From contig JAJJBE010000155.1 of assembly GCA_020996635.1 (NCBI GenBank), positions 1 through 34,599 of the forward strand: a stretch of 34,599 bases of DNA, in the 5' to 3' direction. Position numbers and translations under genes: made by a program. The first letter of the stretch is position 1, and the number at the start of each line of letters is the position of its first letter. The notes beneath the pieces are model-generated. The model was not told where the DNA came from, ran no database searches, and saw only the letters and a program-made list of their open reading frames with translations. The DNA comes from Bathymodiolus brooksi methanotrophic gill symbiont. GTDB taxonomy: Bacteria; Pseudomonadota; Gammaproteobacteria; Methylococcales; Methylomonadaceae. Shown in pieces: positions 1 through 34,599 of this stretch.

Positions 1-491
1 TTCAAAACATCATAAAAAACTGATGCCATTCCCATCGTGCAATTAGCTTGCTCTTTACGCCCTTTGTGAACGCCAAAATGTGCCGTAATGTCAGGCGTAT
101 TTGGGAGGCGAATTGAGCTTCCATCAATGGCACAAAGGCGAAAACCACGCCATGTTTTTAAGTGATCATACGACTTATAAGTAGTGCCTATTATTTGTCG
201 ATTAAGCTCAATAAACGCTTTGTAAGAAAGCTGTTTTCTGGCTTGAAAAAAGGCGGGTTTTGTAACTACTTGAGAGGCTTCTTTTTCTTTATTAATCACC
301 TTGAAAAATTGGTCTAGTTCTGTTTGATTTGAGTGCTTTCTAAGGTTAAGTAAATAGAGGATTAACGTTGGGAAACTGAGGGTACGATTGCGAATAAAAG
401 CTGTTTTTGAAAGACGATATCTATCGATAAATGAAAAGCTGTTTAGGGTGTTATTTAACTCTTCATAAATATTTTTTATTGAATTTTCCAC
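1..491 (-). CDS. IS4-family transposase, N-terminal part (runs off the left edge)
   Basis: Reading the minus strand from a GTG at 491 gives an uninterrupted frame of about 163 codons that is still open at base 1, so only the N-terminal part is present. The segment AIDGSSIRLP (about residues 121-130) looks like the first catalytic Asp motif of IS4-type DDE transposases, with the Asp at about residue 123; the later D and E motifs would lie outside the window. No ATG lies upstream in frame before a stop, so GTG is the best start, with only a weak ribosome site. The gene begins about 83 bases inside the element end at 574. Family assignment is from motif recognition; IS4 is likely, the subgroup is not determined. 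Confidence 0.72.
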   Translation of the reverse strand, partial: MENSIKNIYEELNNTLNSFSFIDRYRLSKTAFIRNRTLSFPTLILYLLNLRKHSNQTELDQFFKVINKEKEASQVVTKPAFFQARKQLSYKAFIELNRQIIGTTYKSYDHLKTWRGFRLCAIDGSSIRLPNTPDITAHFGVHKGRKEQANCTMGMASVFYDVL

Positions 492-574
492 TGCTTTATG
501 CTTACCATTGATTATGCTAATATAAGGGCTTATACTAACATAATCAATGGGTTAATCTTAACTTACTGGCATTG
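1..574 (-). mobile_element. IS4-type insertion sequence, right-hand end (partial)
   Basis: The element end at 557-574 reads, on the minus strand, CAATGCCAGTAAGTTAAG. The same 18 bases form both termini of the two 182-bp elements at 3989-4170 and 7537-7718, which defines this as the terminal inverted repeat. The adjacent GGGCAATCCC at 575-584 would be the target duplication; its partner lies left of the window. The transposase gene starts just inside this end, as expected for the upstream terminus of an insertion sequence. Confidence 0.7.
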
Positions 575-700
575 GGGCAATCCCTTGTGGTTGCCCATAA
601 TGGACACAACATCCACAAACAACGCACCCCTTTAACGCTGTGATATGCGGGTACCCACAAGGAGCACCCCTACCGTGGCATTGGGTGCGTAACATCAGTT
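575..700 (+). repeat. Palindromic intergenic repeat unit (copy A) used as IS target
   Basis: Bases 575-596 form a stem-loop with arms GGGCAATC and GGTTGCCC around CCTTGT. The following hundred or so bases, up to about 690, closely match 4181-4280, including the stretches CCACAAACAACG, TTTAACGCTGTGATATGCG and a second hairpin around GGGTACCCACAAGG. The second hairpin resembles the first one in inverse orientation, so the unit is bounded by two related hairpins pointing at each other, similar in design to REP/BIME units. Confidence 0.6.
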
Positions 701-740
701 AGTTAAAATCACGCACCTTCATTGATTTTGGGTATAGGTA
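698..740 (-). repeat. Partial copy of the TATAYCCAA...GAAGATGC repeat
   Basis: About 40 bases (GTTAGTTAAAATCACGCACC followed by TTCATTGATTTTGGGTATA) match the reverse complement of the left end of the complete copy at 2613-2745. Only one arm is present, so this is a half element or a remnant. Confidence 0.55.
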
Positions 741-798
741 TAAGGTATTGAATTTTCCTAAACTGAGAATTGCTGTTAAAAATAGCAGGACAAAAGAT

Positions 799-1341
799 TT
801 ACCACATTAAATCATCAGGAATTTGAAAGTCTGCATACGGATCATCTGCAACAACTTCCTCTTGCACCTTATCATTTAACAACACCACAAAACCTGCATC
901 TCGTTGGCTGATTTTTTCTGCAACAGGTGTCGGCACAAGCTCATAACTGCTTGTATAACGAACAATCGCTAATTTTCCTTTAATAATCGCTTTTAGCATT
1001 TGTTCGTTCACATAAATCGTCTTTACTTTATTGTCATCAGTAAAATTATAAGCCGTGCCTTCATCATCTTTTGGCTGGATATTTAATTTTATCAGCTGAT
1101 TTATGTGCGCAATAATCGCCTTTTTATCGGCAACATCTTTTTGCTGTTGATTTAATGCTTTATCCTTCGCTTGTTTTTCTGCTAAGGATTTTTGTGCAAG
1201 CAAGGTTGCTTCACTGGTTTGCGTGGTTTTACTATTGCGTTGTTCCTTTGATTGTTTATACTTCTCTTTCTTAGATTTATTTACTTTGCTTTTATTAGTA
1301 AGGTCAGATTTTAAAAGTTGGTCTTGTAAAGAAATTGCCAT
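799..1341 (-). CDS. DUF2058 family protein (YaiL-like)
   Basis: A 180-residue protein resembling the DUF2058/YaiL family of gammaproteobacteria. The N-terminus MAISLQDQLLKSDL and the C-terminal ending YADFQIPDDLMW are both typical of the family. Residues 15-75 are extremely rich in Lys, Gln and Ser and are probably a charged coiled coil; a compact C-terminal part follows (about 78-180). Some databases call the family nucleoprotein/polynucleotide-associated, but its function is not established. It is transcribed divergently from lpxB, with 81 bases between the two start codons. No signal peptide or membrane segment is visible, so it is probably cytoplasmic. Confidence 0.85.
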   Translation of the reverse strand: MAISLQDQLLKSDLTNKSKVNKSKKEKYKQSKEQRNSKTTQTSEATLLAQKSLAEKQAKDKALNQQQKDVADKKAIIAHINQLIKLNIQPKDDEGTAYNFTDDNKVKTIYVNEQMLKAIIKGKLAIVRYTSSYELVPTPVAEKISQRDAGFVVLLNDKVQEEVVADDPYADFQIPDDLMW

Positions 1342-1422
1342 GCAAATGCCTGTAATGGGTGAATAGAATAATGGAAGGATTATAGTGGAATCATACGACT
1401 CTATAAATAGTGGAGCAACTCA

Positions 1423-2565
1423 ATGAGTAAATCATCCAAACGTATCATGTTAGTAGCGGGTGAATCATCAGGTGATCAGCATGCAGCCAATTTATTTTTG
1501 GAGCTAAAAAAACGTCTGCCAACAGTGCAAGGAATCGGCATGGGCAGCAAAAAAATGGCACAGGCAGGCATAGAATTACAGTATGACTCCTCTAATATTG
1601 GCGTGATTGGTGTGGTTGAGGTTATTAAACGCTATGGTGAAATTCGCCATGCTTTAAATAGGATGAAGCAACTTTTATTAGACCAGCGCCCTGATTTATT
1701 AATTTGTGTGGACTACAAAGAGTTTAACTTTAAATTAGCGGGTTTTGCCAAAAAACATGGCATAAAAGTATTATTTTATGTCAGCCCACAAATTTGGGCA
1801 TGGCGACCTGGGCGAGTTGTTAAATACGGAAAAGTTATTGATATGATGGCAGTCATTTTTCCTTTTGAAGTTCCGTTTTATGAAAAAGAAAATGTCTCCG
1901 TGCGTTATGTCGGGCATCCTTCTGTCGATAAAGTCCGCGCTCAACGTAGTATAGATGACGATTTAGCCTTATATAATTTATCAGCAGATGCGCCTATTAT
2001 TGGGATTTTACCTGGTAGTCGTACTGATGAAATTAACCGTATGCTACCCATTATGTTAAAAGCCGCTGAAATTATTCAACAGGCTAAACCAGGTACGCAG
2101 TTTGTGTTGCCGCAAGCAGATACGGTGAGTGATGAACTATTACAAAACTCGTTTCAGCATTCAAATATTAAAGTGCAAGCAATCAATAATCAGTTTTATG
2201 ATGTTGTGCAATGTTGTGATGCGGTAATGACAGTTTCGGGCACAGCGACCTTAGAAATTGCACTATTAAAAGTACCCATGCTAGTGGCTTACAAGTTATC
2301 TTTTATTACTTATTTATTAGCGCGAGTATTGGTGAATATTGAGTTTATTGGATTGCCTAATATTGTTGTAGGTAAATCAGTGGTACAGGAATTTATTCAA
2401 CAAGAAGCATCTCCTAAAAATCTAGCACAAGAAATACTACATATTTTAGATGATAACGCTTATGTAGAAAGCATTAAAGGTGATTTACAGTTAGTAAAAG
2501 AGAAAATTGGTACAGGCGGTGGCTCAGAGAATATGGCAGAGTTAGCCTTAGAAATGTTAGCTTAA
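1423..2565 (+). CDS. lpxB: Lipid-A-disaccharide synthase
   Basis: LpxB (GT19) joins UDP-2,3-diacylglucosamine and 2,3-diacylglucosamine 1-phosphate to give the lipid A disaccharide at the inner face of the inner membrane. The 380-residue length is normal. The N-terminal GESSGDQHAA motif (13-22), CVDYKEFNF (about 95-103), the QIWAWRPGR segment and the LPGSRTDEI nucleotide-binding region are all recognisable. The start has the plausible ribosome site GGAGCAACTCA before ATG. In many gammaproteobacteria lpxB follows lpxD-fabZ-lpxA; here it is alone between a divergent DUF2058 gene and a terminator, so the lpx cluster is split in this genome. Confidence 0.95.
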   Translation: MSKSSKRIMLVAGESSGDQHAANLFLELKKRLPTVQGIGMGSKKMAQAGIELQYDSSNIGVIGVVEVIKRYGEIRHALNRMKQLLLDQRPDLLICVDYKEFNFKLAGFAKKHGIKVLFYVSPQIWAWRPGRVVKYGKVIDMMAVIFPFEVPFYEKENVSVRYVGHPSVDKVRAQRSIDDDLALYNLSADAPIIGILPGSRTDEINRMLPIMLKAAEIIQQAKPGTQFVLPQADTVSDELLQNSFQHSNIKVQAINNQFYDVVQCCDAVMTVSGTATLEIALLKVPMLVAYKLSFITYLLARVLVNIEFIGLPNIVVGKSVVQEFIQQEASPKNLAQEILHILDDNAYVESIKGDLQLVKEKIGTGGGSENMAELALEMLA

Positions 2566-2580
2566 AAACCGCTAGGCATA

Positions 2581-2608
2581 AAAAAGCCCAGCATAAACTG
2601 GGTTTTTT
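2581..2608 (+). terminator. Rho-independent terminator after lpxB
   Basis: A six-pair stem (GCCCAG / CTGGGT with a flanking A-T extension) around CATAAA is preceded by an A run and followed by TTTTTT, 16 bases after the lpxB stop. The A/T runs on both sides would also let it act on the minus strand. Confidence 0.85.
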
Positions 2609-2612
2609 AAAA

Positions 2613-2745
2613 TATACCCAAAATCAATGAAGATGCGTACTTTTAACTAATCGGAACAGCGGTCTTTAGCCGCTGCAATCACATATCAAGGCATTCTGCG
2701 ACTAAAGATCGCAGTTCCATTAAGCCTGCACCTTCAAGTTACCTT
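2613..2745. repeat. Long imperfect palindrome, TATAYCCAA...GAAGATGC family, core type 1 (copy 1)
   Basis: The ends TATACCCAAAATCAATGAAG and (reversed) TAAGGTAACTTGAAGGTGCA are imperfect inverted repeats. Inside, GGAACAGCGGTCTTTAGCCGC near the left pairs with GCGACTAAAGATCGCAGTTCC near the right. Each arm also carries its own small palindrome (GCGG...CCGC). The right end reaches the stop codon of the minus-strand gene that follows. A closely similar copy lies at 20298-20440. Confidence 0.75.
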
Positions 2746-3412
2746 AATCATCACCACCAAATACACCTAATAACTGTACTAAGCTTAGGAATAAATTGTA
2801 GATAGAAACATATAAAGAAACCGTTGCTAAAATGTAGTTAGTTTCGCCGCCATGAATAATTTCACTTGTTTGGTATAAAATCATTGCTGACATTAATAAA
2901 ATGAACATTACTGAAACAGCTAATGATAGAGCAGGGATAGAAAAAACCATCGCTCCAATACCTGCCAAAAAGGCAACTAAAATACCCACCATTAAAAAAC
3001 CACCTAAAAAACTGAAGTCTTTACGGGTTGTTAATGCGTATGCAGATAGGCCGATAAAAATAGCGCCAGTGCCGCCTAATGCCGTCATCACTAATTCAGA
3101 GCCATTACTAAAAGCAGAAACATAATGGCTAATAATAGGGCCTAAGGTTAGCCCCATAAAACCAGTTAATGCAAAAATGAAGACGATACCTAATGAGCTA
3201 TTGCTGAATTTGCTAGTTAAAAATAGTAAAGCAAAGTAGCCCACTAAAGTAACAATAGGCTCCATAGATGGCATATTAAGCATCATTGCTAAGCCTGCTG
3301 TCATGGCGCTGAAAAGTAGCGTCATAGACAATAACATATAAGTATTTCTTAAAACCTTATTAGTCGCTAACGTACTTTCGCTAACGGGTGTTGCTGCAAC
3401 ATTTAATCTCAT
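2744..3412 (-). CDS. Bax inhibitor-1 / YccA family membrane protein
   Basis: A protein of 222 residues from the ATG at 3412, made almost entirely of hydrophobic segments (about seven predicted membrane helices from residue 25 on) and ending in VQLLGVFGGDD, typical of YccA-like members of the Bax inhibitor-1 (UPF0005) family. E. coli YccA is a modulator of the FtsH protease; that role here is inference. The frame extends 19 codons further upstream to 3469, but 3412 is preferred: the resulting N-terminus MRLNVAATPVSES and total length match the family (about 219-222 residues), and AAAGG lies about 9 bases upstream. It is divergent from the haemoglobin gene. Confidence 0.85.
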   Translation of the reverse strand: MRLNVAATPVSESTLATNKVLRNTYMLLSMTLLFSAMTAGLAMMLNMPSMEPIVTLVGYFALLFLTSKFSNSSLGIVFIFALTGFMGLTLGPIISHYVSAFSNGSELVMTALGGTGAIFIGLSAYALTTRKDFSFLGGFLMVGILVAFLAGIGAMVFSIPALSLAVSVMFILLMSAMILYQTSEIIHGGETNYILATVSLYVSIYNLFLSLVQLLGVFGGDD

Positions 3413-3496
3413 TACTAAAGTACCTTTTAAAGAGAGGATAATTGTGGCAATCTTACAAGAGTTTGACACTTATTAACATTACTTTAGATAAAATTT

Positions 3497-3892
3497 ATGA
3501 CAGACACACAGCAGCAAACACCTTATTCATTAATGGGCGGTGAAAAAGCTATTTTAAGCCTGGTTGATCGCTTTTATTTTTATATGGATACCTTGCCAGA
3601 AGCAAAAGATGTACGCGCAGCACATCAAGAAGACTTATCCCGTGCAAAAGACAGATTATTTAAATTTTTATCAGGCTGGCTAGGAGGCCCCGACTTATTT
3701 GCACAAGAATACGGACATCCACGCTTAAAGCAGCGCCATTTCCCGTTTGTGGTTAATCAAAAAGGCAGGGATCAATGGATGTTATGCATGAATAAATCAC
3801 TTTATGAAATTTCTATGCCCGATGAACTTAGAAAAAATATTAAGCAGGCTTTAAGTGATTTAGCGACACATATGATGAATGTAGAAGCTTAA
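3497..3892 (+). CDS. Group II truncated haemoglobin
   Basis: A 131-residue small globin of the truncated haemoglobin O/YjbI type. Visible residues: the B-helix Tyr in RFYFYMD (Tyr27, B10), the proximal His81 in KQRHFPF (F8), and Trp94 in RDQWM (the G8 Trp typical of group II). Members bind oxygen, NO or peroxide and are linked to detoxification or redox roles; the exact role cannot be read from sequence. No signal peptide, so cytoplasmic. It is a single-gene unit, divergent from the YccA-type gene, with no partner oxidoreductase nearby. Confidence 0.9.
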   Translation: MTDTQQQTPYSLMGGEKAILSLVDRFYFYMDTLPEAKDVRAAHQEDLSRAKDRLFKFLSGWLGGPDLFAQEYGHPRLKQRHFPFVVNQKGRDQWMLCMNKSLYEISMPDELRKNIKQALSDLATHMMNVEA

Positions 3893-3988
3893 CCGCCCCC
3901 ATTACAACATGTTGCGTTGTTTATGCTGATAAGCTAATCACCTAATGGTTGGCAAATACGGAGTAAGAAAACAGGTAGGGGCAATCCC
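3893..3988. other. Short spacer ending in the left target copy of the MITE
   Basis: No open frame of note. The segment ends in AGGTAGGGGCAATCCC, the left flank of the inserted 182-bp element; the target duplication is GGGCAATCCC at 3979-3988. Confidence 0.5.
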
Positions 3989-4170
3989 CAATGCCAGTAA
4001 GTTAAGCGTAACATATTAATACCAATAGAGTTTTTTGGTATAAAAACGAGGTTTTTTTAACCACTCTAATAACATCAATCCTTTAGAAGCTAAAGTTTCT
4101 CTTATATTTCGACAAAACAAGTATTTTAGTTATTAAATATCAATTACTTGCGCTTAACTTACTGGCATTG
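3989..4170 (+). mobile_element. 182-bp MITE (copy 1), non-autonomous relative of the IS4-type element
   Basis: Bounded by perfect terminal inverted repeats CAATGCCAGTAAGTTAAGCG / CGCTTAACTTACTGGCATTG and flanked on both sides by GGGCAATCCC (3979-3988 and 4171-4180), a 10-bp target duplication. It contains no coding capacity. The outer 18 bases equal the end of the IS4-type element at 557-574, so that transposase probably mobilises it. The whole element is identical, base for base as read by eye, to the reverse complement of 7537-7718. Confidence 0.85.
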
Positions 4171-4285
4171 GGGCAATCCCTTGTGGTTGCCCAGAATGGA
4201 CACAGTATCCACAAACAACGGCTACCCTTTAACGCTGTGATATGCGGGTACCCACAAGGGCCCCCTACCGTGGCAGTGAGATACA
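4171..4285 (+). repeat. Palindromic intergenic repeat unit (copy B)
   Basis: It begins with the stem-loop 4171-4192 (arms GGGCAATC and GGTTGCCC with one G-T pair) and continues with about 100 bases matching copy A, ending in a second inverse hairpin around GGGTACCCACAAGGGCCCCC. The MITE is inserted at its left hairpin. Confidence 0.6.
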
Positions 4286-4316
4286 AGCTCGTATGAAGCT
4301 TGCGTAATACGAGTAG
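4286..4316 (+). repeat. GTAGCCCGTATGG-type hairpin repeat, diverged copy
   Basis: CTCGTAT (4288-4294) and ATACGAG (4307-4313) form a 7-bp stem directly before the parE stop codon. It resembles 7764-7790, where the arms are CCCGTAT and ATACGGG. On the minus strand it could act as a weak transcription stop for parE. Confidence 0.5.
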
Positions 4317-4319
4317 GGT

Positions 4320-6209
4320 CTACACTTCCGCTAAATTTCCCTTATCTTCTAGCCAGTGCTTTCTATCTTGAGAGCGTTTTTTAGCCAATAGTAAATCCAT
4401 TTTTTCATTGGTATCATCATCTGGCTCGATGGTTAATTGCACTAAACGACGTGTATCTGGGTTCATGGTAGTTATGCGCAATTGACTAGGGTTCATTTCC
4501 CCTAGGCCTTTAAAACGCTGTACGTTGATTTTACCTTTTAGTTTTTCTGATTCAATTCTGTCTAAAACACCTTGGCGTTCGTATTCATCAAGTGCGTAAA
4601 ATATTTTTTTACCGACATCTATACGATACAGTGGTGGCATGGCAACAAAGACATGGCCGGCGCGTACAAGACTTGGGAAATGCTTAAAAAAGAGTGCGCA
4701 AATAAGCGTGGCGATATGCAATCCGTCAGAATCAGCATCGGCAAGGATGCATATTTTTCCATAACGTAAGCCGCTTAAATCTTCTTCACCGGGTTCTATG
4801 CCTAACGCAACAGCGATATCATGCACTTCTTGAGATGCCATTACCTGTGCGGAATCGACTTCCCATGTATTTAGAATCTTACCTCGTAATGGCATAATCG
4901 CTTGAAATTCACGTTCACGTGCTTGTTTGGCTGAACCACCAGCAGAATCTCCTTCTACAAGAAATAATTCACTTCGAGTGATGTCTTGAGATGCGCAATC
5001 CGCTAATTTTCCGGGTAGTTGCGGGCCAGCTGATATTTTTTTACGAATGGTTTTTTTATTTGATTTTAAGCGCTTTTGTGCGCTTAAAATAATTAATTCA
5101 GCAATGTTTTCACCCGCTGTAGGGTGCTGGTTTAACCATAAGCTAAAATTATCTTTAGCCACACCAGAAACAAAAGCAACACATTCACGCGAGCTTAAGC
5201 GTTCTTTGGTTTGTCCTGAAAATTGAGGGTCTTCGAGTTTAACTGATAATACGTAATGACATAGTTCCCAGACATCTTCGGGTGTGATTTTTACGCCACG
5301 AGGCAGGAGGTTACGAATTTCGCAAAATTCACGCATCGCTTCTGTTAAGCCAGCACGTAAACCATTGACGTGAGTTCCACCTTGGGATGTTGGGACAAGG
5401 TTGACATAACTTTCGGTGATGTTTTCAGCTAATGATTCCGTTGCCCAAACTAAGCCCCATTCAACGCCTTCATGAGAAGATACCATGTTGCTCATAAAAG
5501 GCTCGCTAGGGTAATACTCAACATCGCCGATACGGTCAATTAGGTACTCTTCTAAACCATTTTGGTAATGCCATTCCCAGGATTCATCAGTTTGTTCGGA
5601 GCTTAATTTTATTTTTAAACCCGGGCAAAGCACCGCTTTAGCGCGTAAAACATGTTTGAGTTTAATAATTGAGATTTTATTGGAGTCAAAATAACTGGCA
5701 TCTGGCCAAAAATGTACCGATGTCCCCGTGTTTTGTTTGCCAATCGTACCGGTTTCCGCTAATTCTGTTTGTTTATCTCCGTTAGCAAATTGCATTTGAT
5801 ATACTTTGCCATCTCGTTTAATTTCGACGTCTAATTGTTTGGATAAGGCATTAACAACAGAGATGCCAACACCATGTAAGCCACCAGAAAATTGGTAGTT
5901 TTTATTGGAAAATTTACCGCCCGCATGCAGTTGAGTCAGAATAACTTCGACACCAGGCATGTTTTGTTCAGGGTGAAGGTCAACCGGCATACCTCGCCCG
6001 TCATCAAGCACTTTGATGCTGCCATCCTTATATAGATTAACTTCTATATAAGAGGCGTGGCCAGCAACAGCCTCATCAACACTGTTATCAATAACTTCTT
6101 GTGCTAAATGGTTAGGGCGCGTGGTATCGGTGTACATGCCTGGACGTTTGCGTACAGGATCTAAGCCGCTTAAAACTTCAATTGCGGCCGCGTTATAGGA
6201 ATCGCTCAT
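4320..6209 (-). CDS. parE: DNA topoisomerase IV subunit B
   Basis: ParE is the ATPase subunit of topoisomerase IV, which decatenates replicated chromosomes together with ParC. The 629-residue length and motif order fit: GHKL ATPase with EVIDNSVDEA (about 38-47), DDGRGMPVD and GGLHGVGISVVNALS; the transducer domain; TOPRIM motifs LVEGDSAGGSAKQA and DADSDG; and a short C-terminal tail ending near the QRFKGLGEMN segment. It lacks the large insertion of many gammaproteobacterial GyrB proteins, and DPVRKRPGMYTDT near the start is ParE-like, so ParE is preferred over GyrB. No parC in the window. It is divergent from xseB with 78 bases between starts. Confidence 0.93.
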   Translation of the reverse strand: MSDSYNAAAIEVLSGLDPVRKRPGMYTDTTRPNHLAQEVIDNSVDEAVAGHASYIEVNLYKDGSIKVLDDGRGMPVDLHPEQNMPGVEVILTQLHAGGKFSNKNYQFSGGLHGVGISVVNALSKQLDVEIKRDGKVYQMQFANGDKQTELAETGTIGKQNTGTSVHFWPDASYFDSNKISIIKLKHVLRAKAVLCPGLKIKLSSEQTDESWEWHYQNGLEEYLIDRIGDVEYYPSEPFMSNMVSSHEGVEWGLVWATESLAENITESYVNLVPTSQGGTHVNGLRAGLTEAMREFCEIRNLLPRGVKITPEDVWELCHYVLSVKLEDPQFSGQTKERLSSRECVAFVSGVAKDNFSLWLNQHPTAGENIAELIILSAQKRLKSNKKTIRKKISAGPQLPGKLADCASQDITRSELFLVEGDSAGGSAKQAREREFQAIMPLRGKILNTWEVDSAQVMASQEVHDIAVALGIEPGEEDLSGLRYGKICILADADSDGLHIATLICALFFKHFPSLVRAGHVFVAMPPLYRIDVGKKIFYALDEYERQGVLDRIESEKLKGKINVQRFKGLGEMNPSQLRITTMNPDTRRLVQLTIEPDDDTNEKMDLLLAKKRSQDRKHWLEDKGNLAEV

Positions 6210-6287
6210 TTTCTAATAATTATTCTGTTGATTTTCATATATAATGCGTAAGTTAACACATCGTATCATTTTAATTATTTTATCGAC

Positions 6288-6521
6288 ATGGCTAGACGAA
6301 AAAGCGCGACATTATTTGAAGACTCTTTGAAAGATTTAGAGGGTATTGTTGAACAGCTCGAACAGGGTGATATCACTTTAGAAGAGGCGTTAAAGTCATT
6401 TGAGCAAGGTGTGAAATTAACCGGAATTTGCCAAACAGTTTTGCAAGATGCAGAGCAGAAAGTACAAATTTTATTAGAAAAAAACGGTCAACAAACTTTG
6501 GAGTCATTTAACGATGAGTAA
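6288..6521 (+). CDS. xseB: Exodeoxyribonuclease VII small subunit
   Basis: A 77-residue helical protein matching XseB: FEDSLKDLEGIVEQLEQGDI, then LEEALKSFEQGVKLT and a C-terminal AEQKVQILL. Several XseB subunits bind the catalytic XseA to form the nuclease that degrades single-stranded DNA. xseA is not in the window. The gene overlaps the start of ispA by 8 bases, an arrangement common in gammaproteobacteria and indicating translational coupling. Confidence 0.93.
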   Translation: MARRKSATLFEDSLKDLEGIVEQLEQGDITLEEALKSFEQGVKLTGICQTVLQDAEQKVQILLEKNGQQTLESFNDE

Positions 6522-7410
6522 CGCTTTAAAAGAGTATTTAACGCTAAGCCAAGAGCGTGTAGAAGTCGCATTAGATAAACGCTTACCAGCAAATACAGTA
6601 TTACCTAAAATGTTACATGATGCGATGCGTTACAGTACATTGGATGGCGGAAAACGTATGCGTCCAATGCTAACTTATAGTGTTGGTAAGGCCTTAGGTA
6701 TTGCTCCAGAAACTTTAGATGGCGCAGCGTGTGCAGTGGAAATGATTCACGTTTATTCATTGATTCATGATGATTTACCGGCGATGGATGATGATGATTT
6801 ACGCAGGGGCAAAGCAACATCACATAAGCAATATGATGAAGCGACTGCCATTTTAGCTGGCGATGGCTTACAGACATTAGCATTTCAAATTTTAGCGGCT
6901 GATGAAAGCATGCAAGCAAGCGCTGAAACGCGTTTGAAAATGATTATTGCTTTAACTAAAGCCAGTGGTTCACAAGGTATGGTTGGCGGTCAAGCAATTG
7001 ATTTAGAATCGGTGGGTAAAAAGCTGACATTACCTGAACTAGAAAATATGCATATTCATAAAACAGGTGCATTAATTCGTGTGGCTGTGCAATTAGCAAC
7101 TTTATCAAAACCTGATTTAGATCCTGCGGTAGCGGCTAAATTAGATCATTATGCAAAGTGTATTGGGCTTTCTTTTCAAGTGAAAGATGATATTTTAGAT
7201 GAAGAAAGTGATACGGCGACCTTAGGTAAAACTCAAGGTAAGGATCAAGAAAATGATAAACCAACCTACCCAGCTTTATTAGGTCTAGCGGGTGCTAAAG
7301 AAAAAGCACAAAATTTGCATGAGCAAGCCTTAGAAAGTTTAGCTGGTTTTGGCGATGAAGCCGATGTACTGCGTGATTTATCTTTATATATTATTCAGCG
7401 CGATCATTAA
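6514..7410 (+). CDS. ispA: Farnesyl diphosphate synthase (short-chain trans-prenyl transferase)
   Basis: IspA condenses dimethylallyl and isopentenyl diphosphates to geranyl and farnesyl diphosphate, feeding undecaprenyl phosphate, quinone and hopanoid/sterol synthesis. The 298-residue protein has the first Asp-rich motif DDLPAMDDDD (86-95), the GGKRMRPML substrate segment (about 45-53), and the second Asp-rich motif DDILD (225-229). It is translationally coupled to xseB. In many relatives dxs follows directly; here the downstream side is filled with mobile elements and repeats, and no dxs is present. Confidence 0.95.
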   Translation: MSNALKEYLTLSQERVEVALDKRLPANTVLPKMLHDAMRYSTLDGGKRMRPMLTYSVGKALGIAPETLDGAACAVEMIHVYSLIHDDLPAMDDDDLRRGKATSHKQYDEATAILAGDGLQTLAFQILAADESMQASAETRLKMIIALTKASGSQGMVGGQAIDLESVGKKLTLPELENMHIHKTGALIRVAVQLATLSKPDLDPAVAAKLDHYAKCIGLSFQVKDDILDEESDTATLGKTQGKDQENDKPTYPALLGLAGAKEKAQNLHEQALESLAGFGDEADVLRDLSLYIIQRDH

Positions 7411-7429
7411 ACACTCTTAATCGTATTAT

Positions 7430-7466
7430 GTAGGATGGGTATAGCGTTTTTTGCGAAACCCATCAT
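7430..7466 (+). repeat. GTAGGATGGGT...ACCCATC hairpin repeat after ispA
   Basis: Arms GATGGGT (7434-7440) and ACCCATC (7458-7464) enclose a 17-base loop with a TTTTTT stretch. This type of hairpin is dispersed in many proteobacterial genomes. It follows the ispA stop by about 20 bases and may serve as a transcription end, though it lacks a trailing T run. Confidence 0.5.
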
Positions 7467-7536
7467 AATGATTGCAAAATATCAGTTAAATAAGTAGTCC
7501 CGAATATTTAATTTAACGTTTCGTAAGGGCAACCCC

Positions 7537-7718
7537 CAATGCCAGTAAGTTAAGCGCAAGTAATTGATATTTAATAACTAAAATACTTGTTTTGTCGAAA
7601 TATAAGAGAAACTTTAGCTTCTAAAGGATTGATGTTATTAGAGTGGTTAAAAAAACCTCGTTTTTATACCAAAAAACTCTATTGGTATTAATATGTTACG
7701 CTTAACTTACTGGCATTG
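7537..7718 (-). mobile_element. 182-bp MITE (copy 2), inverted relative to copy 1
   Basis: Same length and sequence as 3989-4170 but in the opposite orientation. The target duplication is GGGCAACCCC at 7527-7536 and 7719-7728. As with copy 1, the right duplicate forms the left arm of a stem-loop whose other arm is GGTTGCCC. No coding capacity. Confidence 0.85.
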
Positions 7719-7742
7719 GGGCAACCCCTTGTGGTTGCCCAT
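7719..7742 (+). repeat. Stem-loop target repeat beside MITE copy 2
   Basis: The arms GGGCAACC and GGTTGCCC around CCTTGT form a perfect 8-bp stem. The downstream sequence does not continue the roughly 100-bp unit seen beside the IS4 end and MITE copy 1, so the hairpin itself is the shared target. Confidence 0.65.
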
Positions 7743-7761
7743 TAATGACACAACCAGGCAG

Positions 7762-7792
7762 GTAGCCCGTATGGAGGTACGGAATACGGGGT
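7762..7792 (+). repeat. GTAGCCCGTATGGAG hairpin repeat
   Basis: Arms CCCGTAT (7766-7772) and ATACGGG (7784-7790) around GGAGGTACGGA. It belongs to the widespread GTAGCCCGNATGG type of intergenic repeat. A diverged copy lies at 4286-4316. Confidence 0.55.
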
Positions 7793-7847
7793 GAATAATG
7801 CGTCAAATGTCCCGTATTATGCAAGCTTCATGTGGGTTGCTTTGCTT

Positions 7848-7983
7848 TATATATCTAAGCTACTTGATTCTCACCCCGTCACCCCGCAGGCTTCTAGCGA
7901 GGATCTTATTGTATGACTAAACTCTCGACAAAAAACTTCGGGAGTGACGAGAGGGGAAACTTCAAGTGGTTTAGGTATCTATG
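7848..7983 (+). repeat. TATAYCTAAGCTACTTGA-ended repeat, core type 2 (copy 1)
   Basis: The ends TATATATCTAAGCTACTTGA and TTCAAGTGGTTTAGGTATC are inverted repeats. The core (ACCCCGTCACCCCGCAGGC, CTTCTAGCGAGGATCTT, CTTCGGGAGTGACGAGAGG) matches 15656-15802 in reverse orientation. The right end stops 19 bases before the ruvB start codon, so ruvB transcription must start in or before the repeat. Confidence 0.7.
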
Positions 7984-8001
7984 TATTACTAGGAAATACT
8001 T

Positions 8002-9042
8002 GTGATAGAAACGGATAGAGTCATCACTGCCAATGGGCAAGGGGATGAGGAGCGACAAGACCGTGCCATTCGGCCCAAAAGCCTAAAAGATTATATCGGG
8101 CAGGAAGCCTTATGTGAGCAAATGGAAATCTTCATACAAGCTTCTAGGCAGCGTGAAGAAGCTTTAGATCATGTTTTGATTTTTGGCCCACCAGGTTTAG
8201 GCAAGACAACTTTAGCGCATATCATTGCTGCTGAAATGAATGTTAATTTGCGCCAAACTTCGGGTCCTATTTTAGATAAGGCTGGAGATTTAGCTGCCTT
8301 ATTAACTAATTTAGAAGCACATGATGTACTTTTTATTGATGAAATTCATCGCTTAAGCCCCGCTGTTGAAGAGATTCTTTATCCAGCGATGGAAGACTAT
8401 CAAATTGATATTATGATAGGTGAAGGGCCGGCAGCAAGGTCAATTAAATTAGATTTACCGCCTTTTACTTTGGTGGGGGCAACAACACGAGCAGGTTTGT
8501 TAACCTCACCCTTGCGTGATCGCTTTGGCATTATTCAACGTTTAGAGTTTTATACGGTTTCGGAGTTAGCTTTTATTGTGACCCGTTCAGCAGGCCTGTT
8601 AAAAATTAAAATTGATGCTGGTGGGGCAGCTGAAATTGCCAAGCGTTCTCGTGGCACACCACGTATTGCTAACCGACTGTTAAGGCGCGTGCGTGATTAT
8701 GCTGAAGTAAAAGCTGATGGTGAAATTCATCAAAATATAGCGGAGCAAGCATTAGCTATGTTGAAGGTTGATCATTGTGGTTTTGATCAGCTTGATAGGC
8801 GCTTATTACAAACTATCATTAAAAATTTTGATGGCGGGCCTGTTGGCTTAGATACTTTGGCTGCTGCCATTAGTGAAGAACGTGGCACGATAGAAGATGT
8901 TTTGGAGCCTTATTTAATTCAACAAGGGTTTATTATGCGTACGCCAAGAGGCAGGGTCGTTACTAATAAAACTTACCAGCACTTTGGCTTGAATGCTCCT
9001 AAACGAGATGTTGAACAAGGAAATGAGTTATATGCAGAATAG
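8002..9042 (+). CDS. ruvB: Holliday junction branch migration helicase subunit
   Basis: RuvB is the AAA+ motor that, with RuvA, drives branch migration of Holliday junctions for RuvC resolution. The 346-residue protein has Walker [10 protein letters not shown] (62-70, Lys68), Walker B FIDEIH (111-116), sensor 1 GATTRAGLL and an arginine-finger region, then the winged-helix C-terminus ending in the typical [11 protein letters not shown]. The start is GTG at 8002 with AGGA seven bases upstream. ruvC and ruvA, its usual upstream neighbours, are absent; a repeat cluster lies there instead. It overlaps the next gene by 11 bases. Confidence 0.96.
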
Positions 9043-9436
9043 TTTTCAATGGCCTGTGCGAGTGTATTATGAAGATACCGATGCAGGCGGTGTGGTTTTT
9101 TATGCGAATTATCTTAAGTTGTATGAGCGCGCGCGTACGGAAATGTTGCGTGATATGGGTTTTGAGCAAGATCAATTAATTACCCAAGAATCCGTGATTT
9201 TTGTAGTGCGTTCAGTACAAGTCGATTATTTAAAGCCCGCTAAGTTTAATGATTTAGTTGTTGTTACAGCGGAGCTAAGTTTAGTAAAAAGTGCAAGTTT
9301 AACTTTTGAGCAAATTATTAAACGAGGGGATGATGTGTTAAGTACAGCAACAATACGAATTGCCTGTTTAGATGCTAAATTTATGCGCCCAAAACAAATT
9401 CCAGATACTTTAAAGAGAGCTTTAAGTTATGAATAA
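9032..9436 (+). CDS. ybgC: Acyl-CoA thioesterase of the Tol-Pal cluster
   Basis: A 134-residue hotdog-fold thioesterase, the same length as E. coli YbgC. The catalytic motif [15 protein letters not shown] is at residues 14-28, with Asp17 as the likely active residue. The frame is open back to 8993, but the ATG at 9032 is chosen because AAGGA lies ten bases upstream and the length fits; an ATG at 9023 sits too close to that site. It overlaps the end of ruvB by 11 bases and tolQ by 8 bases. Its role within the Tol-Pal cluster is not firmly established. Confidence 0.92.
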
Positions 9437-10103
9437 TGATATGTCCATTTTTTCTCTCATTGCGGAAGCAAGCTTGGTAGTGCAATTAGTGATGCTGATA
9501 TTATTAGCCGCTTCAGTGATGTCATGGACCTTTATTTTGGCAAAACGTAAAGAACTAAAGCAAGCGCTACAGGCGACTGAACAATTTGAGCAAAGTTTTT
9601 GGGAAAGTAAAGATTTAGCTGAGCTATATCAACGTACGCAGAATAAAGGCGTTAATATGCAAGCTATAGAAAAAGTTTTTACGGCAGGGTATAGAGAATT
9701 TTCGCGGATGAATAGTATTGCGGATATAACGCCTGCAAGCAAAGTGGAAAATGCAGAAAGAGCGATGCGTATTGTGTTGGCGCGAGAAAGCGCTAAGTTA
9801 GATGAAAGCCTGCCTTTTTTAGCAACCGTTGGCTCAACTAGCCCTTATGTGGGATTATTTGGTACAGTTTGGGGGATTATGAATTCATTTCGTGCATTAT
9901 CAACTACAAAACAAGCGACATTAGCACAAGTGGCTCCAGGTATTGCAGAAGCCTTGATTGCAACCGCGATTGGTTTGTTTGCGGCTATTCCTGCGGTGAT
10001 TGCTTACAATCGTTTTAATACCGATATTGAGCAGTTAAGCAATCGTTATGAGTTATTTATAGAAGAATTTGTGGTTTTATTACAGCGTCAGGCACATAGC
10101 TAA
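9429..10103 (+). CDS. tolQ: Tol-Pal system inner-membrane protein TolQ
   Basis: TolQ belongs to the MotA/TolQ/ExbB family and forms, with TolR, the proton-driven motor that energises TolA. The 224-residue protein has a membrane helix near 15-37, a cytoplasmic loop, and two helices around 135-160 and 170-195. The segments LPFLATVGSTSPYVGLFGTVWGIMNSF and APGIAEALIATAIGL (split here as family landmarks) contain the conserved pore-lining Thr residues. An alternative Met four codons in is possible. It overlaps the ybgC end and abuts tolR (shared A). Confidence 0.94.
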   Translation: MNNDMSIFSLIAEASLVVQLVMLILLAASVMSWTFILAKRKELKQALQATEQFEQSFWESKDLAELYQRTQNKGVNMQAIEKVFTAGYREFSRMNSIADITPASKVENAERAMRIVLARESAKLDESLPFLATVGSTSPYVGLFGTVWGIMNSFRALSTTKQATLAQVAPGIAEALIATAIGLFAAIPAVIAYNRFNTDIEQLSNRYELFIEEFVVLLQRQAHS

Positions 10104-10528
10104 TGTTAAAGCGAAAATCACGTAAAAAACCTATGGCAGAGATTAATGTCGTGCCTTACATTGATGTCACATTGGTTTTATTGATTATTTTTATGATTAC
10201 TGCGCCCTTGATTCAGTCGGGCGTTGATGTAGATTTACCGCAGGCAAATACTAACCCTATTGACCAAGAAGATAAACCTACTCCCATTATTATCAGTATT
10301 AATAAAGCAGGGCAGTATTTTATTGATTTAGGCTTAGGGGAAGAAGAAACGGCAGTGAGTCCGCAAGAAGTTTTATTGTTAACTGCGGCTGTACGTCAAA
10401 ATAAACCAGAGACAGCTGTTTATATTCGGGGTGATAAACAAGTGGAATACGGTAAAGTTGTTACCGTTATGGCCGCCTTGAAAAATGCAGGTATTGAAAA
10501 TGTTGGTTTAATGACGGAAGATTTTTAA
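10103..10528 (+). CDS. tolR: Tol-Pal system protein TolR
   Basis: An ExbD/TolR family protein of 141 residues. INVVPYIDVTLVLLIIFMI contains the essential membrane Asp (Asp21) that carries protons in the TolQR channel. One N-terminal membrane helix (about 17-38) is followed by a periplasmic domain. The start overlaps the stop of tolQ by one base (TAATG) and the end overlaps the tolA start in the same way, so tolQ-R-A are tightly coupled. Confidence 0.94.
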   Translation: MLKRKSRKKPMAEINVVPYIDVTLVLLIIFMITAPLIQSGVDVDLPQANTNPIDQEDKPTPIIISINKAGQYFIDLGLGEEETAVSPQEVLLLTAAVRQNKPETAVYIRGDKQVEYGKVVTVMAALKNAGIENVGLMTEDF

Positions 10529-11463
10529 TGGATAAAATCAAACAATATCAGCTCTTTTTTTTAATCGCATTCATGGGGCATTTAAGTATTTTAGGCTTGT
10601 TTTCGCTTAACTATCATAATGAAAATCCAGTAGTCAAAGTACAATTAGAAACACCTGAAATTATTCAAGCGTCTTTATTGGATGAAACTCGTGTTATCCA
10701 AAAAGCAAAGGAATTAAAACAAGCGCAAGAAACCAAAAAACGCTTACAACAGAAACAAAAAGATAATATTACGCGGCAGATTAAGAAAGAGCGCCAACTT
10801 TTACAAGCAGCTAAAGATAAACGTAAAAAAGAAGAATCGAAAGCTAAACAAGATCAACAAGTTGAGCGAAAACGATTAGCTAAGCTTAAAAAAACAGTCG
10901 CGTTAGAAAAGAAAAAACAAGCAGCAATTAAACAAAAGAAAATAGCAGTAGAAAAAAAGCGACAAGCAGATGCCAAAAGACTAAAGGATCAACAAGAAAA
11001 GGCATTAGCTATCAAAAAAGCAGCAGAAAAACAGCAGAAAATTGCAGCAGAAAAAAAACGTGTAGCAGATGCAGAAAAATTAAGGTTACAAAAGGTTACT
11101 AATGAAAATAAACGTATTGCTAATGCCAAGGCAGCTAAAGAACGTGCCGTATTGCAAGCTAAAAATGCTAAGATTGCGAAACAAGCGGTAGCGAGTGCTG
11201 CAATGGCTATTGATAGGAAAGTCACGCAAGCTTGGAATCGCCCTAGTAACATGACAGGAAAATTATCTTGCCAGATTAAAGTGAATTTATTACCTACGGG
11301 TGATGTGATGTCAGCGAGTATAGGGAAAAGTAGTGGTAGCGCTGTATTTGATGCTTCAGCGGAAAGAGCTGTTTATAAGGCCTCACCTTTACCTGTTCCT
11401 AAAGATACGGTTATTTTTGAAAGAAATTTTAGAAGTTTTAGATTTAATTTTGCACCGAAATAA
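10528..11463 (+). CDS. tolA: Tol-Pal system protein TolA
   Basis: TolA connects the TolQR motor in the inner membrane to Pal/TolB at the outer membrane. The 311-residue protein shows the three expected domains: a membrane anchor at about 9-27, a long Lys/Ala/Gln/Glu helix (about 55-225) and a C-terminal domain (about 228-311) with AWNRPSNMTG, KVNLLPTGDV and SGSAVFDASAERAV. The helical domain carries imperfect repeats of the type EKKRQADAKRLK. A minus-strand open frame inside this region is only a by-product of the biased codons. Confidence 0.93.
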   Translation: MDKIKQYQLFFLIAFMGHLSILGLFSLNYHNENPVVKVQLETPEIIQASLLDETRVIQKAKELKQAQETKKRLQQKQKDNITRQIKKERQLLQAAKDKRKKEESKAKQDQQVERKRLAKLKKTVALEKKKQAAIKQKKIAVEKKRQADAKRLKDQQEKALAIKKAAEKQQKIAAEKKRVADAEKLRLQKVTNENKRIANAKAAKERAVLQAKNAKIAKQAVASAAMAIDRKVTQAWNRPSNMTGKLSCQIKVNLLPTGDVMSASIGKSSGSAVFDASAERAVYKASPLPVPKDTVIFERNFRSFRFNFAPK

Positions 11464-11485
11464 GGTGTGTAGAGAGTTTGATGTA

Positions 11486-12784
11486 ATGATGTTTAAAAAA
11501 TTGGTTTATTTGGGTGTTTTTTTATTGAGTTTGACGAGTCATATTTTACATGCAGAACTCATTATTGATATAACCGAAGGTTTACAAAGCAAGCATAAAA
11601 TTGCGATTGTTCCTTTTGCTTTACATTCAGCATCGGCTTCCAAAGAAACAGAAATAATGAGCCAAATCATTAACTCAGATTTAAATTCGAGTGGTGATTT
11701 TGCAGTATTAGCAAAAGAGGCTATGTTATCTAGTCCAACTAAAGTAGAACAAGTTAAATATCGGCATTGGGCGGTGACAGGCCAAGATTATTTAGTCATA
11801 GGTTCAATTTTGCAAGAAGGTAAGACTTATAAAGTAAAAGTAGCATTATTAGATGTTGTTAAAAAACAGCAAATTAATGAGTTACGGCTTAGCGTTAATG
11901 CTAACTCAATGCGCAAAGCAGCGCATCATTTAAGTGATGCAATTTATAAGTCTATTATGGGCATAGAGGGCATTTTTAGTAGCCGAATTGCTTATATAAC
12001 AACAAAAACAATCAATAAAAAGCAATATAGTTTGTTTATTTCTGATTATGACGGCCATAATGCGGTGGCAATTACAAAATCAAAAGAACCTATTATGTCG
12101 CCTGCATGGTCACCTAATGGGCAGCATATTGCTTATGTTTCTTTTGAAAATAAAGTATCTGAGATTTTTGTACAAACATTAGCGACAGGAGATAGACGTA
12201 GCGTTGCAAGGCATAAAGGCATTAATGGTTCGCCTGCATGGTCTCCAGATGGTAAAAAATTAGCGATTACTTTATCTAAATCAGGTAATTCAGATATTTA
12301 TATCTTAACTTTGGCAACGGCTTCATTAAAACAATTAACGCGATCATGGGCGATAGATACAGAAGCCTCATGGGCACCTAATGGTAAGGATATTTTATTT
12401 ACTTCGAACCGGGGTCAAGGTGCGCAATTATATATAATGCCTAGTCATGGTAAAAGTGCGGCTGAGCGTTTAACCTTTAATGGCGACTATAATGCAGGAG
12501 GAAGTTTTTCTAAGGACGGTAAGCGTATCGTTATGATTCAAGCTGAAAAAGGTAATTATAGAGTGGCAGTTCTAGATAGAGAGAGTCAGAAAATAACGAT
12601 ATTAAGCAATGGCAGAAGTGATGAGTCCCCCAGTTTTTCCCCTAATGGACAAGTCATTATTTATGCGCGTCGTAAAGAAGGAAAAGAAATTTTGGCACTG
12701 GTTAGTGTTGATGGTTTAAAAAAACGAGATATTAAGCACACCTCAGGATCCGTTAGAGAGCCTGTATGGGCACCTAAAAGATAA
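11486..12784 (+). CDS. tolB: Tol-Pal system periplasmic protein TolB
   Basis: TolB is the periplasmic beta-propeller that cycles between Pal and TolA. From the ATG at 11486 the protein has 432 residues, beginning with a signal peptide (MMFKKLVYLGVFLLSLTSHI, cleavage probably after LHA). The N-terminal domain covers about 24-160, followed by propeller blades marked by SPAWSPNGQ, SPAWSPDGK, ASWAPNGK, SFSKDGK and SPSFSPNGQ. The frame is open upstream to 11333 inside tolA, but that would hide the signal peptide; AGAGAG upstream of 11486 and the normal length (E. coli 430) support the chosen start. Confidence 0.94.
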   Translation: MMFKKLVYLGVFLLSLTSHILHAELIIDITEGLQSKHKIAIVPFALHSASASKETEIMSQIINSDLNSSGDFAVLAKEAMLSSPTKVEQVKYRHWAVTGQDYLVIGSILQEGKTYKVKVALLDVVKKQQINELRLSVNANSMRKAAHHLSDAIYKSIMGIEGIFSSRIAYITTKTINKKQYSLFISDYDGHNAVAITKSKEPIMSPAWSPNGQHIAYVSFENKVSEIFVQTLATGDRRSVARHKGINGSPAWSPDGKKLAITLSKSGNSDIYILTLATASLKQLTRSWAIDTEASWAPNGKDILFTSNRGQGAQLYIMPSHGKSAAERLTFNGDYNAGGSFSKDGKRIVMIQAEKGNYRVAVLDRESQKITILSNGRSDESPSFSPNGQVIIYARRKEGKEILALVSVDGLKKRDIKHTSGSVREPVWAPKR

Positions 12785-12814
12785 TTAATTTTAATAAAAT
12801 ATAAGGCTAATTTA

Positions 12815-13378
12815 ATGACTAACTATAAAAAAAATGTAGCACTATTAATGATGGTGCTGTTTTTATCTGCGTGTTCGGATGAATTGCTTAAGGGGAAGCC
12901 AGACACTGAAGATGAATCTGGTGTGCAAAATATAGGATATAACGATAATGGTGAGTTAGAGGTGGAAACAATCGCTATTGATGGTTCTGAAAATAGTTAT
13001 GTGACTGAATTAATGCAAAGTGAAAGTTTCAGTGATCCTAGTAGCCCATTATCAAAACGTGTTATTTATTTTGAATATGATAGCAGCACAGTTAAACAAG
13101 AATTTATTGCTGTTATAGAGGCGCATGCTGTTTATTTAACAAATAATCCGAATCAAACAATTAATTTAGAAGGGCACTCTGATGAGCGTGGAACACGTGA
13201 ATATAATATTGCTCTTTCTGAGCAGCGTGCAAAATCAGTTTATAAAATGTTACTAGTGCTAGGGGTGATGAGTCATCAAGTGAATATTATTAGCTATGGG
13301 GAAGAAAAGCCTGAAGTTTTAGGGCAAACTGACGATGCATTTGCTCTTAATCGCCGTGTAGAAGTAGTGTATAAATAA
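12815..13378 (+). CDS. pal: Peptidoglycan-associated lipoprotein
   Basis: Pal is an outer-membrane lipoprotein that binds peptidoglycan and TolB. The 187-residue precursor has a lipoprotein signal with lipobox LSAC (lipidated Cys20). An acidic linker follows, then an OmpA-like domain from about residue 80: VIYFEYDSS, GHSDERGTREYNIALSEQRA with the Asp and Arg that contact diaminopimelate, and the final ALNRRVEVVY. The stop codon overlaps the next start by one base (TAATG). Confidence 0.95.
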   Translation: MTNYKKNVALLMMVLFLSACSDELLKGKPDTEDESGVQNIGYNDNGELEVETIAIDGSENSYVTELMQSESFSDPSSPLSKRVIYFEYDSSTVKQEFIAVIEAHAVYLTNNPNQTINLEGHSDERGTREYNIALSEQRAKSVYKMLLVLGVMSHQVNIISYGEEKPEVLGQTDDAFALNRRVEVVYK

Positions 13379-13794
13379 TGAAAAAGTTAATTTTAATATC
13401 GGGTTTATGTGTGGTAGGTTTAAGCCAGGCAGAGCCTAGACCTTTACCGCCTATTATTGATCATTCGAGTTATGCGCAAAAATCCGCTTATGAAAACCAA
13501 GGTTCAGCTAATCAAGCGACATTAAGTATGCTGGCTCAAATGAATAGCTTGCAAACTGAAATACAGCAGTTACGAGGTTTAGTTGAGCAGCAAAAACATG
13601 AGTTGTCACGCTTAAAAAAACGCCAGCAAAGTATCTACTCTGATATGAATAGTCGTTTTCAAAAGTTAACACCTACTGCAGGTGGTGTTTCGAGTGATAT
13701 TTTAACGCATGGCGATTTAGCTATTCCTGTTGCGAAACGTCAGGCAGCAGCACCTGTTATGCCTTTTGTAAAACAAGCAGCACCTAAAAAATAA
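13378..13794 (+). pseudogene. cpoB: CpoB (YbgF) N-terminal part, ends at a frameshift
   Basis: CpoB is the periplasmic partner of Tol-Pal that coordinates outer-membrane constriction with PBP1B. This frame gives 138 residues: a signal peptide (MKKLILISGLCVVGLSQA), a coiled-coil trimerisation segment (about 45-85, QLRGLVEQQKHELSRLKKRQ) and a linker that stops at 13792-13794 straight after an A run. The TPR half continues in another frame (13815-14180). In the second frame the sequence is open from 13788 (KIKSTLTEKMAFDAAY), so one extra A in the run at 13786-13791 would fuse both into about 267 residues, the normal CpoB length. Real mutation, slippage and assembly error are all possible. Confidence 0.85.
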
Positions 13795-13814
13795 AAAGCA
13801 CATTAACAGAAAAA

Positions 13815-14180
13815 ATGGCCTTTGATGCAGCTTATGCAAATGTTAGAGATAATCATTATAAGCAAGCTATTATGCAATTTAAGCAGTTTCTGATTGATTA
13901 TCCAGCTGGTGAATATAGTGATAATGCACAGTTTTGGTTGGGTTCAGTTTATAAGGTGAGCAAAGATATACCGGTTGCTAAATCAAGTTTTAAAGCCGTT
14001 ACAGCTAATTATCCTAAAAGTGAAAAAGCATCAGTCGCTTTATTTAAGTTAGCTAATATTTATATGGATGAAAATAATAAGTCTGAAGCTAAAAGATTAT
14101 ATAAACAACTAACTAAGCAATATTCGGGTTCTACATCAGCACAAATGGAACAGAAAAAATTACGGGAAATGGATCTTTAG
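13815..14180 (+). pseudogene. cpoB: CpoB (YbgF) C-terminal TPR part, out of frame with its N-terminus
   Basis: A 121-residue stretch of tetratricopeptide repeats: FDAAYANVRDNHYKQAIMQF, then DNAQFWLGSVYKVSKDIPVA and ASVALFKLANIYMDENNKSE. This is the C-terminal domain of CpoB. The ATG at 13815 is an internal Met of the usual protein (EKMAFDAAY) and has no good ribosome site (ACAGAAAAA precedes it), so separate translation is unlikely to be efficient. The domain itself looks intact. The end overlaps the queE GTG start by one base. Confidence 0.85.
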
Positions 14181-14827
14181 TGAGCGCACAAACATTACGT
14201 ATTAGTGAGATATTTTACTCATTACAAGGTGAGGCAAAAACGGTAGGATTGCCGACTGTTTTTATTCGATTAACGGGGTGTCCGCTACGTTGCCAATACT
14301 GTGATACTAGCTATGCCTTTTCTGGTGGGAAAATCATTGCAATATCAGATATTCTTGAGCAAGTTTCAAGTTATCAAACGCGATATATAACGGTAACGGG
14401 GGGAGAGCCGCTTGCGCAGCCTGCATGTTTGAGTTTACTAGAGCAATTAGCTGATAAAGGTTATGAGGTTTCATTAGAAACCAGTGGTGCGCTGGATGTA
14501 TCTAAAGTGGATGTGCGTATTTCAAAAGTAATGGATTTAAAAACGCCTGCTTCAGCAGAAGAAGCGCGTAATTTATATACAAATATTCAATATTTAACGG
14601 TAAAAGATCAGCTTAAATTTGTTATTTGTAATCGTGACGATTATCAGTGGTCTAAGCAAAAAATTACTGAATATCAGTTAGATGAAAAATGTGAATTATT
14701 ATTTTCACCAGCGATGGGGCAGCAAGAGCCAACTGAATTGGCTGAATGGATTTTACAAGATCAACTGCCTGTCAGGTTTCAATTGCAGCTGCATAAAATA
14801 TTATGGGGTAATGAAGCGGGGAAGTAA
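14180..14827 (+). CDS. queE: 7-carboxy-7-deazaguanine synthase
   Basis: QueE is a radical SAM enzyme that converts 6-carboxytetrahydropterin to 7-carboxy-7-deazaguanine, a precursor of queuosine in tRNA. The 215-residue protein has ISEIFYSLQGEA at the N-terminus, the cluster motif CPLRCQYC (Cys34, Cys38, Cys41) and the SAM-binding VTGGEPL. The start is GTG, overlapping the last base of the cpoB stop. queE after tol-pal-cpoB is a common gammaproteobacterial order, often followed by queC, which is absent here. Confidence 0.94.
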   Translation: MSAQTLRISEIFYSLQGEAKTVGLPTVFIRLTGCPLRCQYCDTSYAFSGGKIIAISDILEQVSSYQTRYITVTGGEPLAQPACLSLLEQLADKGYEVSLETSGALDVSKVDVRISKVMDLKTPASAEEARNLYTNIQYLTVKDQLKFVICNRDDYQWSKQKITEYQLDEKCELLFSPAMGQQEPTELAEWILQDQLPVRFQLQLHKILWGNEAGK

Positions 14828-14948
14828 TAACTAAGCTTTTATATTAACTCCTCCAAGAGCTGTACAGTCATCTTAGAGTGACGCATTTTTTAGCGATATT
14901 AACTTGAAATAAGGTGTTTTTCTAGAATATTGAAATGTTTTTTAAATG

Positions 14949-15584
14949 TTATAACATTCTCATTTTTAAATCTTTCCACTTGCTTAGCTGGTCAGAGTGA
15001 CTTATTTTTTGTTCGCTACCATTAAGTTTTTCTATCCATAAGCCTTTGTTATTGAAAGAAAAAATAGGTAATAAATCATTCCTCTGATTTGCTGGTTTTA
15101 TCTCAGGTATGAGATTATCTAATACTAAAGGGCTAGCATTAGGAGAAGCAAAATAAGATAAAACCATATGAGCCTCTTTTGTATGCTTTGTTTTTACATA
15201 GGTTATACGTAACTTCTCAGCATCAATCCCAAGTTCTAATAAAGAAAAGTATTTGGCAATAGAGTAATCTTCGCAATCACCTGCACCAGTGGCTAAGATT
15301 TCATTGGGTGTTGCCCAGTAGTCAGTTTCACTCCATAGATTAATGTCAGCAATAAACGTTATATTCTGATTAAAAAAGTCATTTACTTGCTTTAATTTTT
15401 GTTGATCGGTATTGAACTTTGCACCTTCCATTAGCGCATGCCATTGCTCGGCCCTTATTAAGACGGCTTGGTCAATATAGTCATAGCTAGTCTTGTTTTT
15501 ATCGATAGCCAAAGCATCAAAAGTAATGAATAAGCTAATAATAAATAAGAATAGGTGGGAGAGGGTTTTGTTTTTTAATGCCAT
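14949..15584 (-). CDS. LapG-like transglutaminase-type cysteine protease
   Basis: A 211-residue protein with an N-terminal signal peptide (about 1-26, ending ALA) and the bacterial transglutaminase-like cysteine peptidase (BTLCP) fold. The catalytic triad is visible: Cys104 in GAGDCEDYSIAKYF, His139 in KEAHMVLSY and Asp156 in PLVLDNLIP. The spacing is close to that of LapG. LapG proteases release large surface adhesins (LapA type) from the outer membrane and are held inactive by the c-di-GMP receptor LapD. Neither lapD nor an adhesin gene lies in the window, so the substrate is inference. It stands alone between queE (convergent) and a repeat. Confidence 0.85.
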   Translation of the reverse strand: MALKNKTLSHLFLFIISLFITFDALAIDKNKTSYDYIDQAVLIRAEQWHALMEGAKFNTDQQKLKQVNDFFNQNITFIADINLWSETDYWATPNEILATGAGDCEDYSIAKYFSLLELGIDAEKLRITYVKTKHTKEAHMVLSYFASPNASPLVLDNLIPEIKPANQRNDLLPIFSFNNKGLWIEKLNGSEQKISHSDQLSKWKDLKMRML

Positions 15585-15655
15585 GAATGTATAAGGTGCA
15601 GTGGGTTAAAAATAAACACAAAAGTTGTAATTAAAAATTGACCCTAGTAAGAGTT

Positions 15656-15802
15656 TATATGCCTAAACCTCTTGAATTCCCCCCCCTCTCGTCACTCCCG
15701 AAATATTTTGTTGAGAGTCTGTGTCATACAACAAGATCTCTGCTAGAAGCATGCGGGGATGACGTGGTGAGAAATAAGTATCTTCAAGTAGCTTGAGTAT
15801 AT
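15656..15802 (-). repeat. TATA..CTTGA-ended repeat, core type 2 (copy 2)
   Basis: In reverse orientation this matches 7848-7983: ends TATATGCCTAAACCTCTTGA and TCTTCAAGTAGCTTGAGTAT, with core landmarks CTCTCGTCACTCCCGAAATA, ACAAGATCTCTGCTAGAAGC and CATGCGGGGATGACG. It fills most of the gap between the LapG-like gene and gatB. The rest of the gap shows no gene. Confidence 0.7.
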
Positions 15803-15874
15803 CTTGATTTCTAATGTTATTCCGTGCACGTCCCTAAGTTTTTATCTTGAAATTATAACGCTATTAGTGAAGAG

Positions 15875-17308
15875 TTAACGTTTTAATTTCTCTTTTAAGA
15901 TTTTATTCACTTCGGCAGGATTAGCTTTGCCTTGTGATGCTTTCATGGTTTGACCTACAAAGAAACCGAAAACTTTATCTTTACCACTCAGGTATTGTTC
16001 AACTTGGCCTTGATTATCGGCAATGATTTTATCAATAATTGCTTCAATCGCACCGCTGTCGGTAATTTGTTTTAGCCCTTTAGTTTCAATAATAGTGTCG
16101 GCACTGTCATTATTAGACCACATGGCTTCAAATACCTGTTTAGCAATTTTCCCCGAAATGGTGTTATCTGCAATGCGCTGTAATAATTGCGCTAGGCGTT
16201 CAGCACTAATGGGTGATTGGGTAATACTCAGGTTTTTTTTATTTAGCGCACCCGATAATTCCACACTGACCCAGTTACTACAAGTTTTTGCGGTACAGCC
16301 TGAAGTTTTTACTAATGCTTCAAAATAATCGGCCAAAGGGCGAGAACTGGCAAGATTATTAGCGGCTTCAGCTTCGAGTTTATATTCGTTTAAGAAGCGC
16401 TGTTTTTTTGCCTCTGGTAGTTCAGGTAGTTCCGCTTTTACTTGGGCGCGTAGCTCAGAGCTAATATAAACAGGTAATAAATCAGGGTCAGGGAAGTAGC
16501 GGTAGTCATTGGCTTCTTCTTTGCTACGCATTGAACGGGTCTCATCTTTATCCGCATCGTAAAGGCGTGTTTCTTGGGTGATGCTGCCGCCCGCTTCAAG
16601 AATTTCTTTTTGGCGTTCAACTTCAGTGAAAATCGCTTTTTCAACAAATTTAAATGAGTTAATGTTTTTTAGCTCGGCGCGTGTGCCGTATTCTGTTTGA
16701 CCTTTCGGGCGTAATGAAATATTCACATCACAACGGAAAGAGCCTTCCTGCATATTGCCGTCACTGATCTCTAAATATTGTACTAATTCGTGAATTTTAC
16801 GCATATAAGCGACGGCTTCTTTTGCTGAACGCATGTCAGGTTCAGAAACGATTTCTAATAGCGGTGTGCCTGCGCGATTAAGATCAATTCCTGTCGAGCC
16901 GTGAAATGATTCATGCAGTGATTTACCTGCATCTTCTTCTAAATGCGCACGAGTCACTCCAATGCGCTTAGTTTGGTCACCAACTTCAATATCTAAATGT
17001 CCGATACCTACAATGGGGTGATCCATTTGGCTGATTTGATAGCCTTTGGGTAAGTCAGGATAGAAGTAGTTTTTACGCGCAAATACAGAGTAATCTGCTA
17101 TTTCCGCTTCAATGGCCATACCGAATTTAACGGCCATACGGACGACTTCTTGATTTAAAACAGGTAATACGCCTGGCAAACCTAAGTCAACCGCACAAGC
17201 TTGTGTGTTAGGTTTTGCACCATACGCAGTAGAAGCCCCTGAAAATATTTTTGTTTTTGTTGAAAGTTGAGCGTGAATTTCTAGCCCAATAACTGTTTCC
17301 CATTGCAT
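15875..17308 (-). CDS. gatB: Asp-tRNA(Asn)/Glu-tRNA(Gln) amidotransferase subunit B
   Basis: GatB binds mischarged Glu-tRNA(Gln) or Asp-tRNA(Asn), phosphorylates the acyl group and receives ammonia from GatA. From the ATG at 17308 the protein has 477 residues, the usual size. [33 protein letters not shown], and the C-terminal YqeY-like part ending [16 protein letters not shown] are typical. The frame opens six codons earlier, but AAGGAG seven bases before 17308 is a near-perfect ribosome site. The upstream end overlaps or abuts the gatA stop. Confidence 0.96.
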
Positions 17309-17318
17309 AGTTATCTCC

Positions 17319-18776
17319 TTATTCAAAGCCTTTAGGGGTTTGTTGGTGCCAGTTGGTTACTTGTTGGTATTGGTGCGCAACATTTAAAAGTTTTGCTTCA
17401 GCGAAGTAGTTACCAATAATTTGTAAACCAACGGGTTTGTTGTCAATAAACCCTGCAGGAATTGACATGGCAGGCAAACCAGCAAGGTTAATAGCGATAG
17501 TATAAATATCCGCGAGATACATTTCGATTGGATCGGCAGTTTTTTCACCAATACCAAAGGCAGGGGTTGGTGTGACAGGACCCATAATGACATCAACACT
17601 TTCTAGGGCTTTAGTGAAATCCTCAGTAATTAAGCGACGAATTTTTTGTGCTTTAATGTAGTGTGCATCGTAATAACCGGCTGATAAGGCATAAGTGCCG
17701 ACTAAAATGCGGCGCTTAACCTCTGTGCCAAAACCTTCGCCGCGTGAACGAATATAGAGATCGTTTAAATCTTCAGGGTTGTCGCAACGATGGCCAAAAC
17801 GTACTCCGTCCATACGTTGTAAGTTTGCTGAACACTCAGCAGGAGCAATAACATAATAAGCTGGAATGGCAAGTTTAAGGTGTGGCATAGAAACTTCAAT
17901 AATCTCTGCACCCATTTGTTTATATTCATTAACCGCTGTTTCAATAGCGGTCGCCATGTCATTGTTAAGGCCTTCATCAAAAAATTCTTTTGGCAGACCG
18001 ATTTTTAAGTCTTGTAAACTATTGTTTAAGTTGGTGCTGTAATTAGGTACATCTTGTTGTGCGCTGGTTGAATCTTTCGGGTCAAAACCAGCCATCGCTT
18101 GTAACATCAAAGCAGCATCTTCAGCTGTTTGTGTCATGGGGCCGCCCTGATCTAGGCTAGATGCATAAGCAATCATGCCATAGCGTGATACCCGGCCATA
18201 GGTAGGTTTTAATCCTGTGATGCCACAAAAGGCAGCAGGTTGACGAATTGATCCGCCTGTATCTGTTCCTGTTGCTGCTGGAATTAAACGTGCTGCGACT
18301 GCGGCTGCAGACCCACCCGAAGATCCACCTGGGACGGTATTATCTGCCCAAGGATTATAAGCAGTGCCATAAAAACTAGTTTCATTTGACGAGCCCATAG
18401 CAAACTCATCCATATTGAGTTTACCTAAGGACACCATGCCGGCTGCATTAAGATTATCGACCACAGTGGCATTATAAGGTGCAATAAAGTTATCTAGCAT
18501 TTTTGAGCCACAGCTGGTTTTTACACCTTGTGTACAAAAGATATCTTTATGCGCCATGGGGATGCCGGTTAATAAAGGTGCATTACCTGCGGTTAAAAGA
18601 GCATCCGCCTGTTTTGCGGCTGCGATTGCCTGTGCTTCCGTGACGCTAATAAAGCTATTTAATGCGCTATATTGCTGAATACGGTTTAAATAAGCGAGTG
18701 TTAATTCTTGGCTAGAGTACTCGCCTGTTTGTAAGCCTTGGCTGAGTTGTTTTAGAGTTTTAGTATGCATAGTCAT
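17319..18776 (-). CDS. gatA: Asp-tRNA(Asn)/Glu-tRNA(Gln) amidotransferase subunit A
   Basis: GatA is the glutaminase of the GatCAB complex. The amidase-signature catalytic triad is visible: Lys77 in [10 protein letters not shown], Ser152 in [13 protein letters not shown] and Ser176 in [11 protein letters not shown]. The 485-residue length is normal. A second Met two codons in (18770, [10 protein letters not shown]) gives a more family-like N-terminus and may be the true start; neither has a strong ribosome site. It lies five bases after gatC and ten bases before the gatB start, forming a gatC-A-B operon. Confidence 0.96.
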
Positions 18777-18781
18777 GTTTC

Positions 18782-19069
18782 TTAATCTAATACTTTAGGG
18801 ACAAGGTAGAGCCCTTCTTCGGTTTGAGGAGCGATGCTTTGAAAGTGGTCACGTTGATTGTCCTCGATAATTTTATCAGGACGTAAACGCTGAATTGTAT
18901 CCAAAGGGTGTGCCATGGGGGTCACATTATCAGTGTCAATTGAACTCATTTGCTCGACAAGTTTTAGCATGTCAGATAAATTCTCGGTATAAGAGGCGGT
19001 ATCTTTAGCGTTAATGCCTAAGCGTGCTAAATAAGCGATTTTATTTACATCGTCTGTGGTTAGCGACAT
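18782..19069 (-). CDS. gatC: Asp-tRNA(Asn)/Glu-tRNA(Gln) amidotransferase subunit C
   Basis: GatC is the small stabilising subunit of GatCAB. The 95-residue protein contains [12 protein letters not shown] (about 9-20), a mid-section with VTPMAHPLD and the conserved C-terminal LRPD and LYLVPKVLD segments. GGAGTAAAA before the ATG is a good ribosome site. It is the first gene of the operon, divergent from mreB across a 170-base spacer that must hold promoters for both. Confidence 0.95.
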
Positions 19070-19236
19070 TTTTACTCCATTAAATCTAGTGGATTGGATG
19101 TTTGTTAGGTCTTTGGTTTTATGCGTTTAAATAGAGCAGTAAGACCAGATTGGCAAATATGATACGTTATATCTTGCCCAAATGCCCTAATGATTGATAA
19201 AGTAACGATAATTTTGTAAGTTTTCAGGGCTAGTAG

Positions 19237-20283
<1,047 letters not shown>

Positions 20284-20297
20284 ATTAAAATGAACCA

Positions 20298-20440
20298 TAT
20301 ATATCCAGGCCACTTGAAGATGCATTTTTTTAACTAAACGGAACAGCGGTCTTCAGTCGCTGCAATTACACATTGTGCATTCCGCGACTACAGCTTGCAG
20401 TTCCATTAAGTCGGCATCTTCAGGTAGCTTGGGTATATAA
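20298..20440. repeat. Long imperfect palindrome, TATAYCCAA...GAAGATGC family, core type 1 (copy 2)
   Basis: The ends TATATATCCAGGCCACTTGA and, reversed, TTATATACCCAAGCTACCTG (each followed by AGATGC) are inverted repeats. The core arms GGAACAGCGGTCTTCAGTCGC and GCGACTACAGCTTGCAGTTCC pair with each other. It matches 2613-2745 along its full length. It sits inside the mre cluster, between mreB and mreC. Confidence 0.78.
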
Positions 20441-20482
20441 TAGGGCTAATTTTGTTGCGTTACAAATAATCACTGTATTTTT

Positions 20483-20497
20483 AGGAGTCTAGCCATT
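20483..20497 (+). promoter_or_regulatory. Ribosome site AGGAG with ATT start for mreC
   Basis: AGGAG at 20483-20487 is followed by seven bases and ATT at 20495. The stop in this frame at 20447 and the lack of ATG, GTG or TTG before 20549 leave ATT as the start that preserves the conserved N-terminus. Confidence 0.6.
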
Positions 20498-21361
20498 AAT
20501 TTTTTATTTGCCACAGGCTCTTCGATTAATGCGCGTTTTACTATTGTATTGCTGTTATCTTTAGGCTTGATTTTTGCAGATCAATATACGGACAGATTAA
20601 AACCACTGCGTGCCTTTTTATCTATATTTGTTTACCCGGTGCAGTATATTGCTAACGCACCGAATCAATTAGTTAATAGTATCTCGGGAAATTTAGATAG
20701 GTACCAACAGTTATTAAGTGAGAATAAAGCCCTAAAAAGCAAAGAATTAGTTAATGATGTTAAATTGTTAAAGTTTTCTGCTTTAGAAGCAGAAAATATT
20801 CGTTTACGCTCTTTATTGGATAGCTCTTTTAAACTAGGGGAGCAGTTTTTAATTAGTGAGTTAATGTCGGTTAGCCTAGCACCTTATGAGCATGTGGTGA
20901 CTGTTAATAAAGGCAGTCGCTTTGGCGTGTATGGTGGTCAAGCTGTCTTAGATGCAAAAGGCATTGTAGGCCAAGTAAAACAAGCATTACCATTAAGTTC
21001 ACAAATTATTTTAATTACCGACCCTAATCATGCAACGCCTGTACAGCTGAACCGTAATGGCTTGCAAACCATTGCATTAGGAACGGGACGCTTAAATCAA
21101 TTGAATTTACCTTTTTTACCCAATAATGCGGATATAAAAAAGGGTGATTTATTAATTACTTCAGGCTTGGGGGGTGTTTTTCCTCAAGGTTATCCTGTTG
21201 CCGTGGTTGAATCTATTGTTGAGCAGCCAGGAAAACCTTTTGCTGTTATTAAAGCTAGACCTACGGCGGCTTTAAATGCAAGTCGAGAATTCCTAATTGT
21301 TTGGAATAGCGATCAAGTTGTTCCTTTGCAGCCCTTAGAGAGTGATAAAAATGCTGAATAA
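20495..21361 (+). CDS. mreC: Rod-shape determining protein MreC (apparent ATT start)
   Basis: MreC is the periplasmic scaffold that activates PBP2-RodA. The frame encodes the typical N-terminus INFLFATGSSINARFTIVLL with a membrane helix at about 15-33, a coiled coil (about 70-105) and the beta domain with VNKGSRFGV and LLITSGLGGVFPQGYPVA. The first ordinary start codon (TTG at 20549) would cut off the cytoplasmic part and half of the membrane helix. The only well placed start is ATT at 20495, seven bases after a clear AGGAG (20483-20487); no ATG or GTG lies in frame after the stop at 20447. With ATT the protein has 288 residues. Confidence 0.88.
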   Translation: MNFLFATGSSINARFTIVLLLSLGLIFADQYTDRLKPLRAFLSIFVYPVQYIANAPNQLVNSISGNLDRYQQLLSENKALKSKELVNDVKLLKFSALEAENIRLRSLLDSSFKLGEQFLISELMSVSLAPYEHVVTVNKGSRFGVYGGQAVLDAKGIVGQVKQALPLSSQIILITDPNHATPVQLNRNGLQTIALGTGRLNQLNLPFLPNNADIKKGDLLITSGLGGVFPQGYPVAVVESIVEQPGKPFAVIKARPTAALNASREFLIVWNSDQVVPLQPLESDKNAE

Positions 21362-21824
21362 TAGGTTGCCATTAAGCTTATATTATTGGCTATCTATCCT
21401 GTTAGCGATGGCTCTAAATGTTGCAACTATGCCAGAATTGATGAAGATGATAATGCCCGACTGGGTGTTAATTGTTTTAATTTACTGGACTTGTACGGCT
21501 CATTTTCGGGTTAGTGTAGGTAATGCATGGCTTGTTGGTTTATTAATGGATGCATTAACGGGGCAGTTGTTAGGTCAGTATGCTATTGCTTATGCTGCGA
21601 GTGTGTATTTAACAGAACAGCAATATAAACGTATAAAGGCATCACCGGTCGTACAGCAAAGTTTATTTATTGCAGGCATCATCTTTCTAGAAAAAGTGTT
21701 ATTTTTTTGGATAGAGCGTATCGAATACCAAAGCCTTCCTGGTTATTTTTGGTTGCCTGTTTTCACAGGGGCCTTAGTTTGGCCGATTATCATAATTTTA
21801 TTTAGTAAGATAAAGTTTTCATAA
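21351..21824 (+). CDS. mreD: Rod-shape determining protein MreD
   Basis: A small polytopic membrane protein of about 157 residues with five or so hydrophobic segments. PDWVLIVLIYW (about 36-46) and NAWLVGLLMDALTGQLLGQYA are the characteristic MreD segments. The start is placed at the ATG at 21351 (MLNNRLPLSL), overlapping the mreC end by 11 bases; a GTG three codons earlier (21342) is possible. It is part of the elongasome operon. Confidence 0.92.
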   Translation: MLNNRLPLSLYYWLSILLAMALNVATMPELMKMIMPDWVLIVLIYWTCTAHFRVSVGNAWLVGLLMDALTGQLLGQYAIAYAASVYLTEQQYKRIKASPVVQQSLFIAGIIFLEKVLFFWIERIEYQSLPGYFWLPVFTGALVWPIIIILFSKIKFS

Positions 21825-21833
21825 AGTACAATC

Positions 21834-23672
21834 ATGCGCCGTCACCAAGTTATTCAAGATGTTTTTTTGGAAAATCGTATTTTCCTGAGCAGAACGGTCA
21901 TTATGTTTGTGGCTATGTTATTTCTGATTTTAGGGCTTATTATTAGGCTCGTTTATTTGCAAGTTTCTGGGCATGAGAAATATCATAGTATGGCAACTAA
22001 TAATCGTATTAAAGTAGCCTCTATTCCACCGACTCGTGGAATTATTTATGATAAAAAGGGTCGGATTCTTGCGGAAAACTTACCTTCTTATAGCTTGGAA
22101 ATCATTCCAGAACAAATTAAGAATATGTCTAATACTCTGCTTAGATTGCAGAAAGTATTAAATATATCAGAAGAAAAAATTAATGAATTTCACAAGCATA
22201 GTAAACGCTATAGACGCTTTGACAGTATTCCATTGTTGTTAAAGTTGAGTGCAAAGGATGTCGCCAAATTTGCTGTATTGCGGCATACTTTTCCTGGAGT
22301 GGATATACATGCACGATTAATTCGCCACTACCCCTATAAAGAATTAACAGCGCATGTTGTGGGTTATCTTGGGCGTATTAATTCTAGAGAATTACAGCGT
22401 GTTTCAGGGGCAGAATATCGCTCAATGCACTTTATCGGTAAAACGGGTTTAGAATCGGCGTATGAAGATATTTTACGCGGCTATGCAGGCTATGCCGAGA
22501 TAGAGACAAATGCGCAAGGAAAGCCGATTAAAACATTGGCTAGTATCATGCCTAGTCGAGGCGCTGATCTGCATTTATCTTTGGATATAGGTTTACAAAA
22601 GATTGCTTATGACGCGCTAGCTGAGTACAACGGTGCAGTTGTTGCTTTAGATTTGGAGTCTGGCGGTGTTATTATTCAGGTTAGTAAGGCAAGTTTTGAT
22701 CCCAATTTATTTGTTTCAGGTATTAGCCATAAAGATTACAATCGAATTAATCACTCTAAAAATATGCCTTTATTTGATCGTGCCTTACGAGGGCAGTATC
22801 CTCCTGGGTCTACTTTAAAGCCTTTTGTAGGTTTGGCAGGGCTTGAGCGTAATGTGGTAACAGCGCAGCAAAAGTTATTTTGTCCAGGTTATTATCAGTT
22901 ACCGAATAAAGAGCATAAATATCGAGATTGGAAAAAACGTGGGCATGGTGTGGTTAATTTAAAGAAATCAATTGTTCAATCCTGTGATGTTTATTTTTAC
23001 GATATGGCACTTGCTTTAGGCATAGATAATTTATCTAGTTTTTTAAATGATTTTGGTTTTGGTAAAAAAACGGGGATAGACCTGAATGGTGAAAGTGCAG
23101 GGTTAATGCCATCAAGAGAATGGAAACGAATTCATAAACATACTATTTGGTATCCTGGGGAAACTTTAATTACTGGTATTGGTCAAGGATTTACCCAAGT
23201 AACCCCGCTGCAGTTAGCTCATGCAACAGGTATATTAGCTAATAATGGAGCAGCTATAGCCCCTTTTTTAGTTGAGCGTAAAGTTTATGCGGATAGAATT
23301 GCTAAGGTTAATCATACACAGGCAAAAAAGCTAAATTTAAAAGATAAAAATGTGGAAATTATTAGGCAAGCAATGGTGGATGTCATTCATTCAGCACGAG
23401 GAACGGCACGCTTAATTGCTAAAAATCGTAGCTATCAAATTGCGGGGAAAACAGGAACAGCACAGGTTTATAGTATTAAACAAGATGAAGAATATAATGA
23501 AGAGGAAATTGCCTTTAATATGCGAGACCATGCTTTATTTATTGCTTATGCGCCTGCAGATAACCCTAAAATTGCAGTGGCTGTGATTGTTGAGCATGGT
23601 AGTCATGGAGGGTCAGTTGCTGCGCCTATTGCAGCCGCAGTGATTACAGAATACTTGAATGAAGGTAAATAG
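21834..23672 (+). CDS. mrdA: Penicillin-binding protein 2
   Basis: PBP2 is the class B transpeptidase of the elongasome. The 612-residue protein has one membrane helix (about 20-43), the pedestal domain from PPTRGIIYDKKGR (about 65-77) and the transpeptidase domain with active Ser326 in PPGSTLKPF (SxxK), SCD as the SxN-type motif, and AGKTGTAQ (KTG). Length and motif order match PBP2 rather than FtsI. It is nine bases after mreD and three bases before rodA. Confidence 0.96.
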   Translation: MRRHQVIQDVFLENRIFLSRTVIMFVAMLFLILGLIIRLVYLQVSGHEKYHSMATNNRIKVASIPPTRGIIYDKKGRILAENLPSYSLEIIPEQIKNMSNTLLRLQKVLNISEEKINEFHKHSKRYRRFDSIPLLLKLSAKDVAKFAVLRHTFPGVDIHARLIRHYPYKELTAHVVGYLGRINSRELQRVSGAEYRSMHFIGKTGLESAYEDILRGYAGYAEIETNAQGKPIKTLASIMPSRGADLHLSLDIGLQKIAYDALAEYNGAVVALDLESGGVIIQVSKASFDPNLFVSGISHKDYNRINHSKNMPLFDRALRGQYPPGSTLKPFVGLAGLERNVVTAQQKLFCPGYYQLPNKEHKYRDWKKRGHGVVNLKKSIVQSCDVYFYDMALALGIDNLSSFLNDFGFGKKTGIDLNGESAGLMPSREWKRIHKHTIWYPGETLITGIGQGFTQVTPLQLAHATGILANNGAAIAPFLVERKVYADRIAKVNHTQAKKLNLKDKNVEIIRQAMVDVIHSARGTARLIAKNRSYQIAGKTGTAQVYSIKQDEEYNEEEIAFNMRDHALFIAYAPADNPKIAVAVIVEHGSHGGSVAAPIAAAVITEYLNEGK

Positions 23673-23675
23673 ACG

Positions 23676-24806
23676 ATGCAAGTTGAATTAAGGCCTGAGC
23701 AATTTCACAAGCAATCATTCAGTGGCAATTTATTAAGAAAATTACATATTGATATTCCTTTGTTAATTGCATTATTTATTTTGCTAATCTTAAGTTTTAT
23801 GATGCTCTATAGTTCAGGCAACCAAGAATGGGGCTTAATAATACGACAATCATCAAGGATGGGGGGTTCTTGTGTGCTTATGATTTTTTTAGCACAGTTG
23901 GAACCTCGGCAGTTTCAACGTTATTCAATTCCTTTTTATATATTGGGTGTGTGTTTATTGATTGCTGTTTTAATTATTGGAGATGTGGGTAAAGGTGCGC
24001 AGCGTTGGTTAAATATTGGCTTCCGATTTCAGCCTTCGGAAATGCTAAAAATTTCTACACCGATGATGGTTGCATGGTATCTAGCAGGACATGAAATTCC
24101 ACCGAAGTGGAAACATATCGTGACAGTATTGGCGTTTATTATGTTTCCTACAGTATTGATTGTACGTCAACCTGATCTTGGGACTTCATTATTGGTTGCT
24201 AGTTCTGGTTTATCAGTTTTATATTTTGCCGGCTTGTCATGGCGTTATCTTTTTTCTGCAGTCGTTGGGTTGAGTGCATTTACGCCTGTTTATTGGCATT
24301 ATTTTATGCGCAGCTACCAAAAAGACCGTGTGAATACCTTTTTAAATCCGGAATCAGACCCTATGGGAAAGGGGTATCATATTATCCAATCTAAAATTGC
24401 GATTGGATCGGGCGGGGTTTCTGGTAAAGGCTGGCAAGAAAATACACAATCTCAACTGGATTTTCTACCTGAAAGTTCAACTGATTTTATTTTTGCTGTA
24501 TTTGCTGAAGAGTTTGGTTTATTAGGCTGTTTAGGATTACTCGCGGTGTATTTATTTATTATTGCCCGAGGCTTATATATCGCAGTCCAAGCACAAGGTA
24601 CTTATAGCCGATTATTGGCTGGAAGTTTAGTTTGCACTTTTTTTATCTATGTTTTTGTTAATATAGGTATGGTTATTGGCATTTTGCCTGTCGTGGGTAT
24701 TCCGTTGCCATTGATTAGTTATGGTGGGACATCAATGGTGACTTTGTTTGCTGGTTTTGGAATTTTAATGTCAATTCATACTCATAAAAAAGTATTACCG
24801 AGTTAA
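23676..24806 (+). CDS. rodA: Rod-shape peptidoglycan glycosyltransferase RodA
   Basis: RodA is the SEDS-family polymerase that works with PBP2. The 376-residue protein has about ten membrane segments. Family signatures include GKGAQRWLNIGFRFQPSEM, the RQPDLGTS segment with the important Asp, the GGVSGKGW loop, FIFAVFAEEFG and the C-terminal GIPLPLISYGGTSM. It closes the mre-mrd run; the next gene is on the opposite strand, 11 bases away, with no clear terminator between them. Confidence 0.96.
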   Translation: MQVELRPEQFHKQSFSGNLLRKLHIDIPLLIALFILLILSFMMLYSSGNQEWGLIIRQSSRMGGSCVLMIFLAQLEPRQFQRYSIPFYILGVCLLIAVLIIGDVGKGAQRWLNIGFRFQPSEMLKISTPMMVAWYLAGHEIPPKWKHIVTVLAFIMFPTVLIVRQPDLGTSLLVASSGLSVLYFAGLSWRYLFSAVVGLSAFTPVYWHYFMRSYQKDRVNTFLNPESDPMGKGYHIIQSKIAIGSGGVSGKGWQENTQSQLDFLPESSTDFIFAVFAEEFGLLGCLGLLAVYLFIIARGLYIAVQAQGTYSRLLAGSLVCTFFIYVFVNIGMVIGILPVVGIPLPLISYGGTSMVTLFAGFGILMSIHTHKKVLPS

Positions 24807-24817
24807 GCTTGCGTGCA

Positions 24818-25504
24818 TTAGGAAGGGCTGATTTTTTGTAATAAAAAATTAACAATGAACGCAATACAAAGCAAAGCAATGCCTAAAGCGAGTCCCATTT
24901 CAAAAGCGCCCTTGCTTGTTTCTAAAGCAATGGCAGTGGTTAAGGTGCGTGTCGATCCGTGAATATTTCCACCTAACATCATGGCCGCGCCTACTTCACC
25001 AATAGCACGGCCAAAGCCAGTAATAATAATCGCTAGAAAAACAAATTTTAACTCTTTAAATAAAGGTAACAGACTTTGTGATTGACTGGCACCAATTGAT
25101 TTAAGTGTTGTTAATAAGCGTGGATCTGTTGCTAGTACCGCAGTCAAAGTCATATTAATAATAATAGGTAAAATTAAGCATATTTCCCCTAAAATTATGG
25201 CATTTTCTGTGTAAAGTAAGGCATAGTGACCAAACAACCCTTTACGGCTTAATAGTCCATAGAGAATAAGGCCAATCATAACCGTTGGCATGGCCATTAA
25301 AGTATTGAGTAATTGCTGTAAGAATTTTTTAGCAAAAAATTGATTAATGGCCATTACCATGCCTAAAGGAATGGCGACTAGTGATGCAAATAAGGTTGCA
25401 ATCAACGATATCTTTAGAGATGTCCAAATGATGAAATAAATATTTGGATCAAACTGAAAAAGTAAATGGATTGCAGAAATAAGTGATTGAGAAAAATAAT
25501 CCAT
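24818..25504 (-). CDS. tupB: Tungstate-type ABC transporter permease (TupB-like)
   Basis: A 228-residue membrane permease with about five helices and the EAA-type loop GRAIGEVGAAMMLGGNI (about 165-181), followed by TRTLTTAIALETSKGAFEMG, which is characteristic of TupB rather than ModB or phosphate permeases. It would import tungstate (or molybdate) together with a binding protein (TupA) and an ATPase (TupC); neither is in the window. The ATG overlaps the last base of the moaC stop (TAATG), so it is co-translated with molybdopterin synthesis. Substrate is inferred from family likeness and the neighbouring moa genes. Confidence 0.82.
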   Translation of the reverse strand: MDYFSQSLISAIHLLFQFDPNIYFIIWTSLKISLIATLFASLVAIPLGMVMAINQFFAKKFLQQLLNTLMAMPTVMIGLILYGLLSRKGLFGHYALLYTENAIILGEICLILPIIINMTLTAVLATDPRLLTTLKSIGASQSQSLLPLFKELKFVFLAIIITGFGRAIGEVGAAMMLGGNIHGSTRTLTTAIALETSKGAFEMGLALGIALLCIAFIVNFLLQKISPS

Positions 25505-25983
25505 TAACTATCGTGTTTCCAATGGCCTGATTTCCCACCAGATTTTTCTAATAATTGTACATTTTGGATGCGCATTCCACGGTCAATTGCTTTACACATA
25601 TCATAAATGGTTAATAGGGCAATTTGCGTCGCGGTTAAAGCCTCCATTTCAACTCCTGTTTGCCCTGTTGTTTTAACGGTAGTTTGACAGTTGACCCAAT
25701 TGTTTTTTATATCTGTTGTCAGTTTGATCTCTACGTGGCTGATAGGCAGGGGGTGACAAAGAGGAATTAAATCAGCGGTGCGTTTACTTGCCATGATACC
25801 CGCAATACGCGCAATGGAGAGGACATCGCCTTTTTTGTGTTCGCCGCTTTCAATTAATGCTAAGGTACTTGCTTTCATTTCGATATAGCCTGAAGTGATG
25901 GCTGTGCGCTGAGTGCTAGGTTTGTCACCCACATCGACCATATGAGCTTCGCCTGCAGTATTGAAATGAGTTAGTTGTGTCAT
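25504..25983 (-). CDS. moaC: Cyclic pyranopterin monophosphate synthase
   Basis: MoaC completes formation of cyclic pyranopterin monophosphate in the first stage of molybdenum cofactor synthesis, acting after MoaA. The 159-residue protein starts [21 protein letters not shown] and has [28 protein letters not shown] and GVEMEALTA, all typical. It is divergent from moaD-moaE with 65 bases between starts, and is followed by the tungstate-type permease. moaA is not in the window. Confidence 0.96.
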
Positions 25984-26048
25984 TGTAGGGCCAGTTTTAT
26001 AAAAGAGAATTGACCATTATCCGTTTTTTAGTCCGTGAGTGAAACACT

Positions 26049-26282
26049 GTGTCGATAAAAGTACGTTATTTTGCAAGTTTAAAAGAATTAGTAGGGCATG
26101 ATAGGGATGACTGTGAATTTGTAACAGGGATGACTGTGTTAAATGTTTGGCATAAATTGATGCCAGAAAAAACAATTCCCGCTAATGTTTTGGCGGCGAT
26201 TAATATGGAATATGTCAGTTTGGAATCTGTTTTAACGGATGCAGATGAGCTTGCTTTTTTTCCTCCAGTAACAGGGGGTTAG
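26049..26282 (+). CDS. moaD: Molybdopterin synthase sulfur carrier subunit
   Basis: A 77-residue ubiquitin-like protein ending in the essential Gly-Gly (FFPPVTGG). The C-terminal Gly is thiocarboxylated and delivers sulfur to MoaE-bound precursor Z. The start is GTG. It lies three bases before moaE, with which it forms the synthase. Confidence 0.94.
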   Translation: MSIKVRYFASLKELVGHDRDDCEFVTGMTVLNVWHKLMPEKTIPANVLAAINMEYVSLESVLTDADELAFFPPVTGG

Positions 26283-26285
26283 CCA

Positions 26286-26741
26286 GTGATAAAAATTTGT
26301 ACTGCAGAATTTAAGCCTTATCAAGAACTAGAAGCCTATCAAGTTCAACAAAAAAATAAACTGGCAGGTAAGCAGGGGGCAGCAAATATTTTTGTCGGTA
26401 CCATGCGGGATTTTAATGCAGGGGAAGAGGTCCAAGGCATGACTTTAGAACACTACCCAGTAATGACAGAGAAGCAATTAGAAAAGATCGTATCAGAAGC
26501 AAAAGAGCAGTGGTCATTGCTTGATACCTTGGTTATTCATCGGGTAGGAGATGTGTTTCCAGATGATGTTTTAGTTTTGGTCGTGGTCTGGTCAGTACAT
26601 AGAGGGGCGGCTTTTGATGCTTGCCGATTTATTATGGAAGCATTAAAATCAAGAGCGCCTTTTTGGAAGCAAGAAATTTTAAAAGATGGTTCTCGCCGGT
26701 GGGTAGATAAAAATACTGATGGCTATGTGCAGTCAGTTTAA
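26286..26741 (+). CDS. moaE: Molybdopterin synthase catalytic subunit
   Basis: MoaE binds precursor Z and, with MoaD thiocarboxylate, forms the dithiolene of molybdopterin. The 151-residue protein shows GAANIFVGTMRDFN (about 33-46), LEHYPVM, the HRVGDVFPDD segment and the C-terminal FWKQEILKDGSRRWVD with the conserved Lys residues. The start is GTG at 26286. A symmetric hairpin follows directly after the stop. Confidence 0.95.
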   Translation: MIKICTAEFKPYQELEAYQVQQKNKLAGKQGAANIFVGTMRDFNAGEEVQGMTLEHYPVMTEKQLEKIVSEAKEQWSLLDTLVIHRVGDVFPDDVLVLVVVWSVHRGAAFDACRFIMEALKSRAPFWKQEILKDGSRRWVDKNTDGYVQSV

Positions 26742-26742
26742 A

Positions 26743-26773
26743 TTTGCGCGTTACTCGTTATTTAACGCGCAAA
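26743..26773. terminator. Hairpin between convergent moaE and ppa
   Basis: A perfect 10-bp stem, TTTGCGCGTT / AACGCGCAAA, encloses an 11-base loop two bases after the moaE stop. T runs are weak on either side, so it may be a two-sided barrier rather than a classic terminator. Confidence 0.6.
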
Positions 26774-26786
26774 CCTAAGTTTTTAA

Positions 26787-27314
26787 CTACTTTTGGTAGC
26801 GAGCGATGCTTTCAGTAATTTCTTGTTCAGCTTCTTTAATGCCAAACCAGCCTTCAACTTTCACCCACTTGTCTTTTTCTAAATCTTTATAATGCTCAAA
26901 AAAGTGAGTCATCTTAGCTAAATCAATTTCTGGGAAATCTAAATAGCTTTCAATCTTATCGTAATAAGTTGTCAGCTTTTGTACAGGAACAGCAAGGATT
27001 TTGGCATCTTCACCTGCTTCATCAGACATTTTTAATACGCCAACAGGGCGACAACGAATCACACTACCTGCCAAAATAGGTGCGGGTGTCATAACTAGTA
27101 CGTCTACTGGATCGCCATCATCAGATAACGTGTGTGGAATATAGCCGTAGTTTGCAGGGTATTGCATCGCTGTGCCCATAAAACGGTCAACAGTTAAAGC
27201 GCCTGTGTCTTTATCCACTTCGTATTTTACAGGATCACTGTATGCTGGGATTTCAATGATAACGTTAATATCGCTAGGAAGGTCTTTTCCTGGTGTGACA
27301 TTTTCAAATGACAT
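26787..27314 (-). CDS. ppa: Inorganic pyrophosphatase
   Basis: A family I soluble pyrophosphatase of 175 residues, the length of the E. coli enzyme. The metal-binding signature [13 protein letters not shown] (about 65-77), the N-terminal [19 protein letters not shown] and the later [11 protein letters not shown] are visible. It hydrolyses pyrophosphate from biosynthetic reactions in the cytoplasm. A TATAAT on the minus strand at 27350-27355 could be its -10 element, but no convincing -35 goes with it. Confidence 0.95.
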
Positions 27315-27425
27315 AGTTTTCTCGTAATTAAATTAAAAAAATCTTGTTTATTATACGCAATTTGTACTGGAGCGAAGCGTATAATATGGTGATTGAAAAT
27401 TCAATTAAAAAGCTTAGGAAATAAG

Positions 27426-28241
27426 ATGCAAGGAATTCTACGTAAAATGGAAACGGAGCTTTCACAGCCTGTTAAATATGTACTGCCTTTAGGGGAGCAA
27501 AAAGTTGAACTTAATTCTTTTATAGGTAAGCCTATAAAGCTAATATTCAAAGGGCATATTGCCTGCATTCATTGCCAACGAGATATAAAAAAGAGTTTTA
27601 GTCAGGGGTACTGTTACCCGTGTTTTAGTTCATTAGCACAGTGTGATCTTTGTATTATGAAACCTGAGACTTGTCATTATGAAGCGGGTACCTGTCGTGA
27701 GCCAGAGTGGGGCGAAGAGTTTTGCTTTCAGCCGCATTATGTTTATTTGGCAAATTCTTCAGGTGCTAAAGTGGGTATTACGCGGCACACACAAATCCCT
27801 ACGCGCTGGATAGACCAAGGTGCTGTGCAAGCATTACCTATTTTTAAGGTTAAATCACGCTATATTTCTGGTTTGGTAGAGGTCGCTATTGCTGAGTATG
27901 TCAGTGATAAAACTAGCTGGCAGCGAATGCTGAAAAACTTACAAGAGCCTGTCAATTTAATGGAAAAAAGAGATGAGTTGCTATTATTATGCAAGGATAA
28001 ATTAGCAGAAATTACTGAAAGATTTGGTGATGATGCGATTGAATTATTGACTGATGCAGATGTCGTTGATATTCAATATCCAGCTGAACGTTACCCTGAG
28101 AAAGTGAAATCATTTAACTTTGATAAAGTGCCAGAAGTAGCCGGTATTTTGCAGGGAATAAAAGGCCAATATTTATTATTAGATACCGGTGTGATTAATA
28201 TACGCAAATTTACTGGGTATGATGTGGAGTTTATTGCTTAA
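27426..28241 (+). CDS. DUF2797 protein with zinc-binding Cys pairs
   Basis: A 271-residue protein of the DUF2797 family; function unknown. Residues 47-90 hold regularly spaced Cys residues (CIHC, CYPC, CDLC, then two single Cys), probably binding zinc. They are followed by HYVYLANSSGAKVGITR (about 104-120), which resembles the GIY-YIG nuclease start; ILQGIKGQYLL lies near the C-terminus. The frame opens at 27393, but the ATG at 27426 is chosen because AGGA lies seven bases upstream. The stop overlaps the deformylase ATG by one base (TAATG), so the two were a coupled pair. Confidence 0.85.
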   Translation: MQGILRKMETELSQPVKYVLPLGEQKVELNSFIGKPIKLIFKGHIACIHCQRDIKKSFSQGYCYPCFSSLAQCDLCIMKPETCHYEAGTCREPEWGEEFCFQPHYVYLANSSGAKVGITRHTQIPTRWIDQGAVQALPIFKVKSRYISGLVEVAIAEYVSDKTSWQRMLKNLQEPVNLMEKRDELLLLCKDKLAEITERFGDDAIELLTDADVVDIQYPAERYPEKVKSFNFDKVPEVAGILQGIKGQYLLLDTGVINIRKFTGYDVEFIA

Positions 28242-28767
28242 TGAGTAAGCGAGAAATTGTACAGTTAGGTAATGAAGTATTAAGGCAAACTGCAAAGATT
28301 GTTGACGATATAGGTTCAAGTGAAATTCAGCAAGTTATTAAAGACTTGCTGTGTACTTTAGAAGGGACTAGTGGCGTGTAGGTATTGCTGCGCCTCAAAT
28401 TGCTGAATCTTGGCAAATTTTAGTGTTGGCATCAAGGCCGACACCCCGTTATCCAGATGCACCTAATATGCCGGAAACTGTGATGATTAATCCTAGTTTT
28501 ATTGCTTTATCGGATGAAATAGAAAAAGACTGGGAAGGTTGTTTGAGTATTCCTGATATTAGAGCTAAAGTACCAAGGTATAAGCTGATTAAAATTAGCT
28601 ATACAAGCCAACAAGGTTACCAAGAAAGTATGGAATTAAGTGGTTTTGTGGTGCGAGTTTTTCAACATGAATACGACCATTTAAACGGCTTGGTTTATTT
28701 AGATCGTGTAGAAAATAATCGAGATATTTTTTCAGAAGTTGAGTACTTGAAATTGAAAACACCCTAA
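28241..28767 (+). pseudogene. def: Peptide deformylase, broken by a frameshift
   Basis: The ATG at 28241 starts MSKREIVQLGNEVLRQTAKI but the frame ends in TAG at 28379-28381 after TSGV. The sequence continues one frame over as GVGIAAPQI (motif 1), EGCLSIP (motif 2) and QHEYDHLNG (metal-binding HExxH-type motif 3) up to 28767. Removing the duplicated GT at 28376-28379 restores GTSGVGIAAPQ exactly. All catalytic motifs survive, so the break is recent or an assembly error. The usual Gly after PQ-x is replaced by Ala-Glu-Ser here, suggesting a divergent, perhaps secondary, deformylase. Coupled to the DUF2797 gene upstream. Confidence 0.88.
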
Positions 28768-28794
28768 TTAAGTTTCGATTTAATTAGGGTGTTT
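28757..28794. terminator. Bidirectional terminator between def and ispH
   Basis: A perfect 15-bp stem, AAACACCCTAATTAA and its complement, encloses an eight-base loop. It overlaps the def stop codon (28765-28767) and lies just past the ispH stop on the other strand. A and T runs at both edges fit use by both convergent units. Confidence 0.8.
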
Positions 28795-28811
28795 AAGGCA
28801 TTACTATTTAT

Positions 28812-29762
28812 TTATATGTTCATATGTAATTTTAATTCTTTAGGTAAAGTAAACACAACTTTTTCTTCAATGCCTTTAATTTCTACCGCAGTTTCACCGC
28901 CCCAGTCTTGTAATTGGTTGATCACTTCTTGAACCAATATTTCAGGTGCTGATGCGCCTGCAGTAACTCCAACAGTATCAATTCCATCGAACCATTCTTT
29001 TTTCATATCAGCAGCAGTATCAATCAAATGAGCTGGCTTGCCAATTTGCTCGGCAATTTCACGTAAGCGATTTGAGTTTGAGCTATTAGGTGAGCCTACG
29101 ACTAAAATAATATCCGCTGTTTCTGCTAAATCATGGATAGCATCTTGGCGGTTTTGTGTCGCATAGCAAATATCATCTTTCTTTTGTTCTTGAATATCAG
29201 GGAAGTACTCATGTAAGGCATCAACCATAACGCGAGTATCTGTCATAGATAAGGTTGTTTGGGTGACATAAGCAAGGTTTTTAGGGTTGTTGACTTTAGC
29301 ATTTTTAACGTCTTCAGGCGTTTCAACAAGATAAATAGCACCATTTTTTGTGGTTTTTTCATATTGCCCCATTGTACCTTCTACTTCTGGATGTCCTTCG
29401 TGACCGATAAGAAATACTTCACGATCTGCTTTAGCGTGTTTAGCCACTTGGATGTGAACTTTAGTGACAAGAGGGCAGGTTGCATCAAAGACTGTTAAGT
29501 TTCTATCGATAGCTTCTTGTTGTACTTTTTTAGACACACCATGTGCACTAAAAATAAGATAAGAGCCTTCAGGAACATCAATTAATTCTTCAATAAAAAT
29601 AGCACCTTTTTCGCGTAAACCTTCAACAACGGTACGGTTATGTACTACTTCATGACGGACATAAATAGGTGCGCCAAAAGCTTCAATAGCGGTGTCTACA
29701 ATTTCAATGGCACGGTCAACACCGGCACAAAAACCACGTGGGTTAGCAAGTTCAATTTTCAT
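28812..29762 (-). CDS. ispH: 4-hydroxy-3-methylbut-2-enyl diphosphate reductase
   Basis: IspH is the last enzyme of the MEP pathway, giving IPP and DMAPP, the substrates of IspA elsewhere in this window. The 316-residue protein carries the three cluster Cys residues: Cys12 ([12 protein letters not shown]), Cys96 (FDATCPLV) and Cys199 ([10 protein letters not shown]). The EGHPEVEGT segment holds the conserved His and Glu near the active site. It sits 51 bases after the trhP stop on the same strand, separated by a spacer with no evident terminator, so co-transcription is possible. Confidence 0.96.
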
Positions 29763-29813
29763 AATAGTTTATATAGTGTGAGTTAGGAGCGAGGGTTAAA
29801 TCATTCTCGTTCC

Positions 29814-31160
29814 TTAATAGTAGCGAGAAAGTAGGCCGAGATTGTTTTCAAAATTAGGTAATGGTATTTTTACTTGGTAGCCGCCGCCTGATGCTTCTTG
29901 CATAGGGTTACCATGTAGATCTTCCATGCGATCCACGATAATATCACGATTGCCCGCAGGGTGTATAAACTCAAGTTTATCACCGACCGAAAATTTATTT
30001 TTAACGGCAATTTCTGCTAAGCCGGTTGTCGTATCATAATGGACAATTTCACCGCAAAATTGTTGTCGGTGGCTTTTGGAATAACCCGTGATGTAGTTTT
30101 GCTGCTCATGGGTATGATGGCGCTGATAAAAACCATCGGTATAACCGCGATTGGCTAGGTTTTCTAGCACGCCAATAAGCTCAGGTTGGAATGCCTTGCC
30201 AGCCAATGCATCATCAATTGCTAGTCGATAGGTTTGTGCAGTACGTGCAACATAATAGTGTGATTTGGTACGACCTTCGATTTTTAGGCAGTCGATACCA
30301 ATATCAACTAAACGCTGTACATGTTCAATAGCACGTAAGTCTTTAGAGTTCATAATGTAAGTGCCGTGTTCATCCTCTGATATCGGCATTAGCTCGCCCG
30401 GGCGACCTTCTTCTTCTAGGAAATAAGTTTTATCAGCAAGAGGATGACGATCGGCACCGCCACAACTTGCAGTGCTAGGGTTTAAAATATCCATAGAAAG
30501 TACATCGCTTTCTGCAACTAAATCACCCTCGGCATTTTCATGCGCAGGTTTGGTATCATATTTCCAGCGGCAAGAGTTTGTGCAAGTGCCTTGGTTAGGG
30601 TCGCGATGATTAAAATAGCCTGACAATAAACAACGACCAGAATAAGCAATACAAAGTGCGCCATGTACAAAAACTTCAAGTTCAATATCTGGGCACTCTT
30701 GGCGAATTTCAGCGATTTCATCTAAGGATAATTCGCGAGATAAGATAATACGTTCTACCCCCATCGATTCCCAGAACTTAACCGTCGCAAAGTTAACCGT
30801 ATTAGCTTGTACCGATAAATGAATGGGCATATCTGGCCATTTTTCACGGGTCATCATAATAAGGCCGGGGTCGGCCATGATTAAAGCATCGGGTTTCATT
30901 GCGATGATAGGCGCGATGTCATTAATAAAACTTTTTACTTTGGTATTGTGTGGAATGACATTAGTCGCTAAAAAGAATTTTTTACCTAAAGAATGTGCCT
31001 CAGCAATTCCTTTGGCAAGATTTTCATCTAAAAAATCATTATTTCTAACTCGCAAACTATAGCGGGGTTGGCCCGCATAAATGGCATCTGCACCATAAGC
31101 AAAAGCGTAGCGCATATTTTTTAAAGTGCCAGCCGGCGAGAGAAGTTCGACTTTTTTCAT
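29814..31160 (-). CDS. trhP: Peptidase U32-family tRNA hydroxylation protein (YegQ/TrhP)
   Basis: A 448-residue U32 family protein equivalent to E. coli YegQ (TrhP), which is needed for 5-hydroxyuridine formation at the tRNA wobble position. MKKVELLSPAGTLKNMRYAF, EVFVHGALCIAYSGRCLLSG and the Cys cluster GTCTNSCRW with another Cys near CGGADRHP suggest an iron-sulfur site. LKIEGRTKSHYYVA is the other family signature. GGAGATAAATC... upstream (ATGGAGATA on the plus side reversed) gives only a modest ribosome site. The enzymatic name is based on family knowledge. Confidence 0.93.
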   Translation of the reverse strand: MKKVELLSPAGTLKNMRYAFAYGADAIYAGQPRYSLRVRNNDFLDENLAKGIAEAHSLGKKFFLATNVIPHNTKVKSFINDIAPIIAMKPDALIMADPGLIMMTREKWPDMPIHLSVQANTVNFATVKFWESMGVERIILSRELSLDEIAEIRQECPDIELEVFVHGALCIAYSGRCLLSGYFNHRDPNQGTCTNSCRWKYDTKPAHENAEGDLVAESDVLSMDILNPSTASCGGADRHPLADKTYFLEEEGRPGELMPISEDEHGTYIMNSKDLRAIEHVQRLVDIGIDCLKIEGRTKSHYYVARTAQTYRLAIDDALAGKAFQPELIGVLENLANRGYTDGFYQRHHTHEQQNYITGYSKSHRQQFCGEIVHYDTTTGLAEIAVKNKFSVGDKLEFIHPAGNRDIIVDRMEDLHGNPMQEASGGGYQVKIPLPNFENNLGLLSRYY

Positions 31161-31324
31161 GGAGATAAATCTAAGGGTATATTAATAATAGTGGCTATTT
31201 TACCTTATAGTAATGATTCTAAATAGTTTAGATATTTTGAGGGAAATAATTAAAAATATAGGTGAGTAGAAATGATTGAGAAATGTGATATTGTTTGTTA
31301 GGACAATAGACAGTATTAAGTAAA
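31161..31324. other. AT-rich spacer upstream of trhP
   Basis: No open frame or palindrome of note. It should contain the trhP promoter on the minus strand, but no clear -35/-10 pair is evident. Confidence 0.4.
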
Positions 31325-31585
31325 AGCGGTGGGCGCGCCTAAAGATTTTGGGACTCCTGTCGCAAAAATCGATTCGCCACGCGGCGAATCAATAATGCCC
31401 CGATACGCCCTGCGTTCGGATTAACTACGCACAAAAGCTGCTTCGTTAATCCTACCTCAAATGGCTCTACGGCTCTCCGGGATAAAATTTTTACCGCCTG
31501 AGCGAACTTACAGTTCACTTCAGATTGGTAAATTTCCCTTCGCCTATCGCGGACTAAAAATCATCCCTGATTTTCAGCGTAGGAT
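31325..31585. repeat. GC-richer block of nested palindromes
   Basis: The block stands out from its AT-rich surroundings. It contains GATTCGCC-ACGC-GGCGAATC (an 8-bp perfect stem, about 31369-31388), GGATTAAC paired with GTTAATCC across 19 bases (about 31418-31452), GAAC-TTACA-GTTC and other short inverted repeats. No protein frame is convincing. It looks like a mosaic of dispersed intergenic repeats; no second copy is present in this window. Confidence 0.5.
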
Positions 31586-31587
31586 CG

Positions 31588-31616
31588 TTTTCACTAGATA
31601 ATTTATCTAGTATTAA
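31588..31616 (+). promoter_or_regulatory. Candidate promoter with a palindrome filling the -35/-10 spacer
   Basis: TTTTCA (31588-31593) and TATTAA (31611-31616) are separated by exactly 17 bases, CTAGATAATTTATCTAG, which is a perfect palindrome around a central base (extended to ACTAGATAATTTATCTAGT). A start site expected near 31623 would fall at the beginning of the riboswitch. The palindrome is a likely operator. The -35 and -10 matches are moderate (four of six each). Confidence 0.5.
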
Positions 31617-31620
31617 ATTA

Positions 31621-31711
31621 ATCGCTAAACCTCGGCGTGAGTCAGGGACAGAAAGCTACAGATCTTTAAAGGGTTTCATGCCCCTATTTTCCAAAGATGG
31701 CTGAACTGCAT
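31621..31711 (+). ncRNA. Cyclic-di-GMP-I (GEMM) riboswitch
   Basis: The order of conserved elements matches the GEMM-I aptamer: AAACC, then a hairpin CCTCGGC-GTGA-GTCAGGG closed by a GNRA tetraloop, GGGAC, AAAGCTAC, and a second stem ATCTTT / AAAGAT followed by GGCTGAACTGC. Consensus pieces for comparison are GCAAACC, GGGACGCAAAGCYAC and AGATAGCCGGGTTRCC. The sequence has drifted at a few usually conserved bases (GACAG for GACGC). The aptamer ends next to the AAAGGA ribosome site of the following PEP-CTERM gene, which suggests control of translation. GEMM riboswitches in front of PEP-CTERM genes are a known pairing. Confidence 0.75.
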
Positions 31712-31731
31712 TGATAGAAAGGAAAAATATT

Positions 31732-32316
31732 ATGAAAAAAATTATACTTACGTGTTTATTTTTAATGCTTGGCTTAACGCTATCTATTGCAAATGCTGCT
31801 TTAGTGACTCTAAATGCCACTCAAGCACAAACTATTAGTGGCCAAGATTTCAATTTCAACTTCGCTGATTTAGCCAGTTCAGATAATACAGGTGGTACTT
31901 TTGTTATCCATGCGCAAGGTGATTATGATGGCGCAAGTGATGAAAGCTTAGCATGGGATATTGATGGTTTAACTTCTGCGGCGGCTGTGGGTGGGTTTAT
32001 CAACGGTATAAATGGAGTTGGCGGCCCATTTGATTTTGTTAATGTTTTTCAACCATTAGGAAATATTGAATTCCAAAGAACGTATGCACTTAGTGCAGCA
32101 CTACTAAATAGCATCTTAGCAGATGGTATGTTGAATATATTTGTTAATTTAAACGATAGTGTTAATCTCTTTAATCCCCCTAACTTCGTTGAGGTAACAC
32201 TTACTTATAATAGCGATGTTTCTGCTGTTCCAGTTCCAGCCGCAGTATGGCTTATGGGATCAGGCTTGTTAGGTTTAATGGGCTTCAGCCGTAAAAATAA
32301 AAAATTAGCTGCTTAA
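31732..32316 (+). CDS. PEP-CTERM sorting domain protein
   Basis: A 194-residue exported protein: signal peptide MKKIILTCLFLMLGLTLSIANA (1-22), an acidic Asn/Asp/Gly-rich central part with no recognisable enzyme motif, and the C-terminal signal VPVPAAVWLMGSGLLGLMGF followed by basic residues, the PEP-CTERM tripartite signal read by exosortase. Such proteins are processed for surface or extracellular display, often with exopolysaccharide. The ATG at 31732 is chosen over TTG at 31711 since it starts the signal peptide and has AAAGGA eight bases upstream. Control by c-di-GMP is suggested by the riboswitch. The central domain is of unknown function. Confidence 0.88.
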   Translation: MKKIILTCLFLMLGLTLSIANAALVTLNATQAQTISGQDFNFNFADLASSDNTGGTFVIHAQGDYDGASDESLAWDIDGLTSAAAVGGFINGINGVGGPFDFVNVFQPLGNIEFQRTYALSAALLNSILADGMLNIFVNLNDSVNLFNPPNFVEVTLTYNSDVSAVPVPAAVWLMGSGLLGLMGFSRKNKKLAA

Positions 32317-32337
32317 TATTTTTAAGTCAGATAATAG

Positions 32338-32372
32338 AAAGCCGTAGCGATTAAGTTCGTTGCGGCTTTTTT
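32338..32372 (+). terminator. Terminator after the PEP-CTERM gene
   Basis: AAAGCCGTAGCG pairs with CGTTGCGGCTTT (with G-T pairs) and is followed by TTTTTT, about 20 bases after the stop codon. Confidence 0.8.
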
Positions 32373-32466
32373 GTATTTGCCTGTCAGGATATTTTTGGGA
32401 GTGTTTTAAAAACCAGAATAAAAGTTCTTATCTTAAGTTTATTGATTGTTTTAAAGAAATTTCCTG

Positions 32467-32516
32467 GTGGCATAAAAAACCCCCTTTAAAGTAAAGCTTA
32501 AAAAGGAGGCTTTTAA
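32467..32516 (-). terminator. Terminator of the fae-like gene
   Basis: On the minus strand GCCTCCTTTTTAAG pairs with CTTTAAAGGGGG (several G-T pairs) and runs into TTTTTTA, about 25 bases beyond the stop of the fae-like gene. Confidence 0.65.
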
Positions 32517-32536
32517 ATGATTAAAACTGGCTAAAA

Positions 32537-33085
32537 TTAAATCTTGCCATCTAATCCCATTTGGAAATATTTGTGAGTGATTTTATCTTGGTTATCTAAT
32601 AACCAATCAATACTAGGCTCGTTATTCATCGCTTTTTTAATGGCTAATGCAGTCGCTTTACGATGGATATCAAACAAGATTTGGTGGTCTAAGTTATCAT
32701 CAGTTGCAACACTTGGGTTTAACCAAACTGAACAAATAATACCTAAGTCATTGGCTTTTTCTTTTGGAATATCACCAGCGCGCACAGCATCTAAAACGCC
32801 ATTAGCAATCGCAGCTTGTACTGTACCCATAAGGATATTAGTGTAGCGATTGTTATTAACAGTAACTTTGCTAACCATTAATGTTACAGGGCGCACTTGA
32901 ATATCAGTATTTAAAATAGCAAACACTTTAGAGTGACCTTTTGCTTGGTCGCCAGTTAAAGTCGCTAATGCTGTTCCCACAGGTCCATCTAACTCACCAA
33001 TAACAATCTCAGGTTCTGCTGCTGTTCCAGGTGGGCCACCGGCAACAAGAGCTTCTCCAGTACGTAAAACGATTCTATCGCTCAT
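32537..33085 (-). CDS. Formaldehyde-activating enzyme paralogue (Fae family)
   Basis: A 182-residue protein clearly of the Fae family: GEALV at the N-terminus, LMVSKVTVNNNRYTNILMGT in the middle, then AIANGVLDAVRAGDIPKEKA and AIKKAMNNEP. Fae condenses formaldehyde with tetrahydromethanopterin. The residue aligned with the proposed catalytic His22 of the M. extorquens enzyme (AHIDLIIG) is Glu24 here (AEPEIVIG), so this is probably a paralogue (Fae2/Fae3-like) whose activity may differ. The frame extends to 33133, but the ATG at 33085 has GGAG at good spacing and gives the family-like N-terminus. Divergent from a radical SAM gene across 71 bases. Confidence 0.88.
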   Translation of the reverse strand: MSDRIVLRTGEALVAGGPPGTAAEPEIVIGELDGPVGTALATLTGDQAKGHSKVFAILNTDIQVRPVTLMVSKVTVNNNRYTNILMGTVQAAIANGVLDAVRAGDIPKEKANDLGIICSVWLNPSVATDDNLDHQILFDIHRKATALAIKKAMNNEPSIDWLLDNQDKITHKYFQMGLDGKI

Positions 33086-33156
33086 TTTTTTCTCCAAAAA
33101 GGGTAAATCAAAAAGTATCAGGTAGAATAACATTTTTTAGCAAAAACTACCGTGTA

Positions 33157-34017
33157 ATGTCTCAGTTAACTGTAAAAGATCATAATCGTGATGCGATTGG
33201 CTTTAAATATATTTACCCCGTTATTTCTAGGCGCTCGGGCGGCTTATCAATTGGTATTAATGTTAATACTAATAATGCCTGTAATTGGGCTTGTGTTTAT
33301 TGCCAAGTACCTGATTTATCTATAGGTTCAGCACCTGAATTAGATTTAGAATTGTTGGCAAAAGAATTGGCTGAGTTTTTGCAGGATGTATTGCAGGGTG
33401 ATTTTTATGATCGCTTTGAAATTGAGCAAGATAAACGAGTGATTAAAGATATTGCACTTTCAGGAAATGGAGAGCCTACCAGTGTTAATAATTTTTATTT
33501 AGCGACTAAGACGATTATAGACGTTGTTGAGCAAGCAAATATACCAGCCCCCTTTCAGTATGTATTAATTACTAATGGGAGTTTAATTCATAAGCCTGAT
33601 GTACAAAAAGGTTTGCAACTTTTTAATCAACATAAGGGGCATGTTTGGTTCAAAGTAGATAGTGCAACAGGGGCAGGACGGCGGCTTATTAATCACACGG
33701 CAATCAGCACAGAGCAGCAGCAAAATAATTTAATTTTATCAGCTGAATTATGTAAAACATGGGTGCAAACTTGTGTATTAAGTTATGCGGGGCATGAAAA
33801 GGAAGGTTTGTTGACGAAAGTTGAGCAAGCAGCTTATTTAGCATTGCTAAAATATATCATTCAGAAAGTTAATATACAAGGTGTGATGCTTTATAGTGTT
33901 GCTAGGCCATCACTACAAGCACAAGCTAATTATATCAGCAGTGTAAAAGAAGAGCAGCTGGAAGAGTTTGCTAAAAATATTAGGCTTTTAGGGCTTACTG
34001 TAAAGGTTACTGTCTAA
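33157..34017 (+). CDS. Radical SAM protein of unknown function
   Basis: A 286-residue radical SAM enzyme. The cluster motif CNWACVYC gives Cys42, Cys46 and Cys49. IALSGNGEPT is the SAM-binding glycine motif, of the form seen in COG0731-type (TYW1-related) proteins. LSIGINVNTNN precedes the cluster. No auxiliary cluster motif is obvious, although two Cys are present at CKTWVQTC. The frame is open back to 33031, inside the fae-like gene on the other strand; the ATG at 33157 is preferred, though without a strong ribosome site. Substrate unknown; the divergent Fae paralogue may hint at a C1-related role, which is speculation. Confidence 0.8.
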   Translation: MSQLTVKDHNRDAIGFKYIYPVISRRSGGLSIGINVNTNNACNWACVYCQVPDLSIGSAPELDLELLAKELAEFLQDVLQGDFYDRFEIEQDKRVIKDIALSGNGEPTSVNNFYLATKTIIDVVEQANIPAPFQYVLITNGSLIHKPDVQKGLQLFNQHKGHVWFKVDSATGAGRRLINHTAISTEQQQNNLILSAELCKTWVQTCVLSYAGHEKEGLLTKVEQAAYLALLKYIIQKVNIQGVMLYSVARPSLQAQANYISSVKEEQLEEFAKNIRLLGLTVKVTV

Positions 34018-34320
34018 GGTCAGCAACTCTTAATTTAGGGAAATTCAATACGCTAACCCTAGAAAAGGCTTTAATGCGGATGTTTCTCGCGCTCCCTATC
34101 ACCGCGCAGATAATGTACATGGGGAAATGGGCAGCTTGCCCATTCAGGGGCTGGCAGCCCCTGCTCCCAGAGGATTAAAAGGGGGGTAGGTGTATTGATT
34201 TTATCGGGTAGTGCTCTTGGATAAAAAATGAACAGGAGGGAGCGATTGAATGCTTCATTTTTATTGACGATTATCATTAGGTGTAAATCATAAATTTATG
34301 AAAAATAAAGAGATAAAGTA
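34018..34320. other. Intergenic region with two adjacent palindromes
   Basis: AATGGGCA-GCT-TGCCCATT (34126-34144) is followed at once by CAGGGGCTG-G-CAGCCCCTG (34145-34163). Both stems are perfect. They lie about 110 bases after the radical SAM stop and lack a T run on the plus strand, so they look like repeat hairpins more than a terminator. A 68-codon minus-strand frame crosses them but has no protein-like character. Confidence 0.5.
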
Positions 34321-34524
34321 ATGGCTAAATATTCTAAGCAACAGCAAAAGGCTTCTGTAGAAACTCAAGGTGATGCATTAAAAATGGCTAAGGCGACTCA
34401 AAAGTCAGGGCAATCAAAAGAACAAACTAAGTCAAATACCTCCGGCAAAGCCGGAGGCTTGAAAACCGTGAATCGCTCAAAGCGGGCTGATTCATTGAGC
34501 ACCCAAGGGTGCAAGGGTAACTAA
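34321..34524 (+). pseudogene. DUF2956 gene, 5' part, cut by an IS200/IS605-type element
   Basis: The first 37 codons (MAKYSKQQQKASVETQGDAL, then KMAKATQKSGQSKEQTK) match the start of DUF2956 proteins, small basic gammaproteobacterial proteins of unknown function in which KEQTK is normally followed by LIAQGI-type sequence. Here the frame runs on from codon 38 into insertion-sequence DNA (SNTSGKAGGLK...) and stops at 34524. The native 3' part should lie beyond the far end of the element, outside the window. AAAGAGATAAAGTA precedes the ATG. Confidence 0.7.
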
Positions 34525-34599
34525 AACAGGTTAAGCTGCTCTATTCGCTTATCTTCACTTTCTTGATGTTTTATGTAATTTCTCACAGTTTCTTCATCT
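34432..34599 (-). mobile_element. IS200/IS605-type element, 3' end (partial)
   Basis: The left boundary is set where the DUF2956 reading stops matching its family (after 34431). A perfect hairpin with arms CCTCCGGC and GCCGGAGG (34439-34457) sits just inside this end, as subterminal hairpins do in IS200/IS605 elements, which have no inverted terminal repeats. A second palindrome GCACCCAAGGGTGC lies at 34499-34512. The transposase C-terminus follows on the minus strand. The element continues past the window. Confidence 0.62.
34521..34599 (-). CDS. tnpA: IS200-like Y1 transposase, C-terminal fragment (runs off the right edge)
   Basis: The minus-strand frame entering at the window edge reads DEETVRNYIKHQESEDKRIE then QLNLF and stops at 34521-34523. 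This looks like the C-terminal helix and tail of IS200-like (Y1_Tnp) transposases. Only 25 codons are visible, so the catalytic Tyr and HUH motif are not seen and the assignment depends on tail resemblance and the adjacent hairpin. Confidence 0.58.
   Translation of the reverse strand, partial: DEETVRNYIKHQESEDKRIEQLNLF

Follow-up and report, generated by a model that had tools for sequence, protein, structure and literature searches.

A glutamate at the proposed catalytic histidine position in a conserved clade of Fae paralogues

A Fae homologue with glutamate at the position of His22

The methanotrophic gill symbiont of Bathymodiolus brooksi encodes a protein that TIGR03126 or PF08714 annotation would call a formaldehyde-activating enzyme, although the presumed catalytic residue is absent from it. 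What, then, does such a protein do? The window, by which we mean the whole 34,599-nucleotide stretch of contig JAJJBE010000155.1 that was analysed, carries the gene, which we call fae3, next to a divergent gene for a radical SAM protein (Table 1). A second in-frame ATG lies at 33133, 16 codons upstream of the ATG at 33085. As orthologues align with the 182-aa form from its first residue onwards, and as a GGAG stands 6 bases ahead of the downstream ATG, 33085 is the likely start.

Table 1. Features of the fae3 locus, in positions of the window
Feature	Position	Strand	Basis
fae3, 182-aa Fae-family protein (E-type clade)	32537..33085 (including stop codon)	-	profiles, tree, model
Codon 24, GAA (Glu), column of M. 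extorquens His22	33014..33016	-	HMMER, MAFFT
Codon 51, CAC (His), possible substitute acid/base	32933..32935	-	alignment; role putative
Intergenic 71 bp separating the fae3 start codon from that of the divergent radical SAM gene	33086..33156		
Neighbouring divergent radical SAM gene, encoding 286 aa when read from the ATG at 33157	33157..34017	+	

We take His22 of M. extorquens Fae to be the proposed proton donor and presumed catalytic residue of the enzyme. The original prediction, which named no strand, had put a glutamate in this column, and both the letter and the place proved right: a HMMER alignment to 1y5y sets Glu24 opposite His21 of the chain (His22 when Met is counted), and a MAFFT alignment of 185 sequences places it in the same column as M. 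extorquens His22. The protein scores 201 bits against Pfam Fae (PF08714; cut-off 27) and 125 bits against the equivalog model TIGR03126 (cut-off 118). At an E-value of 0.001 it matches two distinct solved sequences: one is M. extorquens Fae, the other a chain under the name Avd in which the same stretch occurs.

The same prediction held that the rest of the Fae fold is kept, and the predicted structure agrees. An AlphaFold2 model, for which window and locus proteins were aligned in 41 rows, has a mean pLDDT of 95.3 and superposes on 1y5y_B with an rmsd of 1.4 Å over 161 residues (Z 25.5); Foldseek gives TM-scores of 0.82–0.86 by query length. Residues 2–169 of the model span residues 2–162 of the chain, and the 7 extra residues equal the 2- and 5-residue gaps of the sequence alignment. 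Judged by this count of extra residues, the superposition is consistent with Glu24 in the His22 column, where HMMER and MAFFT place it. The VIA-align rows other than Fae (Z below 10; EF-G/EF-2 and others) we took to reflect a common arrangement. By profile and predicted fold, then, the window protein belongs to the Fae superfamily.

Paralogue clades and the pocket

We compared the His22 column across loci classed by identity thresholds and not by the residue in that column; the classified loci are part of all matches from our family, order and phylum searches. Glu occupies the column in all 139 Fae3 loci (110 distinct proteins), a set that includes repeats, since L002 and L113 are both the window's own gene and some species are entered once by name and once by G handle. 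The column holds Met in 32 of the 33 loci of a sister paralogue clade, with Ile in the remaining one (L182), and His in 38/38 canonical loci and in all five loci of a fourth Fae-like group. Across the Fae3 loci the codon for Glu24 varies (GAA in 97, GAG in 42) while the residue is held in every one, which argues that it is there by more than chance. One of the six patterns used for the scan that gave our best 80 loci, AAEPEIVI, contains residue 24, so those loci alone cannot prove that Glu is general; the loci from searches made without this pattern are all Glu as well, as are 9/9 loci of the Glu type (E-type) in family genomes with low Fae scores.

To place the window protein, we used a tree of 78 chosen rows from which the His22 column had been removed. 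Fae3 (36 rows) forms a clade with support of 100/98, and within it the window protein groups with M. buryatense L063 and with L129 of G037 (100/98). Canonical Fae (100/98) and the fourth group (100/99) are likewise supported. The Met group (98/87, with L182) lies beside Fae3, and the two are joined at 99/96. On this tree the residue at the His22 column needs three changes, and the root is unsure, as the program warns of long branches meeting between Fae1 and the rest and both L182 and L191 are long-branched. The suggestion of a non-canonical Fae is thus borne out by the phylogeny: the Glu is real and clade-wide, and its clade stands apart from that of M. extorquens Fae. With Glu24 for His and a place in another clade, the window protein does not appear to be a canonical Fae (Fae1). 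Judged by these alignments, the Glu swap is a character of all Fae3 examined and not a peculiarity of the symbiont genome.

How far does the change extend into the pocket? We take positions 24, 53, 71, 73 and 88 of M. extorquens Fae to be pterin or substrate contacts. Among these, Fae3 keeps Lys71 (139/139), Thr73 (133/139) and Gln88 (139/139), which are Lys73, Thr75 and Gln90 of the window protein, and changes Asp24 to Glu26 (139/139) and Leu53 to Phe55 (136/139), both conservative replacements. Among the columns that are fixed or nearly fixed in each clade but change from canonical Fae to Fae3 are these two together with Phe49 to His51, Tyr/Phe113 to Gly115, Phe119 to Trp121 and Trp122 to Pro124. 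The Fae3 pocket therefore looks preserved in part, while the residue proposed to donate the proton has been exchanged. Because His51 recurs in Fae3, in the Met-type clade and in the fourth group, where canonical Fae has Phe, it is a candidate of some interest; from its conservation, it could be a substitute acid.

Set beside Fae1 of M. extorquens AM1 (PDB 1y5y/1y60), the window Fae3 shares the fold (predicted here), the family profile and Lys, Thr and Gln at the contact positions, but it is only ~28% identical, has 2- and 5-residue insertions, and carries Glu for His22, Glu for Asp24, Phe for Leu53 and His51 for Phe49. The Met-type (M-type) sister clade, which we label 'Fae2-like', is closer (~38–51% identity) and shares Glu26, Phe55, His51, Trp121 and Pro124, but has Met, not Glu, at the His22 column. 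L182 (from G256) is an aberrant sequence of that clade, with an insertion and a very long branch in addition to its Ile. The fourth group (L198–L201 and L212; other genomes, same class; ~28% identity) combines His at 22 with Asn at 24 and either Gln or Glu at 73, and possibly has another function; the search that gave this group counted hits of 100 residues or more.

Distribution of fae3 and the host's canonical fae

If fae3 were the only fae of a functional methylotroph, a non-canonical role would be hard to argue. The search for a separate canonical copy found one: the symbiont genome (2.43 Mb in 268 contigs) has two PF08714 matches, the second of which, on contig C208, is canonical with the His. 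The genome also carries mch and one AMO/pMMO-family gene, and with a canonical fae beside these, fae3 is a paralogue.

The nearest relatives in our genome collection, 97–99% identical, come from Methyloprofundus, Methylococcaceae and Bathymodiolus methanotrophic symbionts. The best 80 loci of the genome scan are 87–99% identical over the full length, Planctomycetota included (88–91% to the window protein), which argues that fae3 is not a decaying copy. Among 151 evenly sampled genomes of the order, 64 have Fae3 rows (72–100% identity over most of the query); among the matches listed there, the next rows fall to 42–51%, with one at 38%. Fae3-range rows occur in 8 of 398 phylum genomes, the window's own included. 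Many genomes of the family hold two to four Fae matches each, among the matches listed.

We also considered whether Fae3 occurs without Fae1. Of fourteen family genomes picked for a low best Fae score, several show only E- or M-type full genes, and several show Fae1 fragments, some at contig ends. In G069 (94% complete) only an E-type gene was found and no mch, with an FTR-family gene ~2 kb from fae3. In the four sister genomes of G069 a fae that scores high, in the canonical range, sits ~2.2 kb from mch on a single contig, so that one missing contig explains the absence of both from G069. Two further genomes have mch: G116 (91% complete), with an E-type gene only, and G007 (99%), with an M-type gene only. 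In such genomes either gene loss or an assembly gap may account for the missing canonical copy.

Published paralogues, neighbourhood and candidate roles

The existence and class of the Fae3 paralogue are already known. A published tree of 78 Fae proteins has five groups, with function defined for groups 1 and 5 only (PMC11748545), and sensing, signalling or regulation has been proposed for Fae homologues (PMC3728764); paralogue class and sensing idea are thus both in print. Numbering is not uniform between these papers: Methylomonas sp. DH-1 has three fae, of which the one named fae2 is highly expressed (PMC6373157). What is new, as far as our literature search reaches, is the residue-based split of the bacterial Fae paralogues and the clade-wide Glu. 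In open-access literature searched by passages, a body from which subscription papers are mostly missing, neither the His/Met/Glu split nor a replacement of His22 was found.

The closest studied gene is fae3 of Methylotuvimicrobium alcaliphilum 20Z (MEALZ_RS07105), a species different from the window symbiont. Among the matches listed, genome G037, presumably of this organism, has three to PF08714, at 0.93, 1.65 and 2.78 Mb. Their positions scale with the published locus numbers RS04100, RS07105 and RS11875; the second match is E-type and shares 91% identity with the window protein. From these proportional positions, MEALZ_RS07105 is very probably the orthologue of the window gene. Its deletion caused no growth defect (data not shown there), and in M. 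extorquens AM1 Δfae1 it neither relieved methanol sensitivity nor restored growth, on plates or in liquid (PMC11748545). Methyloversatilis universalis FAM5 has a distant Fae homologue also named Fae3, which may be of the E- or the M-type. Its deletion gave no growth defect on C1 compounds, and the gene is up almost 10-fold on methylamine; Δfae1 gave methylamine revertants and Δfae1 Δfae3 none, but Δfae3 added to a revertant did not abolish growth (PMC5023235). In Methylophilaceae, transcripts of fae2/fae3 type showed no response to conditions (PMC3728764). The published passages hold no function-assigning experiment, ligand binding, sensing, regulation or activity for Fae3.

Genes near fae3 offer a further clue. 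We found fhcC, a gene of the H4MPT-pathway formyltransferase/hydrolase complex, within the examined flank of fae3 in 20/80 loci and not in the examined flanking stretch of the other 60. At L080, two genes downstream of fae3 match the GXGXG domain and the FTR (FhcD) family, the FTR gene being called the next gene. Two other families there presumably resemble FhcA and FhcB by sequence. With fhc genes nearby in some loci, the tie of Fae3 to the H4MPT pathway holds for only part of the family.

Taken together, we favour, at slightly less than an even chance, a model in which Fae3 binds pterin or formaldehyde within the H4MPT pathway but does not do the job of Fae1. It would still bind a pterin, of the tetrahydromethanopterin type or another, or the formaldehyde adduct of that pterin. 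Lacking the His, it would not carry the formaldehyde-capturing flux, and it would act as a C1 carrier, buffer or sensor linked to that pathway. The formaldehyde sensor, carrier or regulator of the original prediction stays a candidate role. We favour this reading because a canonical His-type fae stands elsewhere in the genome; because Glu and His each hold their clades without exception, the Fae3 clade being recovered even with that column removed; because three of the pterin contacts are kept and fhcC is near fae3 in a quarter of the scanned loci; and because the M. alcaliphilum gene, in the published passages, fails to complement and can be deleted without a growth defect. Against it, a Glu is able to serve as general acid, and His51 might step in; the failed complementation may reflect expression, folding or partner needs; the published fae3 is taken as E-type from gene positions in G037; the methylamine induction and missing revertants in Methyloversatilis, whose fae3 may or may not be E-type, fit a metabolic role (PMC5023235); and the unresponsive Methylophilaceae transcripts (PMC3728764) and the many flanks without fhcC weigh against it. 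The acid capacity of Glu, His51 and the Methyloversatilis data also lend some weight to a somewhat less probable alternative, in which Fae3 catalyses an altered reaction, joining formaldehyde to another carrier (tetrahydrofolate, or another amine or thiol) or running in reverse to feed RuMP, with Glu24, perhaps helped by His51, as acid/base. Strong conservation across genera into Planctomycetota fits an enzyme, as do the conservation of His51 in the non-canonical clades and the columns that change with 24 (Asp24 to Glu26, Leu53 to Phe55, Tyr113 to Gly115, Trp122 to Pro124), and published proposals for Fae homologues include H4F-linked and reverse roles (PMC11748545, PMC6277846). We nevertheless favour the binding role over a changed reaction, for which the dispensability of fae3 for C1 growth in both M. 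alcaliphilum and Methyloversatilis, and the lack of any reported Fae3 activity in the published passages, are difficulties.

It is improbable that Fae3 is an ordinary Fae isozyme in which His22 is dispensable and Glu does the same job. The equivalog cut-off is passed, the predicted model superposes closely and the three contacts are kept, but fae3 fails to complement Δfae1 on plates and in liquid (PMC11748545), and its low identity to canonical Fae and its separate, deep clade also argue against equivalence. Still less probable, to the point of being very doubtful, is that fae3 and the divergent radical SAM gene form a functional unit, for example in pterin synthesis or maturation. The adjacency is real: counted by tblastn among the 78 loci that have 900 bp or more upstream, it occurs in 49, even as other neighbours vary, and in 42 of those 49 the fae and radical SAM matches are 70–107 bases apart. 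An earlier ORF-based count had shown no fae in L094 and L100–L102; in L100–L102 at least, a longer antisense ORF had displaced it. The radical SAM protein itself has Pfam and viperin-model matches below cut-off and no solved relative at an E-value of 0.01. Among the 398 phylum genomes, however, the radical SAM protein has matches in 74 and the window Fae in 22 (any type, in a search with the window protein that can miss distant Fae), and the two lists share no genome but the window's own. In the order, 128/151 genomes carry the radical SAM gene, far beyond the 64 with Fae3. We therefore set this gene aside as a partner, as its link with fae3 looks positional rather than functional.

Fae homologues without an assigned role are common in methanotrophs, and the proposals made for them (sensing, regulation, folate-linked transfer, a reverse reaction) have lacked a molecular handle. 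An active-site residue that sorts the paralogues cleanly is such a handle, as it can be swapped and binding and turnover tested. Fae3 is in this sense unexceptional as a paralogue, and its active-site signature is clean and testable. More speculatively, and on present evidence rather unlikely as a general scheme, bacterial Fae paralogues might be typed by their proton-donor residue (His, Met or Glu), with the Met and Glu types binding pterin or methylene-pterin so as to report on or buffer the C1 load of methylotrophs, a conserved sensing layer derived from a duplicated enzyme of which Fae3 would be the most conserved form.

Some minor observations concern the loci themselves. Long antisense ORFs overlap fae3 in L100–L102, L225–L229 and L231, and they beat it in a longest-ORF picker. 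Beside fae3 in the window, 31711–32316 (+) encodes a small, secreted-looking protein with a VPLPA/PEP-CTERM-like C-terminus that scores below model cut-offs. Further away, at 28241–28767 (+), a peptide deformylase is split, with residues 1–44 of a relative matched in 28241–28372 and residues 46–174 in another frame at 28378–28764; the break, near the first conserved motif, is probably a frameshift or an assembly error.
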